Source: Thalassobius sp. Cn5-15 (GTDB lineage Bacteria; Pseudomonadota; Alphaproteobacteria; Rhodobacterales; Rhodobacteraceae). From it: a stretch of 64,000 nucleotides of DNA. Below the pieces are notes generated by a model that was not told the DNA's origin, ran no database searches, and worked only from the letters and a program-made list of their open reading frames with translations. The position numbers and the translations under genes were made by a program. Positions 1 to 64,000 of the stretch are shown here, in pieces. The stretch's first letter is position 1; each line of letters opens with the position of its first letter. The stretch is from assembly GCF_022347685.1 (NCBI RefSeq), contig NZ_JAKRGF010000011.1:1-64000 (forward strand), read 5' to 3'.

Positions 1-93
1 ACACCCGATACCATCCCGAACTCGGAAGTTAAGCACCGAAGCGCCAATGGTACTGCGTCTTAAGACGTGGGAGAGTAGGTCACCGCCAAACCT
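1..93 (+). rRNA. 5S ribosomal RNA, 3' part
   Basis: The window opens inside a 5S rRNA. The conserved core with CCGAACTCGGAAGTTAAG and the 3' arm GGGAGAGTAGGTCACCGCC are present, and the molecule ends in CCAAACCT at about 93. About 25 bases of the 5' end lie before the window. The initiator tRNA follows 65 bases later, the usual end of a Rhodobacterales rRNA operon, so the 16S and 23S genes should lie just upstream on this strand. Confidence 0.95.
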
Positions 94-158
94 AATAAAC
101 AACAACAAAATCTCTAAGCGATAAAAATATAGCGCATTCGTCACCACGGTGACACTGG

Positions 159-637
<479 letters not shown>

Positions 638-1066
638 ATGAAAATAATTGTAGCATATGACGGCAGTGAAGCCTCGCAACGCGCACTTGAGTTTGCAGTT
701 AATCAAGCAAAATCATGTGAAGCGGCATTGATCATCGCCTATGTACTGGAGTGGTCGCCATACACATTTCTGACCGCAACCGAACTTGAAGAGCGTCACA
801 AACGCCGTCAGGAAGAGCTGGAACGTGCAGAGACTGCGGTGATCAAACCGGTTCTGGATGATCTTGGTGACATCGGTGTGCCGGTAGAAACCGTCATCCG
901 GTATGGCCACATCGCCGACACCCTGAATGACGTAGCCTCTAGCGCAGGTGCCTCACTGATTGTGGTGGGTCGTAACGGGCAGAGAGGCCTCAGCGGTCGT
1001 TTGTTCGGGTCAGTTGCCGGTACGCTGGCGCAATCCGCACCCGTCCCATGCACCATCGTGCCATAA
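638..1066 (+). CDS. universal stress protein, UspA family
   Basis: A 142-residue single-domain Usp, the usual family length. It starts MKIIVAYDGSEAS with the nucleotide-binding Asp near residue 8. It keeps the complete ATP-binding signature G-x2-G-x9-G-S at residues 111-125, so it belongs to the ATP-binding branch. Such cytoplasmic proteins act as nucleotide-linked switches under stress. The start is fixed by TTGGAGGG just upstream. The Na+/amino acid symporter gene begins 22 bases after the stop, so the two are probably co-transcribed. A Usp next to a transporter is a common pairing and may mean a role in controlling uptake; that is inference. Confidence 0.93.
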   Translation: MKIIVAYDGSEASQRALEFAVNQAKSCEAALIIAYVLEWSPYTFLTATELEERHKRRQEELERAETAVIKPVLDDLGDIGVPVETVIRYGHIADTLNDVASSAGASLIVVGRNGQRGLSGRLFGSVAGTLAQSAPVPCTIVP

Positions 1067-1088
1067 GTCGAGAGAACAGGGATACACC

Positions 1089-2633
1089 ATGAAAACGATG
1101 TATAAACGCGCAGCCATTGCGGCCACAGTACTGTCGACGGCGGGTTTGCCAGCTGCGGCGCAAGGTATTGATCAGAAAATCAACGAGGTTTTCGCAGCCT
1201 CCACGGGCTGGTTCGTCAGCTTCATCTTCTCGCCCTTTCCTGGCACCAATTTCCCATGGATCGTGGCGTGGCTTGTTCTGGCAGCAACTGTCTTTACGCT
1301 CTATTTCCTCTTTATCCAGCTGCGCGGCTTCCGCCACGCGATTTCGCTGGTCAAAGGGGACTATTCTGACCCCAATGATGCAGGTGAGGTCAGCCATTTC
1401 CAGGCGCTGGCGACCGCGTTGTCGGGCACAGTAGGACTGGGGAATATCGCTGGTGTGGCCGTTGCGGTCAGCATTGGTGGCCCGGGTGCTACTTTCTGGA
1501 TGATCCTTGCCGGTCTGATGGGCATGGCATCGAAGTTTACTGAATGTACTCTGGGCGTGAAATATCGCAACGAGTATCCTGATGGTAGCGTGTCAGGTGG
1601 TCCGATGTACTACCTGACCAAGGGCTTTGCGGAACGGGGCCTGCCGGGGGGCAAGATCCTGGCGGTTCTGTTCTCTGTCTTCTGTATCCTTGGTGCACTG
1701 GGTGGCGGCAACATGTTCCAGGCCAACCAAGCGCATGCGCAGATCACCAACGTTGTGGGTGATTTCCCCGGGGTTATCACCGGCCTTGTCTTTGCCGCGG
1801 TTGTGTTTGCGGTGATCGTGGGCGGTCTGAAATCCATCGCACGGGTGACTGAAAAGGTCGTGCCGTTTATGGGGATCATGTATGTGATCACTGCGCTGAT
1901 CATTCTGGTGATCAACTTCGACAAGATCGGTTGGGCTTTCGGTCAGATTTTTGAAGGTGCGTTTACAGGCCTTGGTGTTGCTGGCGGTATGGTCGGTGCG
2001 CTGATTCAGGGCTTTAAGCGGGCGGCGTTCTCTAACGAAGCGGGCGTTGGATCGGCGGCGATCGCTCACTCTGCTGTGCGTACCAAAGAGCCGATCACCG
2101 AAGGGTATGTGTCTCTGCTGGAGCCGTTCATCGACACCGTGGTGATCTGCACCATGACCGCGCTAGTGATCATCATCACTGGTCAGCTGGTGATTGACCC
2201 TGTGACCGGCAACTATCTGTTGAATGATGCGGGGACTGCGATTCAGACCGTTGGTGGTAACGGCGGTGTGGCGCTGACGTCGGCGGCCTTTGCCTCTGCT
2301 GTGCCGTTCTTCCAGTATATTCTGGCGCTGGCAGTGATCCTGTTCGCCTTCTCGACCATGATCTCTTGGTCCTACTACGGGCTGAAGGCTTGGACCTTCC
2401 TATTCGGGGAAAGCAACGGCGCGCAGCTGTTTTTCAAGGTGATGTTCTGCGTCTTTGTGGTCATCGGGGCCTCTGCTTCGCTGGGACCGGTTATCGACTT
2501 CTCCGATGCGGCGATCTTTGCGATGGCGGTGGTGAATGTCTTTGGTCTTTACTTCCTGATGCCGATCGTGAAGCGAGAACTGACTGGCTATCTGGCCCGT
2601 TTGAAATCGGGTGAGATCAAGAAGTTCAATTAA
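1089..2633 (+). CDS. alanine/glycine:cation symporter (AGCS) family protein
   Basis: This 514-residue polytopic inner-membrane protein of the AGCS family imports alanine or glycine with Na+ or H+. Family marks include the segment TALSGTVGLGNIAGVA near residue 105 and the later SNEAGVGSAAIAHSA, both in the transport core. The N terminus (MKTMYKRAAIAATVLSTAG) resembles a signal peptide ahead of the first transport helix, as in many alphaproteobacterial members. The ATG at 1089 is chosen because the frame upstream overlaps the usp gene and has no family similarity. It lies 22 bases after usp and ends at a strong terminator. The exact substrate cannot be read from sequence. Confidence 0.93.
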   Translation: MKTMYKRAAIAATVLSTAGLPAAAQGIDQKINEVFAASTGWFVSFIFSPFPGTNFPWIVAWLVLAATVFTLYFLFIQLRGFRHAISLVKGDYSDPNDAGEVSHFQALATALSGTVGLGNIAGVAVAVSIGGPGATFWMILAGLMGMASKFTECTLGVKYRNEYPDGSVSGGPMYYLTKGFAERGLPGGKILAVLFSVFCILGALGGGNMFQANQAHAQITNVVGDFPGVITGLVFAAVVFAVIVGGLKSIARVTEKVVPFMGIMYVITALIILVINFDKIGWAFGQIFEGAFTGLGVAGGMVGALIQGFKRAAFSNEAGVGSAAIAHSAVRTKEPITEGYVSLLEPFIDTVVICTMTALVIIITGQLVIDPVTGNYLLNDAGTAIQTVGGNGGVALTSAAFASAVPFFQYILALAVILFAFSTMISWSYYGLKAWTFLFGESNGAQLFFKVMFCVFVVIGASASLGPVIDFSDAAIFAMAVVNVFGLYFLMPIVKRELTGYLARLKSGEIKKFN

Positions 2634-2652
2634 TGGACGTCATAGAAAATAC

Positions 2653-2685
2653 AAAGCCGGGGCAAATCACTGCCCCGGCTTTTTT
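2653..2685 (+). terminator. rho-independent terminator after the symporter
   Basis: The stem AAAGCCGGGGCA pairs with TGCCCCGGCTTT across the loop AATCAC and runs into a T tract. It ends the usp-symporter transcript. Confidence 0.9.
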
Positions 2686-2733
2686 GTGTGATCTTTGAAC
2701 GGCCAACAGACTTAACGGCCCGCCATGGGTCGC

Positions 2734-4095
2734 TTACGGTGTCCACAGCTTGGTTTCAGGATAGAACTGCGACCATGCGAACCAGAAGGCCTCGTGGCTG
2801 GACACGGCCTTGCCTGCTGTGTCTGTTGCGCGCAGGCCACCTGCGACCCGCGATAGGGTCACGCCTTTATATGCCACCTGCTCACCCTGTTGCAGCGCAG
2901 CCATTGCAGTGGCGCGGGGGAAGGCGACGGGGCCTGATTTGGTCAGCACACCGATCACATCCTCCTGCACTGGTAGGCGCGGATCTACGTCGCCGACAGG
3001 GAAGATCGGGCCGTTGGCATCGCGGTTGTTGCGGAAGTCAGGATCACGGCCCAAAGCCAGACGTTCGGCCAGTACTGTGGTTTCTGGATAGGCGGCTTTC
3101 CAGCTGGCCCAGTCGGAGGTAACCACTGTGGCTTGATCCAGAACCAGACCGCGTTTTGCATGCGGGCCAGTCAGGGCGTTGCCACGGAAGGTGTCGAAGA
3201 TTGAATAGGTCGTTAGGTCATACATCACCTTGTTCGAGCGGCTCAGCAGGCCAGAGGTCCGCATCACAGGGCGCTTCACACCGGCGGGCAGCTGATCGGT
3301 GAAATAGGCCTGCGCTGCACCGCAAAGCGTACAGTAAGGCAGCGCCAGATCACGGCCACCCAGCGTGTCGTTGACCATTTCGCGCACTTCCATGATCTGG
3401 CGGGGATAGGCGCGCGCCTCGCCGTTGATCACCACACCAAAAATAACGTCGTTATCGTCAAGCCAGTCCGCCTCCGCCGCAGATGTTACGGGCGGATTGT
3501 CAGCGGCGGGAATGCAGTTGCAGGCATCATCAGTGGTATCAAACGGGCGATCGTCGATCAGCACACCACCCCAAGAGACCAGTCGCCAGTCGATGTCGCC
3601 TTCGATGAAAATGCGGTCCCAACCGGGGATGATACTGGTGTAGATGCCGCGCTTGATCTCCAGATACCCGGGAGGTTCGGGGATATCCCACGCGATCAGC
3701 GGATCGGTGATGTGCCCCCACGGGTTCACAGTAATCTCTGGCAGGTTCAGAAGGTGTACACCGGTTTCTGCCAAGGAGCGGCTCAACTGGCGGTTGGTGA
3801 CAAAGCGCAGTAGATCAGAGATGACCCATGCCAGACGTGGATCGCCGGATGTGCGGATCACCTCCAGCGCGGCGCTGTGGTCAGGGCCCCACTGTCCTTC
3901 GGTGATGCTGTCAACAAAGGCCAGCTGCACGGCAGCCGCCAGTTCGGCCGACAGCGCGCCTTGAGGCACCTCTGGTGCGGCGCCGAACTGTTCGATGACA
4001 TGTGCTGGCATTGCGGTTTCGGCCCAAACGGCCGAGGCGGTAAAGGGCGTCGCAGTAAGCGCTGCGATCAGGGCGAGGTGGGACAGTGTGCGCAT
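2734..4095 (-). CDS. DUF3179 domain-containing exported protein
   Basis: The 453-residue protein has a clear signal peptide (MRTLSHLALIAALTATPFTA, cleavage probably after SAVWA). Its middle and C-terminal part match the DUF3179 family, including VINGEARAYPRQIMEVREM and the cysteine pair in LPYCTLCGAAQAY, which resembles a redox or metal-binding CxxC. The family has no settled biochemical role. The protein is expected in the periplasm. The open frame runs on upstream for 140 codons, but the signal peptide and a weak AGAGG site place the start at 4095. It is convergent with the symporter gene and separated from it by that gene's terminator. Confidence 0.85.
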   Translation of the reverse strand: MRTLSHLALIAALTATPFTASAVWAETAMPAHVIEQFGAAPEVPQGALSAELAAAVQLAFVDSITEGQWGPDHSAALEVIRTSGDPRLAWVISDLLRFVTNRQLSRSLAETGVHLLNLPEITVNPWGHITDPLIAWDIPEPPGYLEIKRGIYTSIIPGWDRIFIEGDIDWRLVSWGGVLIDDRPFDTTDDACNCIPAADNPPVTSAAEADWLDDNDVIFGVVINGEARAYPRQIMEVREMVNDTLGGRDLALPYCTLCGAAQAYFTDQLPAGVKRPVMRTSGLLSRSNKVMYDLTTYSIFDTFRGNALTGPHAKRGLVLDQATVVTSDWASWKAAYPETTVLAERLALGRDPDFRNNRDANGPIFPVGDVDPRLPVQEDVIGVLTKSGPVAFPRATAMAALQQGEQVAYKGVTLSRVAGGLRATDTAGKAVSSHEAFWFAWSQFYPETKLWTP

Positions 4096-4531
4096 GGGGG
4101 GCCTCTTGGCTATCAATGGGGCCAGTCTGTCCGCAGGGGCGAATTGGTGCCAATCACAACGCCTCATCTCTATGTGATAAGAGAGATCAGCGATAGCTCC
4201 TGCGTCTAAGTAGGATTGGCCCCTGCGCGGGTGACTTAGAGGGCAGCGGCTGTGTTCACGGTTGCGAGTATGGCCTGCAACTGCGCGGGCAGCCAGCCGT
4301 CTCCCATCGCAATCACGCTGTCGAACGCCGCAAGCGATGTTTGGGCTTCGCCCGCACCTATTTAAGGCATTGTAGCGTTGCGTCTTTGGGGCCTGCCTCC
4401 TACTAAGGAGGAGCAAGCATATATCCCATCGAGAAAATTTTTCGGATGTCCCCTCTAAAAAGTAGAGCAGTCCCGGCGTTCTTTTGTAGGACGACGGAGA
4501 CAAAACAGACACCAAACGGAGGGATGCAGAC
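4096..4531. other. gap between DUF3179 gene and receiver-like gene
   Basis: There is no intact gene in these 436 bases. Between about 4239 and 4357 the minus strand can be read as a protein-like C terminus (AAFDSVIAMGDGWLPAQ, stop near 4239), with an in-frame stop a few codons before it; it may be a decayed remnant. At 4396-4411 lies the perfect inverted repeat CCTCCT-ACTA-AGGAGG. The plus-strand promoter for the gene at 4532 should also lie here, but I cannot pick it out with confidence. Confidence 0.4.
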
Positions 4532-5098
4532 GTGGGATTGTTTCAAGATATCGCTGATCAGACTGCATACAACGTCTCTAACCCGCGTCGCCGCGGGTTC
4601 GGTCAGAAGGGTTCTTCGGACCAGAATGGTGTTGCGTCGGAGGGTGATGTGAAACGCGATTCCCTGTCCCGCTCTATTTACCGTCAACGTCAAAGCATCG
4701 GTCCTGCGCCCTTGATGGGTAAAAAGGTGCTGTGTGTCAGCGCAAAGCCGAACTGCGACGTGGAACAGATGTCGATTAGTCTGGGCGCTAATGTAATGCC
4801 AGTCTCCACGCTGGGCGAGGCAGAGCGTAGGCTGCGCGAAGCGCCACGCGAATGGGATCTGCTATTCATCATGCGTGATGGTTTGATGCCGCTGGATCAT
4901 TTGGTGACTGATCTGTTGAGCCTGCGCTTTGCCTTTTCGCGGTTGCCGGTTGTGATGTTCTCTACTGCGTTTATGGCTGACGACATGACCAAGGACCGTA
5001 GCCCGATTTCAGACGCCTCTATGTGCCTGCCGATGACGCAGGGTCGCCTGAAGATGTGTGTTGAGGCTGCGATCACTAACAGCCGCACCAAAGAGTGA
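4532..5098 (+). CDS. hypothetical protein with receiver-like fold, probably not phosphorylated
   Basis: 188 residues with a GTG start behind ACGGAGGG at good spacing. Residues 1-60 are polar and probably disordered. From about residue 62 the alternation of strands and helices resembles a response-regulator receiver: KKVLCVSAKP, then WDLLFIMRDGL, then LPVVMFSTAF, then MCLPMTQGRLKMCVEAAI. In that reading the phospho-acceptor Asp position is Met and the conserved Lys of the KP motif is Leu, so it would be a pseudo-receiver. I infer the fold from pattern only. Two other small genes follow or flank it, with no clear operon. Confidence 0.6.
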   Translation: MGLFQDIADQTAYNVSNPRRRGFGQKGSSDQNGVASEGDVKRDSLSRSIYRQRQSIGPAPLMGKKVLCVSAKPNCDVEQMSISLGANVMPVSTLGEAERRLREAPREWDLLFIMRDGLMPLDHLVTDLLSLRFAFSRLPVVMFSTAFMADDMTKDRSPISDASMCLPMTQGRLKMCVEAAITNSRTKE

Positions 5099-5252
5099 CT
5101 GCTGTTTCACCGTGACAGGTATGTACCCGAGCTGTTGTTCGTTTTGACTTTTTTCTGGTTCGATACAGACTTGTCAGTGCTTGAGTATTTTACTAGGAAA
5201 TATACAGCCAAGCGATGCCGCCAGGTTTGATCCCCTAAAACCGGAGCGTGAC

Positions 5253-5723
5253 ATGGCAGGACCAGCAGACAATCGGCATTCAAAAAATGCGGCGCGTGAT
5301 ATTCAGGCCTATGGTTTTGACCGTGAGGATCTGGCGTTGCTGTCGACCAGCAGACATATCTTTGATGGGCTAACTCATCCTGATCGTGGTGGGTGGAAAC
5401 GGGCGCAGGTGGTTTGCGCCCAGCATTATGGTGCTGAAGCGGCCGAGCAGGTGCTGAGTGCCACCGTCGATGTGATCGAGGCGATGCGCTGTCTGCGCAC
5501 CAGCGCCTTTACCTATGGCCGCGAAGACTGCGCCTGCTGCCGGTATAAACTGACCCAAGAGGAACGGCTGTTGATCGCCGCCTTTCACAACCTGCGCCGT
5601 CGCAAGAGGTCACGCAGCTTTGTGCAGGCGTTGTTGTTGGTCGAGGGCACAGATCCCGCCCGCCTGTTGGTCGCACTGGAAATGCTGGATTATTTGTTGT
5701 TTGAACTGCGCGGCGCCTGCTAG
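5253..5723 (+). CDS. hypothetical protein with CxCC motif
   Basis: 156 residues of unknown function. The protein looks helical and has one striking cysteine cluster, REDCACCRYKLTQEE near residue 92, which could bind a metal. A very basic stretch follows (NLRRRKRSRSF). The ATG at 5253 is preferred because CCGGAG precedes it; a TTG at 5181 would add 24 residues. The gene converges on the agmatinase gene so tightly that the two stop codons interlock in CTAG (5720-5723). I do not recognise a family. Confidence 0.6.
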   Translation: MAGPADNRHSKNAARDIQAYGFDREDLALLSTSRHIFDGLTHPDRGGWKRAQVVCAQHYGAEAAEQVLSATVDVIEAMRCLRTSAFTYGREDCACCRYKLTQEERLLIAAFHNLRRRKRSRSFVQALLLVEGTDPARLLVALEMLDYLLFELRGAC

Positions 5724-6667
5724 AGGACGCTGTCCTGCACCCCCGGCAAGACGCACAGCATTTCATAGAGCAGGTTCGCCGCAATCATCGCGGTGTTTCC
5801 GGCGGGATCATAGGGCGGTGACACCTCCACCAGATCGCAGCCTACCAGATTTAGGCCGCGGCAGCCCCGCACAATTTCCAGTGCTTGAATCGTGGTGAGG
5901 CCGCCCATTTCAACCGTGCCGGTGCCGGGGGCAAATGCGGGATCCAGGCTGTCTATGTCGAAACTCAGATATGCAGGGCGATCACCGATCTGTGCCCGGA
6001 CCTGTTCCATCAGTGGCGCAGCGGATTTGTGCCACAGCTCTTCGGCCTGCACGACGGTAAACCCCCAATCCCGCGCGGTGTCGAAATCATCTGGCCCGTA
6101 ACCGGTGCCGCGCAGCCCGATCTGAAAGGTGTTTCGTGCGTCAAGCAGCCCTTCCTCATAGGCGCGACGGAAAGGTGTGCCGTGTGCGATCGCCTCGCCA
6201 AACATGTGATCATTGATATCAGCGTGAGCATCAACGTGGATCAATGCCACTGGACCGTGTTTCTTCGCAATGGCCCGCAGCACCGGCAGGGAAAGCGTAT
6301 GATCGCCTCCCATGGTCAGCGGGACAACCGGATGCTTTAGCAGACCGTCGTAAAACTCGGTGATCCGGCGCACGGCGTCCTTCAGGTCGAAGGTGTTGAT
6401 CGCAACATCCCCAATATCTGCAACATTTAGTGCGTCAAACGGCGCGGCGCGGGTCCACATATTGTAGGGGCGGATCATCGCGCTTTCGCTGCGAATTTGA
6501 CGCGGTCCAAACCGGGTGCCGGGGCGGTTGCTGGCACCGATATCCATCGGAATCCCCACAAAGGCCGCATCAAGCCCTGCTGCCGTGTCCTGCGTGGGCA
6601 GACGCATGAAGGTTGTCGGCCCGCCAAAGCGCGGCATCTCGTTTCCGCCAAGGGGTTGATTGAACAT
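5720..6667 (-). CDS. speB: agmatinase / guanidino-acid ureohydrolase
   Basis: A 315-residue enzyme of the arginase/agmatinase superfamily, with all manganese-site signatures: GGDH near residue 119, DAHAD near 142 and SFDIDSLDP further on. It hydrolyses agmatine to putrescine and urea, or a related guanidino compound such as guanidinobutyrate; sequence alone does not separate these. I start at ATG 6667, which has TGAGGT upstream. ATG 6679 and GTG 6685 are possible and would add 4 or 6 residues. It is transcribed alone toward the small unknown gene. With the Pot importers and aminotransferase 20 kb away it fits a polyamine catabolic capacity. Confidence 0.87.
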   Translation of the reverse strand: MFNQPLGGNEMPRFGGPTTFMRLPTQDTAAGLDAAFVGIPMDIGASNRPGTRFGPRQIRSESAMIRPYNMWTRAAPFDALNVADIGDVAINTFDLKDAVRRITEFYDGLLKHPVVPLTMGGDHTLSLPVLRAIAKKHGPVALIHVDAHADINDHMFGEAIAHGTPFRRAYEEGLLDARNTFQIGLRGTGYGPDDFDTARDWGFTVVQAEELWHKSAAPLMEQVRAQIGDRPAYLSFDIDSLDPAFAPGTGTVEMGGLTTIQALEIVRGCRGLNLVGCDLVEVSPPYDPAGNTAMIAANLLYEMLCVLPGVQDSVL

Positions 6668-6774
6668 CTGAAACCTCATCTGCACTGACCATTTCAGTCA
6701 TTAAGCACGAAGTATCCATATGAAAGATAGGAGTTTTCTAATTCGGTCGGCGATTTCAACGAAAATTTCCACAC

Positions 6775-6823
6775 AAAAAAACCGGCTGTCGGATCCTTGA
6801 GCTCAAGGGCGATCAGCCGGTTT
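6775..6823 (-). terminator. terminator after tRNA-Leu
   Basis: Read on the minus strand, AACCGGCTG pairs with CAGCCGGTT around an inner palindrome (CCTTGAGCTCAAGG), and a long U run follows. It lies directly downstream of the tRNA-Leu gene. Confidence 0.8.
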
Positions 6824-6827
6824 ATCA

Positions 6828-6914
6828 TGGTGCCCAGAAGAGGACTCGAACCTCCACGTCCATACGGACACTAGCACCTGAAGCTAGCGCGTCTACCAAT
6901 TCCGCCATCTGGGC
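6828..6914 (-). tRNA. tRNA-Leu (CAG)
   Basis: This 87-base tRNA has an encoded CCA. Its acceptor stem is GCCCAGA/TCTGGGC, and it has a long variable arm (TGTCCGTATGGACG), as in class II tRNAs. The anticodon loop TTCAGGT gives CAG, reading CUG, the commonest leucine codon in a GC-rich genome. It is a single-gene unit with its own terminator. Confidence 0.96.
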
Positions 6915-7062
6915 ACGGGTTGGTGAGGGGCGTTCTAAGGTTACCGTAGGGGGGTGTCAACGCGATTTTTGAAGTTTTTTTTGCCGCAGGCAATCTCCTT
7001 GTGAAAAACCCCTGTAAGCGCTAGAAAAATGCAGCAAAATTTTCTTAGCCGGAGTCTGTGAT

Positions 7063-8040
7063 ATGTCGAAACTTGTGACCATTTTTGGCGGATCTGGATT
7101 TGTTGGCCGCTACATTGCCCGTCGTCTTGCGAAAGAGGGCTGGCGCGTGCGCGTGGCGGTGCGCCGCCCAAATGAGGCAATGCACGTAAAACCTTACGGT
7201 ACCCCCGGTCAGGTTGAGCCTGTGCTGTGCAACATCCGCGACGAAGCCTCGGTCGCCTCTGTGATGACGGGATCGGATGCGGTTGTGAACTGTGTGGGCA
7301 TTCTGGCAGAGGCGGGCAAAAACGGCTTTGATTCCGTTCAGGCCGAAGGCGCAGGCCGCGTCGCCCGTATCGCTGCCGAGCAGGATGTAAAAACCTTCGT
7401 TCATCTGTCGGCGATTGGCGCAGATGCCACTCGCAGCAGTGCCTATGCGCGCACCAAAGGTGCTGGCGAAGCGGCGGTTCAGGCGGCCTTCCCGTCTGCG
7501 GTGATTCTGCGTCCTTCGATCATCTTCGGGGCTGAAGATGACTTCTTTAACCGTTTTGCAGGCATGTTTGGTCCAGTGTTGCCGCTGGTGGGTGGTAACA
7601 CTGTGTTCCAGCCGGTTTATGTTGATGACGTCGCCCGCGCCGCCGTGCTGGGTGTGGAGGGCAAGGCGCCTGCAGGTATCTATGAACTGGGTGGCCCTGA
7701 TGCGAAAAGCATGAAAGGCCTGATGAAGGATATGCTGACTGTGATCCGTCGTCGTAAGCTGGTGATCAACCTGCCCTTCTTTGCGGGGTCTTTGATGGGT
7801 TGGTCGTTTGATTTGGTCAAAAAGTTGAGCTTTGGGCTGATTAAGGGGCCGATCACTGCCGATCAGGTGAAACTGCTGCGTCAGGACAATGTGGTGTCTG
7901 AGGGTGCAAAAGGGTTTGCTGATCTGGATATCACACCCGTGGCGATGGAGGCTGTGCTGCCTGATTACCTGTGGCGCTTTCGTCCGTCGGGTCAGTATCT
8001 GGCGATCAAGGAATCTGCGAAGAACCTGCGCCACGGCTAA
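7063..8040 (+). CDS. complex I NDUFA9-like NAD(P)-dependent epimerase/reductase
   Basis: A 325-residue atypical SDR. The Rossmann motif is at the N terminus (VTIFGGSGFVGRYIARRL, residues 5-22). The sequence follows the NDUFA9/39-kDa complex I accessory subunit family, with the segment VHLSAIGADATRSSAYARTK where the usual active-site Tyr and Lys sit. Bacterial members are found in alphaproteobacteria and are thought to be membrane-associated reductases linked to respiration or quinones; the substrate is unknown. It is a monocistronic gene between tRNA-Leu and a strong bidirectional terminator. Confidence 0.85.
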   Translation: MSKLVTIFGGSGFVGRYIARRLAKEGWRVRVAVRRPNEAMHVKPYGTPGQVEPVLCNIRDEASVASVMTGSDAVVNCVGILAEAGKNGFDSVQAEGAGRVARIAAEQDVKTFVHLSAIGADATRSSAYARTKGAGEAAVQAAFPSAVILRPSIIFGAEDDFFNRFAGMFGPVLPLVGGNTVFQPVYVDDVARAAVLGVEGKAPAGIYELGGPDAKSMKGLMKDMLTVIRRRKLVINLPFFAGSLMGWSFDLVKKLSFGLIKGPITADQVKLLRQDNVVSEGAKGFADLDITPVAMEAVLPDYLWRFRPSGQYLAIKESAKNLRHG

Positions 8041-8056
8041 ACCTGCAATCAGCCAG

Positions 8057-8096
8057 AAACGACAAAGGGCGTGCCGTAGCGCGCCCTTTGTCGTTT
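8057..8096. terminator. bidirectional terminator
   Basis: The perfect 15-bp stem AAACGACAAAGGGCG/CGCCCTTTGTCGTTT lies between the convergent NDUFA9-like and uppP genes, with T- and A-rich ends serving both strands. Confidence 0.88.
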
Positions 8097-8112
8097 CCCC
8101 GGTGCTGTTGGA

Positions 8113-8919
8113 TTACTGTGTATACCCGATCCACAGCAGTATCGCGCCAAGGATGACGCGATAGATCACATAGGGTGTAAAACTGACAGAGCGTAAGAGT
8201 CGCATCATCAGCACCAGCGCCAACAGAGCGGCGACAAAGGACAGACCTGCCACAATAGCGCCGTCACGCAGGGCCTGCATATCGGCCTGGCCGGCCACTT
8301 TGGCACCCATCAAACAACCAGAGGCCACAATGGTCGGGATCGACATCAGCATCGCCAGCTTTGCCGCATCCTGTCGGTCATAACCCAACCAGCGGCCAGC
8401 GGTGATGGTGATGCCGGATCGTGACGTGCCAGGGATCAGGGCCAGCATCTGCGCCAGACCCATCCAAAGCGCGTCACGCAGGTTCCAGTCTTCGCTGAGC
8501 TTTGTCTCGCCGCCGCGCTGGTCCGCACCATAAAGGACGACGCCAAACCCCAGCATGGTCCAGCCAATGACCGTTATGGACCGCAGTTGTTCATCCAGAC
8601 CGGTCAGGGCAAGAAAGAGCCCAAAGAGGATCACCGGAATTGTTGCGATCAGCAGCAGGAACGCCATGCGGCTGCCTTCGGTGTCCAGACGCCCCGTCAG
8701 CATTCGTGGCGTGCCGGCCAGGCCGATCCTGACGTCGCGCCAGAAATACAGCACCACTGCACCCAGCGTGCCCACATGTGCCGCAACGTCGATGATAGGA
8801 CCCTGATCCTGCATGCCGGACAGATTCGGCAGTAGAATCAGGTGGCCAGAGGAGGAAATCGGCAAAAACTCGGTAATGCCCTGAATTAAGGCCAAAATTG
8901 CTAGATGTAGAATAGACAT
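8113..8919 (-). CDS. uppP: undecaprenyl-diphosphate phosphatase
   Basis: A 268-residue polytopic membrane enzyme of the UppP/BacA family, normal length. It removes one phosphate from undecaprenyl diphosphate, recycling the lipid carrier for peptidoglycan and O-antigen synthesis. Both active-site regions are present: the glutamate-rich QGITEFLPISSSGH at residues 14-27 and the PGTSRSG loop near residue 163. It is divergent from gltD across a 224-base gap. Confidence 0.95.
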   Translation of the reverse strand: MSILHLAILALIQGITEFLPISSSGHLILLPNLSGMQDQGPIIDVAAHVGTLGAVVLYFWRDVRIGLAGTPRMLTGRLDTEGSRMAFLLLIATIPVILFGLFLALTGLDEQLRSITVIGWTMLGFGVVLYGADQRGGETKLSEDWNLRDALWMGLAQMLALIPGTSRSGITITAGRWLGYDRQDAAKLAMLMSIPTIVASGCLMGAKVAGQADMQALRDGAIVAGLSFVAALLALVLMMRLLRSVSFTPYVIYRVILGAILLWIGYTQ

Positions 8920-9143
8920 GTCGGGCTTTCTCGGGCTCTCAATGCCCCTTGTATAACCTATTGAGTTTGCGTCAGAAGAAGAAATATAGGTCCGGATCGG
9001 TTATAAGTAGAGTGCCTTTGGCTCAACTTTTCTGCCTTGCGGCATAAAAATCCTAAGTTTAGGTCAGCTCTTCTGACTTTTATTTCCATCAGTGCTGCCT
9101 TAAAAGGCATTTTTATACATACTCGTTCAGAAAGGCAGCGCCC

Positions 9144-10583
9144 GTGGCCAAGCAACCGATGCTGAAGTTTGTATCCGTCGATCGTGACATGCCGGTGAAG
9201 CGGCTGGCCGAGGAGCGGAATAAGGACTTCCAAGAAATTTACGCCGAATACGCGGATGAAAAAGCGAAAGAACAGTCGAGCCGCTGCAGTCAATGTGGTG
9301 TGCCCTATTGTCAGGCGCATTGCCCGCTACACAATAACATCCCCGACTGGCTGAACATGACTGCCACCGGTCGTCTGGAGGAGGCGTACCAGATCTCTCA
9401 GGCTACCAACTCGTTCCCGGAAATCTGTGGCCGTATCTGTCCTCAGGACCGCCTGTGCGAAGGCAACTGCGTGATCGAACAGTCGGGCCACGGTACCGTT
9501 ACGATCGGGTCTGTTGAAAAATATATTACTGACACTGCGTGGGAAAACGGTTGGGTCAAGCCGATCGTTCCGGTCATGGAACGCGATCAATCTGTTGGAA
9601 TCATCGGTGCGGGGCCGGGTGGTATGGCTGCTGCAGATATCCTGCGTCGCCAGGGTATTCAGGTCACCATCTATGACCGCTACGACCGCGCTGGCGGCCT
9701 GCTGACCTACGGCATCCCTGGTTTCAAGTTGGAAAAAGACGTGGTGATGCGCCGTGTTGAACAGCTTGAGAAATCCGGTGTTGAGTTCGTGCTTAATTGC
9801 AACGTGGGCGAAGACATCTCTTTTGATGCGATCCGTGGCAAACATGACGCAGTGATGATCGCCACTGGCGTTTACAAAACCCGCGATCTGTCTGGCCCGG
9901 GTTCGACCGCAACCGGCATTGAACGTGCGATCGATTACTTGACCGTGTCGAACAAGCTCAGCTTCGGTGACGACGTGGCCGAATATGAGGACGGCTCTCT
10001 GAACGCGGCGGGCAAAAAGGTTGTGGTCATTGGCGGTGGTGACACTGCAATGGACTGCGTGCGTACCGCTGTGCGTCAGGGCGCGACCTCGGTCAAATGT
10101 CTTTACCGTCGTGACCGTGCCAATATGCCCGGTTCCCAGCGCGAGGTTCAGAACGCCGAAGAAGAAGGCGTGGAGTTTGTCTGGCTGGCCGCACCGCAAG
10201 GGTTCACCGAAACTGACGGCAACGTCAGCGGCGTGATGGTGCAAAAAATGCGCCTGGGCGCACCGGATGCGTCGGGCCGCCAAGCACCTGAGGTGATCGA
10301 AGGCGCAGACTACGTCGAAGACGCCGATCTGGTGATCAAGGCGCTGGGCTTTGAGCCTGAAGATCTGCCCAAACTTTGGGGCACGGACGGTCTGGAAGTG
10401 ACCCGTTGGGGCACCATCAAGGCCGAGTTCAAGACCGGCAAGACCGCTCTGGACGGTGTTTACGCTGTTGGCGACATCGTGCGCGGTGCCTCGCTGGTGG
10501 TTTGGGCGATCAAAGACGGTCGCGACAGCGCCGAGGCGATCCTGGACTATCTGAACGACGCTCAAAGCGTCGCGGCAGAGTAA
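9144..10583 (+). CDS. gltD: glutamate synthase [NADPH], small subunit
   Basis: 479 residues with a GTG start after AAAGGCAG. It supplies electrons from NADPH to the large subunit for making glutamate from glutamine and 2-oxoglutarate. Cysteines 48, 51, 56 and 60 (CSQCGVPYCQAHC) and a second cluster (ICGRICPQDRLCEGNC) bind the 4Fe-4S centres. An FAD-binding motif (GIIGAGPGGMAAADILRRQG) and a NADPH-binding motif (VVVIGGGDTAMDC) follow. The 224-base upstream gap has two TGCC...GGCA inverted repeats (9033-9044, 9096-9109) that could be regulatory. The large subunit gene follows after one other gene. Confidence 0.96.
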   Translation: MAKQPMLKFVSVDRDMPVKRLAEERNKDFQEIYAEYADEKAKEQSSRCSQCGVPYCQAHCPLHNNIPDWLNMTATGRLEEAYQISQATNSFPEICGRICPQDRLCEGNCVIEQSGHGTVTIGSVEKYITDTAWENGWVKPIVPVMERDQSVGIIGAGPGGMAAADILRRQGIQVTIYDRYDRAGGLLTYGIPGFKLEKDVVMRRVEQLEKSGVEFVLNCNVGEDISFDAIRGKHDAVMIATGVYKTRDLSGPGSTATGIERAIDYLTVSNKLSFGDDVAEYEDGSLNAAGKKVVVIGGGDTAMDCVRTAVRQGATSVKCLYRRDRANMPGSQREVQNAEEEGVEFVWLAAPQGFTETDGNVSGVMVQKMRLGAPDASGRQAPEVIEGADYVEDADLVIKALGFEPEDLPKLWGTDGLEVTRWGTIKAEFKTGKTALDGVYAVGDIVRGASLVVWAIKDGRDSAEAILDYLNDAQSVAAE

Positions 10584-10668
10584 CCGAAACTGGATGTTGG
10601 TGCGGGACGCCCTTCGGGGCCCTCGGACCAGCACGTCTGAAACCACCCGATAGGAACGGCACAGCTTG

Positions 10669-11439
10669 ATGAATGCTCCGGCTCAGGAACTGGTGATTAC
10701 ACCTTATGTGACGCAGGATGATCTGATCATCCATGCGCATCGTGGCGTGTCAGATCGTCTGGTGCTGTGCTTCACCGGCATCGGCACCGATCCAGCCAAA
10801 GTGCCGGGTGTGGAATTCGCTCGCACTGCTACGGCAGATGGGCGTGACAACGTTTTGTTCATCATTGACCCCAACCGCACATGGTTGAACGGGGACGGGT
10901 TGATCGAACAGATTGTTGAACACGCACAACGGTTCGCACAGCAGGTTGGCGCCAAAGAGATGGTCACGCTGGGTCATTCGATGGGCGGGTATTCCGCCCT
11001 GTTGATGGCCAAGTTCCTGCCGGTGAAATCTGCCGTTGGTCTGGCGCCGCAATATTCGGTTCATCCGGATGTGGCCGCCGATGATCCGCGCTGGATGGAT
11101 TACCGTGAACAGATCGAAACCCACCACATCCGTGGTCTGGGTGACTATCTGACCGAGGAAACGACCTATCACGTCTTCCACGGCACCCACGGGCGGGAAC
11201 GGGCGCAGCGCGATCGCTTTCCCAAGTTTCCGACGCTCTATCACATGATCATGCCACAGACGGTGCACAACGTACCGCAGCGCATGAAACGCTTTGGCAT
11301 CATGGATCAGATCATCCAGCTGAGCTTTGAGAATAAGGTCCGGCAGGTGCGCCTGCTGATGGCCGATAAAATGGGCGCCTTTCGGCGCGATATGAAAAAA
11401 TACCCGGCGCTTGCGCCCTCATCTGAGGTATCATCATGA
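10669..11439 (+). CDS. alpha/beta hydrolase between gltD and gltB
   Basis: 256 residues. The nucleophile elbow GHSMGG sits near residue 104 (VTLGHSMGGYSALLMAK), the hallmark of serine-type alpha/beta hydrolases, and a candidate catalytic His lies in the late MIMPQTVHNVPQRM segment. The substrate is unknown. ATG 10669 follows TAGGAAC; a TTG one codon earlier is possible. Its TGA overlaps the gltB start in ATGA (11436-11439), so its translation is probably coupled to that of gltB. The gene therefore sits inside the glutamate synthase operon, but nothing in the sequence shows a role in that reaction. Confidence 0.82.
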   Translation: MNAPAQELVITPYVTQDDLIIHAHRGVSDRLVLCFTGIGTDPAKVPGVEFARTATADGRDNVLFIIDPNRTWLNGDGLIEQIVEHAQRFAQQVGAKEMVTLGHSMGGYSALLMAKFLPVKSAVGLAPQYSVHPDVAADDPRWMDYREQIETHHIRGLGDYLTEETTYHVFHGTHGRERAQRDRFPKFPTLYHMIMPQTVHNVPQRMKRFGIMDQIIQLSFENKVRQVRLLMADKMGAFRRDMKKYPALAPSSEVSS

Positions 11440-14400
11440 AAAACCTTGAAAACTACGCCCCCCAGCAAGAGGCGCTGCGCGCCTATATGCAAGAGAACGG
11501 CATGTATCGCGATGAGTTTGAACACTCATCTTGCGGTGTAGGTCTGGTGGTATCGCTGAACGGCAAACCCAGCCGTAAAGTTGTCGAATCCGGCATCACC
11601 GCACTGAAGGCGATCTGGCACCGTGGTGCTGTCGACGCTGACGGTAAAACTGGTGACGGCGCGGGTATCCACGTGCAAATTCCTGTGCCTTTCTTTTATG
11701 ACCAGATTAAACGCACTGGCCATATTCCGCATGAAAATCGCTTGGTCGCAGTGGGTCAGGTGTTCCTACCGCGTACCGATTTCGGGGCGCAGGAAAAATG
11801 CCGGACCATCGTCGAAACCGAAGTGCTGCGCATGGGGCATTACATCTACGGCTGGCGCCACGTGCCAGTGGATGTGTCCTGCCTTGGTGAAAAGGCAAAC
11901 GCCACCCGCCCTGAGATCGAGCAGATCCTGATTTCCAACGCCAAGGACATCACCGAAGAAGAGTTTGAGCGCGAGCTGTACGTGATCCGCCGCCGGATCG
12001 AAAAGGCAGCAACCGCTGCAGGCATCAACGGAATGTACCTGTGTTCGCTGTCCTGCCGGTCGATCATCTACAAGGGCATGATGCTGGCCGAACAGGTCGC
12101 GGATTTCTATCCTGATCTGCAGGATGACCGCTTCGAGAGTGCCTTTGCGATCTATCATCAGCGTTATTCCACCAACACTTTCCCTGAATGGTGGTTGGCC
12201 CAGCCGTTCCGTATGTTGGCCCACAACGGTGAAATCAACACGCTGAAAGGCAACGTCAACTGGATGAAGAGCCATGAGATCCGCATGGCCTCTGGCGCCT
12301 TTGGTGATTTGGCCGAAGACATCAAACCGATCATCCCCGCAGGCTCGTCCGACTCAGCCGCACTGGATTCGGTGTTTGAGGTTCTGGTGCGCGCGGGCCG
12401 CAACGCACCGATGGCGAAAACCATGTTGGTGCCTGAATCGTGGTCGAAACAGGCCAAGGAACTGCCGCAGGCGTGGCGTGACATGTATTCCTACTGCAAC
12501 TCAGTCATGGAGCCATGGGACGGTCCCGCCGCATTGGCGATGACCGATGGTCGCTGGGTGTGCGCAGGTCTTGACCGCAATGGTTTGCGCCCGATGCGTT
12601 ATGTCGTGACCGGTGACGATTTGCTGATTGCAGGGTCCGAGGCGGGCATGGTTCCGACCGACGAATCCAGCGTTAAAGAGAAAGGCGCACTGGGTCCGGG
12701 CCAACTGCTGGCTGTGGATATGGAAGAGGGCAAACTCTACCACGACACCGAAATGAAGGACAAACTGGCCGCTGCACAGCCGTTCGGTGAATGGGTCGGC
12801 AAGATTACGGACCTTGAGGCTGCGCTCTCTGGTCTGACCGAAAAGCCGATGTTCGCTGGTGCAGAACTGCGCAAGCGTCAGATCGCAGCCGGTTACAGCA
12901 TCGAAGAGCTGGAACAGATCCTTGCGCCGATGGCCGAAGATGGCAAAGAGGCGCTGGCCTCGATGGGCGACGATACCCCATCGGCGGTTCTGTCGAACAA
13001 GTATCGCCCACTGAGCCATTTCTTCCGTCAGAACTTCTCTCAGGTGACCAACCCGCCGATCGATAGTTTGCGCGAATATCGCGTGATGTCGCTGAAAACG
13101 CGGTTTGGCAACCTGAAGAACGTGCTGGATGAAAGCAGTGCCCAAACCGAAATTTTGGTTTTGGACAGCCCGTTTGTCGGCAACGCCCAATGGGATGAGC
13201 TGTTGCGCCAGTTCAAGGCCGAACTGGTTGAGATTGATTGCACCTTCCCTGCCGGCGCCGGCGACAGCGCCCTGCGTGTTGAGTTGGAGCGTATCCGTGG
13301 CGAGGCAGAGGATGCCGTGCGCTCAGGCGCAGGTCACATCGTGCTGACCGATCAGCATCAGGGGGAGAAGCGCGTGGCTATGCCGATGATTCTGGCCACC
13401 AGCGCCGTGCACAGTCACCTGACCCGCAAGGGCCTGCGCACCTTCTGTTCGCTGAACGTGCGTTCCGCCGAATGCGTGGATCCGCATTACTTTGCCGTGC
13501 TGATCGGCTGTGGCGCGACCGTTGTGAATGCCTATCTAGCCGAAGATTCGCTGGCCGATCGTATCGAACGCGATCTCTTGGACTGTTCCCTGACCGAAGC
13601 GGTTGCGCGTTACCGTGATGCCATTGATCAGGGCCTGCTGAAGATCATGGCCAAGATGGGTATTTCGGTCATCTCGTCCTATCGTGGTGGTCTGAACTTC
13701 GAGGCGGTGGGTCTGTCCCGCGCCATGTGTGCCGAGTTTTTCCCCGGTATGATCAGCCGTATCTCCGGCATTGGCGTGTCGGGCATCCAGAAGAAGGTAG
13801 AAGAGGTCCACAGCATGGGTTGGGGCGGTGGCCGTGACGTGTTGCCGATCGGTGGGTTCTACAAGGCACGTAAATCGGGTGAGACCCACGCCTGGGAAGC
13901 GCAGTCGATGCACATCCTGCAAACCGCTTGTAACCGCGCGTCCTTCGAGATGTGGAAACAGTATTCGGCCAAGATGCAGTCGATGCCACCGATCCACTTG
14001 CGTGACCTTCTGGCGTTCAAACCGCTGGGCAAGGCGATCGGTATCGAAGAGGTGGAAAGCATCACTGCGATCCGCAAACGCTTCGTCACGCCAGGTATGT
14101 CGCTGGGCGCACTAAGCCCCGAGGCCCACAAAACCCTGAACGTTGCGATGAACCGCATCGGTGCCAAGTCGGATTCGGGCGAAGGCGGGGAAGACCCCGC
14201 ACACTTCGTTCCTGAACCCAACGGTGATAACCCGTCGGCCAAGATCAAACAGGTGGCCTCGGGCCGTTTCGGTGTGACCGCCGAATACCTGAACCAGTGT
14301 GAAGAACTGGAGATTAAGGTGGCCCAAGGTGCGAAACCGGGTGAGGGCGGCCAGCTGCCGGGCATGAAAGTGACCGACCTGATCGCGCGCCTGCGTCACT

Positions 14401-15971
14401 CGACCAAAGGTGTGACCCTGATTTCGCCGCCGCCGCACCACGACATCTACTCGATCGAGGATCTGGCGCAGTTGATCTATGACCTGAAACAGATCAACCC
14501 GCGCTGTAAGGTGACGGTGAAACTGGTGGCTGCCTCTGGTGTTGGTACGATTGCCGCCGGTGTTGCCAAGGCAGAGGCCGACGTGATCCTGATTTCGGGT
14601 CACAACGGTGGGACTGGCGCATCGCCTGCAACCTCGATCAAACACGCGGGGCTGCCGTGGGAAATGGGTCTGACGGAGGCGCATCAGGTTCTGGCGATGA
14701 ACAATCTGCGCGATCGCGTGACCCTGCGGACCGATGGCGGTCTGCGCACTGGTCGTGACATCGTGATCGCCGCCATGATGGGGGCCGAGGAATACGGCAT
14801 CGGCACTGCCGCGCTGATCGCGATGGGCTGTATCATGGTGCGTCAGTGTCAGAGCAACACCTGTCCTGTAGGCGTCTGTACGCAGGATGAAGAGCTGCGT
14901 GGCAAGTTCACTGGCAACGCCGACAAGGTGGTGAACTTGATCACTTTCTACGCGCAGGAAGTTCGCGAAATCCTTGCCTCTATCGGTGCGCGTAGCATTG
15001 AAGAGGTGATTGGTCGCGCCGATCTGCTCAGTCAGGTGAGCCGTGGCTCGGCGCATCTGGATGACCTTGACCTGAACCCGCTGTTGATCACCGTCGATGG
15101 CGCACACGAGATTGTCTATAACCGTGACAAGGACCGCAATGCGGTGCCTGACACGCTGGACGCTGAGATTGTGCGTGATGCACGCCGCTTCCTTGAAGAT
15201 GGCGAAAAGATGCAGCTGTCTTATGCGGTGCAGAACACGCACCGGACCGTGGGCACCCGCACCTCCAGCCACATCGTCAAGAACTTCGGGATGCGTAACG
15301 CGCTGCAAGAGGATCACCTGACGGTCAAACTGACCGGTTCCGCCGGTCAGGCGCTGGGCGCCTTTGCCGCGCCGGGTCTGAAACTGGAAGTGTCGGGCGA
15401 CGCCAACGACTATGTGGGTAAGGGTCTGTCGGGCGGCACCATTGTGGTGCGTCCCCCGATGGCCAGTCCGCTGGTCGCCGCAGACAACACCATCATCGGT
15501 AACACCGTTCTTTATGGTGCGACCGACGGCCATTTGTTCGCGGCTGGCCGCGCGGGTGAACGTTTCGCTGTCCGCAACTCGGGTGCGAAAGTGGTGATTG
15601 AGGGCTGTGGGTCCAACGGTTGTGAATATATGACCGGCGGCGTGGCGGTTATCCTCGGCTCTATCGGCGCCAACTTCGGTGCGGGTATGACCGGCGGTAT
15701 GGCCTACCTCTATGACCCAGAGGGCAAGGTTGACGAACTGATGAACATGGAGACGCTGGTGACCTGCCCCGTCACCGTGGCCCATTGGGAAGCGCAGCTG
15801 AAAGGTCTGATCGAACGCCATCTGGCAGAGACCGGCAGCCAGAAGGCCGCCCGCATCCTGCAACACTGGGACACTGAGGTGAAAAACTTCACACAAGTGT
15901 GCCCGAAAGAGATGCTGGTGCACATCCCGCATCCCTTGAGTGTGGAAAAGCAGGCTGTGCCGGCTGAGTGA
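11436..15971 (+). CDS. gltB: glutamate synthase [NADPH], large subunit
   Basis: 1511 residues, full length. The first 32 residues are a propeptide; Cys33 in HSSCGVG becomes the N-terminal nucleophile of the glutaminase domain after self-cleavage. The central and FMN-binding synthase domains follow. The 3Fe-4S cysteines lie near residue 1131 (CIMVRQCQSNTCPVGVC), and the C terminus is the GXGXG-type beta-helix domain. It makes two glutamates from glutamine and 2-oxoglutarate in ammonium assimilation. Its ATG overlaps the TGA of the hydrolase gene, and gltD lies before that, so the order gltD-hydrolase-gltB is the reverse of the common gltB-gltD. A modest hairpin follows. Confidence 0.97.
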   Translation: MKNLENYAPQQEALRAYMQENGMYRDEFEHSSCGVGLVVSLNGKPSRKVVESGITALKAIWHRGAVDADGKTGDGAGIHVQIPVPFFYDQIKRTGHIPHENRLVAVGQVFLPRTDFGAQEKCRTIVETEVLRMGHYIYGWRHVPVDVSCLGEKANATRPEIEQILISNAKDITEEEFERELYVIRRRIEKAATAAGINGMYLCSLSCRSIIYKGMMLAEQVADFYPDLQDDRFESAFAIYHQRYSTNTFPEWWLAQPFRMLAHNGEINTLKGNVNWMKSHEIRMASGAFGDLAEDIKPIIPAGSSDSAALDSVFEVLVRAGRNAPMAKTMLVPESWSKQAKELPQAWRDMYSYCNSVMEPWDGPAALAMTDGRWVCAGLDRNGLRPMRYVVTGDDLLIAGSEAGMVPTDESSVKEKGALGPGQLLAVDMEEGKLYHDTEMKDKLAAAQPFGEWVGKITDLEAALSGLTEKPMFAGAELRKRQIAAGYSIEELEQILAPMAEDGKEALASMGDDTPSAVLSNKYRPLSHFFRQNFSQVTNPPIDSLREYRVMSLKTRFGNLKNVLDESSAQTEILVLDSPFVGNAQWDELLRQFKAELVEIDCTFPAGAGDSALRVELERIRGEAEDAVRSGAGHIVLTDQHQGEKRVAMPMILATSAVHSHLTRKGLRTFCSLNVRSAECVDPHYFAVLIGCGATVVNAYLAEDSLADRIERDLLDCSLTEAVARYRDAIDQGLLKIMAKMGISVISSYRGGLNFEAVGLSRAMCAEFFPGMISRISGIGVSGIQKKVEEVHSMGWGGGRDVLPIGGFYKARKSGETHAWEAQSMHILQTACNRASFEMWKQYSAKMQSMPPIHLRDLLAFKPLGKAIGIEEVESITAIRKRFVTPGMSLGALSPEAHKTLNVAMNRIGAKSDSGEGGEDPAHFVPEPNGDNPSAKIKQVASGRFGVTAEYLNQCEELEIKVAQGAKPGEGGQLPGMKVTDLIARLRHSTKGVTLISPPPHHDIYSIEDLAQLIYDLKQINPRCKVTVKLVAASGVGTIAAGVAKAEADVILISGHNGGTGASPATSIKHAGLPWEMGLTEAHQVLAMNNLRDRVTLRTDGGLRTGRDIVIAAMMGAEEYGIGTAALIAMGCIMVRQCQSNTCPVGVCTQDEELRGKFTGNADKVVNLITFYAQEVREILASIGARSIEEVIGRADLLSQVSRGSAHLDDLDLNPLLITVDGAHEIVYNRDKDRNAVPDTLDAEIVRDARRFLEDGEKMQLSYAVQNTHRTVGTRTSSHIVKNFGMRNALQEDHLTVKLTGSAGQALGAFAAPGLKLEVSGDANDYVGKGLSGGTIVVRPPMASPLVAADNTIIGNTVLYGATDGHLFAAGRAGERFAVRNSGAKVVIEGCGSNGCEYMTGGVAVILGSIGANFGAGMTGGMAYLYDPEGKVDELMNMETLVTCPVTVAHWEAQLKGLIERHLAETGSQKAARILQHWDTEVKNFTQVCPKEMLVHIPHPLSVEKQAVPAE

Positions 15972-16005
15972 TCATCCAGAGTGACGACATGACCATCTAA
16001 AACAG

Positions 16006-16034
16006 GAAAGCCGGGGCCAAGTGCACCGGCTTTC
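16006..16034 (+). terminator. hairpin after gltB, possible terminator
   Basis: The perfect stem GAAAGCCGG/CCGGCTTTC has an 11-base loop and lies 34 bases after the gltB stop. The T tract is poor (TTTCGCTTCT), so termination is likely but not certain. Confidence 0.5.
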
Positions 16035-16199
16035 GCTTCTGGAACGGGAAAGCACCTTTCAATGCTCCGCAAATACTCATGGTGCGCGCTTGCTAGTTAA
16101 CGGACAGTAAGGGATTGCCGGCTGGCCCAAGGCGCTGCAACGCAGTAAACTGCCCCTAAGCCCCTCCGTAGAGAAGGGCTGGTTTGAGGATTGTGTGGT

Positions 16200-16940
16200 A
16201 TGGCAAAAGGCAAGAAGCAGGATGTGCAGGAGTTGGGCCTTTGGGGGCGCTTCAAGCGCATTGTTTATTTCAAGGTCCTGCGGCTCTTGGGGCGTGGGGT
16301 ACGGATTGCGATGTATCTGGCTGCCCTGATGATTTTGTGGGTCGCCAGTTACAGCCTGATTAACCCGCCGACCACGATCTATATTCAGCAGGAAAAGGCG
16401 CGACTGGGATCGCTCAAGCAGACTTGGGTGCCATTGGATCAGATTGCGCCGGTGATGCAGAGGTCCGTGGTGGCAGCAGAGGATGCGAATTTCTGTGCTC
16501 ACTGGGGGTTTGACATGGAGGCAATCCGCGCGGCTATCGCGGCTGGTGGGCGGCGCGGGGGATCGACGCTAACGCAGCAGGTGGTGAAAAACGCCCACCT
16601 CTGGCACGGCCGAACCTATGTCCGAAAAACGATGGAGGCGACGTTAACGCCCTTTGTCGAATTGTTCTGGTCCAAGCGGCGTATTCTTGAGGTTTATTTG
16701 AATATCGCTGAATTTGACGAGGGCGTTTTTGGCGTCGGTGCCGCCGCCCAGCATTATTTTGGCGTCGGCGCGGCAGAGCTGTCGCCGGTGCAGGCGGCGC
16801 GGTTGGCGGCGATTTTGCCGTCGCCGAAATCGCGCTCCGCCATTCGACCGGCGGAGTTTACGCGTCGGCAGGCGGCACGAATCTTGGATGGGGCAGAAAC
16901 AATCCGCCGTGATGGCCGTGCGGCCTGTTTCGAGGATTGA
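16200..16940 (+). CDS. mtgA: monofunctional peptidoglycan transglycosylase
   Basis: 246 residues: a single N-terminal membrane anchor (about residues 28-53, including IAMYLAALMILWVASYSLI) and then a periplasmic GT51 domain. The catalytic Glu is in VVAAEDANFCAHWGFD, followed by GGSTLTQQ, the second GT51 motif. It polymerises lipid II into glycan strands without a transpeptidase domain. ATG 16200 follows GAGGA at 9 bases; a TTG three codons earlier is less likely. The next gene, a glutathione transferase, follows after 69 bases. Confidence 0.93.
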   Translation: MAKGKKQDVQELGLWGRFKRIVYFKVLRLLGRGVRIAMYLAALMILWVASYSLINPPTTIYIQQEKARLGSLKQTWVPLDQIAPVMQRSVVAAEDANFCAHWGFDMEAIRAAIAAGGRRGGSTLTQQVVKNAHLWHGRTYVRKTMEATLTPFVELFWSKRRILEVYLNIAEFDEGVFGVGAAAQHYFGVGAAELSPVQAARLAAILPSPKSRSAIRPAEFTRRQAARILDGAETIRRDGRAACFED

Positions 16941-17009
16941 AAACCGCCCGCCAAAAAGGCATTGAAGGGGCATTCCCCGCCCCGCAGGTAGTTCGTAAGG
17001 TGTGATCCC

Positions 17010-17675
17010 ATGGCCAAGCTGTATCATTTTCCCTTGTCCCCTTTTTGCCGCAAGCTGCGCCTTGTGCTGGCTGAAAAGCGGATCGAGGTTGAGTTGAGCG
17101 AAGAGCGTTATTGGGAACAGGATCCCGATTTCATGCGCCGCAATCCTGCCGGTAAGGTACCAGTGCTGAAACTGGACGGCATGATGATGTCTGAAAGCAC
17201 TGCCATTATCGAATATCTGGAGGAAGCCTATCCCGATCCCGCCCTCCTGCCGCGGAGCAAGCAGGCCCGGTTCGAAGCGCGGCGCATTGCGGCGTGGTTT
17301 GATGATAAATTTCATCACGAAGTCACCTCCAAGCTGCTCTATGAGCGGGTGCATAAGAAGGTGATGGGCCAAGGCTATCCTGACAGTAAGAACATCAAGG
17401 CAGGCGCTCAGCGGATCAAATACCATCTGGATTACATGGCGTGGCTGCTCGATCAGCGTCGCTGGCTGGCGGGCGATCAGATGAGCATCGCCGATTTCGC
17501 CGCTGCAGCGCATCTGTCATCGCTGGACTATATCAGCGACGTGGACTGGAACCGCCATGAGGTGGTGAAAGACTGGTATGCCAAGATTAAATCGCGGCCC
17601 GCTTTCCGCTCGATCCTAGCCGATCAGGTGCCCGGCTTTCCGCCGCCGCTGCATTATGCGGATCTGGATTTTTGA
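17010..17675 (+). CDS. glutathione S-transferase family protein
   Basis: 221 residues. The N-terminal thioredoxin-like domain starts MAKLYHFPLSPFCRKLRLVL, with Ser or Cys in the SPFC motif as the likely glutathione-activating residue, and contains NPAGKVPVL and ESTAIIEYLEE for glutathione binding. A helical C-terminal domain carries DQMSIADFAAAA, the usual N-capping box. Cytosolic; the electrophilic substrate is unknown. It lies between mtgA and queG in the same direction and is probably co-transcribed with queG. Confidence 0.9.
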   Translation: MAKLYHFPLSPFCRKLRLVLAEKRIEVELSEERYWEQDPDFMRRNPAGKVPVLKLDGMMMSESTAIIEYLEEAYPDPALLPRSKQARFEARRIAAWFDDKFHHEVTSKLLYERVHKKVMGQGYPDSKNIKAGAQRIKYHLDYMAWLLDQRRWLAGDQMSIADFAAAAHLSSLDYISDVDWNRHEVVKDWYAKIKSRPAFRSILADQVPGFPPPLHYADLDF

Positions 17676-17749
17676 TCTAGGCTAGCGATGGAGGCTTGGC
17701 CCCCTTGGCTATCGGCCAATTCCCCCAGAGTATTTCAGGGAACATTGAA

Positions 17750-18787
17750 ATGGCTGACGGGCTGAAACAGAGACTGGTTGCGCAGGCGATTGCCGAAGGG
17801 TTCGACCTAGCGCGCATCTGTCGGCCTTGGGATGTGCCACAGGTGTCTGAACGTCTGAAGGCATTTCTGGAGGCAGGCTATCACGGCCAGATGGGATGGA
17901 TGGAAGAGCGCACCCATTGGCGTAGCAATCCAGCCGCTCTTTGGCCCGAGGCGCAATCCGTTATCATGCTGGGGGAAAGCTACACGCCGCAGCATGATCC
18001 GGCAGAGGTGTTGCAGCATTCCGAATTGGGCGCGATTTCTGTTTATGCGCAGAATAAAGACTACCATGATCTGGTCAAGAAACGGCTAAAACGACTGGCG
18101 CGCTGGTTGATCGCCGAAGTGGGGGATGAGGCGCAGGTGAAGGTGTTCGTGGACACCGCGCCGGTGCCGGAAAAGCCGCTGGGGCAGGCGGCGGGACTGG
18201 GGTGGCAGGGCAAACATACCAATCTGGTCAGCCGCGATCTGGGGAGTTGGTTCTTTATTGGTTCAATCTTTACCACGGTCAAATTAGACACTGATCCAGC
18301 AGAAAGAGACCATTGTGGGTCCTGTAATGCCTGTCAGGTGGCCTGTCCGACGGATGCTTTCCCTGCACCCTATCAGTTAGATGCGCGGCGCTGCATTTCC
18401 TATCTGACGATTGAACACCACGGGCCGGTGGATGAGGATTTGCGCGCGCTGATGGGCAATCGGATCTATGGCTGCGATGATTGCCTGAACGCCTGCCCGT
18501 GGAACAAATTTGCCGTCGAAGCGCGCGAGCTGCGCTATCTGGCGCGGGATGAGTTGAAGGCACCAAGGTTGGCAGAGCTGGCGGCGCTGGATGACGCAGG
18601 CTTCCGGGCCTTTTTCAGCGGCTCCCCGATTAAGCGGATCGGGCGTAACCGGTTTGTGCGCAATGTCCTCTACGCGATCGGAAACTCCGGCGATGCGGCT
18701 TTGTTGCCAGTGGCGCGGGGGCTGACCGATGATGAGGATGACACCGTGCGCGATGCGGCGCGTTGGGCGGCGAAAAGAATTTTGTAA
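17750..18787 (+). CDS. queG: epoxyqueuosine reductase
   Basis: 345 residues, the last step of queuosine synthesis: reduction of the epoxide on tRNA wobble bases using cobalamin and 4Fe-4S clusters. Two ferredoxin-type clusters are visible, [16 protein letters not shown] and [13 protein letters not shown], and a HEAT-like C terminus ends [16 protein letters not shown]. The start at 17750 (MADGLKQRL) follows TCAGGGA; the frame upstream lacks family similarity. The stop codon overlaps the first of two TGTAAAG palindromes, so this gene abuts the control region of the next operon. Confidence 0.94.
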
Positions 18788-18838
18788 AGCATACTTTACA
18801 TTTTGAGCAGCTTCCTTGAATGTAAAGTCGACTTTACA
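18783..18838. promoter_or_regulatory. two identical-format palindromes TGTAAAG-N4-CTTTACA
   Basis: Perfect 18-bp inverted repeats lie at 18783-18800 and 18821-18838, 38 bases between starts, immediately before the membrane-protein/XRE operon. Their spacing, close to four helical turns minus a few bases, suits two dimers. The encoded 67-residue XRE regulator is the obvious candidate ligand, which would make the operon self-regulated. A TGTAAAG half-site recurs at 19201, just before the regulator's start. Confidence 0.7.
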
Positions 18839-18850
18839 AATGAGGGCATT

Positions 18851-19222
18851 ATGAAACGCTATATTCTAGAACTGTCCGTCGCCTTAATTGTCTATGGTCT
18901 GTCGTTTGTGTTGGCAGCCTATGTGCATGGATATACCGATCTGGGGCCGCATTATCCTATCCTTCTGGCGCTGTTGCCGACACCCGCGACGGTGCTGGTG
19001 GCGTGGGTGGTTTGGCGCAATCTGCGTCTGATGGATGAGATGCAACTCCGGCAGCAGCTAGAGGCGCTGGGGATAGGCTTTGCCCTGACCGCGCTGGTGA
19101 CATTCAACTACGGTTTTCTAGAGGCGGTTGGCCTGCCGCGGCAAAGCGCGTTTTGGGTCTGGCCACTGATGGCGTGTTGCTGGATGCTGTCGCAGATCAT
19201 TGTAAAGTTGCGCTACAGATGA
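18851..19222 (+). CDS. small four-helix membrane protein
   Basis: 123 residues with about four membrane segments: LSVALIVYGLSFVLAAYV, LLALLPTPATVLVAWVVW, IGFALTALVTFNYGFLEAV and FWVWPLMACCWMLSQIIV. Its function is unknown. Such small membrane proteins are often paired with a tiny XRE regulator, as here. ATG 18851 has TGAGGG upstream. Its TGA overlaps the ATG of the regulator (ATGA, 19219-19222), so the two proteins are probably made together. An earlier in-frame start would overlap the second palindrome and is unlikely. Confidence 0.8.
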   Translation: MKRYILELSVALIVYGLSFVLAAYVHGYTDLGPHYPILLALLPTPATVLVAWVVWRNLRLMDEMQLRQQLEALGIGFALTALVTFNYGFLEAVGLPRQSAFWVWPLMACCWMLSQIIVKLRYR

Positions 19223-19422
19223 GCCTGACAAATGATGTGCGCACCCTGCGCAAGGCAGCGGGTTGGACGCAGGCAGAGCTGGCTGAGCGCTGTGATGTAT
19301 CACGCCAGACAATCATTGCGATTGAACGTGGCAAATATGAACCCAGCCTGTCATTGGCGTTTGTGCTTGCACGGATCTTTGACAAACCGATTGAGCATAT
19401 ATTCACTGAAGCGGAGGAATAG
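19219..19422 (+). CDS. small XRE-family transcriptional regulator
   Basis: 67 residues that are almost entirely one HTH_3 domain: LRKAAGWTQAELAERCDVS, then RQTIIAIERGKYEPSLSLAF. This matches the compact YozG-like regulators with no effector domain. It probably dimerises and binds the two TGTAAAG palindromes upstream of its own operon. It is translationally coupled to the membrane protein gene. How it would sense a signal is not visible; interaction with the membrane partner is one possibility. Confidence 0.88.
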   Translation: MSLTNDVRTLRKAAGWTQAELAERCDVSRQTIIAIERGKYEPSLSLAFVLARIFDKPIEHIFTEAEE

Positions 19423-19534
19423 AGTGTCGGCTGCATAGTTCGACACGCACAATCGCGACAGCGGGTTGAAACAGACCTTCCCCCGCGCGGGGAACTGCCT
19501 ATCTTATCAACAGATAAGAACAGGAGGGCGCTAA

Positions 19535-19981
19535 ATGTCCAAATATGTCAAAGACCCCGCCGTCATTGCCACCCTGACCGAAGAACAGCGATGGGTGACA
19601 CAGGAGAGCGGCACCGAACGCGCGGGCACTGGTGCCCTGTTGGGTAATAAAGAACCCGGGATCTACGTTGATATTGTGTCGGGAGAGCCGCTTTTTGCCT
19701 CTTCGGACAAATATGAATCGGGTTGTGGCTGGCCTAGCTTTACCAAGCCAATTGAACCTGCACATATCGCAGAATTGACGGATCGCAGTTATGGCATGGT
19801 TCGTACGGAGGTGCGGTCCGCCCATGGGGACAGCCATTTGGGCCATGTTTTTCCCGACGGCCCGCCGGATCGTGGGGGCTTGCGCTATTGCATCAACTCG
19901 GCCTCCTTGCGGTTTGTGCATCGCGATGACATGCAGGCGGAAGGATACGGTGACTACCTCAACCAAGTGGAGGATATCTGA
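19535..19981 (+). CDS. msrB: peptide-methionine (R)-S-oxide reductase
   Basis: 148 residues that repair methionine-R-sulfoxide in proteins. Family motifs: GCGWPSF near residue 64 and [11 protein letters not shown] near residue 117, whose Cys is catalytic. The cysteine in GCGWPSF is the likely resolving residue. The two CxxC pairs that bind structural zinc in many MsrB proteins are absent, so this is the zinc-free type. AGGAGGG gives a strong start. TGATG joins it to msrA with a one-base overlap. Confidence 0.95.
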
Positions 19982-20478
19982 TGAACGAACGTGCAGTACT
20001 GGCTGGCGGCTGTTTCTGGGGCATGCAGGATTTGATCCGCAGGCTGCCCGGCGTTACGGGCACCCGTGTGGGCTACACCGGCGGTGATGTTGAAAACGCC
20101 ACCTACAAGAACCACGGCACCCATGCCGAAGGGATCGAGATTCTGTTTGATCCAACCCAGACCAGCTATCGCAAGCTGTTGGAGTTTTTCTTCCAGATCC
20201 ATGATCCGACCACGGTGAACCGTCAGGGCAATGATCTGGGGATGAGCTATCGGTCTGCCATCTACTATGTGGATGAGGATCAGAAAGCTGTGGCGCTGGA
20301 CACGATTGCGGATGTGGATGCCTCTCAACTTTGGCCTGGTAAGGTGGTCACAGAGGTGGAGCCGGTCGGCGCCTTCTGGGATGCCGAGGAGGAGCATCAG
20401 GACTATCTGGAAAAGCATCCCAATGGCTACACATGCCACTTCCCTCGCGCAGACTGGGTTCTGCCGAAACGAGCGTAA
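19981..20478 (+). CDS. msrA: peptide-methionine (S)-S-oxide reductase
   Basis: 165 residues; repairs methionine-S-sulfoxide. The catalytic motif GGCFWG is at residues 9-14, with the conserved GYTGG and the sequence [11 protein letters not shown] after it. The length fits the short MsrA class. It shares a base with the msrB stop, and together they cover both diastereomers. A hairpin at 20541-20570 ends the pair and the convergent outer-membrane protein gene. Confidence 0.95.
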
Positions 20479-20540
20479 TTCGTCCCGAAACAGGCTCAAC
20501 CCGCTGGATTAGAGACTGTGGTTGAAATAGTGGCAAACAC

Positions 20541-20570
20541 AAAAACGGGCGCTCTACCGGGCGCCCGTTT
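20541..20570. terminator. bidirectional terminator
   Basis: The stem ACGGGCGC/GCGCCCGT has an 8-base loop. An A run on its left side gives a U tract for the minus-strand gene and TTT on the right serves the msrBA transcript. Confidence 0.75.
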
Positions 20571-20595
20571 CCGTATTCCACTTCATAACTTAGGA

Positions 20596-21174
20596 TCAGA
20601 AGCGGAAGTTAACTTTGGCTGCGATGGTGGTCGCCTCAACATCGACGCCGCTGCCATTAAAGTCATCAACTTCGTGGTACAGAATTTCACCGCCAACCGA
20701 CACTTGGTCGGTGACTCTATGCTCATAGCCTGCGCCGATGAAATAGCCGGTGTCGTCGCCCAGCGTGTCCACATCAATGCGTACCGCACCGGCGGTCCCA
20801 TAGAGCAGGCCATCGCCCAGATCATACCCTGCACGGACCTTCAGGCGTGCTGCGGATTCCACATCGTTGCCACCCAGGTCAATGTCCAGACGATCATAAT
20901 CAATTCCGCCACCAATAACCCAGTCGCCCAGATCGTAGTCGTAGCCAGCGGACAAGCCGTAGAAGCCGCCGTCTGCGTCAAGGGCGCCTGCCTCGATATC
21001 AGCATAGCCAAGATTCAAACCGACGTAGCCGCCAGTCCAGGGTGCTGCAACGGGTGCGAGAGAAACGGGTTCCGGCGTCGGGTCCACCGGTGCCGGATCA
21101 GCAGACCCAGCAAAGGCAGGTGCTGCGGTCAGAGTGGCGACAACACCCGTCAGAATGAGTTTGTTTAAGGTCAT
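20596..21174 (-). CDS. small outer-membrane beta-barrel protein
   Basis: 192 residues with a signal peptide (MTLNKLILTGVVATLTAAPA, cleavage after AFA), a short proline-rich linker (PAPVDPTPEPV), and a barrel of the Opa/OmpW-like size class: WTGGYVGLNLGYADIEAG starts the first strand, and the chain ends KVNFRF with the terminal Phe typical of outer-membrane proteins. The sequence is acidic and glycine-rich, with alternating hydrophobic residues suiting about eight strands. The function is unknown. Single gene with AAGGAT/GAGG upstream. Confidence 0.85.
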   Translation of the reverse strand: MTLNKLILTGVVATLTAAPAFAGSADPAPVDPTPEPVSLAPVAAPWTGGYVGLNLGYADIEAGALDADGGFYGLSAGYDYDLGDWVIGGGIDYDRLDIDLGGNDVESAARLKVRAGYDLGDGLLYGTAGAVRIDVDTLGDDTGYFIGAGYEHRVTDQVSVGGEILYHEVDDFNGSGVDVEATTIAAKVNFRF

Positions 21175-21429
21175 CCTCGTATCCTTTCAATCCAAACACT
21201 TCACGGATGCGACCCAATCGACGCGCCCCGCAGCGTTTCGTGATGACACTGAGATAGGGAAAAAACTGGTAAAGGAAACCAAGGCACAGATGAGCGGCAG
21301 ATCCCTGCCTGATCTGCCCCAAGGAATGCGCCATTAAACGCCTGTTCACGGATTTTCTTCGCAATGTGAAGATGACACCCCTTTAATTCAGGCGTCCCCG
21401 TTACAGTGAGTGTAGCTGAAATGCCCGTT

Positions 21430-22935
21430 TCAGGCAAATAAGGTGGCGTTGGTTTCGCGCAGGGCCTTCTTCTGCACTTTGCCCATTGTGTTGCGCGGTA
21501 AGGCGTCGATTAGTAGAATTTCTTTGGGCTGTTTGAACTTCGCCAGATTGTGGGCGCAGGCCGCGGCCACCTCTTCGGCCGTTAAATCAGGGCGGCTGGG
21601 CACAACGATGGCCACCACGGCCTCGCCGAAATCGGGGTGGGGTACGCCAATCACCGCGCTTTCCTGTACACCGGGCAGATCGTCGATCAGGCTCTCAACC
21701 TCTTTGGGATAGACGTTGAAGCCGCCGGTGATGATCAGATCCTTGGCGCGGCCCACGATGGTCACGTAACCGTCACTGTCCTGTTGAGCGAGATCGCCGG
21801 TGATGAACCAGCCATCGGGGCGTAGCTCCTCGGCGGTTTTTTCAGGCATCTGCCAGTAGCCTTGGAAGACGTTGTCGCCACGCACCTCGATAATGCCGAT
21901 ATCGCCCTGCGGCACCTCTGCACCGTCTTTCATAATCCGCAACTCCACCCCTGGCAGTGGGAAACCAACGGTACCCGCGCGGCGTTCGCCCTCATATGGG
22001 TTTGAGGTGCTCATGTTGGTTTCGGTCATGCCATAGCGTTCAAGGATGCGGTGGCTGGTACGTGCCTGCCATTGCTCATGGGTGTCCACCAGCAAGGGGG
22101 CAGAGCCTGAGATGAACAGGCGCATATTGGCGGCATGTTTGGGTGTCAGGCGGTCGTGTTGCAAAAGACGGGTGTAGAATGTCGGCACGCCCATCAGCGC
22201 GGTGGCCTGTGGCATGGCGTTAAGGATTTCATCGGCATCAAAGCCAGACAAGAACACGGTGGAGGCACCAGACAGCAACGCCACATTGGTGGCCACAAAC
22301 AGTCCGTGGGTGTGAAAGATTGGCAGTGCGTGGATCAGTACGTCATCCGCCGTGAACCGCCACAGATCAACTAGCATTTCAGAGTTGCTAGCAAGGTTTC
22401 TGTGGCTGAGCATCGCGCCCTTTGACCGGCCGGTGGTGCCCGATGTGTAAAGGATCGCTGCCAGATCATCGCCGCCACGTGGCACAGGGATGAAGGCAGT
22501 GTCTGCTTCTGGCAAATCCGCTGTCAGGCTGCCCTGACCGGCGCTGTCGAGCGTCAGAACAGTGGCGTCTTTGGCCAAGGGGGTCAGTTCATCCATACGA
22601 GAGGGATCGCAGACCAAGAGGCGCGGCGTGGCGTCGGTGAGGAAATAGTCGACCTCCGCCGCCGTATAGGCGGTGTTGAGCGGTAAGAAGATCCCACCTG
22701 CCATAACAGTTCCAAGATATAGCTGAACTGCTTCCAGCGTTTTGGCGACCTGAACCGCCACGCGGTCCCCAGGCTCTAGACCCAGTGCGATCAGCCGCTG
22801 TGCCAACGCCTGTGCGCCGGAAAACAGTTGCGCATAGGTGATATCTGGCTGATCAGGTCGGGTGGCAAAGACCTTCGCTGGGGTGGTTGCCGCGCCATGG
22901 GACAGACGGTGGATCAGGTAATTGGTATCATACAT
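21430..22935 (-). CDS. matB: malonyl-CoA synthetase
   Basis: 501 residues of the acyl-adenylate family. The P-loop YTSGTTGRSKGA is near residue 165. The segment RYGMTETNMSTSNPYEG matches the signature of MatB-type malonyl-CoA synthetases. GRAKDLIITGGFNVYPKEVE and the catalytic Lys in PRNTMGKVQKK complete the C-terminal domain. It activates malonate with ATP and CoA. In many genomes it pairs with malonyl-CoA decarboxylase, which is not in the adjacent sequence. It is divergent from a DMT transporter gene. Confidence 0.9.
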   Translation of the reverse strand: MYDTNYLIHRLSHGAATTPAKVFATRPDQPDITYAQLFSGAQALAQRLIALGLEPGDRVAVQVAKTLEAVQLYLGTVMAGGIFLPLNTAYTAAEVDYFLTDATPRLLVCDPSRMDELTPLAKDATVLTLDSAGQGSLTADLPEADTAFIPVPRGGDDLAAILYTSGTTGRSKGAMLSHRNLASNSEMLVDLWRFTADDVLIHALPIFHTHGLFVATNVALLSGASTVFLSGFDADEILNAMPQATALMGVPTFYTRLLQHDRLTPKHAANMRLFISGSAPLLVDTHEQWQARTSHRILERYGMTETNMSTSNPYEGERRAGTVGFPLPGVELRIMKDGAEVPQGDIGIIEVRGDNVFQGYWQMPEKTAEELRPDGWFITGDLAQQDSDGYVTIVGRAKDLIITGGFNVYPKEVESLIDDLPGVQESAVIGVPHPDFGEAVVAIVVPSRPDLTAEEVAAACAHNLAKFKQPKEILLIDALPRNTMGKVQKKALRETNATLFA

Positions 22936-23046
22936 GGCGCAGTCTCGATCATTTATATGGCCGTAGTATCACGGCCACCTATGTTTCGCATGGTTTTTCC
23001 CCAAAGCAAGGCTGTAGCATGGCTATAGCTCGCGAAAGGACACGCT

Positions 23047-23970
23047 ATGAATCCGGTCAAGGGGATTGCCCTCAAACTCTGCTCTGTGGTGATGTTCATC
23101 ACTATGGCCTCGCTGATCAAAGCCACTTCACAGCATGTCCCGCCGGGGGAGGCTGTGTTCTTTCGCTCTTTCTTCGCTTTGCCGGTGATCTTTGTCTGGC
23201 TGGGGTTGCGCGGCGATCTGCGTACAGGGTTGAAGGTGAAGTCACCGATTGCGCATTTCTGGCGCGGGTTAATCGGGACTGCAGCGATGGGGCTGGGCTT
23301 TGCCGGTCTGGGGCTGCTGCCTTTGCCTGAAGTGACGGCGATCGGCTATGCGGCACCGTTGTTGACGGTTGTGTTCGCTGCGATGTTTCTGGGCGAAGAG
23401 GTGCGGGCGTTCCGAATGTTTGCGGTGGGCCTCGGCCTCTTGGGTGTTCTCATTGTGATTGAGCCGCGTTTGACCCTGTTTCAGGGTGAAACCATGCAGA
23501 CGATGCAGGCGCTGGGCGTGGCGTTTACGCTGATGGGAGCGACGTTTGCAGCACTTGCTCAGATCCACATCCGCAACATGGTGCAGACTGAGCAGACATC
23601 GGCAATCGTCTTCTATTTTTCGCTGACGGCGACGGGGTTGTCGCTGCTGACGCTGCCCTTTGGGTGGGTGCTGCCCACGGGTGAGGAGGCGGCGTTGCTT
23701 ATTATTGCCGGTGTGCTGGGCGGTATGGCGCAGATTTTCCTGACCTCGTCCTATCGATTCGCGGGGGCGTCAGTGGTGGCGCCGTTTGATTACGCATCGA
23801 TGATTTTTGCACTGGGGATCGGCTATTTCATATTTGATGAGGTGCCGACGATGCAGATGCTGGGCGGCGCGACGCTGGTGGTGTTTGCGGGGGTGTTGAT
23901 CATCCTGCGCGAACACGCGCTGGGCCTGCGCCGGTCCAAGGCACGGTCGGGTATGACCCCGCAGGGGTGA
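23047..23970 (+). CDS. DMT superfamily (EamA) transporter
   Basis: 307 residues with about ten membrane helices in two EamA repeats, starting MNPVKGIALKLCSVVMFITM and second repeat from about residue 150. These carriers usually export metabolites or amino acids; the substrate is unknown. AAAGGA precedes the ATG. After the stop come a 125-bp palindromic repeat (24000-24124) and then a terminator (24150-24179), so the repeat sits in the 3' untranslated region. Confidence 0.87.
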   Translation: MNPVKGIALKLCSVVMFITMASLIKATSQHVPPGEAVFFRSFFALPVIFVWLGLRGDLRTGLKVKSPIAHFWRGLIGTAAMGLGFAGLGLLPLPEVTAIGYAAPLLTVVFAAMFLGEEVRAFRMFAVGLGLLGVLIVIEPRLTLFQGETMQTMQALGVAFTLMGATFAALAQIHIRNMVQTEQTSAIVFYFSLTATGLSLLTLPFGWVLPTGEEAALLIIAGVLGGMAQIFLTSSYRFAGASVVAPFDYASMIFALGIGYFIFDEVPTMQMLGGATLVVFAGVLIILREHALGLRRSKARSGMTPQG

Positions 23971-23999
23971 GGCTCTTTCACCGGGTCACGCAGTGAGCC

Positions 24000-24124
24000 G
24001 GTTCGTGCCCGATCCCGCCCCCAAGGGCGGGCACGAATTCTGGCCGATCTCAATTTGTGGAAGGTGTCGTGGTATATGGCGCTGGCACTTGTTTCAGGGC
24101 CGCCCTCGGGATCGGGCACGAACC
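24000..24124. repeat. 125-bp palindromic element, copy A
   Basis: The element is bounded by perfect 18-bp inverted repeats: GGTTCGTGCCCGATCCCG (24000-24017) and CGGGATCGGGCACGAACC (24107-24124). Its left part folds on itself as well: TTCGTGCCCG (24002-24011) pairs with CGGGCACGAA (24028-24037). A second copy of the same 125-bp length lies at 57064-57188, with both ends clearly alike and the middle diverged. Some 25 bases to the left of the element are also similar. It has no coding capacity, so it looks like a MITE or REP-type dispersed repeat. Confidence 0.75.
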
Positions 24125-24149
24125 TACCCGAAGCGTTACGACGCTAAGT

Positions 24150-24179
24150 CGCTCGGGCTGTCGCCCGAGCGTTTGTTTT
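24150..24179 (+). terminator. terminator after the DMT gene
   Basis: The stem CGCTCGGGC/GCCCGAGCG has a 4-base loop and is followed by TTTGTTTT. It serves the plus-strand DMT transcript, downstream of the inserted repeat. Confidence 0.8.
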
Positions 24180-24187
24180 GGGTCAGC

Positions 24188-25000
24188 TTACCCTGCCGCC
24201 GCCTGCTCATCTGCTTTCTGACGCAGCGCTGCGCGTTTGGTGCTGATGGAGGCGATGATCACCCCAATTGTCACCACACCGATCATCAGCGTTGATAATG
24301 CGTTGATCTGCGGGTTTACACCCAGTCGCACTGCGGACCAGATCTTCATCGGCAGGGTGGTGGCATCGGGGCCAGTGGTGAAGTTGGCGATCACCAGATC
24401 ATCCAGCGACAGCGTAAACGCCAGTAGCCAGCCTGAGATGACAGCAGGCGCAATAATCGGCAGTGTCACAAGGCGGAAGCTTTCAAACGGGGTGCACCCC
24501 AGATCCAGAGCCGCCTCTTCCAGCGATTTGTCAAAACTGACAAGGCGCGAGGACACAACAACCGACACGTAGCACATAGCAAAGGTCGCATGAGCCAGAA
24601 TGATCGTATGCGCGCCCATCTGGGTAAAGATCGGCTTGAACAGCAGGAACAGCGACAGGCCGGTGATCACTTCTGGCATCACCAGCGGCGCAAAGATCAT
24701 GCCGGAAAACAGCGTCCGCCCCATGAATCGCCCGCCGCGCACCATCACATAGGCCGCCATCGTGCCAAGGATCGTCGCCAGCGTAGAGGAGGCAACGGCA
24801 ACCTTGATGGTCACCCATGCCGCATCCAGCATCTGATCATTGCGCATCAGCTCACCGTACCATTTGGTCGAAAAGCCCGCCCAGACCGTCACCAGTTTCG
24901 AGGCGTTGAAGCTGTAGATCACCAGAATGATCATCGGCAGGTAGAGGAAGGCAAACCCCAGCGTCAGCGAGGTGGCGTTGAACCAAGTAAACCGCTTCAT
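24188..25000 (-). CDS. potI: polyamine ABC transporter permease (PotI/PotC type)
   Basis: 270 residues, six helices, BPD_transp_1 family. It begins MKRFTWFNATSLTLGFAFLYLP. The EAA loop that contacts the ATPase is SLEEAALDLGCTPFESFRLVTLPIIAP near residue 175. With PotH it forms the membrane channel of the putrescine/polyamine importer. It is the last gene of the minus-strand operon potF-potG-potH-potI, and its ATG shares one base with the potH stop (TAATG). Confidence 0.92.
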   Translation of the reverse strand: MKRFTWFNATSLTLGFAFLYLPMIILVIYSFNASKLVTVWAGFSTKWYGELMRNDQMLDAAWVTIKVAVASSTLATILGTMAAYVMVRGGRFMGRTLFSGMIFAPLVMPEVITGLSLFLLFKPIFTQMGAHTIILAHATFAMCYVSVVVSSRLVSFDKSLEEAALDLGCTPFESFRLVTLPIIAPAVISGWLLAFTLSLDDLVIANFTTGPDATTLPMKIWSAVRLGVNPQINALSTLMIGVVTIGVIIASISTKRAALRQKADEQAAAG

Positions 25001-25890
25001 TATTCGGCCTCCCGCTGTTTTTGCTCGTTCCGCTGGAACAGGATGATCGGAATGATCAGGATCAGCAGCAGCACAACAGCCACCGCCGCCGCCACCGGCC
25101 AGTCACGATTAGAGAAGAACTCTTCCCACAGAACCTTGCCGATCATCAGCGTGGATGATCCGCCCAAAAGCGAGGGGATCACAAATTCACCGATCGCGGG
25201 GATAAAGACGAGGAAGCTGCCCGCGATGATGCCGCCCTTGGACAGTGGGATGGTCACCAGCCAGAAGGCTTTGAACCGTGAACAGCCCAGATCCTCAGCC
25301 GCTTCCAGCAGGCTGGCATCCAGCTTTTCCAGCGCCGAATAGATCGGCAGGATCATGAACGGCAGGTAAGTGTAAACGATGCCGATATAGACCGCGGTGT
25401 TGGTGTTGAGGATGATCAGCGGATCACTGATCAGGCCCAGCCCCATCAGCAGCTGGTTTAGCAGGCCCTCTTGGCTAAGGATGCCCATCCACGCATAAAC
25501 ACGGATCAGGAAGCTGGTCCAGAACGGCAGGATGATCAGCATCATCAGTGTCGCCCGCCATTCCTGCGGCGCCTGCGCCATGCCATAGGCGATGGGATAG
25601 CCGACCAGCAGCGCTAGCAGGGTCGAAATAGTGGCGATCTTCAGGCTGGAGACATAGGCCTTCCAGTAAAGGTCATCCTCTGTCAGCCAGACAAAGTTTT
25701 CCATGTCGAGCGCAGCAAAGAAGCCTTTCAACCCCTCCCAGCCCGCAGAAATATCAATCTGCGGCGTATAGGGTGGGATCGATAGCGCGGTGTCGCTGAG
25801 GGCGATTTTCAGCACGATCACAAAGGGGATCAGGAACAGCGCCAGCAGCCACAGATACGGGACGGAGATAAGGAAAAGACGCCGCATCAT
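25000..25890 (-). CDS. potH: polyamine ABC transporter permease (PotH/PotB type)
   Basis: 296 residues with six helices and a periplasmic loop of ordinary size after the first helix. The EAA loop LLEAAEDLGCSRFKAFWLVTIPL is near residue 195. Partner of PotI in the channel. The start overlaps the potG stop by one base, and the operon is tightly packed, so expression is probably coupled. Confidence 0.92.
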   Translation of the reverse strand: MMRRLFLISVPYLWLLALFLIPFVIVLKIALSDTALSIPPYTPQIDISAGWEGLKGFFAALDMENFVWLTEDDLYWKAYVSSLKIATISTLLALLVGYPIAYGMAQAPQEWRATLMMLIILPFWTSFLIRVYAWMGILSQEGLLNQLLMGLGLISDPLIILNTNTAVYIGIVYTYLPFMILPIYSALEKLDASLLEAAEDLGCSRFKAFWLVTIPLSKGGIIAGSFLVFIPAIGEFVIPSLLGGSSTLMIGKVLWEEFFSNRDWPVAAAVAVVLLLILIIPIILFQRNEQKQREAE

Positions 25891-27017
25891 CAGCGCTCCA
25901 ACACCGAGGCAGCGGTCAGCGTCCAGCTGAGCCAGACCTCATCTTCCCAAGAGAAGTTCCGGCGTGACAGGCGGCGGGTGTTGGTGGCCTGTGCCTTGAC
26001 CATTACGCCACCGGGCAGTTCGACGTGATAGGTCGAGATGTTGCCGAGGTAGCCGATATCTATGATCTTGCCCTTCACCGCGTTGACCGCGCCTTCGGGC
26101 TTTTCTTCGGCGATGGAGATCTTTTCGGGGCGCAGGGCGACAAAGGCCTTCTGCCCTTCATTGAGCACGGCGGTGGTTTTGGCGTGGATCGGTTCCTGCC
26201 CTTCGGCCCATTTGATGTCATAGCCATCGTCGCTGGTTTTATGCGCTGCGCCTTCGATGATGTTCACATCGCCAATGAAGTCAGCGACGTAGACCGAATT
26301 CGGCTCTTCGTAAATCTTCGGCGGGGTAGAGACCTGAATGATTTTGCCGTGGTCCATCACCGCGACACGGCTGGCGACGGTCATCGCCTCTTCCTGGTCG
26401 TGGGTCACGATCACAAAGGTGGTGCCGGTCTTTTCCTGAATGTCCATCAATTCAAACTGCGTCTCTTCGCGCAGTTTCTTGTCCAGCGCGCCCAGAGGCT
26501 CATCCAGCAACAGCAGTTTCGGGGCACGAGCCAGAGACCGTGCTAGCGCCACACGCTGACGCTGACCGCCAGACACCTGATGCGGTTTGCGTCTGGAAAA
26601 CTGCGTCATACGGGTCAGGCGCAGCATGTCCTCAACCCGTTCTTCGATCTGCGCTTTGGGCATTTTCATCCGGCGCAGACCAAAGGCGATGTTGTCCCAG
26701 ATCGACAGGTGCGGGAACAGCGCGTAGGACTGGAACATCATGTTCACCGCCCGTTCATTTGGCGGCACCGCGGCCATGTCCTGACCGGCGATCAAAATCT
26801 GGCCTTCGGTCGGGGTTTCAAACCCTGCCAGCATCCGCATCATAGTGGTCTTGCCACAGCCCGATGGGCCCAAAAGAGCGAAGAACTCGCGCGCGTAGAT
26901 ATCCTGTGTCAGGTTATCAATTGCGGTGAAGCTGCCATAGCGTTTGGTCACGCCTTTGAATTGGATCAGCGGTTTTTCGGTGGGATCTTCCCACGGCGCA
27001 AATACATCTAGAGTCAT
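25890..27017 (-). CDS. potG: polyamine ABC transporter ATP-binding protein
   Basis: 375 residues. Walker A GPSGCGKTT near residue 50, the signature VSGGQRQRVALARSLA, Walker B LLLLDEPLGALD and the switch His in VIVTHDQEEAMT are all present. A C-terminal TOBE domain (about residues 290-370) follows, as in PotA/PotG. It powers import through PotH-PotI. It is separated from potF by 66 bases that contain a hairpin. Confidence 0.95.
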   Translation of the reverse strand: MTLDVFAPWEDPTEKPLIQFKGVTKRYGSFTAIDNLTQDIYAREFFALLGPSGCGKTTMMRMLAGFETPTEGQILIAGQDMAAVPPNERAVNMMFQSYALFPHLSIWDNIAFGLRRMKMPKAQIEERVEDMLRLTRMTQFSRRKPHQVSGGQRQRVALARSLARAPKLLLLDEPLGALDKKLREETQFELMDIQEKTGTTFVIVTHDQEEAMTVASRVAVMDHGKIIQVSTPPKIYEEPNSVYVADFIGDVNIIEGAAHKTSDDGYDIKWAEGQEPIHAKTTAVLNEGQKAFVALRPEKISIAEEKPEGAVNAVKGKIIDIGYLGNISTYHVELPGGVMVKAQATNTRRLSRRNFSWEDEVWLSWTLTAASVLER

Positions 27018-27044
27018 ACCCGTCCCAGTCGTCCTGTCAGAGGT

Positions 27045-27070
27045 CGGCCCGCCCTGCGTGGGGCGGACCG
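27045..27070 (-). other. intercistronic hairpin between potF and potG
   Basis: The inner stem CCGCCC/GGGCGG is extended by three more pairs beyond one mismatch, with no U tract. Such structures after a binding-protein gene commonly stabilise its mRNA or trim downstream expression, so that the binding protein exceeds the membrane parts. Confidence 0.55.
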
Positions 27071-27083
27071 TTATAAATGCGGC

Positions 27084-28169
27084 TTAGGTGCCGGATTTCA
27101 CTTTGGTCCACAGACGGGTCACAACCCGCTGAACCTTCGCCGGATAAGGCGTGGTGATGTAGAAGTTCGCCATTGTTTCTTCATCCGGGTAGATCGCCGG
27201 ATCGCCGATCACATCTTCAACAAGGTGTTCCTGCGAGGCGATGTTGCCGTTGGCGTAGTAAACGTAGTTCGACGCAGCAGCCATGTTTTTGGCGTCCAGA
27301 ATGAAGTTCAGGAACTTGTGCGCACCTTCGGGGTTCGGGGCGTCGACCGGAATGGCCATCTGATCAAACCACATCAGCGACCCTTCGGCGAAGGCATTGT
27401 AGGCAATTTCCACACCATTGTCGGCCTCTGCGGCGCGGTCGCGGGCCTGCAGAATGTCACCGGACCAGCCAACAGCCACACAGATGTCACCGTTTGCCAG
27501 CGCGTTGATGTATTCCGAGCTGTGGAATTTCTGGATGTGCGGGCGCACGGCGGTCAGGATTGGCTCTGCCTTGGCAATCACGTCCTTGTCGTGGCTGTCG
27601 GGGTTTTCACCCAGATATTTCAGCGTCATCGGGATGATTTCCGACGGAGCGTCGAGGAAATGCACGCCACAGGCGGCTAGTTTTTCCATGTTGTCGGGGT
27701 TTAGGACCAGCTCCATGCTGTTCAGCGGCGCGTCTTCTCCCAGGATCTCTTTGACCTTGCTGACGTTCACACCCAGACCGGTGCTGCCCCACATGTAGTT
27801 GATCGAGTAGGCGTTTTCCGGGTCATAGCCGGCAGTCACGTCCTTGATCAGATCCCAGAGGTTGCCATGGTTGGACAGTTGGTCCGTGTCCAGCTTCTGG
27901 AACGCGCCTGCAGTAATCTGGCGCTGCAGGAAAGTGCCGGTGGGCACCACCACGTCATAGCCTGACCCGCCGGCCAGCATTTTGGTTTCCAACAGCTCGT
28001 TGCTGTCGAATACGTCATAGATCAGTTTCAGGCCGGTTTCGGCTTCAAACTGCGTCAGCAGATCTTCGTCGATATAATCCGACCAGTTGTAAACCCGTAC
28101 TTCATCGGCAGTGGCGGCACCCGCCAGCAAAGCGATCGCTGCGGTGGCCGTCAGGATTTGAGTCTTCAT
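27084..28169 (-). CDS. potF: polyamine ABC transporter substrate-binding protein
   Basis: 361 residues with a signal peptide (MKTQILTATAAIALLAGAATA). The mature part starts DEVRVYNWSDYIDEDLLTQFE, the characteristic opening of PotF/PotD proteins, and FNYMWG-like and VGWSGDILQARDRA segments line the putrescine-binding cleft. It is periplasmic and delivers polyamine to PotGHI. First gene of its operon and divergent from the GntR regulator gene; a TTGATCAA palindrome lies in the shared 148-base gap. Confidence 0.93.
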   Translation of the reverse strand: MKTQILTATAAIALLAGAATADEVRVYNWSDYIDEDLLTQFEAETGLKLIYDVFDSNELLETKMLAGGSGYDVVVPTGTFLQRQITAGAFQKLDTDQLSNHGNLWDLIKDVTAGYDPENAYSINYMWGSTGLGVNVSKVKEILGEDAPLNSMELVLNPDNMEKLAACGVHFLDAPSEIIPMTLKYLGENPDSHDKDVIAKAEPILTAVRPHIQKFHSSEYINALANGDICVAVGWSGDILQARDRAAEADNGVEIAYNAFAEGSLMWFDQMAIPVDAPNPEGAHKFLNFILDAKNMAAASNYVYYANGNIASQEHLVEDVIGDPAIYPDEETMANFYITTPYPAKVQRVVTRLWTKVKSGT

Positions 28170-28214
28170 GAGGTATACTCCCTATTGAACACGGGTCTTT
28201 CTGCCCGGTATCGG

Positions 28215-28228
28215 AATTTGATCAATTT
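28215..28228. promoter_or_regulatory. TTGATCAA palindrome, potF/gntR gap
   Basis: AATTTGATCAATTT is a near-perfect palindrome centred at 28221/28222, between divergent potF and the GntR gene. Related TTTGATCA sites precede the aminotransferase (29032) and the second importer (30642). It is a possible operator of the local GntR regulator. Confidence 0.4.
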
Positions 28229-28317
28229 TTGCCGCGTCTGGCAATATGGTAATGTTTCCACGGTACCGTTAAACTCGCAAGCGAGCCAAAAGACCTGTCA
28301 GGGAGAAACACGGTATT

Positions 28318-28995
28318 ATGGACGGCGACGCCCAGAAAGTGACCGCAGCTGAAGGCAGCGAAAAACGCCTGCCCGCGCATGAGATTGTCTATCGCACCTT
28401 GCGCGAACAGATCTTGTTTGGGGAAATCGCTCCAGGCGAACCTGTGACCATTCAGGGGCTGACCGCACGGCTGGATGCGGGCATGACACCTGTGCGGGAG
28501 GCGATCCGCCGTCTGACCGCCGAGGGGGCGCTGAAATTCCAGGGCAACCGTCGGGTCATTGTTCCCCATTTGACTGCCGACAATATCGAAGAAATTATCA
28601 TTGCACGTCAATGTGTTGAGGGTGAATTGGCCGCGCGTGCCACGGACCGTATGTCCGGGGAGGCACTGGCTGCTCTGACGGTGCTGGATGCACAGTTGGA
28701 TGAAGGGATCGCGCAGGGCGATCTGCAGGCCTACTTGGAATACAACTACCGCTTTCATCGGATGATCTACGATCTGGCCGAAGCGCCGATTTTGGCCGAT
28801 CTGGCAGAGGGGTTGTGGCTGCGGTTTGGTCCGTCGCTTCGGGTTGTCTGCGGACGGGTCGGAACCCAGAACCTGCCGGACAAGCACAAGGATCTTCTGG
28901 CAGCCATGGCGGCGGGGGATAGCGCGGCTGCGGCGGATGCTTGCCTAGAGGATATGATGCAAGGAATGGAGCAGGTTCGCGAGATGCTTGCCTAA
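28318..28995 (+). CDS. GntR-family (FCD) transcriptional regulator
   Basis: 225 residues. The N-terminal winged helix (EIVYRTLREQILFGEIAPGE, GMTPVREAIRRLTAEGALK) is followed by an all-helical FCD domain with the metal-site histidine in EYNYRFHRMIYDLA. This is the FadR-type branch, which binds small acids or amines. It sits between two polyamine importers and beside an aminotransferase, so a role as local polyamine-responsive regulator is likely by context. AGGGAGA precedes the ATG. Its 3' end is followed by the inverted repeat TGCCTA-N5-TAGGCA (28989-29005), partly inside the coding sequence. Confidence 0.88.
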   Translation: MDGDAQKVTAAEGSEKRLPAHEIVYRTLREQILFGEIAPGEPVTIQGLTARLDAGMTPVREAIRRLTAEGALKFQGNRRVIVPHLTADNIEEIIIARQCVEGELAARATDRMSGEALAALTVLDAQLDEGIAQGDLQAYLEYNYRFHRMIYDLAEAPILADLAEGLWLRFGPSLRVVCGRVGTQNLPDKHKDLLAAMAAGDSAAAADACLEDMMQGMEQVREMLA

Positions 28996-29030
28996 ATTTT
29001 AGGCATAACTGATTCGATTGACATTCAATA

Positions 29031-29040
29031 ATTTGATCAT
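29031..29040. promoter_or_regulatory. TTTGATCA site upstream of the aminotransferase gene
   Basis: ATTTGATCAT lies 84 bases before the aminotransferase start, in the 128-base gap after the GntR gene. It is shorter than the other two sites but shares the TTGATCA core. Confidence 0.3.
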
Positions 29041-29123
29041 ATCCTGATTTCGAGGCCGCCCGCCCCAACGTTTTTATGTGTCGAATCGCTGGGCGGCATG
29101 ATTTCAGTCCGATGAGGTGTCAA

Positions 29124-30521
29124 ATGACCGTAATCACGAATCACATGCCGACGGCAGAACTGCAGGCGCTGGATGCGGCGCACCATATGCACCCCTTTAG
29201 CACTCAGGGTGATCTGGCCAAACAGGGCGCACGGGTCATCACCCGTGCCGATGGCGTCTGGATTCAAGACAGCGAAGGCAATAAGATTATCGACGGTATG
29301 GCCGGTCTGTGGTGTGTAAATGTCGGCTATGGCCGTGACCGCCTGGCAGATGTGGCCGCGCGTCAGATGAAAGAGCTGCCCTATTATAACACCTTTTTCA
29401 TGACGACCCACGTGCCGGCAATCGCGCTGAGCCAGAAACTGGCCGAACTGGCGCCGGGCGATCTGAACCATGTGTTCTACGCGGGTTCTGGTTCTGAGGC
29501 GAATGATACCAACATTCGCATGGTACGCACCTATTGGGCGCAAAAGGGCAAGCCGTCGAAAAAGGTGATCATCAGCCGCAAGAACGCTTACCACGGCTCC
29601 TCTGTCGGGTCGGCCAGTCTGGGTGGGATGACCGGAATGCACGCGCAGGGTGGCCTGCCGATTGCGGACATTCACCACATTGATCAGCCCAACTACTGGG
29701 CCGAAGGTGGTGAACAGTCGCGTGAGGAATTTGGCCTGGAGCGCGCCCGTCAGCTGGAACAGGCGATCAACGACATTGGCGAAGACAACGTCGCCGCCTT
29801 CATCGCCGAACCGGTGCAGGGCGCCGGTGGTGTGATCGTGCCGCCAGAAACCTACTGGCCTGAAATTCAACGTATTTGCGATAAATATGAGATCCTCTTG
29901 ATCGCGGACGAAGTGATCTGTGGCTTTGGCCGAACCGGCAATTGGTTTGGCTCTGAAACCGTGGGTTGGCGCCCTGACATCATGACCATCGCCAAAGGCC
30001 TCAGCTCCGGCTATGCACCGATTGGTGGGTCGATCGTAAGTGATGAGGTGGCCGAGGTGATCGGTGGCTGTGAGTTTAACCACGGCTACACCTACTCCAG
30101 TCATCCCGTGGCCGCGGCCGTGGCGCTGGAAAACCTCAACATCATGCAGGAAGAGAACATCGTCGACCACGTCCAGAACGAGGTTGGCCCTTACCTGAAA
30201 GAGAAGTGGGAAGCATTGATTGACCATCCGATGGTGGGTGAGGCGAACATTGTAGGCATGATGGGTTCCATCGCACTGACCCCGCATAAAGAAAGCCGTG
30301 CGGCCTTTGCGGCGGACGCGGGCACCGTGGGCTTCATGTGTCGCGAACGCTGCTTTGCCAATAATCTGGTGATGCGTCATGTGGGCGACCGGATGATCAT
30401 CTCGCCGCCGCTGGTTATGACCAAGGGTGAGGTGGATATTCTGATGGAGCGTGCGGTGAAGTCGCTGGACGAAGGTATGGCTGCCGCGAAAGATGCGGGC
30501 CTCTGGGCGCCTGCCAGCTAA
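29124..30521 (+). CDS. spuC: class III polyamine (putrescine-type):pyruvate aminotransferase
   Basis: 465 residues, PLP-dependent fold type I, class III. The phosphate site GSGSEANDTNIRMVR and the PLP-Asp in LLIADEVICGFGRTG are followed by the Schiff-base Lys in MTIAKGLSSGYAP. Closest in style to SpuC/putrescine aminotransferases, which send putrescine nitrogen to pyruvate and give 4-aminobutanal; beta-alanine or GABA:pyruvate transaminase activity is an alternative. The ATG at 29124 has TGAGGTG in front; a more distal in-frame ATG lacks a site. A strong terminator follows. Context between two polyamine importers supports a catabolic role. Confidence 0.88.
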   Translation: MTVITNHMPTAELQALDAAHHMHPFSTQGDLAKQGARVITRADGVWIQDSEGNKIIDGMAGLWCVNVGYGRDRLADVAARQMKELPYYNTFFMTTHVPAIALSQKLAELAPGDLNHVFYAGSGSEANDTNIRMVRTYWAQKGKPSKKVIISRKNAYHGSSVGSASLGGMTGMHAQGGLPIADIHHIDQPNYWAEGGEQSREEFGLERARQLEQAINDIGEDNVAAFIAEPVQGAGGVIVPPETYWPEIQRICDKYEILLIADEVICGFGRTGNWFGSETVGWRPDIMTIAKGLSSGYAPIGGSIVSDEVAEVIGGCEFNHGYTYSSHPVAAAVALENLNIMQEENIVDHVQNEVGPYLKEKWEALIDHPMVGEANIVGMMGSIALTPHKESRAAFAADAGTVGFMCRERCFANNLVMRHVGDRMIISPPLVMTKGEVDILMERAVKSLDEGMAAAKDAGLWAPAS

Positions 30522-30547
30522 CGCGACAGTTCATTGCTTACTGTATC

Positions 30548-30580
30548 AGCCCCGCCTGTTTCGTTCGGCGGGGCTTTTTT
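30548..30580 (+). terminator. terminator after the aminotransferase gene
   Basis: The stem AGCCCCGCC/GGCGGGGCT is followed by six T. It isolates the aminotransferase from the downstream importer operon. Confidence 0.9.
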
Positions 30581-30641
30581 GTGATGATTCGCCGAGATCT
30601 ACAGGGAGTCAGGCCGAATTTTCCTGCGCGGATGCCTAAAT

Positions 30642-30651
30642 TTTGATCAAA
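30642..30651. promoter_or_regulatory. perfect TTTGATCAAA palindrome before second pot operon
   Basis: This 10-base perfect palindrome is preceded by TGCCTAAATTTT, a 12-mer that also occurs at 28989-29000 beside the GntR gene. It is a candidate GntR operator at the head of the potADBC leader. Confidence 0.4.
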
Positions 30652-30830
30652 TATCCGCAATTTTTTATTTTCTTTTTTCTCAGCGCAATAGCCTTCACCA
30701 AACGGTTTCTGATGTCAGGTTTGATGGTCGGAAAACGACATAATAAGCAACGCTTGCAGGGCTGCGCCCGACATGGCGATATTCGTAACCGGCGAACTTT
30801 CCCAGATGATTTCACGCCGTTTTACTTCAC

Positions 30831-30857
30831 AAAAGCGACTCGGGGTGTCGCTTTTTT
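30831..30857 (+). terminator. internal terminator 100 bases upstream of potA
   Basis: The stem AAAAGCGAC/GTCGCTTTT has a 7-base loop and runs into a T tract. No gene ends just before it, so it must end a leader or a small RNA. Confidence 0.75.
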
Positions 30858-30957
30858 GCGCAAAAGTGCCGCGATTCGGTTGCAACGCGGCGTCACTCGC
30901 GTTTTAGTCTGATGGAACGAGCGAGAAAATCGCCGACCATAAAAGCGGGGAGTTGCT

Positions 30958-32058
30958 TTGCCTGACGGATCCACTAGCGATGCTTTTGTCGCGTTTGAAC
31001 GCGTGCAAAAAAGTTACGACGGTGAAAACCTGGTCGTAAAAGACCTGAACCTTTCTTTGCCCAAGGGCGAATTTCTGACGATGCTTGGCCCGTCGGGTTC
31101 CGGAAAAACCACATGCCTGATGATGCTGGCCGGTTTCGAAACTGCCACCCACGGCGAAATCCTTCTTGATGGGCGTCCGATCAATAACATCCCTCCGCAC
31201 AAGCGTGGTATCGGGATGGTGTTCCAGAACTACGCTCTGTTCCCTCACATGACGGTCGCTGAAAACCTCTCCTTCCCTCTGGAAGTGCGCAAAATGGGCA
31301 AGTCCGAGCGTGAAGAGAAGGTAAAGCGTGCCTTGGATATGGTGCAGATGGGGGCCTTTGGTGGTCGCCGTCCTGCACAGCTTTCTGGTGGCCAGCAGCA
31401 GCGGATCGCACTGGCGCGTGCGCTGGTGTTTGAACCTGAGCTGGTGCTGATGGATGAGCCGTTGGGCGCGTTGGACAAACAGTTGCGCGAACACATGCAG
31501 TTTGAAATCACCCGTCTGGCCCACGAACTGGGCATCACCACGGTGTACGTGACCCACGACCAGACCGAAGCGTTGACCATGTCGGACCGCGTTGCCGTGT
31601 TTGACGATGGCCGCATTCAGCAGCTGGATCCGCCAGACACCCTGTATGAAGAGCCGCAGAACAGCTTCGTTGCGCAGTTCATCGGTGAAAACAACACGCT
31701 GGAAGGTGTGGTGCAGGAAATCAACGGTGACAAATGCCTGGTCCGTCTGGACGATGGCGAAGTGATCGACGCCAAGCCGATCAACGTCAGCCAAGTGGGC
31801 GAACGCACCCGTGTGTCGATCCGTCCTGAACGGGTCGAGTTTAACAAAGAGCGCCTGCAGGAGGGCGCCCACACCCTGAAGGCCGAAGTGCTGGAATTCA
31901 TCTATATGGGTGACATTTTCCGCACCCGTCTGCGGGTGGCGGGTAACGACGAGTTTGTCGTTAAAACCCGGAATGCGCCTGACCAGGTCCGCCTGAAACC
32001 CGGCGAGCAAATCGAAATCGGTTGGCTGCCAGAAGATTGCCGCGCGCTGGACGCGTGA
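30958..32058 (+). CDS. potA: polyamine ABC transporter ATP-binding protein
   Basis: 366 residues with a TTG start after GCGGGGAG. Walker A GPSGSGKTT near residue 45, LSGGQQQRIALARALVFEP, Walker B VLMDEPLGALDKQ and the switch His in VTHDQTEALT are present. A TOBE domain fills the C-terminal third. It energises the second importer, together with the downstream binding protein and two permeases. The gene follows a long leader that has its own terminator, so its expression may be controlled by read-through. Confidence 0.93.
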   Translation: MPDGSTSDAFVAFERVQKSYDGENLVVKDLNLSLPKGEFLTMLGPSGSGKTTCLMMLAGFETATHGEILLDGRPINNIPPHKRGIGMVFQNYALFPHMTVAENLSFPLEVRKMGKSEREEKVKRALDMVQMGAFGGRRPAQLSGGQQQRIALARALVFEPELVLMDEPLGALDKQLREHMQFEITRLAHELGITTVYVTHDQTEALTMSDRVAVFDDGRIQQLDPPDTLYEEPQNSFVAQFIGENNTLEGVVQEINGDKCLVRLDDGEVIDAKPINVSQVGERTRVSIRPERVEFNKERLQEGAHTLKAEVLEFIYMGDIFRTRLRVAGNDEFVVKTRNAPDQVRLKPGEQIEIGWLPEDCRALDA

Positions 32059-32070
32059 CAATAGGGACAG

Positions 32071-32100
32071 TCTGCCCCTTCGCCAAAGCGCGGGGGCAGA
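32071..32100 (+). other. intercistronic hairpin between potA and potD
   Basis: The perfect stem TCTGCCCC/GGGGCAGA has no T tract. It precedes the binding-protein gene and probably acts in mRNA processing or stability, not termination, because the operon continues. Confidence 0.5.
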
Positions 32101-32181
32101 ACGCACAAGGCCTGCGCCGTAACCCGTGAACGTGGGCCCACAACAATAAAACTAACGGGATCAACTCTGGGAGAATAAAGT

Positions 32182-33273
32182 ATGAAACTCACCAAGATCT
32201 TTATGGCGTCGACCGCTCTGGCCTTTGCTGCTGGCGCTGTTGCTGCAGAAGAAATGACCATCGTGTCCTGGGGCGGCGCCTACTCCAAGTCGCAGCTGAA
32301 AGCCTACCACGAGCCCTATTCGGCCAAAACCGGCGTGACCATCATCAACGATGACAGCTCCGCCGAAGCGGTTTCGAAACTGCGCGCCATGAACGAAGCA
32401 GGCAACGTGACCTGGGATGTTGTTGACGTTGTGGCCTCTGACGCGATCCGTCTGTGTGACGAAGGTCTGGCAGAAGAGATCGATTTCAACAGCCAGCTGG
32501 CACCGGCGCCCGATGGCACCAACGCCGAAGATGACTTTGGCGCGCTGCTGGTCTCCGACTGCTTCATCCCGCAGATCGTGTATTCGACCACTTTCGGTTA
32601 CCGCACCGATCTGGTTGGTGACACCCCGCCGACTGAAATCTGCGACGTGTTCGATCTGGAAGCCTACCCGGGCAAGCGTTCGCTGGAAAAGCGTCCGATC
32701 GGCAACATGGAATGGGCGCTGCTGTGTGACGGTGTGGCCAAAGACGAAATCTACGAGGTTCTGGAAACCTCCGAAGGTCAGGACCGCGCGCTGGCCAAGC
32801 TGGACACCATCAAGGACAGCGTAATCTGGTGGTCCGCTGGTGCCGACACCCCGCAGCTGCTGGCTGACGGTGAAGTCATCATGGGTTCGACCTTCAACGG
32901 TCGTCTCTTCTCGGTTATCGAAGAGCAGAACCAGCCGGTTGCCATGCTGTGGGACGCGCAGATGTTCGATCTGGACGGTTGGATCATTCCTGCCGGTCTG
33001 AGCGAAGAGCGTAAAGCCCGTGCGCTGGACTACCTGTACTTTGCCACCGACACTCAGCGTCTGGCAGATCAGGCCAAGTTCATCTCTTACGGTCCGGCCC
33101 GCGCGTCGTCCGCACCGCTGGTCAGCACCCACGCTGAACTGGGCATCGAAATGGCACCTCACATGCCGACCGATCCGGAAAACGCCAAGAACACCTTCCT
33201 CTACAACTACGAGTTCTGGGCTGACTACCGTGACGACATCGACGCCAAATTCCAGGCGTGGCTGGCAAAATAA
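32182..33273 (+). CDS. potD: polyamine ABC transporter substrate-binding protein
   Basis: 363 residues with a signal peptide (MKLTKIFMASTALAFAAGAV, cleavage before EEMTIVSWGG). A type II periplasmic fold of the PotD/PotF group. SWGGAYSKSQLKAYHEPYS opens the mature chain, and there are two cysteines, CDEGL and SDCFIP, that could form a disulfide. Sequence differs clearly from PotF upstream, so the two importers probably prefer different amines. GGGAGAA precedes the ATG at normal spacing. Confidence 0.88.
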   Translation: MKLTKIFMASTALAFAAGAVAAEEMTIVSWGGAYSKSQLKAYHEPYSAKTGVTIINDDSSAEAVSKLRAMNEAGNVTWDVVDVVASDAIRLCDEGLAEEIDFNSQLAPAPDGTNAEDDFGALLVSDCFIPQIVYSTTFGYRTDLVGDTPPTEICDVFDLEAYPGKRSLEKRPIGNMEWALLCDGVAKDEIYEVLETSEGQDRALAKLDTIKDSVIWWSAGADTPQLLADGEVIMGSTFNGRLFSVIEEQNQPVAMLWDAQMFDLDGWIIPAGLSEERKARALDYLYFATDTQRLADQAKFISYGPARASSAPLVSTHAELGIEMAPHMPTDPENAKNTFLYNYEFWADYRDDIDAKFQAWLAK

Positions 33274-33353
33274 GTCGCTGATTTTTCAGCAAGCTTAAGA
33301 GGATGGGCAGCAATGTACGGCCCATCCACACCAACACTTCCGACGGGGATACT

Positions 33354-34625
33354 ATGAGCGATACCACCGATTCCGGCCCAATGTTGGCCGCCGACGGCAC
33401 ACCGCTAAAACGCAGCCTCAGCAGGGCGTTACGCCGCCAGAAGATGCGGGCCCTGATGCTGGTTGCCCCGCTGCTGATCTTCGTCCTGATTTCCTTCATT
33501 TTCCCGATTGGTTCGATGCTGTTCCGGTCGGTCGAGAATGATATTGTTGCCGACACCTTGCCGCTGACGGTGGTGGAGTTGCAGAACTGGGATGCCGACA
33601 GTGGCGAATTGCCGGATGAGGCGCTTTATGCCGCCTTTGCTGCCGATATGGTGGCGGCGATTGAGGCCAAGAACCACACTAAACTGGGCACCCGCCTGAA
33701 CTATGAACAGACCGGCCTGTCGTCGCTGTTCCGTAAATCTGGCCGCAAGATGAAGCGTCTGGATCCGGCTGCAGACGCGCCGTTCAAGGACAAGATCATT
33801 GATATCGACAAGAAATGGGGCGACGTCGAAACGTGGCGCGCGATAAAAACCCATTCAGTGCGGATCACCAACGGTTACTTCCTGAACGCGGTTGATATGC
33901 GCCGCACGCCCGAAGGTGCGCAGGCGCAGCCTGAGGATAAACAGATCCTGATCACGCTGTTTCAGCGTACCCTGCTGATGTCGCTGATGATTACAGGATC
34001 CTGTATCATCCTTGCCTATCCGGTGGCGTGGATTCTGGCCAACCTGCCAGCCCGCACCGCGAACGTTCTGATGATCCTTGTGCTGCTGCCGTTCTGGACA
34101 TCACTGCTGGTGCGGACTTCCGCGTGGAAGGTGATGTTGCAGCAACAGGGTGTGATCAACGAGGTTCTGGTTTGGCTGGGCATGGTTGCGGATCATTCCC
34201 GACTGGCGCTGATCAACAACCAGACAGGTACGATCATTGCGATGACCCATATCCTGCTGCCCTTCATGATCCTGCCGATGTATTCGGTGATGCAAACGAT
34301 CAAACCGCACTACGTACGTGCGGCGAAATCCATGGGCGCAACCGATTGGACGGCCTTCTGGCGGGTGTACTTCCCGCAGTCGGTGCCGGGTATCGGCGCG
34401 GGCTCTATCCTCGTCTTCATTCTGGCGATTGGTTACTACATCACGCCTGAAATTGTGGGCGGCACCAAGGGTGTCTTTATCTCGAACCGGATTGCGTATC
34501 ACATTTCCAGCTCGCTTAACTGGGGTCTGGCCGCTGCGCTGGGGACCATCCTGCTGGCTGTGGTTCTGATCCTTTACTGGGCCTACGATAAAATCGTCGG
34601 CATCGACAACGTGAAGCTGGGGTAA
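33354..34625 (+). CDS. potB: polyamine ABC transporter permease with large periplasmic insert
   Basis: 423 residues, far longer than usual PotB (about 280). The first helix (ALMLVAPLLIFVLISFIFPI) is near residue 45. About 140 hydrophilic residues then follow before the second helix (TLLMSLMITGSCIILAYPVA), rich in charged residues and presumably periplasmic. The rest is a normal BPD_transp_1 core with the EAA loop YVRAAKSMGATDWTAFWRVYFP. I start at ATG 33354 (MSDTTDSGP); an upstream GTG/ATG would add up to 17 residues. potC follows after 5 bases. Confidence 0.88.
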   Translation: MSDTTDSGPMLAADGTPLKRSLSRALRRQKMRALMLVAPLLIFVLISFIFPIGSMLFRSVENDIVADTLPLTVVELQNWDADSGELPDEALYAAFAADMVAAIEAKNHTKLGTRLNYEQTGLSSLFRKSGRKMKRLDPAADAPFKDKIIDIDKKWGDVETWRAIKTHSVRITNGYFLNAVDMRRTPEGAQAQPEDKQILITLFQRTLLMSLMITGSCIILAYPVAWILANLPARTANVLMILVLLPFWTSLLVRTSAWKVMLQQQGVINEVLVWLGMVADHSRLALINNQTGTIIAMTHILLPFMILPMYSVMQTIKPHYVRAAKSMGATDWTAFWRVYFPQSVPGIGAGSILVFILAIGYYITPEIVGGTKGVFISNRIAYHISSSLNWGLAAALGTILLAVVLILYWAYDKIVGIDNVKLG

Positions 34626-34630
34626 CGAAC

Positions 34631-35842
34631 ATGGCTGCACTTACACCCATTTCCCGCAAACCCATGTCTCTGGTGCTGCCCACTGTGGCAGCGGCAGGGG
34701 GTGCCCTTGGCCTTTTTGTTGGCACTGCCAACGGATCCGGCCTGATGGGCGTCTTGGTCGGTGCATGTCTGGTGCTGGCGATGGCGCTGACCTTTATCAA
34801 GGTTCTGAATAACGAAGGTCTATCCAAATGGATTGCCATCGTCGTCATGGCCGCGCTTGGTTTCATCTTCGGCGGCACACCAGGGGTCATTCTGGGCGCT
34901 ATCTTCGGCTGGTTGTTCCACTGGTTCATCTACTGGCTGTATGAGGGACGGTATCGCGCCCGTCTGCTGCCTTACCTGACACCGCGTCAGGTGCTGTGGC
35001 ATTACGCCTTCCGGGTGCTGTGCGGGTCGATCTTTGTCTTCCTGATCACGCCGATCCTTGTTGTGATGCCACTGTCCTTTAACGCGCAGGACTTCTTTAC
35101 CTTTACGCCTGAAATGCTGCGTCTGGATCCCGAAGGCTACTCGCTGAAGCATTACCGCGATTTCTTCACCAACAATGAATGGCAGCGTTCGTTCAAGAAC
35201 TCGCTCATCATTGCGCCGATCGCGACAGTGATTTCGGTCAGCCTTGGCACTTTGGCGGCCATCGGCCTCAGCCAGAACCACGTGCCGTTCAAACGGGCGA
35301 TCATGGCGATCCTGATTTCGCCGATGATTGTGCCGCTGATCATCTCGGCCACTGGCATGTTCTTCTTCTACAGCCAGATCGGCAACTGGATGGAAGGCAC
35401 GCTGGGCCTGAACAAGACATTTGTGGGTTATGTGAAGGTGGTGCTGGCGCACGCTGTGCTGGGCATTCCGTTTGTGATTATCACTGTGACTGCAACGCTG
35501 GTGGGTTTTGACAACTCGTTGACCCGTGCGGCGGCGAATATGGGTGCGAACCCTGTGACCACCTTCTTCAAGGTGCAGATGCCGCTGATTCTGCCCGGTG
35601 TGATTTCCGGCGGTCTTTTTGCCTTCATTACCTCATTTGATGAGGTGGTTGTGGTGCTGTTCGTCGGCTCCGCCAGCCAGAAAACGCTGCCATGGCAGAT
35701 GTTCACTGGACTGCGTGAACAGATCTCGCCGACCATTCTGGCAGTGGCGACGATCCTTGTTGTGATCTCGATTGCGCTGCTGACCACGGTTGAACTGTTG
35801 CGCCGACGTTCCGAACGTCTGCGCGGGATGAGCCCGGGATAA
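34631..35842 (+). CDS. potC: polyamine ABC transporter permease with N-terminal membrane extension
   Basis: 403 residues against about 260 for typical PotC. Residues 1-110 form an added region with about three hydrophobic segments (LVLPTVAAAGGALGLFVGT, LMGVLVGACLVLAMALTF, IAIVVMAALGFIFGG). The standard permease core starts near residue 135 with VLCGSIFVFLITPILVVMPL and includes the EAA loop LTRAAANMGANPVTTFFKVQ. Together with PotB it forms the channel of the second importer. Both permeases of this operon are enlarged, whereas those of the first are of normal size. A bidirectional terminator follows. Confidence 0.88.
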   Translation: MAALTPISRKPMSLVLPTVAAAGGALGLFVGTANGSGLMGVLVGACLVLAMALTFIKVLNNEGLSKWIAIVVMAALGFIFGGTPGVILGAIFGWLFHWFIYWLYEGRYRARLLPYLTPRQVLWHYAFRVLCGSIFVFLITPILVVMPLSFNAQDFFTFTPEMLRLDPEGYSLKHYRDFFTNNEWQRSFKNSLIIAPIATVISVSLGTLAAIGLSQNHVPFKRAIMAILISPMIVPLIISATGMFFFYSQIGNWMEGTLGLNKTFVGYVKVVLAHAVLGIPFVIITVTATLVGFDNSLTRAAANMGANPVTTFFKVQMPLILPGVISGGLFAFITSFDEVVVVLFVGSASQKTLPWQMFTGLREQISPTILAVATILVVISIALLTTVELLRRRSERLRGMSPG

Positions 35843-35932
35843 CTGTCGCAGTGATACGGGTGGCTGCCTGCGGGCAGTCATTCCTCCGGCAGGAGTATTG
35901 CTGGATCATTGAAATGGCTTTGACAAAAGAAG

Positions 35933-35963
35933 AGGGCGGCCCCGATCAGGAGGCCGCCCTTTG
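35933..35963. terminator. bidirectional terminator
   Basis: The 9-bp stem AGGGCGGCC/GGCCGCCCT lies between convergent potC and ilvE, with TTTGT on the right and a CTTCTTTTGTC tract on the minus side. Confidence 0.82.
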
Positions 35964-35986
35964 TCTGTCACTTGCTTTAAGAGCGC

Positions 35987-36853
35987 TTAGGCGCGCACCA
36001 GTGCCTCATAGGCTTCGGAAATTTCACGGGTCAGGGTGCCGACCTCAAAGGTGTAGTCGCCGATCTGGCCCACGGGGGTAACTTCGGCGGCGGTGCCGGT
36101 CAGCCAGCATTGTTCAAAACCTTCCAGCTCTTCGGGCATGATGTGGCGTTCGTGTACGGTGATGCCGCGGTCGTTGAGCATGCCGATTACGGTGCGCCGG
36201 GTGATGCCGTCCAGGAAAGCGTCGGGTTTCGGGGTGTGCACCTCCCCGTCTTTGACGAAGAAGATGTTGGCTCCGGTCGCTTCGGCCACATAGCCGCGGT
36301 AGTCATACATCATCGCGTCTGAACAGCCTTTGTCCTCGGCCGCGTGCTTGGACATGGTGCAGATCATGTAGAGGCCGGCGGCCTTTGCTTCATGCGGGAT
36401 GGTGGCGGGATCGGGGCGGCGCCATTTAGCGATGTCCAGTTTCGCGCCTTTCATTTTGGCGTCGCCGTAATAGTTGCCCCATTCCCAGGCGGCTACAGCC
36501 AGTTGAACCGGGTTCTTGCGCGAGGCAACGCCCATGTCCTCTCCGGCGCCGCGCCATGCGATGACGCGCACGTAAGCATCGGTCCAACCGTTGGCTTCCA
36601 GCACCGCGTATTTGGCGGCCTCAATCTCTTCTATCGAGTAGGGGAGTTCCATATCCAGCAACTCTGCCGAGCGCACCAGACGTTCGGAGTGCTCGACAGA
36701 TTTGAAGATCTTGCCGTTGTAGCAACGCTCACCCTCAAACACAGAGGAGGCATAATGCAGCGCGTGGGTCAGAAGGTGGACGTTCGCGTCACGCCATTCC
36801 ACCAGTTTACCGTTCATCCAGATCTTGCCGTCGCGATCATCATATCCGGCCAT
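35987..36853 (-). CDS. ilvE: branched-chain amino acid aminotransferase
   Basis: 288 residues, PLP fold type IV. The Schiff-base Lys is in EAKAAGLYMICTMSKHAAED, and EATGANIFFV and the phosphate-binding TGTAAEVTPV near the end match IlvE. It performs the last step of leucine, isoleucine and valine synthesis and the first step of their breakdown. The start has a perfect AGGAGG. It is divergent from petP across 208 bases. Confidence 0.94.
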   Translation of the reverse strand: MAGYDDRDGKIWMNGKLVEWRDANVHLLTHALHYASSVFEGERCYNGKIFKSVEHSERLVRSAELLDMELPYSIEEIEAAKYAVLEANGWTDAYVRVIAWRGAGEDMGVASRKNPVQLAVAAWEWGNYYGDAKMKGAKLDIAKWRRPDPATIPHEAKAAGLYMICTMSKHAAEDKGCSDAMMYDYRGYVAEATGANIFFVKDGEVHTPKPDAFLDGITRRTVIGMLNDRGITVHERHIMPEELEGFEQCWLTGTAAEVTPVGQIGDYTFEVGTLTREISEAYEALVRA

Positions 36854-37010
36854 TGCCGTGCCTCCTGACTGGCTGAGTGTTTAGAAAATTGCGCTTGATG
36901 GGGCCGCAGAGGTCACATTCTTGCGTCAAAGCTGCGATTCGGTAACATTCACACCTTGGAAAGTCAACAAGACTGACTTAAGCTGCTGATAACAAGTTAG
37001 AACTATACGT

Positions 37011-37033
37011 TACCGTATCGTATTATTACGGTA
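37011..37033. promoter_or_regulatory. palindrome TACCGTA-N9-TACGGTA upstream of petP
   Basis: The 23-base inverted repeat ends 28 bases before the petP start codon. Its size is that of a typical MarR-family operator, so PetP may bind it to control its own operon. AT-rich hexamers resembling a -10 box (CTATAC, 37003) lie just before it. Confidence 0.5.
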
Positions 37034-37061
37034 CTTATTTGAGGCCCAACCGGGGAAAAGT

Positions 37062-37559
37062 ATGAACGACGTTGGCACGGGTGAAAACCTCCTCTTCCTG
37101 ACGGATGAGCAGTTGAGGCAGGGGATTGAAGCGATGTTTTTTGCCTATCGCGGTTTTACCGCTGATCCCGATCGCATTCTGGCGGGGATGGCTTACGGGC
37201 GGGCCCACCACCGCGCGATCCACTTTATTAATCGTGCACCGGGCACCACGGTGAACAACCTTCTGATTCTTCTGGGTGTGACCAAGCAGTCGCTGAACCG
37301 CGTGCTCCGCACGCTGATCGAAGACGGGTTGGTTGAAAGCCGCGTTGGCGTCACCGACAAGCGGGAGCGCAACCTTTACCTGACAGAGGCGGGCGAGGCG
37401 CTGGAGCGCCAGCTGTCTGATGCCCAGCGGGCACGGATGCGTGCAGCCTACCGTGCGGCCGGACCGCAGGCGGTGACGGGTTTTCGTCAGGTGCTGGAGG
37501 CGATGATGGATCCTGAAATGCGACGTAAACATCACGCTCTGCGGGAGGCTGGCCAATGA
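37062..37559 (+). CDS. petP: MarR-family regulator, PetP-like
   Basis: 165 residues with a winged helix: TTVNNLLILLGVTKQSLNRVL is the recognition region, followed by the wing with DKRERNLYLTEAGEAL. In Rhodobacter capsulatus, petP and petR lie upstream of the cytochrome bc1 genes and are needed together. The same MarR/OmpR pairing, in the same order and overlapping by ATGA, is seen here. The bc1 genes themselves are not adjacent; xseB follows petR. A palindrome upstream suggests autoregulation. Confidence 0.85.
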   Translation: MNDVGTGENLLFLTDEQLRQGIEAMFFAYRGFTADPDRILAGMAYGRAHHRAIHFINRAPGTTVNNLLILLGVTKQSLNRVLRTLIEDGLVESRVGVTDKRERNLYLTEAGEALERQLSDAQRARMRAAYRAAGPQAVTGFRQVLEAMMDPEMRRKHHALREAGQ

Positions 37560-38257
37560 TTGATGTCGATGCACACCTTTTGATTGTCGATGACGATGAA
37601 CGCATCCGTACCCTGTTGCAGAAGTTTTTGATGCGTAATGGCTTCCTCGTGTCAGCAGCGCGGGATGCCTCCCATGCGCGACGCCTGTTGTCGGGGCTGG
37701 ATTTTGACATGATCGTCATGGATGTGATGATGCCGGGCGAAGATGGCGTGGCCCTGACGCGGGAGTTGCGCGAAACCATGGCGACGCCGATTTTGCTGCT
37801 GACGGCCAAGGGCGAAGCAACTGATCGCATCGCCGGTCTGGAGGCGGGCGCAGATGATTATCTGGCGAAACCGTTTGAACCCAAAGAGCTGTTGTTGCGC
37901 ATCAACGCGATCCTGCGCCGGATGCCAGAGCCGGAGGCACAGGATGAGGTGCCGCGTGTGCTGAATTTGGGCGCTGTACGTTATGACATTGATCGGGGCG
38001 AGTTGTGGCAGGGCGATGAAATGGTCCGCCTGACCGCCACCGAAAGTCAGCTGATGAAAATCTTCTCCGCTCTGCCGGGGGAACCGATCAGTCGTGCCAA
38101 ACTGGTGGAGGATCTGGGGCGCGACCGCGGACAGGCGCAGGAACGCGCTGTAGACGTGCAGATCACCCGTTTGCGGCGCAAGCTGGAAAACGATCCCAAG
38201 CAGCCGCGTTATCTGCAAACCGTGCGCGGCGCGGGCTATATGCTGGCGCCAGATTGA
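37556..38257 (+). CDS. petR: OmpR-type response regulator, PetR-like
   Basis: 233 residues. The receiver domain starts LLIVDDDERIRTLLQKFL. The phospho-acceptor Asp is in DMIVMDVMMPGEDG, near residue 58, and the Lys is in YLAKPFEP. A winged-helix effector domain follows (AVDVQITRLRRKLENDPKQP). It shares ATGA with petP. No sensor kinase is near, as in R. capsulatus, so its partner is elsewhere. It starts the run of xseB-ispA-dxs genes but ends 98 bases before xseB, so a separate promoter there is possible. Confidence 0.88.
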   Translation: MIDVDAHLLIVDDDERIRTLLQKFLMRNGFLVSAARDASHARRLLSGLDFDMIVMDVMMPGEDGVALTRELRETMATPILLLTAKGEATDRIAGLEAGADDYLAKPFEPKELLLRINAILRRMPEPEAQDEVPRVLNLGAVRYDIDRGELWQGDEMVRLTATESQLMKIFSALPGEPISRAKLVEDLGRDRGQAQERAVDVQITRLRRKLENDPKQPRYLQTVRGAGYMLAPD

Positions 38258-38355
38258 TCAGGCTATTGGTTTGATTGGGCGCGGTGCGATCTCGACTCTG
38301 CGCTGTAGATATGGTCTGACAGCAGCGAATGATCAGATGCGAGGGAGACAGCCCG

Positions 38356-38598
38356 ATGAGTGAAACACCGGTTGCAGAAATGAGCTTTGAACAGGCGATG
38401 CAAGAGCTGGAAAGCGTTGTCACCCGTCTGGAGCGCGGCGACGTTGCGCTGGAAGAATCTATTAGCCTTTATCAGCGTGGTGCAGAGCTGAAGAAGCGTT
38501 GCGAAGACAAGCTGAAAGAGGCTGAGGAAAAGGTTGCCGCTATCACGCTGGATGGTAACGGCCAACCCAACGGCCTGAAGCCGATCGAAGGTCTCTAA
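38356..38598 (+). CDS. xseB: exodeoxyribonuclease VII small subunit
   Basis: 80 residues, the usual size. The family core is FEQAMQELESVVTRLERGDV, then LEESISLYQRGAELKKRCE, forming two helices that bind the large subunit XseA. The enzyme degrades single-stranded DNA from either end. GAGGGAG precedes ATG 38356. The ispA gene starts 3 bases after the stop, the common xseB-ispA-dxs order. Confidence 0.94.
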   Translation: MSETPVAEMSFEQAMQELESVVTRLERGDVALEESISLYQRGAELKKRCEDKLKEAEEKVAAITLDGNGQPNGLKPIEGL

Positions 38599-38601
38599 GA
38601 C

Positions 38602-39471
38602 GTGTTTGACACCCGTTTGAAAGACGCCGCATCACATGTGCAGGCGCATCTGGACCACGTTTTGTGCGAACTGGATGATCTGCCGGTGGTGCAGGCGATG
38701 CGCTACGCTAGTGCAGGCGGTAAGCGGTTGCGCGCCTTTCTGGTGTTAGAAAGTGCGCGTTTGCACAACATTTCGCCGGATCAGGCGATCTGGGCCGCGG
38801 CGGCGGTTGAGGCGTTGCATGCCTATTCGTTGGTGCATGACGATCTGCCCTGCATGGATGATGACGACATGCGCCGTGGTCTGCCCACAGTGCATGTGAA
38901 ATGGGATCAGGCCACTGCCGTTCTGGCCGGCGATGCGCTGCAGACGCTGGCGTTTGAATTGCTGGCGCGCTCTGAGGTGTCTCCTGATCCTGTTGTGCGG
39001 GCTGAACTGGTGCTAACGCTGGCACGGGCATCGGGAGCGGCAGGGATGGTCAAGGGGCAGGCGCTGGATATTGCCGCCGAAACCGCAGATCAGCCGCTGA
39101 CGTTGGAACAGATTACTGAATTGCAGGCGGGTAAAACCGGTGCGCTGATTGAATGGTCTGCCATTGCAGGTGCGATTTTGGCCGGGGCGGATCCAGCTGC
39201 GCTGTCCATCTATGCGCAAAAGCTTGGTCTGGCGTTCCAGATCTGGGATGATGTGCTGGACGTCGAAGGCGATGCGGATACCGTGGGCAAGGCCGTGGGC
39301 AAAGATGCCGATGCGGGCAAAGCGACCTTTGTGTCCCTGCTTGGGCTAGAGGCTGCGAAGCAACGGGCCACCGATCTGGTGACAGAGGCCGAAGCTGCGC
39401 TAGAGTCTTACGGGCCAGAGGCAGAAGCGCTGCGCCAGGTCGCGCGCTTTGTCGTCTCGCGTCACAGCTGA
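38602..39471 (+). CDS. ispA: polyprenyl synthetase (farnesyl diphosphate synthase type)
   Basis: 289 residues with a GTG start. The first aspartate-rich motif [14 protein letters not shown] is near residue 80 and the second, [11 protein letters not shown], near residue 214. Both bind Mg2+ and the allylic diphosphate. It condenses isopentenyl diphosphate units into farnesyl diphosphate for undecaprenol, quinones and carotenoids. It lies between xseB and dxs, which make a DNA repair subunit and the first enzyme of the pathway that feeds it. Confidence 0.94.
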
Positions 39472-39491
39472 AAATCCGCCGGAGCGGCCTC

Positions 39492-41282
39492 ATGTCAGAC
39501 AGACCGGAAACGCCATTTTTGGATCAGGTGCAGGTGCCTGCGGATCTGCGTGGTCGCAGTGACAAGGATCTGCGCCAGATCGCAGATGAGCTACGTTTGG
39601 AAACCATTTCCGCGGTGTCGGAAACTGGCGGCCATTTGGGCGCGGGCCTTGGGGTGGTGGAGCTGACCGTGGCGCTGCATGCGGTTTTTGACACGCCTAA
39701 GGATCGCCTGATCTGGGACGTTAGCCATCAATGCTACCCACATAAGATCCTCACGGGGCGTCGCGACCGCATCCGCACTCTACGTCAGCAGGGTGGGTTA
39801 TCAGGATTCACCAAACGGGCAGAGTCTGATTTTGATCCCTTTGGTGCTGGGCACAGCTCTACCTCAATCTCGGCCGGTCTTGGTTTTGCCACTGCCCGTG
39901 ATCTGGGAGTAGAGGATGTAGGCGATGTGATTGCAGTGATCGGTGATGGTGCGATGTCTGCGGGTATGGCGTTTGAGGCACTCAACAACGCAGGCGCTTT
40001 GGGCAAACGCCTGTTTGTGATCCTCAACGACAACGATATGTCCATCGCCCCACCTGTGGGCGCATTGGCGCAGCATCTGAAGGATCTGGCGCAGGATAGC
40101 GCTGAGGGTAGCGGGTTGTTTGAGGGCTTTGGCCTTGAATATGTCGGGCCGGTAGACGGGCACGATCTGCCCAAGCTGTTGTCGGTCTTGCGCCAGCAGC
40201 GGGCAGAGGCGGCAGGCCCCGTGTTGATCCATGTCCATACGCATAAGGGTAAGGGTTATCCTCCGGCAGAGGCTGCCAGCGACAAAGGGCATGCCACGGC
40301 GAAATTCCATGTGCCCACCGGATCGCAGCAGAAATCGCAGGCCCGTGCGCCCAGTTATACCAGCGTCTTTGCCGATGCATTGTTGCGTGTTGCAGCACAG
40401 GATCCGCGCATCACCGCGGTGACCGCTGCAATGCCTGATGGCACCGGTTTGGCGCAGTTCGCGGCTGCCTATCCGGATCGCTGTTTTGATGTTGGCATTG
40501 CCGAACAGCATGCGGTCACTTTCGCGGCTGGTCAGGCAGCGGCGGGGTTGCGGCCGTTCTGCGCGCTTTATTCGACCTTCTTGCAGCGTGGCTATGATCA
40601 GTTGGTGCATGACGTGGCGGTGCAGGGGCTGCCTGTACGTTTCGTCATTGATCGCGCCGGTCTGGTGGGCGCCGATGGGGCGACTCATGCGGGCAGTTTC
40701 GACATTTCATTCGTCACCAATCTGCCGGGCATGGTGGTGATGGCGGCCGCCGATGAGGCGGAGCTGATGCATATGGTTGCCACCGCCGCCCTGCATGACG
40801 CTGGCCCCATCGCTGTCCGCTATCCACGCGGAGAAGGTACAGGCATTGCGCTACCGGCTGAGACAGAGGTGCTGGAGATCGGCAAAGGTCGCGTGATCCA
40901 ATCAGGTGCCCGTGTGGCGATCCTGTCTTTCGGAACCCGACTCGCCGAGGTGTTACAGGCGACCAAAGCATTGGTGCGAGAGGGCATCACACCCACCGTG
41001 GCCGATGCTCGCTTTGCCAAGCCTCTGGATGAGGAACTGATCCGTGATCTGGCCACCAACCATGAGGCGCTGATTACCATTGAGGAAGGCGCTGTTGGCG
41101 GTTTCGGCAGCCATGTCACACAGTTCCTGACAGATGCAGGCCTGTTGGATCACGGGCTGAAGTTTCGTGCCATGACTTTGCCCGATCAGTTCATTGATCA
41201 GGCCAGCCCGCAGGCGATGTATGAAATAGCCGGTCTGGACGCTGCCGCGATTGTCGCCAAGGTGCGCAGCCTGCTGTGCTAG
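39492..41282 (+). CDS. dxs: 1-deoxy-D-xylulose-5-phosphate synthase, compact form
   Basis: 596 residues, about 25-45 shorter than usual. It joins pyruvate and glyceraldehyde 3-phosphate in a thiamine-dependent reaction, the first step of the MEP pathway. The thiamine motif [16 protein letters not shown] is near residue 150, and the transketolase and C-terminal domains ([26 protein letters not shown]) are complete. The shortening is mainly after [10 protein letters not shown] near residue 190: about 20 residues bridge to [18 protein letters not shown] where about 55 are usual. That region is flexible in known structures, so activity is likely kept. Its stop interlocks with that of the next, convergent gene. 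Confidence 0.93.
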
Positions 41283-42139
41283 TGTCCTGTGGTTTCTGCG
41301 GCCAATAGTGCGGCTAGTCCGCTGCGATAATCGGGGTATTTCAGCGTCACACCCAGCTCATTCTTGATCCGGTCGTTCCGCACGCGCTTTGACTCGGCAT
41401 AGAAACTGCGCGCCATTGGCGTCATTTCGGCGGTTTCATAATCCACTGCTTCTGGCACCGGCAGATTTAACAGCTCTGCTGCATGGGCAATCACATCCTC
41501 TGGCGGGGCGGGATCATTGTCACACATGTTGTAGATCGCCCCCGGATTGGGGTGGTTGATTGATGCCAGCAGGATCTGCGCAATATCTTCCACATGGATG
41601 CGGCTGAACACCTGACCTGGCTTGATGATGCGCCGCGCCGTGCCATTGCGCACCTTGGCAAAGGGGCCGCGTCCGGGGCCATAAATGCCCGCAAGGCGGA
41701 AGATATGCAGCGGCAGATCAGGGATCGCCTGCCAAGCCGCCTCCGCCTCTACCCGCAATTGTCCGCGTTTGGTCGAGGGACTGAGCGGTGTTGTTTCATC
41801 CACCCAACCGCCTTGATGATCTCCATAAACCCCTGTGGTCGAGAGGTAGCCGACCCAACGATACTGTTCCGTATGGTTCTGGATCTGTGCGGCGTAGCGG
41901 TTCAGAATTGGATCGCCTTCGGCATTGGGGCCGGCGGAGATCAGGAGGTGGCTGGCGGCTGCGATATGATCGTTCAGGGCCTCATCCCACAGCACCGGTT
42001 CAACACCCGCAGCGCGCAAGGTGTCGCATTTTTCCGCCTTGCGCGTGGTACCGATCACCCGCCATCCCAGTGGCACCAGTAGATCAGCCAGCGCCGCCGC
42101 AGAATAGCCGTGGCCGAAAGAAAGCAGGGTCTTGGTCAT
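41279..42139 (-). CDS. NAD(P)-binding SDR protein, YeeZ-like
   Basis: 286 residues of the extended/atypical SDR type. A short Rossmann start, [17 protein letters not shown], replaces the classical GxxGxx[19 protein letters not shown] and [13 protein letters not shown] follow, as in the YeeZ/Rv-like sugar-nucleotide epimerase relatives. The substrate is unknown. Convergent with dxs; the two stop codons share CTAG at 41279-41282. The DUF1810 gene lies upstream on the same strand. Confidence 0.85.
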
Positions 42140-42171
42140 AGGGGCCTCTCAGGTAGGATGGGGCAGGTGGT

Positions 42172-42603
42172 TTAGGTCTGCGGCGTTTTTCGCAATAGCG
42201 CCTCTGTCACCTCGCATCTCATGCCGTCATAAAACATCTCTACGACCTGTGCAAAGACCGGTGGTGCATCGGCGATATGGGAAAACAGCGTCGCGCAGCT
42301 GCGCAGCTTCAGCGCATCCACAGGGCCAAGGATCATGTCCGCAGGCTGGTCGAGGTGTTGCAGCATCAGTTCCATCATATGTAGCAATCTTGGCCCCAGT
42401 ACGGGATGGTCAAGGTAGGCTTTGGCCTCTGCCAGCGACTCGATCCCGTAGTGCAGCGCGGTGTCAGATCGTCCTAGCCCTACCAATTGCGGATAGATGT
42501 ACCACGCCCAATGGCTGGTCTTGCGGCCTTCGCTGATTTCACGCTCGGCGGAGGCATAGCTGCGCTCCTGCGCGGCAATGAAGCGGGAGAGGTCATAGTC
42601 CAT
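42172..42603 (-). CDS. DUF1810 domain-containing protein
   Basis: 143 residues, a single small helical domain of the calpastatin-like DUF1810 family: YDLSRFIAAQE at the start, GRKTSHWAWYIYPQL, then LGRSDTALHYGIESLAEA and the late SCATLFSHIA. The molecular role is unknown. The start at 42603 matches the family; the longer open frame upstream does not. Divergent from the AMP nucleosidase gene. Confidence 0.88.
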   Translation of the reverse strand: MDYDLSRFIAAQERSYASAEREISEGRKTSHWAWYIYPQLVGLGRSDTALHYGIESLAEAKAYLDHPVLGPRLLHMMELMLQHLDQPADMILGPVDALKLRSCATLFSHIADAPPVFAQVVEMFYDGMRCEVTEALLRKTPQT

Positions 42604-42771
42604 GGTCAAATAGGCCCGCAGGTCAGAGAAATCGCGACCAAGATGACAATTTTTGCTGTTCTGCGAAAGGCCGCCATACCAAAGAGATTTAACGTGAGGT
42701 CTAGTTTCTGGCTGCCTCTGCTTGCGGCCATCTGTTGGCCATGCCAACGTCGGGGAAAAAGGGAACACATA

Positions 42772-44256
42772 ATGCCCCAAGATATTCCAGATCACCTGAT
42801 CGAAACCCCTGTTCTGCCCGAGGCAGAGCGTTTTTCTGACCCCGCAGCCGCCGTTGCGCGTCTGGAGGCGCTGTATCACGGATCAACCGCCTTCTTGATC
42901 GAGAAGTTCCGCGATGTGATGGCCGTTTGTGACGCGGATCGTCGTTACCGTGCCTATTATCCAGAGGTGCGGATCACCACCACCACGCATGCCAAGGTGG
43001 ACAGTCGGTTAAGTTTCGGCCATCTGGCGCAACCCGGCACCTTTGCGGCGACGATCACGCGACCGGATTTGTTCCGCAACTATCTGCGCCAGCAGATCGC
43101 GCTCTTGATCAAGAACCACGGGGTCGATGTTCAGGTTGGCCTGTCTGATACTCCGATCCCGGTGCATTTTGCCGTCGCGGGGCAGGACGATATGACGGTG
43201 CCACAGGAAGGCGCGGGCAGCTTTGTTCTGCGCGATGTGTTTGATGTGCCAGACCTGGCGACGACCAACGATGACATTGTGAACGGCACCTATCAGGTGC
43301 CCGATTGTGGCACACTGCCGCTGGGCCCGTTCAGCGCGCAGCGGGTAGATTATTCGCTGGCCCGCCTCAGTCATTATACCGCCACGGATCCAGAGCATTT
43401 CCAAAATCACGTGTTGTTCACCAACTATCAGTTCTACGTTGCGGAATTTGAGGGCTATGCGCGCCAGATGCTGGCCGATCCTGATAGCGGCTACACCTCG
43501 TTCGTCGCGACCGGCAACGTCGAAATTACCGCTGCGGATCAGCCGTTGCCAGCAACTGAGAAGATGCCGCAGATGCCCACCTATCACCTGAAGCGGGCAG
43601 ATGGATCAGGCATCACGTTGGTCAATATCGGGGTCGGCCCGTCAAACGCCAAAACCGCCACCGATCATATCGCCGTTCTGCGCCCCCATGCCTGGATCAT
43701 GGTGGGCCACTGCGCAGGCCTACGGTCCAGTCAGAGCCTTGGGGATTTCGTGCTGGCTCACGCCTACCTGCGCGAGGACAAGGTGTTGGATGACGATCTG
43801 CCCGTCTGGGTGCCGATCCCTGCGCTGGCGGAAATCCAGATCGCGATGGAGGATGCGGTGGCCGCAGAAACCCAGTTGCGTGGCTATGACCTGAAACGGG
43901 TGATGCGCACCGGCACGGTGGCCAGTCTGGACAACCGCAACTGGGAACTGCGCGATCAGTCCGGGCCTGTGCAACGGCTCAGCCAATCGCGTGCCATTGC
44001 ACTCGATATGGAGAGCGCGACCATCGCCGCAAACGGGTTTAGATTCCGAGTGCCCTACGGCACCTTGCTGTGCGTCAGCGATAAACCGCTACATGGCGAG
44101 TTGAAACTGCCTGGAATGGCCTCCGACTTCTATAAAACACAGGTTTCGCGTCATTTGCTTATTGGCATTCGGGCAATGGAAAGGCTAAGGGAGATGCCGT
44201 TGGAACGTATTCACAGCCGGAAACTGCGCAGTTTCGATGAGACTGCGTTCCTCTAG
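42772..44256 (+). CDS. amn: AMP nucleosidase
   Basis: 494 residues. It cleaves AMP to adenine and ribose 5-phosphate, adjusting adenylate pools. The N-terminal AMP nucleosidase domain (about residues 1-200) is followed by a nucleoside-phosphorylase-like catalytic domain: GHCAGLRSSQSLGDFVLAHA near residue 315 and ALDMESATIAANGFRFRVPY near the end, with the conserved Met-Glu-Ser. Start at 42772 (MPQDIPDHLIE) behind AAAAAGGGA; upstream sequence is the divergent promoter. Confidence 0.94.
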   Translation: MPQDIPDHLIETPVLPEAERFSDPAAAVARLEALYHGSTAFLIEKFRDVMAVCDADRRYRAYYPEVRITTTTHAKVDSRLSFGHLAQPGTFAATITRPDLFRNYLRQQIALLIKNHGVDVQVGLSDTPIPVHFAVAGQDDMTVPQEGAGSFVLRDVFDVPDLATTNDDIVNGTYQVPDCGTLPLGPFSAQRVDYSLARLSHYTATDPEHFQNHVLFTNYQFYVAEFEGYARQMLADPDSGYTSFVATGNVEITAADQPLPATEKMPQMPTYHLKRADGSGITLVNIGVGPSNAKTATDHIAVLRPHAWIMVGHCAGLRSSQSLGDFVLAHAYLREDKVLDDDLPVWVPIPALAEIQIAMEDAVAAETQLRGYDLKRVMRTGTVASLDNRNWELRDQSGPVQRLSQSRAIALDMESATIAANGFRFRVPYGTLLCVSDKPLHGELKLPGMASDFYKTQVSRHLLIGIRAMERLREMPLERIHSRKLRSFDETAFL

Positions 44257-44294
44257 TGCCCATTAACCAGTGTTTTTTACTTGTTTCGGTGTGC

Positions 44295-44323
44295 TTGCAG
44301 ATCACAATCCGTTGTGTTTATAC
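44295..44323 (+). promoter_or_regulatory. candidate promoter of the HU gene
   Basis: TTGCAG and TTATAC are separated by 17 bases, the canonical sigma-70 spacing. The spacer holds the inverted repeat CACAA-TCCG-TTGTG (44303-44316). Transcription would start about 55 bases before the HU start codon. Confidence 0.4.
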
Positions 44324-44388
44324 GCCAGATACCGTTAACTATGCGCGATGAGGCCCAAGTGATCGGGCGAATTAAGGAGACCTAAAAA

Positions 44389-44676
44389 ATGGCAAAACCG
44401 ATGACCAAAACTCAGCTGGTCGCAGCTCTGGCCGAGGAAATGGGCGCGGAAAAGAAAACCGCAAGCGCCGCACTGGACGCAGTTGTGTCGATCATTACTA
44501 AAGAAGTATCGGGTGGCGGCGCCGTGACCCTGCCCGGCATCGGCAAAATTTACTGCCGCGAACGCCCCGAGCGTATGGTGCGCAACCCTGCCACCGGTGA
44601 GCAGATCAAGAAAGAAGCGGACAAGGTTGTGAAAATGACCATCGCGAAAGCGCTGAAAGACAGCGTGAACGCCTAA
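44389..44676 (+). CDS. hup: HU-family DNA-binding protein
   Basis: 95 residues. TKTQLVAALAEEMGAEKKTA, the two-helix dimer core, and GIGKIYCRERPERMVRNPAT, the beta-arm with the intercalating Pro near residue 67, are typical. It binds and bends DNA without strong specificity as a nucleoid protein. TAAGGAG precedes the start. It is a single gene with its own likely promoter and terminator. Confidence 0.95.
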   Translation: MAKPMTKTQLVAALAEEMGAEKKTASAALDAVVSIITKEVSGGGAVTLPGIGKIYCRERPERMVRNPATGEQIKKEADKVVKMTIAKALKDSVNA

Positions 44677-44710
44677 GTTCGCATCCGTCATCGAACGGAT
44701 CGGAATACGG

Positions 44711-44739
44711 AAAGGGTCGCCTATGGGCGGCCCTTTTTG
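44711..44739 (+). terminator. terminator after hup
   Basis: The stem AGGGTCGCC/GGCGGCCCT, containing one G-U pair, is followed by five T. Confidence 0.85.
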
Positions 44740-44836
44740 TTTGATCCCACCGCCACGTCTGGGTCTGGCTGATCGTGTTTCTCCGGCTTGTCTGCGGCGC
44801 CATGCACGTGTTAGCCGGAATGAAGGGAGTGATGAT

Positions 44837-45724
44837 ATGAAAGCAAGTCAGGGCATGAATGCAGGTGCAATCGGGTTGGGGTTGGCCTTCGCTTTTATGT
44901 GGTCTTCCGCTTTCACCTCAGCGCGGGTGATTGTGGAGTATGCACCGCCCCTTGCCTCCCTATCGCTGCGGTTTTTGGTGTCCGGCCTTTTGGGCGTGAT
45001 GATCGCACGGATGCTGGGGCAGTCGTTTCGCCTGACATCTGCGCAATGGCGAGCGACGGTGATTTTCGGCATCTGTCAGAACGCGCTTTATCTGGGTCTG
45101 AATTTTGTGGCCATGCAATGGGTGGAGGCTTCGCTTGCTTCGATCATCGCGTCGACCATGCCGCTGATGGTGGCGATAGCCGGGTTTGTGGTGTTTCGTG
45201 ACCGGCTGTCGCCGCTGGCTCTGGCGGGGCTGGCTCTGGGCATCATTGGCGTGGTGCTGATTATGGGGGCGCGTATTGGCGCCGGTGTGGACCTGTTGGG
45301 TGTCGCGCTATGCTTCATTGCGGCGGCGGCGCTGACTGTGGCGACACTGGCGGTGCGTGGGGCGTCATCTGGTGGCAACGTGATGATGATTGTCGGTTTA
45401 CAGATGTTGATTGGATCTGTGGTTTTGGCGGTGCCTTCGGCGCTGTTTGAACCGCTGGAGGTGACGTGGAGCTGGCAGTTGCTTGTGGCCTTTGCCTATA
45501 CCACGCTGGTGCCGGGGTTGGCGGCCACTTGGGTGTGGTTCACGCTGGTTAACCGCATCGGCGCGGTCAAGGCGGCGACCTTCCATTTCCTAAACCCGTT
45601 CTTTGGTGTCGCTATCGCTGCGGTGCTGTTGGGGGAACGCCTGGGCGTGACCGATGTAGTGGGCGTGGTGGTGATCGCGGCGGGCATTCTGGCGGTGCAG
45701 CTGTCGAAGCAGAAACCAGTTTAG
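44837..45724 (+). CDS. DMT superfamily (EamA) transporter
   Basis: 295 residues with ten predicted helices in two EamA repeats, starting near MNAGAIGLGLAFAFMWSSAF; the second repeat begins near residue 150. A likely metabolite or amino-acid exporter with unknown substrate. Distinct from the DMT gene at 23047. AGGGAG and spacing favour ATG 44837. Its TAG overlaps the stop of the convergent HD-domain gene in TTAG (45721-45724). Confidence 0.86.
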   Translation: MKASQGMNAGAIGLGLAFAFMWSSAFTSARVIVEYAPPLASLSLRFLVSGLLGVMIARMLGQSFRLTSAQWRATVIFGICQNALYLGLNFVAMQWVEASLASIIASTMPLMVAIAGFVVFRDRLSPLALAGLALGIIGVVLIMGARIGAGVDLLGVALCFIAAAALTVATLAVRGASSGGNVMMIVGLQMLIGSVVLAVPSALFEPLEVTWSWQLLVAFAYTTLVPGLAATWVWFTLVNRIGAVKAATFHFLNPFFGVAIAAVLLGERLGVTDVVGVVVIAAGILAVQLSKQKPV

Positions 45725-46377
45725 CGGCTGAACCAATGTTCTGGCGCGGAATGCCCCATTTCTGCCGCTAGATCGCGCAGGTAGCGTTCTAGAACAGCGA
45801 TCCGTTCTGCGGCAATCTGTTGACCGGTTTGGGTCAGCATCCCATCGCCCAAACGCAAGAGTTTCACCGCGAAATGATCGAGCGTCTGGGTGCCATCATC
45901 CAGTGGCCGCGTGCGGGCAAAGGGATCATCGGCGGCATAAAGTGGGCGGCCTAAACTGCCCGACACGGCAAAGCATCGCGCCAGCCCGATCGCGCCGATT
46001 GCGTCCAGCCGATCCGCATCACGCAGGATCTGCGCTTCTTCACTTTCAGGCTCTATTCCAGCGGAAAAGCTATGGGCGCAGATTGCATGCTGTGTCCTCG
46101 CGACCTCTGCCGCGCTGTAGCCTAGCGCGACCAAATGTGGCGCTGCTGCCTCTGCGGCAAGGCTAGAGGCGGCGGCGCGGTTCGGCGCATCTTTGGGTAG
46201 GTTCACCAGATCATGCAGGTAGGCACCGGCCAATAGGATCCGCAGATCGCCACCTTCAGCCGCGGCGATACGTTCACAGGTGGTCCAGACCCGATCCAGA
46301 TGGGCCAGATCATGGGCGCTGTCCTGTGCCATCTCTGCCGCCGCGATGGCGCGCAGGGATTGGCGCAGCGCCTCCAT
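45721..46377 (-). CDS. HD-domain phosphohydrolase
   Basis: 218 residues, HD superfamily. The metal ligands are visible as H in SAHDLAHLDRVW, HD in GAYLHDLVNLP and D in LRDADRLDAIGAIG, the pattern of small nucleotide or phosphate hydrolases (YedJ-like). Substrate unknown. The gene follows aroC on the same strand with a one-base overlap (46377), so the two are co-translated. Confidence 0.88.
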   Translation of the reverse strand: MEALRQSLRAIAAAEMAQDSAHDLAHLDRVWTTCERIAAAEGGDLRILLAGAYLHDLVNLPKDAPNRAAASSLAAEAAAPHLVALGYSAAEVARTQHAICAHSFSAGIEPESEEAQILRDADRLDAIGAIGLARCFAVSGSLGRPLYAADDPFARTRPLDDGTQTLDHFAVKLLRLGDGMLTQTGQQIAAERIAVLERYLRDLAAEMGHSAPEHWFSR

Positions 46378-47483
46378 CAGCCAATCTGGCCGCGGTTTTC
46401 GCCGATCTGGCCGCGGTGCAGCAGCAGATGGTCTAGGATTACACAGGCCATCATTGCCTCTGCTACCGGCACCGCGCGGATGCCCACACAGGGGTCATGG
46501 CGACCTTTGGTCACCACCTCAATCGGGGTGCCGTCCTTGCGAATTGACTGGCGTGGGGTCAGGATGGACGATGTCGGTTTCACCGCAAAGCGGACCACAA
46601 CGTCCTGTCCGGTGGAAATTCCACCCAGAATGCCACCTGCATGGTTGGACGAATAGCGCGGCTGGCCATCGTTGCCCATATAGATCTCATCCGCGTTTTC
46701 GGTACCTTTTAGGCGGGCGGCGGCCATGCCTTCGCCGATCTCAACACCTTTCACGGCGTTGATCGACATCATCGCTGCAGCCAGATCGGTGTCCAGTTTG
46801 TTGTAGATCGGGGCGCCGATACCAGCAGGCATGCCACGCGCGACCACTTCGATCACTGCGCCGACGCTGTCGTGATCCTTACGCAGTTGCTGCAGATAAT
46901 CTTCCCATTTCTGGGCGTCATCTGCACCTTGGGGGATCCAGAAATCGTTCTGATCAATCGCGTCCCAATCGAACTGGTCGCGGTCAATCTCAAGATCGCC
47001 CATCTGGGTCATGTAGCCCTTGATCTCCAGCCCGGGAACGATCGCTTTGATTGCCTCGCGGGCCAGACCGCCCGCTGCCACACGCGCTGCCGTTTCACGG
47101 GCAGACGAGCGTCCGCCGCCGCGATAGTCGCGGTTGCCATATTTCTGGTGATAGGTGATGTCCGCATGACCGGGGCGGAACGTCTGGGCGATGTCGCCAT
47201 AATCCTTCGAGCGTTGATCGGTGTTCTCGATCATCAGTTGCACCGGCGTGCCGGTGGTTTTGCCCTCAAATACGCCAGACAGGATTTTCACCGCATCGGG
47301 CTCATTCCGCTGGGTGGTGTTTTTGTTCTGACCGGGACGGCGTTTGTCTAGCCAAACCTGTAGCATTTCGGGGGTCACGGGCACCTCTGGCGGGCAGCCG
47401 TCCACAGTGGCACCCAGCGCTGGCCCGTGGCTTTCGCCCCAGGTGGTGACACGGAAAAGATGACCGAAAGAATTCATGCTCAT
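46377..47483 (-). CDS. aroC: chorismate synthase
   Basis: 368 residues. The N-terminal [18 protein letters not shown] and the FMN-binding [16 protein letters not shown] are diagnostic. It converts 5-enolpyruvylshikimate-3-phosphate to chorismate, the last step of the common aromatic pathway, with reduced FMN. The C terminus carries a tandem repeat, [12 protein letters not shown], absent from the core family. It is followed on the same strand by the HD-domain gene, overlapping by one base. Confidence 0.95.
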
Positions 47484-47593
47484 GTGGGCGTCCCCTTTGT
47501 TCCCATCCCCTTTAGCCCGATTGCGAGGATGGGGGAAGGGATCAATCCCGCTTTCGGCCGGTCATATGCAGCCTGTCATATGCGGCCTGTCAT

Positions 47594-47779
47594 TCAGTCG
47601 AGCGTGCGCGCCTCGTCCACTAGCATGATCGGAATGCCATTGCGGATCGGGAAGGCCAGATTGGCGGGTTTGGAGATCAGCTCTTGCGTCTCAACATCGT
47701 AATCCAGCCGGCCGTGGGTTACGGGGCAGATCAACGCCTCTAGCATGCGGCGGTCAAAGCTGTTGGTGTCGTCACTCAT
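47594..47779 (-). CDS. Trm112-family small protein
   Basis: 61 residues. [20 protein letters not shown], then [17 protein letters not shown], match the Trm112/YcaR family. Only one Cys of the possible zinc site is present. In other organisms members activate methyltransferases or act in quinone/lipid synthesis; here the role is unknown. Start at 47779 because TGAGG lies at 6 bases; an ATG at 47791 would overlap the LON-domain gene. Last gene of that small operon. Confidence 0.82.
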
Positions 47780-47787
47780 TATAGGCC

Positions 47788-48447
47788 TCATTGAAGGATT
47801 TCTTCGTCCTGGCCACCGCGTAGCGCAAATTCGATCAGGGTGACAAGAGTTTCACGCCGTGTTGACAGGCTGGGCGCCTCAAGGAGGGCCTGTTTGTCCT
47901 CTGGCGCGAAATCTAGAATCATCGCCAGCGAGTTGATCAGCAATTCATCATCCGCCTGATCCAGGCTGCCCCAATCGGTATCCAGACCCATCTGTACCAG
48001 ATAGCGTTCCAGGAGGGTGAGGAAGTCAGGTCGGTTGAAGCGGCTGTCGTGCTCTTCTGGCCCCTGATCCTTGGCGAAGCTGTCCCAGCATACCTGCGCT
48101 TGACGGTAAGGGGTGTCGCAGCGCAACTCTTCGCGCACGCGGAACCGGGACACGCCCGACAGGGTAATCATATACCGCCCATCCTCTGTCTCGGAAAACT
48201 GGGTGATGCGTCCTGCACAGCCAATTTGGTGCAGGCGGGGCGGTGTCATGCCGGTGTTGTCTGCAGGACGCTGCTGACAGGGTTGCACCATGCCGATCAG
48301 CCGCGTCGGACTGGCAAGGCATGCCTCTAGCATCGCGACATAGCGCGGCTCAAAGATATGCAGCGGAAGTCGAGCCCGAGGCAACAACAGTGCCCCGGGC
48401 AAGGGAAACACAGGTAACGTGTTTGGAAGAGTGGTCTTGGGTGTCAT
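47788..48447 (-). CDS. LON peptidase substrate-binding domain protein
   Basis: 219 residues. The domain starts [20 protein letters not shown], with the family motif IFEPRYVAM following. It contains only the N-terminal, substrate-recognising LON domain and lacks ATPase and protease parts. The function is unknown; homologues may bind misfolded proteins or peptides. It sits between a thioredoxin-TPR gene (upstream) and a Trm112-like gene (8 bases downstream) in a run of minus-strand genes. Confidence 0.88.
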
Positions 48448-48474
48448 GCGCGTCTAGATAGGCCGCAAAACGAC

Positions 48475-49401
48475 TCAGGCAAATATGAGCGAGCTCAACT
48501 TGCGGCGGCCGTTCAAAACCACCGGATCGTTGCCGGGCAGCGCGTCGAAAATGGTAAACAGCTGCTGTTTCGCGGCACCGTCGTTCCATTCACGATCGCG
48601 TTTGAACAGGTCCAGAAGGTGGTCTACAGCCTCTTCTATCTGACCGGCGGCGTGCAAGGCTTGCGCCAGATCGAAACGGGCCTGATGGTTGTTCTCATCT
48701 GCTGTCAGCGCGGCCTTCAATTCATCCAGCGGGCCAGAGTTTGCCGCCTGACGGGCCAATTCCAGCTGTGCAAAAGCCGCCTCAATCGGGGCCGCTGTCG
48801 AAATCTCGACGGGCACACCGTTCAGCACGGCCTCTGCCTGATCCAGCTCACCTGCTGTGATCTGGCACCGCGCCATGCCTGCGTAGGCGCTCGCGTTAGC
48901 CGGATCTTCGTCGATCACAGCGGCAAAGATCTGCGCGGCATCTTCAAACGCACCATCAGCCAGCATTTCCTCTGCCGCAGCCAGTGCGTCGTCCAGCCCG
49001 CCAGAAGCATCTCCGCCACCTGCTTCGATCGCTTTGGTGATGAAGGCATCCAGCTGCGATTGCGGCACGGCACCTTGGAACATGTCGATCGGGCGTCTTT
49101 TGACAAAGGCGACAACTGTAGGCACCGACTGCAGCGGCAGGCCCTGCTGTGCCAATGCGGCGGCCAATTGCTGGTTCTGATCTACGTCGATCTTGGCCAG
49201 TTTCACCGCACCTTTGGCTTTGGTAACCGTGGCCTCCAGCATCGGGATCAGGGTTTTGCAGGGACCACACCACGTTGCCCAGAAATCAACGATCACCGGC
49301 ACCTCGTTCGAGGCCTCAATCACGTCGGCCATAAAGTTGGCTTCGGTCACGTCATAGATCAGATCGCCCGCAGGGGCTGTGTTTTGTCCAAGTTCCAGCA
49401 T
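48475..49401 (-). CDS. thioredoxin-TPR co-chaperone-like protein (CnoX type)
   Basis: 308 residues. Residues 10-120 are a thioredoxin domain with an intact WCGPC active site (VIVDFWATWCGPCKTLIP). The rest consists of TPR-like helices (LDDALAAAEEMLADGAFEDA, ASAYAGMARCQITAGELDQA). The same architecture as E. coli CnoX/YbbN, which protects proteins from oxidation and passes them to GroEL; unlike YbbN this one keeps both cysteines, as in other alphaproteobacteria. Downstream lies the LON-domain gene, so a shared protein-quality role is plausible. Confidence 0.9.
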   Translation of the reverse strand: MLELGQNTAPAGDLIYDVTEANFMADVIEASNEVPVIVDFWATWCGPCKTLIPMLEATVTKAKGAVKLAKIDVDQNQQLAAALAQQGLPLQSVPTVVAFVKRRPIDMFQGAVPQSQLDAFITKAIEAGGGDASGGLDDALAAAEEMLADGAFEDAAQIFAAVIDEDPANASAYAGMARCQITAGELDQAEAVLNGVPVEISTAAPIEAAFAQLELARQAANSGPLDELKAALTADENNHQARFDLAQALHAAGQIEEAVDHLLDLFKRDREWNDGAAKQQLFTIFDALPGNDPVVLNGRRKLSSLIFA

Positions 49402-49469
49402 GGTGCTATCCCGGCTAAATTCGTGTTGTACTTTATATGGACGTATAACTCTTGTGTCTCAAGGGGCGA

Positions 49470-51059
49470 TCAGATCGTGCCCTGAGTATCCTGATCGTCA
49501 GGTTGGCTGCAGAGGTAGTCCAACACCGGAGCAATCCAGCCCAGGCGTTCAGGAAAGCGGACGGCCAGGCGGCGCAGCGGTTGTTCATTTCGCTGCAACA
49601 GAACCAGCGTCCAGCCGCCCGCCCAGAATTTCAATTTGGCCCATTCGCCATCTGCAACCTCATCCATGCCCGCCACGCTGTCGCGGATGATCTGGCCTTT
49701 TTTGATCCTATTGATGGCATCTTCACCCAGTGTGCGCAGTGTTTCACGCGTCGAAGCGACGAGAGCAGTCGCGCTTTCTTCATCCCCTTCGGGGCCGATG
49801 GCAATGTTCAGTTCATTTGCAAACTCTTCGGCCACGTCCCGGTTGGTTTCCGCGCTCTTTGATAGGCTGACGCTTAGATCGGTGAAGGCCGCTTTTTCTT
49901 CAGCGACCCGTTCCATCGCGGCAGGGGAGGTAGAGGCTTCGGCCTGATAGGTGCCCCAATCTGGGAAGCGGTCCACGTAGAGGGCAATCTGCGCCGCGAG
50001 CCCCTGCAAATCGGTATCCGCGCCGGTGGGCAGGCAGTGTAGGAAATCGTCATTTTGGGACAGGCTGACCACGCGGCTGCCAAAGACGCCGATGGAAACC
50101 TGATTGTTTGGATCGAACGTATCCCCCAGCGCGTTTTGAAAGGCTTTTAATATGCCAGGCAGCGGCGCGTAGTTGTCGATGCTGAAACTGGTGGCAAAGC
50201 TATCTGTATAAGTCCGTAGCGCCTGCCAACCCCTTTCAGCCCGTTGCATCGCGTCAGGAAGGGGTAGATCCACACCGCCTGCCCGCACCATGTGACCTTC
50301 AACAATCTCTGTCTCAAGCGGAGCCGGACGACGTGAAGGAATTGGGGGCGTCGAGCTGCTGGTGCCCCGAGGATCATGCCACCCAAGGTAATGGAACAAC
50401 GTTTCGGCGCGTTTTGTCGCGTCTGGGATGGCGGCGATTTCAGCAATTCGGGAATCATTTCGCGCGGCAGCACAATTCTCAAAGGTCAGTCCAGGTCCAC
50501 TGGGATTCTCGGCCAATTGCAGTAAGGTCAGAAGTGGGCGCAGATCCAAAACATCGGAGCCTGAGATATCAAGGCGAACAAGATTACGAAGTAGGTCTAT
50601 TATGCCTAAGTCCCTAACGAGTGTGTTTTGCAGGCGCAGCGTTTTTAGGTGCGTAAGACCGAACAATGCGAAGATGTTCGTGACAGATGTATTGTCGAGA
50701 TCTATGCCTTCCAAAAGACCACACTGCGAAAGGCTATCGATGTTTTGCAGGGCGGCGTTGTTATTGAGCCAAATTTTTTTAAGACCGGCAGGGAATTCAG
50801 CTGAACTAACGTCTTCGATGTAGCCCGTGCTGGCATCAAGCTGTTCAAGATTTTGCAATTTTCCCAGCCTAGGTAGTCTAAACACTGAGGTCTGGCTGAT
50901 ATCCAACCGTTTAAGCGACACAGCTTTAGCGATTGAATGAGGAAGCTCTGTTAGAGTTTCAAAGGTCTCACGCGGGAAAGTCAGTTCTTCCCAGCCTTCT
51001 GAATGGGCCATCTCGATTAGGTCGACAGCCCGTTCATAAGCAGCTTTTGTTTCGATCAT
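49470..51059 (-). CDS. leucine-rich-repeat protein of unknown function
   Basis: 529 residues. Residues 25-190 hold about six leucine-rich repeats (SLKRLDISQTSVFRLP, NLEQLDASTGYIEDVS, GLKKIWLNNNAALQNI, LLEGIDLDNTSVTNIF, HLKTLRLQNTLVRDLG, NLVRLDISGSDVLDLR). The C-terminal 280 residues contain a long, charged, probably helical region and no P-loop, kinase or protease motif. No signal peptide. The DNA coding for the repeats is visibly richer in A+T than the 3' half and the flanks, hinting at transfer or mosaic origin. Start at 51059 follows GAGGGGG. It lies between two conserved housekeeping genes, so it is probably an accessory insertion. Confidence 0.75.
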   Translation of the reverse strand: MIETKAAYERAVDLIEMAHSEGWEELTFPRETFETLTELPHSIAKAVSLKRLDISQTSVFRLPRLGKLQNLEQLDASTGYIEDVSSAEFPAGLKKIWLNNNAALQNIDSLSQCGLLEGIDLDNTSVTNIFALFGLTHLKTLRLQNTLVRDLGIIDLLRNLVRLDISGSDVLDLRPLLTLLQLAENPSGPGLTFENCAAARNDSRIAEIAAIPDATKRAETLFHYLGWHDPRGTSSSTPPIPSRRPAPLETEIVEGHMVRAGGVDLPLPDAMQRAERGWQALRTYTDSFATSFSIDNYAPLPGILKAFQNALGDTFDPNNQVSIGVFGSRVVSLSQNDDFLHCLPTGADTDLQGLAAQIALYVDRFPDWGTYQAEASTSPAAMERVAEEKAAFTDLSVSLSKSAETNRDVAEEFANELNIAIGPEGDEESATALVASTRETLRTLGEDAINRIKKGQIIRDSVAGMDEVADGEWAKLKFWAGGWTLVLLQRNEQPLRRLAVRFPERLGWIAPVLDYLCSQPDDQDTQGTI

Positions 51060-51126
51060 TCCACGCCCCCTCGCCGGTGATATGCTAGCAAGAGGTGGGC
51101 TTTTCAACAATCAAAAGTTGCGCGGA

Positions 51127-51915
51127 TCACACGTCAAAGGTCGCAAAGACCGGCGCGTGATCGGATGGCTTTTCCCAGCCCCGTGCGTCGCGCAACACGC
51201 GGCTGCTGTGGGCGGCTGGGGCAATGTCGGGGGTGGCCCAGACGTGATCCAAGCGGCGGCCTTTGTCTGCGGCGTCCCAGTCGCGGGCACGGTAGGACCA
51301 CCAACTGTAGAGCAGGCCTTCGGGAATATCCTGACGGGTCACATCGACCCAATCGCCTGCCTGCATCACTTGCGTCAGGTGATCAACCTCAACCGGTGTG
51401 TGGCTAACGATTTTCAGCAGCTTCTTGTGATCCCAAACGTCATCTTCTCGTGGGGCGATGTTCAGATCGCCGACCAGAATGGATTTTTCCGGCTTATTGG
51501 CGACAAAGAAATCACGCATCTCTGTCAGATAGTCCAGTTTCTGGCCGAACTTCTCATTGATCTCGCGATCTGGTTTGTCGCCGCCTGCGGGAACATAGAA
51601 ATTGTGGATCGTCACCCCGTTTTCCAGCCGTCCAGCAATGTGGCGTGCGTGATCTAGGTCGGCGAAATCCTCACTGCCAGCTTCCTCTATGGGGAGCTTT
51701 GACAGGATGGCGACGCCGTTGTAGCCCTTCTGCCCGCGCGCAATCATGTGGCTGTAACCCAGCTCACGAAATGCCTCCATCGGGATTTTGTCCACCGGAC
51801 TTTTGCATTCTTGCAGACAGAGGACATCAGGCCCTTCCTCTGCCATCAGTTTGCAGACAATCGGTTCACGCAGGCGGACCGAGTTGATGTTCCAGGTGGC
51901 AAGGGTGAAGGACAT
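51127..51915 (-). CDS. xth: exodeoxyribonuclease III
   Basis: 262 residues. LATWNINSVRLR opens the endonuclease/exonuclease/phosphatase fold, LCLQECKSP holds the metal-binding Glu, LVGDLNIAPREDDVWD the Asp/Asn pair, and SDHAPVFATFD at the end the catalytic Asp-His. It acts at abasic sites and 3' blocks in base-excision repair. Start at 51915 (MSFTLATWN) after TTGGAG. Confidence 0.94.
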   Translation of the reverse strand: MSFTLATWNINSVRLREPIVCKLMAEEGPDVLCLQECKSPVDKIPMEAFRELGYSHMIARGQKGYNGVAILSKLPIEEAGSEDFADLDHARHIAGRLENGVTIHNFYVPAGGDKPDREINEKFGQKLDYLTEMRDFFVANKPEKSILVGDLNIAPREDDVWDHKKLLKIVSHTPVEVDHLTQVMQAGDWVDVTRQDIPEGLLYSWWSYRARDWDAADKGRRLDHVWATPDIAPAAHSSRVLRDARGWEKPSDHAPVFATFDV

Positions 51916-52214
51916 GGGCGGCTCCAATTCATGGTTCGCGGATAGGGGTAGCACTGCAATAGCGTCATGAACAGGGGGCGACGTGAACAGCGGGCGGTTG
52001 CTGAGTTTTTCCTTGCCAGCCGGACAGGTTTTGCATCAGCCTAAGGGGACTAATCCGTGAAAGGGATCAGCGTGGCTGTTGTGATCGGGCGCCGTCCGGG
52101 GCACCCCTACAAGAAAGTTCATGATTGGTGGCCGCCGCCCAAGGCGCGTGCCGCCTGAGGGCGGTGTTCGTCTCTACCTTTCCAACAGTTTTCCCACATG
52201 GATGGAGTTTTCCC

Positions 52215-53321
52215 ATGACGCAGGTACAGCTATGCGCCGACACCGGTGCCGTTACCCTGACCTTTGATGATGGTGCGATTGGCACCTATCCCTTCCTCTG
52301 GCTGCGCGACAACGATCCGGCCGGATTTCATCCCGACACCCACGAACGGGTTGCGGATCTGACGGAGATTTCGCTGGATATTGCCGTTGTCGAAGCGGGT
52401 GTGAATGGCGATGCGCTGGCGCTGCGGTTTGAGGATGATGTGACAACGCGCTATCCGCTTGACTGGCTGGCTGCGCATCGTCCCGGCCATGCGCTGGCCG
52501 ATCCAGCCCGTACCGGCATTCAGTGCTGGCGCGCGGATATGGTCGCCGATGCGGTGCCACGGCTGACCGCAGCGGATATTTTATCGTCTGACGATGCCTT
52601 GCGCGATTGGCTGGTGGCCACCCAGTGTAGTGGGTTGTCGCTGGTTGAAGGGCTGCCGGACGATCCAGATGCGGGCATTGAAGTGGCGCAGCGGATCGGG
52701 TTCCTGCGCGAAACCAACTTTGGCGTCACGTTTGAGGTGAAATCAAAGCCTAATCCTAACAACCTTGCCTATACGCCCATCGCCTTGCCGTTGCACACGG
52801 ACCTGACCAATCAGGAACTGCCGCCCGGGTTTCAGTTCCTGCATTGCCTGGCGAATGAGGCCTCAGGCGGCGGGTCGCTGTTCAGTGATGGGTTTGCTGT
52901 GGCAGAGGATCTGCGGGCCGAAGATCCAGCGGCGTTTGATCTCCTCTCCACTATTTCTGTCCCATTTCGGTTCCACGATGGCGACACGGATATCCGGTCG
53001 CGCAAGAAGGTGATCACACTGGACGAAGACGGGAGCCTGAAGGAGATCTGCTTCAACGCGCATATTGCGGGAATTCTGGACATCGCGCCAGAAAAGATGC
53101 CCGCTTATTACCGCGCGTACCGCCGGTTTATGCAAATGAGCCGTGATCCAGCCTATCTGGTGATGTTCAAGCTGCAGGCTGGTGAAATGGCGGTGTTTGA
53201 CAACCGCCGTGTCCTGCATGGGCGTGAGGCGTTTGACCCCAATACCGGCCGCCGCCATTTGCGTGGCTGTTATGTGGATCGCGGTGAGTTTGAAAGCCGT
53301 TTGCGGGTGCTGTCACGCTAA
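52215..53321 (+). CDS. gamma-butyrobetaine dioxygenase-like Fe(II)/2-oxoglutarate oxygenase
   Basis: 368 residues. An N-terminal DUF971-like domain (FDDGAIGTYPFLWLRDND) precedes a TauD/TfdA catalytic domain. Iron ligands are visible as HTD in LPLHTDLTNQE near residue 195 and His in RRVLHGREAF; the 2-oxoglutarate-binding Arg is in RHLRGCYVDRGE. This two-domain plan matches gamma-butyrobetaine hydroxylase, the last step of carnitine synthesis, or its trimethyllysine relatives. A small upstream gap precedes it; start at 52215 follows GATGGAG. A stem-loop overlaps its stop. Confidence 0.86.
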   Translation: MTQVQLCADTGAVTLTFDDGAIGTYPFLWLRDNDPAGFHPDTHERVADLTEISLDIAVVEAGVNGDALALRFEDDVTTRYPLDWLAAHRPGHALADPARTGIQCWRADMVADAVPRLTAADILSSDDALRDWLVATQCSGLSLVEGLPDDPDAGIEVAQRIGFLRETNFGVTFEVKSKPNPNNLAYTPIALPLHTDLTNQELPPGFQFLHCLANEASGGGSLFSDGFAVAEDLRAEDPAAFDLLSTISVPFRFHDGDTDIRSRKKVITLDEDGSLKEICFNAHIAGILDIAPEKMPAYYRAYRRFMQMSRDPAYLVMFKLQAGEMAVFDNRRVLHGREAFDPNTGRRHLRGCYVDRGEFESRLRVLSR

Positions 53322-53333
53322 ATGCGTGACAGC
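53309..53333 (+). terminator. stem-loop spanning the dioxygenase stop codon
   Basis: A perfect 10-bp stem GCTGTCACGC/GCGTGACAGC has a 5-base loop that contains the TAA stop. The T-rich stretch is 10 bases further on, so it may stabilise the 3' end or stop transcription weakly. Confidence 0.45.
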
Positions 53334-53383
53334 GATGCCTGTATAATTTGCCTGTATAACGTGCCAGCCTTCGTATAACGGTC

Positions 53384-54088
53384 TTATTTTCCTGTGCGTC
53401 GCAAGACCGCCAGCCCGGTTTTCAGGATGATCCTTAGGTCGGTTAGAGGGCCGCAGGCGGTCAGGTAGGAGACGTCCAGATCTACTCGTTCGTCGTAGGA
53501 AATGTCGTTGCGCCCTGAAACCTGCCACAATCCGGTGATGCCGGGTTTCTGGGCCAGGTAACAGGGTGCGTAGGTACCGTATTTGGGCAGTTCGTCCATC
53601 ACGATCGGGCGCGGCCCGACAAAACTCATCTCGCCTTTCAGGACATTCCAGATCTGTGGTAACTCATCCAGACTGCTTTTGCGTAGGAACTGCCCCAACT
53701 TGTTGATGCGCGGATCATCGGTCAGTTTATGATCGCGGGCCCATTCATCAGCGGCGGCGGGGTTCTTGGCCAGATGGGCCTGCAACTGCGCCTCTGCATC
53801 GGGGACCATGGTGCGGATTTTCCAGCATTTGAACGCAATACCACTTTTCCCCACCCGCCGGTGGCCAAAGAACCCCGGCCCACCGTCCAGACGCACCATA
53901 AGCCACAGGAGGACAATGATCGGAATCAGGGTCGGCAGCATCAGAACCGCCAGGCACAGGTCCAGCGTTCGTTTGCCATAGCGGCGGTAAAGATCATCCA
54001 GTTTGACGGTCGTCGTGGCAGCGGCGATCGCGTGGGCAGGGGCACCGGCCAGCGGCACCTCTGTCTGGGCAGCATTTGCAATGCGCAT
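53384..54088 (-). CDS. sugar transferase, ExoY/undecaprenyl-phosphate type
   Basis: 234 residues. One membrane helix (LDLCLAVLMLPTLIPIIVLL) near residue 50 precedes the bacterial sugar-transferase domain: GKSGIAFKCWKIRTM, DPRINKLGQFLRKSSLDELP and SFVGPRPIVMDELPKY, ending GLWQVSGRNDISYDER and VDLDVSYL. It transfers a sugar phosphate (galactose-1-P or glucose-1-P) to undecaprenyl phosphate to start exopolysaccharide or glycan synthesis. No other polysaccharide gene is adjacent, so its product is unclear. Start at 54088 (MRIANAAQT). Confidence 0.9.
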   Translation of the reverse strand: MRIANAAQTEVPLAGAPAHAIAAATTTVKLDDLYRRYGKRTLDLCLAVLMLPTLIPIIVLLWLMVRLDGGPGFFGHRRVGKSGIAFKCWKIRTMVPDAEAQLQAHLAKNPAAADEWARDHKLTDDPRINKLGQFLRKSSLDELPQIWNVLKGEMSFVGPRPIVMDELPKYGTYAPCYLAQKPGITGLWQVSGRNDISYDERVDLDVSYLTACGPLTDLRIILKTGLAVLRRTGK

Positions 54089-54261
54089 TTCGAGTCCCCT
54101 TCGTAATATGCATTTTTCAGGCAAGGTTGTGACCCTCGCGGCTGTCCACTCCGCAAGAATCCATATTTCAACTTTGAGTCAAATTGCGCCGACACCTCTT
54201 AACAAAGGGTTAATAGGCATCGTGCTTACAGGGGCACTAAGCTATTTTTGCTGCAAGTGCA

Positions 54262-54290
54262 TAAAAAAGAACCCGGGCAGAGCCCGGGCT
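54262..54290 (-). terminator. terminator after the regulator/small RNA
   Basis: The stem GCCCGGG/CCCGGGC has a 3-base loop and is followed, on the minus strand, by TTCTTTTTT. Confidence 0.85.
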
Positions 54291-54407
54291 AGTCCAACAG
54301 GGAGGTGCGCAGCGAAAGCCGGCTGCGCGGCGGCAACCAGATCAATGGCAATCTTGGAGGGAGGTAGGTGCCATTGATACTGGGTATTCAAGAACGCCGA
54401 TAAACAC
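54262..54407 (-). ncRNA. candidate small RNA with anti-Shine-Dalgarno loop
   Basis: Read on the minus strand directly after the regulator's stop: a 10-bp stem ATCAATGGCA/TGCCATTGAT (54341-54378) encloses an 18-base loop with CCTACCTCCCTCC; then the stem GCGCAGC/GCTGCGC (54307-54328); then CACCTCCCTG in a single-stranded stretch; then the terminator GCCCGGG-TCT-CCCGGGC with a U run (54262-54288). C-rich loop plus terminator is the design of the alphaproteobacterial CcsR/ar14-type small RNAs that bind ribosome sites. The 5' end is uncertain; it may be cut from the regulator mRNA. Confidence 0.55.
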
Positions 54408-55094
54408 TTAGGCTACTAATTTATAGCCGCCGGATTCGGTGATGAGAAGACGCGCATTCGTAGGGTCTGGCTCAATTTTTTGGCGCAAACGATAGATATG
54501 AGTCTCCAAAGTATGGGTTGTGACGCCGGCGTTGTAGCCCCAGACCTCATGCAGCAGCACATCGCGCGGCACCACACCATCTGCAGAACGGTAGAGGTAT
54601 TTGAGGATGTTGGTCTCTTTCTCGGTCAGGCGAATCTTGCGATCGTCTTCGGTGACCAAGAGCTTCATTGACGGGCGGAAGGAATATGGGCCTAGTTGGA
54701 AAACCGCGTCTTCGCTCTGCTCGTGCTGACGTAGCTGGGCGCGGATGCGGGCCAGCAACACGGGGAAGCGGAACGGTTTGGTGACGTAATCATTGGCGCC
54801 TGCGTCCAGACCCAGAATGGTGTCTGCATCCGAATCATGTCCGGTCAGCATCAGGATCGGGCTTTTCACGCCCTGCTTGCGCATCAGTTTGCACAGCTCG
54901 CGCCCGTCGGTGTCGGGCAGGCCAACGTCCAGAATGATGAGATCGTAGAGGCCTTCTTTGACCTTGGCCATGGCTTCAACACCATTGCCCCCTTCAAAGA
55001 CGTCGAAGTCTTCGGTCATGATCAGCTGTTCGCTGAGGGCTTCGCGCAGGTCCTCATCGTCATCAATTAACAGGATTTTCTTTAACTGTGCCAT
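54408..55094 (-). CDS. OmpR-type response regulator
   Basis: 228 residues. The receiver starts ILLIDDDEDLREALSEQL. The phospho-acceptor Asp is in DLIILDVGLPDTDG near residue 55, and the Lys is in YVTKPFRFPV. The effector winged helix ends THTLETHIYRLRQKIEPDPT. The receiver opening (DDDEDLREALSEQL) resembles CenR/OtpR regulators of the alphaproteobacterial cell envelope, but I cannot confirm the assignment. No kinase gene is adjacent. A candidate small RNA follows the stop directly and may share the transcript. Confidence 0.88.
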   Translation of the reverse strand: MAQLKKILLIDDDEDLREALSEQLIMTEDFDVFEGGNGVEAMAKVKEGLYDLIILDVGLPDTDGRELCKLMRKQGVKSPILMLTGHDSDADTILGLDAGANDYVTKPFRFPVLLARIRAQLRQHEQSEDAVFQLGPYSFRPSMKLLVTEDDRKIRLTEKETNILKYLYRSADGVVPRDVLLHEVWGYNAGVTTHTLETHIYRLRQKIEPDPTNARLLITESGGYKLVA

Positions 55095-55263
55095 GAGGTC
55101 CTCCGTTCGTCCTCCGTTGTCTTGCTATTAGACATGCGATGGTCTGCGCCTCAGAACAAGATTTGCTGCATCTGTCTCACGCGGACGTGTTTTCGTCGCC
55201 GTGATTGTTTCAATCTGTTGCAAAAACGGCTAAATCAAGCCTCCAAGATAGGGAAGATCGGCC

Positions 55264-56355
55264 ATGTCATTTGCCCCGAATGTAACAGAAATCATCGCCC
55301 GCGCCCGCGCAGACCTGCGAATGGGCGTGCCTGTTGTCCTGATGTCTGGGGGCAAAGGCGCCATTATGATGGCTGCGGAAACGCTTGATCCGCAACGATT
55401 GGCCGATTTGCGCGTCCTTGGCGGGCAACCGATTCTGGCGATTACGGCGCGACGTGCCGAAACTCTGAAGGCGCGTGCCTATGACGGCGATCTGGCCCGT
55501 GTGAGGATTCCCGATGATGCGACCTGCGCTTGGGTGCAGTCGATTGCCGATCCTGCTGATGATCTGTCAAACCCGATGAAAGGTCCGCTGCAAACCAGCC
55601 GCGAGGGTGCGGCGGATCTGAACCGTGTTGCGATTGCGCTGGCTAAATCCGCGCGTCTGCTGCCTGCGGCGGTGCTGCTTGATCAGGCCAACCCGGCGGG
55701 TTTTGCAGCTGCGAACCTGTTGACCGCGGTGCCTGCGGATCTGGCGGGTCCCATTCTGCTGGCGTCGCCGCAGCCGCATCCCGTTGTGGCCGCCCGCCTG
55801 CCGGTGGAGGCAAGCGAGGCCGGACGTTTACACATCTACCGCCCCGAAGATGGCGGTGAAGAGCATTACGCCTTTGAGGTCGGCGCGCCCGCACGGGATG
55901 AACCGGTTCTGGCGCGCCTGCATTCGGCCTGCTTCACTGGCGACGTGCTTGGCAGTCTGAAATGTGACTGCGGCCCGCAGCTGCGTGGCGCGCTGGCGCA
56001 GATGGGTGAGACTGGGGCCGGTGTCCTCCTCTATCTCAACCAAGAGGGGCGCGGCATTGGTCTGGCCAACAAGATGCGGGCTTATTCCTTGCAGGATCAG
56101 GGGTTCGACACGGTAGAGGCCAATCACCGTCTGGGCTTTGAAGATGATGAGCGCGATTTCAAACTGGGCGCAAAGATGCTGCGGTCGATGGGCTTTTCCA
56201 AGGTGCGGCTGTTGACCAATAACCCGCGCAAGATCGCGATGATGGAAAAGAACGGGATTGAGGTCGTGGATCGTGTGCCGCTGAAGGTAGGCGAAAACCG
56301 GTTCAACACCGATTATCTGGCTACCAAGGCGCAAAAGTCGGGGCATATGCTGTGA
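55264..56355 (+). CDS. ribA: GTP cyclohydrolase II with degenerate RibB-like N terminus
   Basis: 363 residues. Residues 160-355 are a complete GTP cyclohydrolase II: the zinc-binding CFTGDVLGSLKCDCGPQ, LYLNQEGRGIGLANKMRAY and the late MRSMGF..LLTNNPRKI. It starts riboflavin synthesis from GTP. Residues 12-75 (RARADLRMGVPVVL, AAETLDPQRLADLRVLGG) resemble dihydroxybutanone-phosphate synthase but lack its acidic active-site loop, so this part is probably a non-catalytic remnant. The transpeptidase-like gene overlaps its stop by GTGA. Confidence 0.9.
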   Translation: MSFAPNVTEIIARARADLRMGVPVVLMSGGKGAIMMAAETLDPQRLADLRVLGGQPILAITARRAETLKARAYDGDLARVRIPDDATCAWVQSIADPADDLSNPMKGPLQTSREGAADLNRVAIALAKSARLLPAAVLLDQANPAGFAAANLLTAVPADLAGPILLASPQPHPVVAARLPVEASEAGRLHIYRPEDGGEEHYAFEVGAPARDEPVLARLHSACFTGDVLGSLKCDCGPQLRGALAQMGETGAGVLLYLNQEGRGIGLANKMRAYSLQDQGFDTVEANHRLGFEDDERDFKLGAKMLRSMGFSKVRLLTNNPRKIAMMEKNGIEVVDRVPLKVGENRFNTDYLATKAQKSGHML

Positions 56356-56846
56356 CGTCGCAGGATCTGGTGCTGACCCCGCGCGGGGTGCGGTTTCTAG
56401 GGCGCTATTACCCCTGTTCTATCGGTAAGGGCGGTCTGTGCGTCAATAAACGCGAGGGCGACGGCGCAACACCTGTAGGTACGCACCGGATTGTGGGCAT
56501 GCTGTATCGCGCGGATCGGGTTGCTGCGCCAAACAAGTGGGCGGTGCCGATCGGGCCGAATGATCTGTGGTCGGACGACAGCGGCGATGAAAGCTATAAC
56601 CTGAAGGTGCGCGCGCCTTATGGCTTCAGCCACGAACGTCTGCGTCGTGCTGATCCTCTGTATGATGTGGTGTGGCTCACTGACTGGAATTACCCCTATG
56701 CGACGGCAGGGCAGGGATCGGCGATTTTCTTGCATCAATGGCGTAGACCGCACTATCCGACAGAGGGCTGCATCGCCTTTCGCCGTGATCATCTACTGTC
56801 GCTGTCACGGCGGATTGCCTTCGGGACGAAGGTGATTGTGGGGTGA
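56352..56846 (+). CDS. L,D-transpeptidase family (YkuD) protein
   Basis: 164 residues with a GTG start sharing GTGA with the ribA stop. The YkuD-type motif is HQWRRPHYPTEGCIAFRRDH near residue 135: His, then the Ser/Thr-x-Gly-Cys, with Cys as nucleophile. LVLTPRGVRFLGRYYPCSIG and KREGDGATPVG open the domain. No signal peptide is obvious, which is unusual for a periplasmic cross-linking enzyme; another start or a different role is possible. It is probably co-transcribed with ribA. Confidence 0.82.
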   Translation: MTSQDLVLTPRGVRFLGRYYPCSIGKGGLCVNKREGDGATPVGTHRIVGMLYRADRVAAPNKWAVPIGPNDLWSDDSGDESYNLKVRAPYGFSHERLRRADPLYDVVWLTDWNYPYATAGQGSAIFLHQWRRPHYPTEGCIAFRRDHLLSLSRRIAFGTKVIVG

Positions 56847-56905
56847 GTTGAGGCGCGTGTCGCTTTATTTCAGGGACTAGCACGGGCGTTAGCCCGGGCC
56901 GCGCC

Positions 56906-56932
56906 CGACCCTCCCCACGGGAGGGCGCTTTT
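56906..56932 (+). terminator. terminator after the ribA operon
   Basis: The stem CCCTCCC/GGGAGGG has a 3-base loop, is extended by two more pairs around a bulge, and is followed by TTTTC. Confidence 0.65.
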
Positions 56933-57063
56933 CTGACGTCCGACAAGACGAATGTGATATCTCGGATTGTGCACGATCGAAGGAGTGCTAGCGAATTGAT
57001 GCGCCCACCCAGGGTCAGGCGCGTCCCTTATCGCGCAGTCTTTTCCGGGTCGCGACGCGATCC

Positions 57064-57188
57064 GGTTCGGGCCCGACTCCGCCCCCCAGGGCGGGCCTGA
57101 ATTTTAAGCTTGTCAAAATTATGCAGCGCTCCGATTGCTGCGAAGTGATTGCCCAGAACAGTCCCGCCTTCGGGTTCGGGCGCGAACC
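57064..57188. repeat. 125-bp palindromic element, copy B
   Basis: The element is bounded by GGTTCGGGCCCGA (57064-57076) and TCGGGCGCGAACC (57176-57188), complementary in 12 of 13 positions. The total length, 125 bp, equals copy A at 24000-24124. The left 43 bases differ from copy A at about seven places and the right 25 at about three, while the middle has diverged. Like copy A it lies between convergent genes, here the transpeptidase-like gene and lpxK. Confidence 0.75.
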
Positions 57189-57199
57189 TATCGTTGTGC

Positions 57200-58207
57200 T
57201 CAGCCTCTCCGCAGCACCCTATCCAGTGCGGCCTGCAATCGATCCTGCTCTGCAATCTGCAATCTTACAGGTACGGTCAGCACCTTCATGCGGAAACGCT
57301 CTGGCAGGCGCACGGCGTCCTTTTCCGTCGTGACCATTTGCAGGCCGCGCAGCGCTGCCTCCTTTTCCAGCCGAGCCAGCAGCGCAGGTGTCAGAGTTTG
57401 GTGATCGTCCAGACCTTCGGCCCGTACCAGATCAGCGCCAAGGTCACGAAGGGTGCGAAAGAACTTCTCTGGATGGCCGATACCAGCGAATGCCAAAACC
57501 TGCATGCCGGCGAAATCAATGCCCATCTGCAGCGGTTCCAACGCGCCGGTCAGATGCGGCAGCTTGTGCTTGCGGATCACATTGCCCCAGCGGGCGGCGA
57601 AATCTGCCTGCGCCTCTGCCCCGCCGATGGACAGGACCAAATCCGCGCGGGCCAGCCCCGCGTCCACGGGTTCACGCAAAGGGCCCGCAGGCAGGCAACG
57701 GGCGTTACCGAACCCTTTGTGGGCATCCACCACGATCAGCGACAGATCTTTGTGCAGGTCGGGGTTCTGAAACCCGTCATCCATCACGATCAGATCGGCG
57801 CCTTCTGCCTCTGCCAGTTTGGCGCCCTCAGCCCGGGATTTTGCGACCACCACGGGGGCAAAGGCCGCCATCAACAGCGGTTCATCACCGACTTCTGATG
57901 CCGTGTGCCGTATGGGATCGACAAGGATCGGGCCTTTTTCGCTGCCGCCATAACCGCGGGAGACCACGATGGGTTTCACCCCCATACCCATCAACTGCAT
58001 CAACAGTGCGATTGTTGTCGGCGTTTTGCCCGTGCCGCCTGCGTTGATGTTGCCAACACAGATCACTGGCACTTTGGCGCGGTAGGCGTCGCCTTTGGCC
58101 AGACGTCGCGCGGTCAGATGGGCATAAAGCGCACCGAGTGGAGCCAGGAAAGTCGCGCGAATGCCTGCGGCCTCAGGGGCGTTGTCCCAGAAACGTGGTG
58201 GCTGCAT
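57200..58207 (-). CDS. lpxK: tetraacyldisaccharide 4'-kinase
   Basis: 335 residues. Membrane-anchored near the N terminus ([18 protein letters not shown]). The Walker A-like [16 protein letters not shown] is near residue 50 and the catalytic-acid region is [17 protein letters not shown]. It phosphorylates the lipid A disaccharide. It is the last gene of the operon pmbA-cysQ-like-waaA-like-lpxK, and its ATG shares one base with the upstream stop (TGATG). Confidence 0.93.
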
Positions 58208-59439
58208 CAGCTTGCCCCTTCCTGATCAAGTGTCCCCAGATCAAGCGCGTCGTGGATCATCTCGATCACCTCATCGGTCACTTCCGCCCCGGCAGAGCTG
58301 ACATCCCAGCCCGCATGCGCCATTGCCGCCACCTGTTCGGCCGCTGACAGCGTCGCCAGCGCACTGGCCAGACTGTCTGCATCTTTTACAATCCGCGCCG
58401 CGCCTGCCGCAACAAAACGGCTGTAGGCGCTGAGGTAACGGCCCACGTTCGGACCATAAAGTATGGCTGACCCAAGTGCCGCTGGTTCATAGGGGTCACG
58501 CCCGCCGAATCCCGGTACCAGCGACGATCCCATGAAGGTGACAGGCGCTAGCCGATACCACAGGCCCATTTCGCCATAGGTGTCGGCCAAGAGGATTTGC
58601 GTGTCCTCATCGGGCTGCTGCCCTTCAGACCAAATCGCCAACCGCCACCCCCAGCGGCGCAGACGGTCTGCCATCTGTGAGCCGTCTTCGGGATTGTCGG
58701 GGACAAGGATCAGCAACTGGCGGTGCGACAGGCGCAGTGCCGCTTTGTGCGCCTGACCTATCATGCCCAATTCATCCATCTGTGCCATCGCGGCCAGCCA
58801 GACGGGGCGGTTGCCCAGCTGTTTGGCTAGGTCTTCGCGCGTTGCCTCATCACAGGTTAGGGCGCCACCGCCCTCCTGCAGAGTGCCAAGAACCCGCACG
58901 GCCTTGCGGGTGATGCCGATACGGCCCAACCGTTGCGCGGCTGCTTCATCCACCGCGATGATACGGGCAAATCGCTGCAGCAGTGTGCGACTCATATCCG
59001 GCAGCCAGCGGAATCGCGCATCTTCCAGCGCGCTGGCCTCCGCATCCAGCAGCAACAGTGGTATTTTGCGCCGCGCAGTCATCTCGATTGCAGCAGGGCG
59101 CAGATCACCGCTGGTCCACAGGCATAGGTCAGGCTGCCAATGGTCCAGAAACCGCGTCACATCCGCAGCGGTATCTTCTGGGATCACCTGCCAGTACATG
59201 TTGGATTTGAGGTGATCCGGCTGGCTGAGCCCCGGCGCGGTGGTCAGCAGCAGGTGCAGGCCAGGGCGCTGTACTTCCAATAGGGTAAAGAGCTGTATCA
59301 GAGAGGCCGCCTTTTGCAGGCTGTTGGCGTGGGCCCAGATCACCTCTCCCGCTGGGCGGGAGAGGTCAAAGCTCTGCGGGCTCGCCGCGCCGCGTCGTGC
59401 CAGTGCCATGTAAGCGGTCAGGCTGAGGGATCGAGGCAT
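58207..59439 (-). CDS. WaaA-like glycosyltransferase lacking canonical catalytic motifs
   Basis: 410 residues. The fold and the C-terminal half match 3-deoxy-D-manno-octulosonic acid (Kdo) transferases ([40 protein letters not shown]). The N-terminal half is divergent. Where WaaA has SVGE with the catalytic Glu, this protein has [14 protein letters not shown], and where WaaA has ETELWPN it has [10 protein letters not shown]. The N-terminal membrane segment is also absent. It may be an inactive or changed paralogue, or a Kdo transferase using other residues. It lies directly upstream of lpxK. Confidence 0.8.
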
Positions 59440-59449
59440 CGCGCGGTCC

Positions 59450-60238
59450 TTACCCTTGCGCGGACAGCAGCCGCGCTGTCAGATCTGCGTGCAGTGCCGG
59501 GCCAGCGGCAACAACGCCTTTGACCTGCGGGTGTGGGTTGTTGAATTGCAGTGCCTGTCCGTGCATGTCGGTTACGGTCGCGCCTGCCTCTGTCAGGATC
59601 AGGGCTCCGGCGGCGATGTCCCATTCCCAGCTGTTGCGTAAGGTCAGCATCGCATCAAATCGCCCCTGCGCCACAAGGCTGAGCCGGTAGGCCAGCGACG
59701 GGCGATAGACGCGTTGCACGTCAGGTACATCGCCATCCACCCACTTTTCGGGCGCGTAGTTTGGTTTCGCCGCCACGACGGAGGCGCCGGTCAGGCCGGA
59801 TTGTGCTGTCACCCGAACCGGATCACCGTTGAGCGTCGCCCCCAGACCCTTTGCGGCGGCATAGAGCCTGTTTTTGGCGGGTAGGAAGACAACTGCGGCG
59901 GTCACCTGACCACCTTCAGCCACGGCAATCGAATGCGCCCAGCTTTTGGAGCCTTCGATGAAGCTGCGAGTGCCATCAATGGGGTCGATGATGAACACAC
60001 GCTCCTGTGTCAGGCGCGCGGCGCTGTCATCGCTTTCTTCTGACAGCCAGCCGTAATCGGGGCGGGCCCCTCGCAATTCGCGTTCCAGGACTGCGTTGAC
60101 GGCCAAATCGGCTTCGGTCACTGGCCCCTGTTCGCCGGGTTTTTCCCATGACTTTGCGTCGGGTCCGTGAAAGGTTAGCGCGGTTTCGCCCGCTAAACGG
60201 GCGGCGTGGATCAGCAGGTCAAGGTCATGCGCCGGCAA
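59450..60238 (-). CDS. inositol monophosphatase family protein, CysQ-like
   Basis: 262 residues. The metal-site motifs are EESDDSAARL, IIDPIDGTRSFIEG and EWDIAAGALILTEAG, with the EE/DPIDGT/WD pattern of the IMPase superfamily. The likely substrates are 3'-phosphoadenosine 5'-phosphate (CysQ) or a sugar/inositol phosphate. A TTG at 60238 is the probable start; its first codons overlap the end of pmbA by 14 bases. It lies upstream of the waaA-like gene. Confidence 0.86.
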   Translation of the reverse strand: MPAHDLDLLIHAARLAGETALTFHGPDAKSWEKPGEQGPVTEADLAVNAVLERELRGARPDYGWLSEESDDSAARLTQERVFIIDPIDGTRSFIEGSKSWAHSIAVAEGGQVTAAVVFLPAKNRLYAAAKGLGATLNGDPVRVTAQSGLTGASVVAAKPNYAPEKWVDGDVPDVQRVYRPSLAYRLSLVAQGRFDAMLTLRNSWEWDIAAGALILTEAGATVTDMHGQALQFNNPHPQVKGVVAAGPALHADLTARLLSAQG

Positions 60239-61571
60239 GGGTCATCCCCTCCACCAGCAGGGATGGCACAACACGGCTGAGGTGCGCGCGTGCGTCATTG
60301 GCGGGTATGATCCGCCCTAGCATGTCCAGTAAATTACCAGCGATGGTACATTCGTTCACCGGATATTGCACTTCACCGTTTTCAATCCAGAACCCGCTGG
60401 CGCCGCGCGAATAGTCACCGGTGTTTGGGTTGATCGTTGATCCGATCATTGAGGTGACCAGCAGGCCGGTGCCCATCTGTTGCAGCAAGTCGTCACGGCT
60501 TGCGCTGCCTTGGGTCAGGGCAATATTCCACGGGCTGGGCACCGGCGGGGCTGATGTGCCGCGTACTGCGTTGCCGGTAGATTGCAGACGTAGTTTGCGC
60601 GCCGTCGCCAGATCCAACGTCCAGCCGGTCAGCACGCCGTCATCTACAATCTTGCGCGTGTTGGTCGCCAGACCTTCGGCATCAAAGGGGCGCGACCCTG
60701 AGGTACGCGGGCGATGCGGGTCCTCTAGCAGATCGATGCCTTTGGGTAGTACCTGTGTGCCTTCTTTGCCGAGGAGCCACGAAGATCCTCGCGCAATCGC
60801 ACTGCCGTTGGCAGCGGCCAACAGGTGGCCGATCAGCGATGAGGAAATCCGTTCATCAAACAACACGGGATAGCTGCCAGTCTGTGGCTTGCGTGCGCCG
60901 ACACGTTCAACACAACGGCGTGCGGCGGTTCCCCCAATATCTTCGGGACTGCGCAGGTCCGCTTGGAAAATGCGCATGTCGCCATCGTGGTCACGTTCCA
61001 TGCCAGTGCCAGTACCGGCAATGGCTACACAGCTGGTGGCGCGATCACTGCGCATATATCCACCGCCGAAGCCGTTGCTGGCGGCCAGATAAACCTCCCG
61101 TGCGCCATAGGCGGCGGAACTGGATTGCACCTGCGTCACACCTTTCACGGCCCGTGCGGCCGCTTCGGCGCGGCGTGCGTCCTCTTCCAGCGCCGCTGGG
61201 TCTGGCTCAGGGGTGGGGTCATACAGTTCCAGCGCATCCGTGTCCCAGTCACGGGCCAGCTGATCGGGATCTGCCAGACCGATATAAGGATCCTCTGGCG
61301 CCTCACGCGCCATCGCAACAGCACGTTCCGCCATCGCGGCCAGTGTTTCAGGACGGGTGTCAGAGGCCGAGACATTGGCCTGCCGCTGCCCCACAAAAAC
61401 CCGCAATCCGATGTCCGTGCCCTCAGAGCGTTCCGCCTGTTCCAGCACACCACCACGCACGTCGATATTGATCGATGTGCCCGCCACCGCCATGGCATCC
61501 GCCGCATCGGCGCCTGCGTCTTTGGCTGCTGTCAGCAGGGCATGGCTCAGCTCTTTCAGGGATTGGGTCAT
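60225..61571 (-). CDS. pmbA: TldD/PmbA family metallopeptidase
   Basis: 448 residues. PmbA subunit of the TldD-PmbA protease, which in E. coli processes microcin B17 and the antitoxin CcdA. The conserved regions are GTDIGLRVFVGQRQANVSAS, SSWLLGKEGTQVLPKGIDLL and RGASGFWIENGEVQYPV near the end. PmbA lacks the HExxxH zinc site, which is in TldD (not in this window). Start at 61571 follows AGAGG. First gene of the minus-strand operon. Confidence 0.93.
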   Translation of the reverse strand: MTQSLKELSHALLTAAKDAGADAADAMAVAGTSINIDVRGGVLEQAERSEGTDIGLRVFVGQRQANVSASDTRPETLAAMAERAVAMAREAPEDPYIGLADPDQLARDWDTDALELYDPTPEPDPAALEEDARRAEAAARAVKGVTQVQSSSAAYGAREVYLAASNGFGGGYMRSDRATSCVAIAGTGTGMERDHDGDMRIFQADLRSPEDIGGTAARRCVERVGARKPQTGSYPVLFDERISSSLIGHLLAAANGSAIARGSSWLLGKEGTQVLPKGIDLLEDPHRPRTSGSRPFDAEGLATNTRKIVDDGVLTGWTLDLATARKLRLQSTGNAVRGTSAPPVPSPWNIALTQGSASRDDLLQQMGTGLLVTSMIGSTINPNTGDYSRGASGFWIENGEVQYPVNECTIAGNLLDMLGRIIPANDARAHLSRVVPSLLVEGMTLAGA

Positions 61572-61759
61572 CGGCTGCCTCTTTGTCGTCTGTCTCTTTG
61601 GATCTCTTATCCCCATGAGGTAGACCGCCGCCCGCCGTTGCGCAAGTTTTGCATCCAATTTTGCACCCCAGGGTACCGTGACGGGCGTCCTTTTCAGTGA
61701 TCTTGAATTACTTCAATCTGGTCTCGTGCAGTGGGCTGTTATCGCCGTACAATGAGAAA

Positions 61760-61783
61760 GGCCGGGGATGACCCCGGCCAATT
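61760..61783 (-). terminator. probable terminator after the DUF2125 gene
   Basis: The stem GGCCGGGG/CCCCGGCC has a 4-base loop and is followed on the minus strand by TTTCTCATT. Confidence 0.55.
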
Positions 61784-61809
61784 CAGTCTCTATTCCTGCG
61801 GAGAGGGCC

Positions 61810-63333
61810 TTATTGCAGGCGCATACCGTTGGCCAGAACATGACCTTCACTGTTCACCTCGATGGTGGATTTCAGGCTGTCCTCACCTTCACCGGGCACG
61901 GCGAACATGCCCATCATCATGCGGGCGCCCATCACGTCATCCTGGCCCACGAGGTTCATTGCAACCAGCGTGTCCAGCAACTTGTTCGCGCCGGTCAGGG
62001 CCAGATCAATTGCGCCCTCGGGACGTGGCATGCCGCCGAAGGTCACCAGATCGCTGTTGTCAAAGGTAAAGGCACCCGCGCCGGTTAGTTCGGCGCCAGC
62101 GGCACGGACCGTCAGGTTGTTGAGGGTTACTTCGCTCAGTTCACCGGGCGCGACGTCTTCGGTCAGGGTTTCCTTATCAAAGAGATCGGCCAGAACCTTC
62201 ACTTTGCCGGTGATGTCAAAGCTGACAGTTGCCGGATCGCGCTGCAGCTGGGCATCGCGGTCAAACAGATTCCACAGGGCATCATCCATGGTGAAATCCG
62301 CCAACGTCACCGCCAGTTTCACGTTCTGCTCTGCGTCGTCCATCGCCAACGGCACCACCAGATCAAACAGGGTTTCGCCCATGCTGTAGGAAACAGGGAA
62401 GGGCAGATCGTCGGATTTTGCGGTTGCTTTGGCATCGCTGGATTTAGTGCCAAGGCGGAAGGTTTCCGCATCAAAGCTCATGGTAAACTCGCCCGAGGCG
62501 GAACTTTGGTTGCCCACAAGTGTGCCCTGATCCATCAACATGTCGAAATCCATTTCGCTACCTGCGTGGCTGAATTCCGCCTCAATCGCGAAGCCGTTTT
62601 TCATCGCGGCGGACATGTCTTCGTAGTCCACGTCTTTCGGAATCGCAGAAGACCCGCCGATGGTCACATTGCGCAGGCTGCCGTTCAGTTTCACGTAGTC
62701 GTCCGCTTGGCCCTCGGGCGCCATAGCATCCACTGTGATCAGCATCTGCTCGGCGGTCATTGTCTGTTCTGACTTCAGCAGCATGGTGCCCATGCTCAAG
62801 GTGTTGCCTTTGACGTTGATAAGTGTTGCCTTGACGGTGCCGATGTCAAGTTCGCCCTCTTCCGAGACCAGTTTGTCCAGAGCGATTTCGATCGAGGCGG
62901 CAGAAGTGTCGTATTGGACCGCCTCTGGCTCGCCGGAGGCGGTGGTTTTCAGCCCGGCGGAGTTGTAGTTGATCACGACATTGCCGCTGTCTTCGCCATC
63001 CTCGAAGGCAATGTTCATGGGGAAACTGTTGGGCATTTTGATATCAACGGTGCCGTCGCCGTTATCGATCAACTCTAATCCCGGCATGGTGATTTCTACG
63101 TTGGAGGCAGGCTGGTCCTCAATCTCGGGGACCTCACCGGTCATTTTCAGATCGGAGATTTTCAGGTCGTTGCCCTGCATGGTTTCCGTTGCTGACACGG
63201 TCAGGTCATTGGCCTGCATCTGTTGCATCCAGTTGGCCCAGACGTCTTTCGGGGTGACGTCGGCAAAGGCGGCGGGGGCGCCGATCAGCAGCGCAGCAAT
63301 GGCGGTCGAGGATCGTGCGAGGGTACGTTTCAT
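61810..63333 (-). CDS. DUF2125 domain-containing exported protein
   Basis: 507 residues with a signal peptide (MKRTLARSSTAIAALLIGAP, cleavage after AFA). The mature part is a long series of beta strands with many Asp and Glu residues (ISDLKMTGEVPEIEDQPASN, SYSMGETLFDLVVPLAMDD), matching the DUF2125 family, whose role is unknown. It is probably periplasmic or membrane-associated. Start at 63333; the frame upstream lacks a signal sequence. Divergent from the SDR gene at 63465. Confidence 0.86.
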   Translation of the reverse strand: MKRTLARSSTAIAALLIGAPAAFADVTPKDVWANWMQQMQANDLTVSATETMQGNDLKISDLKMTGEVPEIEDQPASNVEITMPGLELIDNGDGTVDIKMPNSFPMNIAFEDGEDSGNVVINYNSAGLKTTASGEPEAVQYDTSAASIEIALDKLVSEEGELDIGTVKATLINVKGNTLSMGTMLLKSEQTMTAEQMLITVDAMAPEGQADDYVKLNGSLRNVTIGGSSAIPKDVDYEDMSAAMKNGFAIEAEFSHAGSEMDFDMLMDQGTLVGNQSSASGEFTMSFDAETFRLGTKSSDAKATAKSDDLPFPVSYSMGETLFDLVVPLAMDDAEQNVKLAVTLADFTMDDALWNLFDRDAQLQRDPATVSFDITGKVKVLADLFDKETLTEDVAPGELSEVTLNNLTVRAAGAELTGAGAFTFDNSDLVTFGGMPRPEGAIDLALTGANKLLDTLVAMNLVGQDDVMGARMMMGMFAVPGEGEDSLKSTIEVNSEGHVLANGMRLQ

Positions 63334-63464
63334 AAAATTCTGCCTTCCGTATGGAAATGATTTTTCCGATAGCTTCTGCCTTAAAGCGGGTTGGGTCAAG
63401 GCGCAGGACGGTAGACCGCGACGCTTGTTCCGTTTACCACTTGAGGTCAGTAACGGAGGTAAAG

Positions 63465-64000
63465 ATGCCTGATTTCAATAACAAGACCGTATTGATCACT
63501 GGCGCGTCGCGCGGGATTGGTGAGGCGGCTTCCCGCTTATTTGCGGCACAAGGCGCTAATGTGGTGATGCTTGCGCGCAGTGGAGAACGGATCGCCAAGA
63601 TCGCCGAAGAGATTGGTGCACTGGCCTTGGCAGGCGATGTGGCTTCTTACGGCGATATGCAGGGCGCGGTGGCACAGGCGGTGGCGCAGTTCGGTTCCCT
63701 CGACATTCTGATCAACAACGCGGGGGTGATCGAACCCATCGGCGCGCTGGGCGATGTCAGCCCTGAAGGCTGGGGCGCGGTGATTGATGTGAATCTCAAA
63801 GGTGTGTTCAACGGCATGCACGCTGCCTTGCCGCAGATGGTGGGCGCTGGTGGCGGCACGATCATCACTATTTCCTCTGGGGCTGCCCATCGCGGTTTGG
63901 AGGGGTGGAGCGCTTATTGCTCCTCTAAGGCGGGCGCAGCAATGCTGACCGAATGCGCCGATCTGGAATATCGCGGTAAGGGTGTGCGCATCATGGGGCT
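63465..64000 (+). CDS. SDR family oxidoreductase, cut by the window end
   Basis: 178 codons are visible and the gene continues past the window. The N-terminal cofactor motif TGASRGIG is at residues 12-19, NNAG at 84-87, and the catalytic YCSSK at 151-155. It is thus a classical short-chain dehydrogenase; the Ser of the triad is in TISSGAA a few residues before. AACGGAGG gives a strong start. Substrate unknown. It is divergent from the DUF2125 gene. Confidence 0.93.
   Translation, partial: MPDFNNKTVLITGASRGIGEAASRLFAAQGANVVMLARSGERIAKIAEEIGALALAGDVASYGDMQGAVAQAVAQFGSLDILINNAGVIEPIGALGDVSPEGWGAVIDVNLKGVFNGMHAALPQMVGAGGGTIITISSGAAHRGLEGWSAYCSSKAGAAMLTECADLEYRGKGVRIMG

Follow-up and report, generated by a model that had tools for sequence, protein, structure and literature searches.

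The closest described system to the locus considered here is the small RNA (sRNA) SorX of R. sphaeroides, which is cut from the mRNA of the gene RSP_0847 (PMC6238624, PMC9438474, PMC8625941), is processed to 116 nt and then by RNase E to 75 nt, and depends on Hfq (PMC6238624, PMC9438474), with the RNase E site placed at position 2,598,224 (PMC6238624). Another study describes co-transcription of RSP_0847 with the sRNA RSs2461 from an RpoHI/II promoter and their induction by singlet oxygen (PMC3320616). The same gene has been characterized as cenR, whose product is essential and controls the envelope and division, and in the available text of that paper neither "SorX" nor "small RNA" occurs (PMC9275681). 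Evidence that SorX is transcribed together with its host gene, cut by RNase E, dependent on Hfq, and induced by stress has been published for R. sphaeroides only. We take RSs2461 to be SorX; a single gene links two published lines of work, one in which RSP_0847 is the essential regulator CenR and one in which it is the host of SorX.

The window analyzed here is a 64,000-nt stretch of Thalassobius sp. Cn5-15, and its minus strand carries an OmpR-family response regulator gene (54408–55094, 228 amino acids) that is the ortholog of RSP_0847 (ompR-1/CenR) and presumably provides the host mRNA. The encoded protein contains a Response_reg (PF00072) and a Trans_reg_C (PF00486) domain and is 84% identical to the SorX-adjacent protein of genome G083, which we infer to be R. 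sphaeroides because its SorX match (2598225–2598299) coincides with the RNase E site cited above. This gene precedes the sRNA, and a WbaP-like sugar transferase gene follows it. Behind the regulator stop codon, the minus strand reads in order an extra 5′ hairpin (54337–54383), a second stem-loop, a core predicted to be unpaired, and a rho-independent terminator. The extra hairpin has 14 predicted pairs and an 18-nt pyrimidine-rich loop, CCTACCTCCCTCCAAGAT (54351–54368), which presents a first anti-Shine–Dalgarno-type motif, CCTCCCTCC (54356–54364). The second stem-loop (54307–54328) is the first of SorX in both folding and the Rfam model, and it is followed by the SorX core ACCTCCCTGTTGGACT (54291–54306), which holds a second motif of this type, and by a terminator of 9 pairs, 7 of them GC, that ends in CTTTTTT (54263–54290). 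The Rfam SorX model (RF02784) is matched over its complete length, positions 1 to 73, at 54265–54335 with 59.5 bits against a gathering cut-off of 46.6, and stop codon and core are separated by 103 nt in the window and by 102 nt in G083. On this score, the same-strand position behind the RSP_0847 ortholog, the predicted unpaired ACCUCCCUGUUGGAC core, and the terminator, all of them read from sequence, the window RNA belongs to SorX. It differs from SorX of R. sphaeroides in the additional hairpin between stop codon and SorX, where R. sphaeroides, judged by eye, has a short GC-rich stem only. The 73-position model does not reach this first stem-loop. SorX and its link to the regulator are published; the hairpin-bearing form is a variant beyond the Rfam model.

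The initial annotation of this locus had described two stem-loops, two C-rich motifs, and a terminator on the minus strand, and sequence and folding confirm this layout: the 171-nt stretch folds with −60.9 kcal/mol (z −3.46), and none of 200 shuffles was equally stable. Its proposal of an sRNA with two anti-Shine–Dalgarno-type motifs is likewise upheld, and its suggestion that the sRNA is cut from the regulator mRNA can be accepted as probable, this being the published context of SorX in R. sphaeroides. For the same reason, it was mistaken in regarding the linkage to a regulator as an unusual neighborhood.

Related families and further loci in the same genome help to place this RNA. SorY (RF02651) has the ACCUCCCUGUUGGACU core in common with it, but the window scores 38.6 bits with the SorY model, far under the gathering cut-off of 111. 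Elsewhere in the genome, a SorY-like locus (C9:336169–336224) with a LysR-like gene upstream scores 58.3 bits with the SorY model, also under that cut-off, and 47.5 bits with SorX, over the SorX cut-off. The SorX cut-off thus admits SorY-like loci; of 295 genomes sampled from the family, 232 have SorX matches above it, and some of these matches are SorY-like loci. A third exact match to the core (C13:143806, CCTCCCTGTTGG) was rejected, since by eye it is without the SorX stem or a T-run terminator, and C16 holds a weak match of 26.9 bits. In five other genomes, pairs of SorX-model matches lie 95 to 573 nt apart on one strand (G030:C183, G029:C398, G009:C9, G314:C5, and G221:C76), one member being under the cut-off in G029 and G009.

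The family named in the initial annotation was CcsR/ar14 (the cuckoo RNAs), and this assignment does not stand. What recommends it is the likeness of the extra hairpin to those described for ar14 as having a CCUCC loop on a variable stem (PMC10746234); the part of the earlier claim that survives is that the first stem-loop is CcsR-like, with a constant pyrimidine loop holding an anti-Shine–Dalgarno-type motif and a stem that, in relatives, changes freely. Three other features of the family are missing. The ar14 model (RF02344) gives no match at E up to 10 in 54100–55200, where the best Rfam match is SorX; a single hairpin, with CCTCCCTCC and not CCTCCTCCC in its loop and fused to SorX, stands in place of several CCUCCUCCC hairpins; and the preceding gene is the response regulator, with no DUF1127 gene adjacent. 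Moreover, the genome has its own ar14/CcsR array at another place, with seven exact CCTCCTCCC copies in 363 nt (C15:28246–28608), a DUF1127 gene before them, and an ar14 model match over part of the array at 69.7 bits against a cut-off of 58.8. Membership of the window RNA in the CcsR/ar14 family is accordingly hardly credible. Right behind a phasin gene of the same genome (C13:216418–216458), two hairpins with CCTCCTCCC loops occur together with another strong hairpin, and this locus has no Rfam match at E up to 0.001.

Of 1000 shuffles of the extra hairpin alone, none was equally stable (z −4.9). In the genus of the window it is present in four of nine genomes (G000, G002, G003, and G004), with stem core and CCTCCCTCC unchanged. 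To place it more widely, we used 206 loci that had not been selected for the hairpin, 57 from a set with the regulator nearest and 149 found by SorX searches. They do not form a random sample, the latter being mostly the highest-scoring loci, and they leave out duplicates and the pattern-selected loci L143–L161 and L295–L299. An earlier reading of the loci had dropped 14 at which the end of the regulator could not be read and 21 that lacked a core. An exact CCTCC lies between stop codon and SorX at 13 of the 206 loci, and at 8 of these 13 the loop of a strong hairpin holds it, against 4.3% of 2600 flank shuffles. The exact-CCTCC hairpin therefore occurs at 8 of 206 loci (9 with L237, where the loop had been taken for the core), four of them from the genus of the window. 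CCTCC before SorX was also found in 19 of 394 genomes and the reversed pattern in one, which is not a fair control; we set this count aside as evidence, several of the 19 being without regulator link or hairpin, and used loop placement alone. Some hairpins are weaker, that of L157 being matched by 348 of 1000 shuffles and those of L034 and L158 by 17 and 25 of 1000, respectively. At L161, the extra loop region CCTCCCTGTC resembles the SorX core CCTCCCTGTT, and this loop may have arisen by copying of the core. Among the matches listed in literature searches on SorX in Yoonia or Loktanella and on cuckoo RNA, none showed this hairpin.

Covariation of the stem in relatives had been named by the initial annotation as the evidence on which its proposal could fail, and the outcome differs between genera. 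No covariation was found in the genus of the window, where 8 of 10 stem pairs are invariant and the other two depart by unpaired cells only, so the comparison there is uninformative; the first SorX helix has both-side changes in two of seven pairs in four genomes of this genus. The stem does covary in genus g318, presumably Yoonia because its locus L354 and the Yoonia maritima locus L133 have an identical hairpin region. The 25 genomes of this genus that were searched gave 19 regulator-linked loci, 5 genomes with regulator-free loci only, and one with no match. Shortly behind the stop codon, 18 of the 19 regulator-linked loci have a hairpin with a CUCCC- or UCCCU-type loop, and 15 of the 19 have an exact CCTCC before SorX. 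Among 17 sequences, with L338, which has no hairpin, and L354, a near-copy of L353, excluded, both-side changes occur in 9 of 10 pairs of the hairpin stem. When the hairpin stem is taken jointly with the first helix of SorX, 96% of cells pair, against 27 to 47% in slid versions, and none of 500 shuffles reached the observed pairing percentage, both-side changes, or covariation score, while 7 of 500 reached the observed number of pair types. Because these shuffles ignore relatedness, the result is strong but does not translate into a probability. Across six lineages of that clade, the stems have 0 to 7 of 13 to 17 pairs in common. A tree built from 134 regulator proteins requires six changes of the hairpin trait, five of them forced by supported branches. 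The tree was labeled with 13 hairpin rows, including L153, which is otherwise kept out of the exposed-loop group, its CCTCC being mostly paired. Given the covariation, the divergent stems, and the six changes on the tree, the extra hairpin is most likely a real RNA element that has been gained or lost several times.

The hairpin could alternatively serve only to protect or time the processing of the 3′ UTR, as a nuclease barrier or a guide for RNase E, around an otherwise plain SorX. That R. sphaeroides SorX functions without such a hairpin and that the CCTCC hairpin is missing from most sampled SorX loci fit this explanation. It does not account for a loop that stays of the CUCCC or UCCCU type while the stem changes almost freely, nor for the way CCTCC stands out among pentamers in its placement in loops, at 13 of 15 occurrences against 463 of 12,441 for all pentamers in an earlier set of 201 loci, a count in which 8 of the 13 come from the genus of the window and overlapping copies are counted twice. 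We regard a loop without a pairing role as rather unlikely. It is because the loop is conserved that we prefer to read it as a second anti-Shine–Dalgarno loop.

The species of the window's genus that have no hairpin carry a different element at this place. A perfect TTGA-N6-TCAA box lies between stop codon and SorX at 58 of the 206 loci (e.g., L016, L025, and L073), whereas nine control patterns occur 0 to 1 times each. The distance from box center to core is 72 to 76 nt in 45 of the 58, 77 to 88 nt in 10, and shorter in three; measured to the first SorX base for 46 boxes at 153 SorX-search loci, it is 41 to 44 nt in 31, 46 to 57 nt in 12, and 11 to 12 nt in three. Published work places an Fnr site about 41.5 nt ahead of the start of D. 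shibae hemA3 (PMC5398030), and FnrL sites reported for R. sphaeroides, TTGACgcagATCAA among them, match box sequences at SorX loci (PMC2908626). The position near −41.5 and the FnrL-like sequence suggest, for the box-bearing species, a separate oxygen-responsive promoter of SorX in the regulator 3′ UTR; the literature searched yielded no statement on such a promoter. Within the genus, each of the five species without the hairpin (L025, L029, L030, L033, and L036) has the box and none of the four hairpin species does. The box is also absent, even with one mismatch, from all nine hairpin loci of the 206-locus sample, that of the window included. On the tree, it occurs in none of 12 hairpin rows. 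These counts suggest that box and hairpin are mutually exclusive, but they do not establish it, since the tree offers only four to five independent pairs, for which a sign test is not significant, and the 206-locus sample gives a Fisher p of 0.064. In the window, a TTGA-N10-TCAA on the minus strand (54374–54391) could, speculatively, be a relic of the sister species' box, its position having been compared by eye.

Loss of the cognate regulator does not explain the missing box. An FnrL-like protein with its cysteine motif is found in eight of nine genomes of the genus, including all four hairpin species, while the G006 locus was unreadable. The presence of this protein in the window's genome, the box in every hairpin-free species of the genus, and the narrow 5-nt range within which most boxes stand from the core would all be in keeping with independent transcription of SorX from its own 3′ UTR promoter here too, possibly under FNR control as suggested for the sister species. 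We nevertheless consider this improbable for the window, which has neither the box nor, in 54200–55300, any sigma-70-like promoter (0.5 expected by chance in a search restricted to sigma-70-like patterns), and in which a transcript starting at SorX would leave out the conserved hairpin.

The reading that we favor, and think probable, is read-through from cenR into SorX followed by cleavage, with the extra hairpin as a second anti-Shine–Dalgarno loop on the precursor. Transcription of the regulator gene would continue across the 3′ UTR as far as the terminator at 54263, and RNase cleavage would, by homology with R. sphaeroides, free SorX, which, probably together with Hfq, would pair its exposed ACCUCCCUGUUGGAC with the ribosome binding sites of target mRNAs. 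The extra hairpin, shortly after the regulator stop codon, would give the precursor a second CCUCCC loop, and before this precursor is cut, the hairpin most likely acts like one CcsR/ar14 hairpin, pairing with purine-rich ribosome binding sites and blocking translation. We infer such pairing by the hairpin loop, along with its targets, as well as read-through being the sole source of SorX at this locus.

Seen across the Rhodobacteraceae, these observations can be arranged into two states of SorX, an arrangement that we put forward only tentatively. In one, an FNR-type promoter in the cenR 3′ UTR would drive SorX alone in response to oxygen; in the other, the promoter is absent, SorX would come from read-through of the essential, stress-induced cenR, and the freed sequence would have become a second anti-Shine–Dalgarno hairpin, making a two-headed sRNA. 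As the genus of the window holds both states, the switch would have happened within it. In some relatives, the same sRNA would then be tied to the sensing of oxygen, and in others to stress and, through CenR, to control of the envelope, and the locus provides a case of a 3′-UTR-derived sRNA gaining a second, possibly target-binding, module.

The 3′ UTR loop might mainly repress the regulator's own mRNA through its Shine–Dalgarno sequence, and two GGAGG copies do lie upstream of the window's regulator gene. GGAGG is no commoner among hairpin-bearing loci, however, with 0 to 1 copies at 12 of 13 against 129 of 131 of the rest, and the regulator ranks only 16th of 60 by duplex energy with the SorX core; it is for want of GGAGG enrichment that we keep autoregulation as a weak and very unlikely rival to pairing with other mRNAs. 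Places near start codons that complement the core with one mismatch gave no clear target in the 12 of 22 examined. The window also contains two genes for transporter ATPases of the PotA type that score over the potA cut-off (25899–26876 on the minus strand and 31081–32043 on the plus strand), about 22 to 27 kb from SorX. Recovery of potA, the known SorX target, is not convincing: one of the two genes stands fifth by duplex energy among 60 start regions whose start codons were picked by a script, and the other gives −20.0 to −11.4 kcal/mol, according to which start is assumed.
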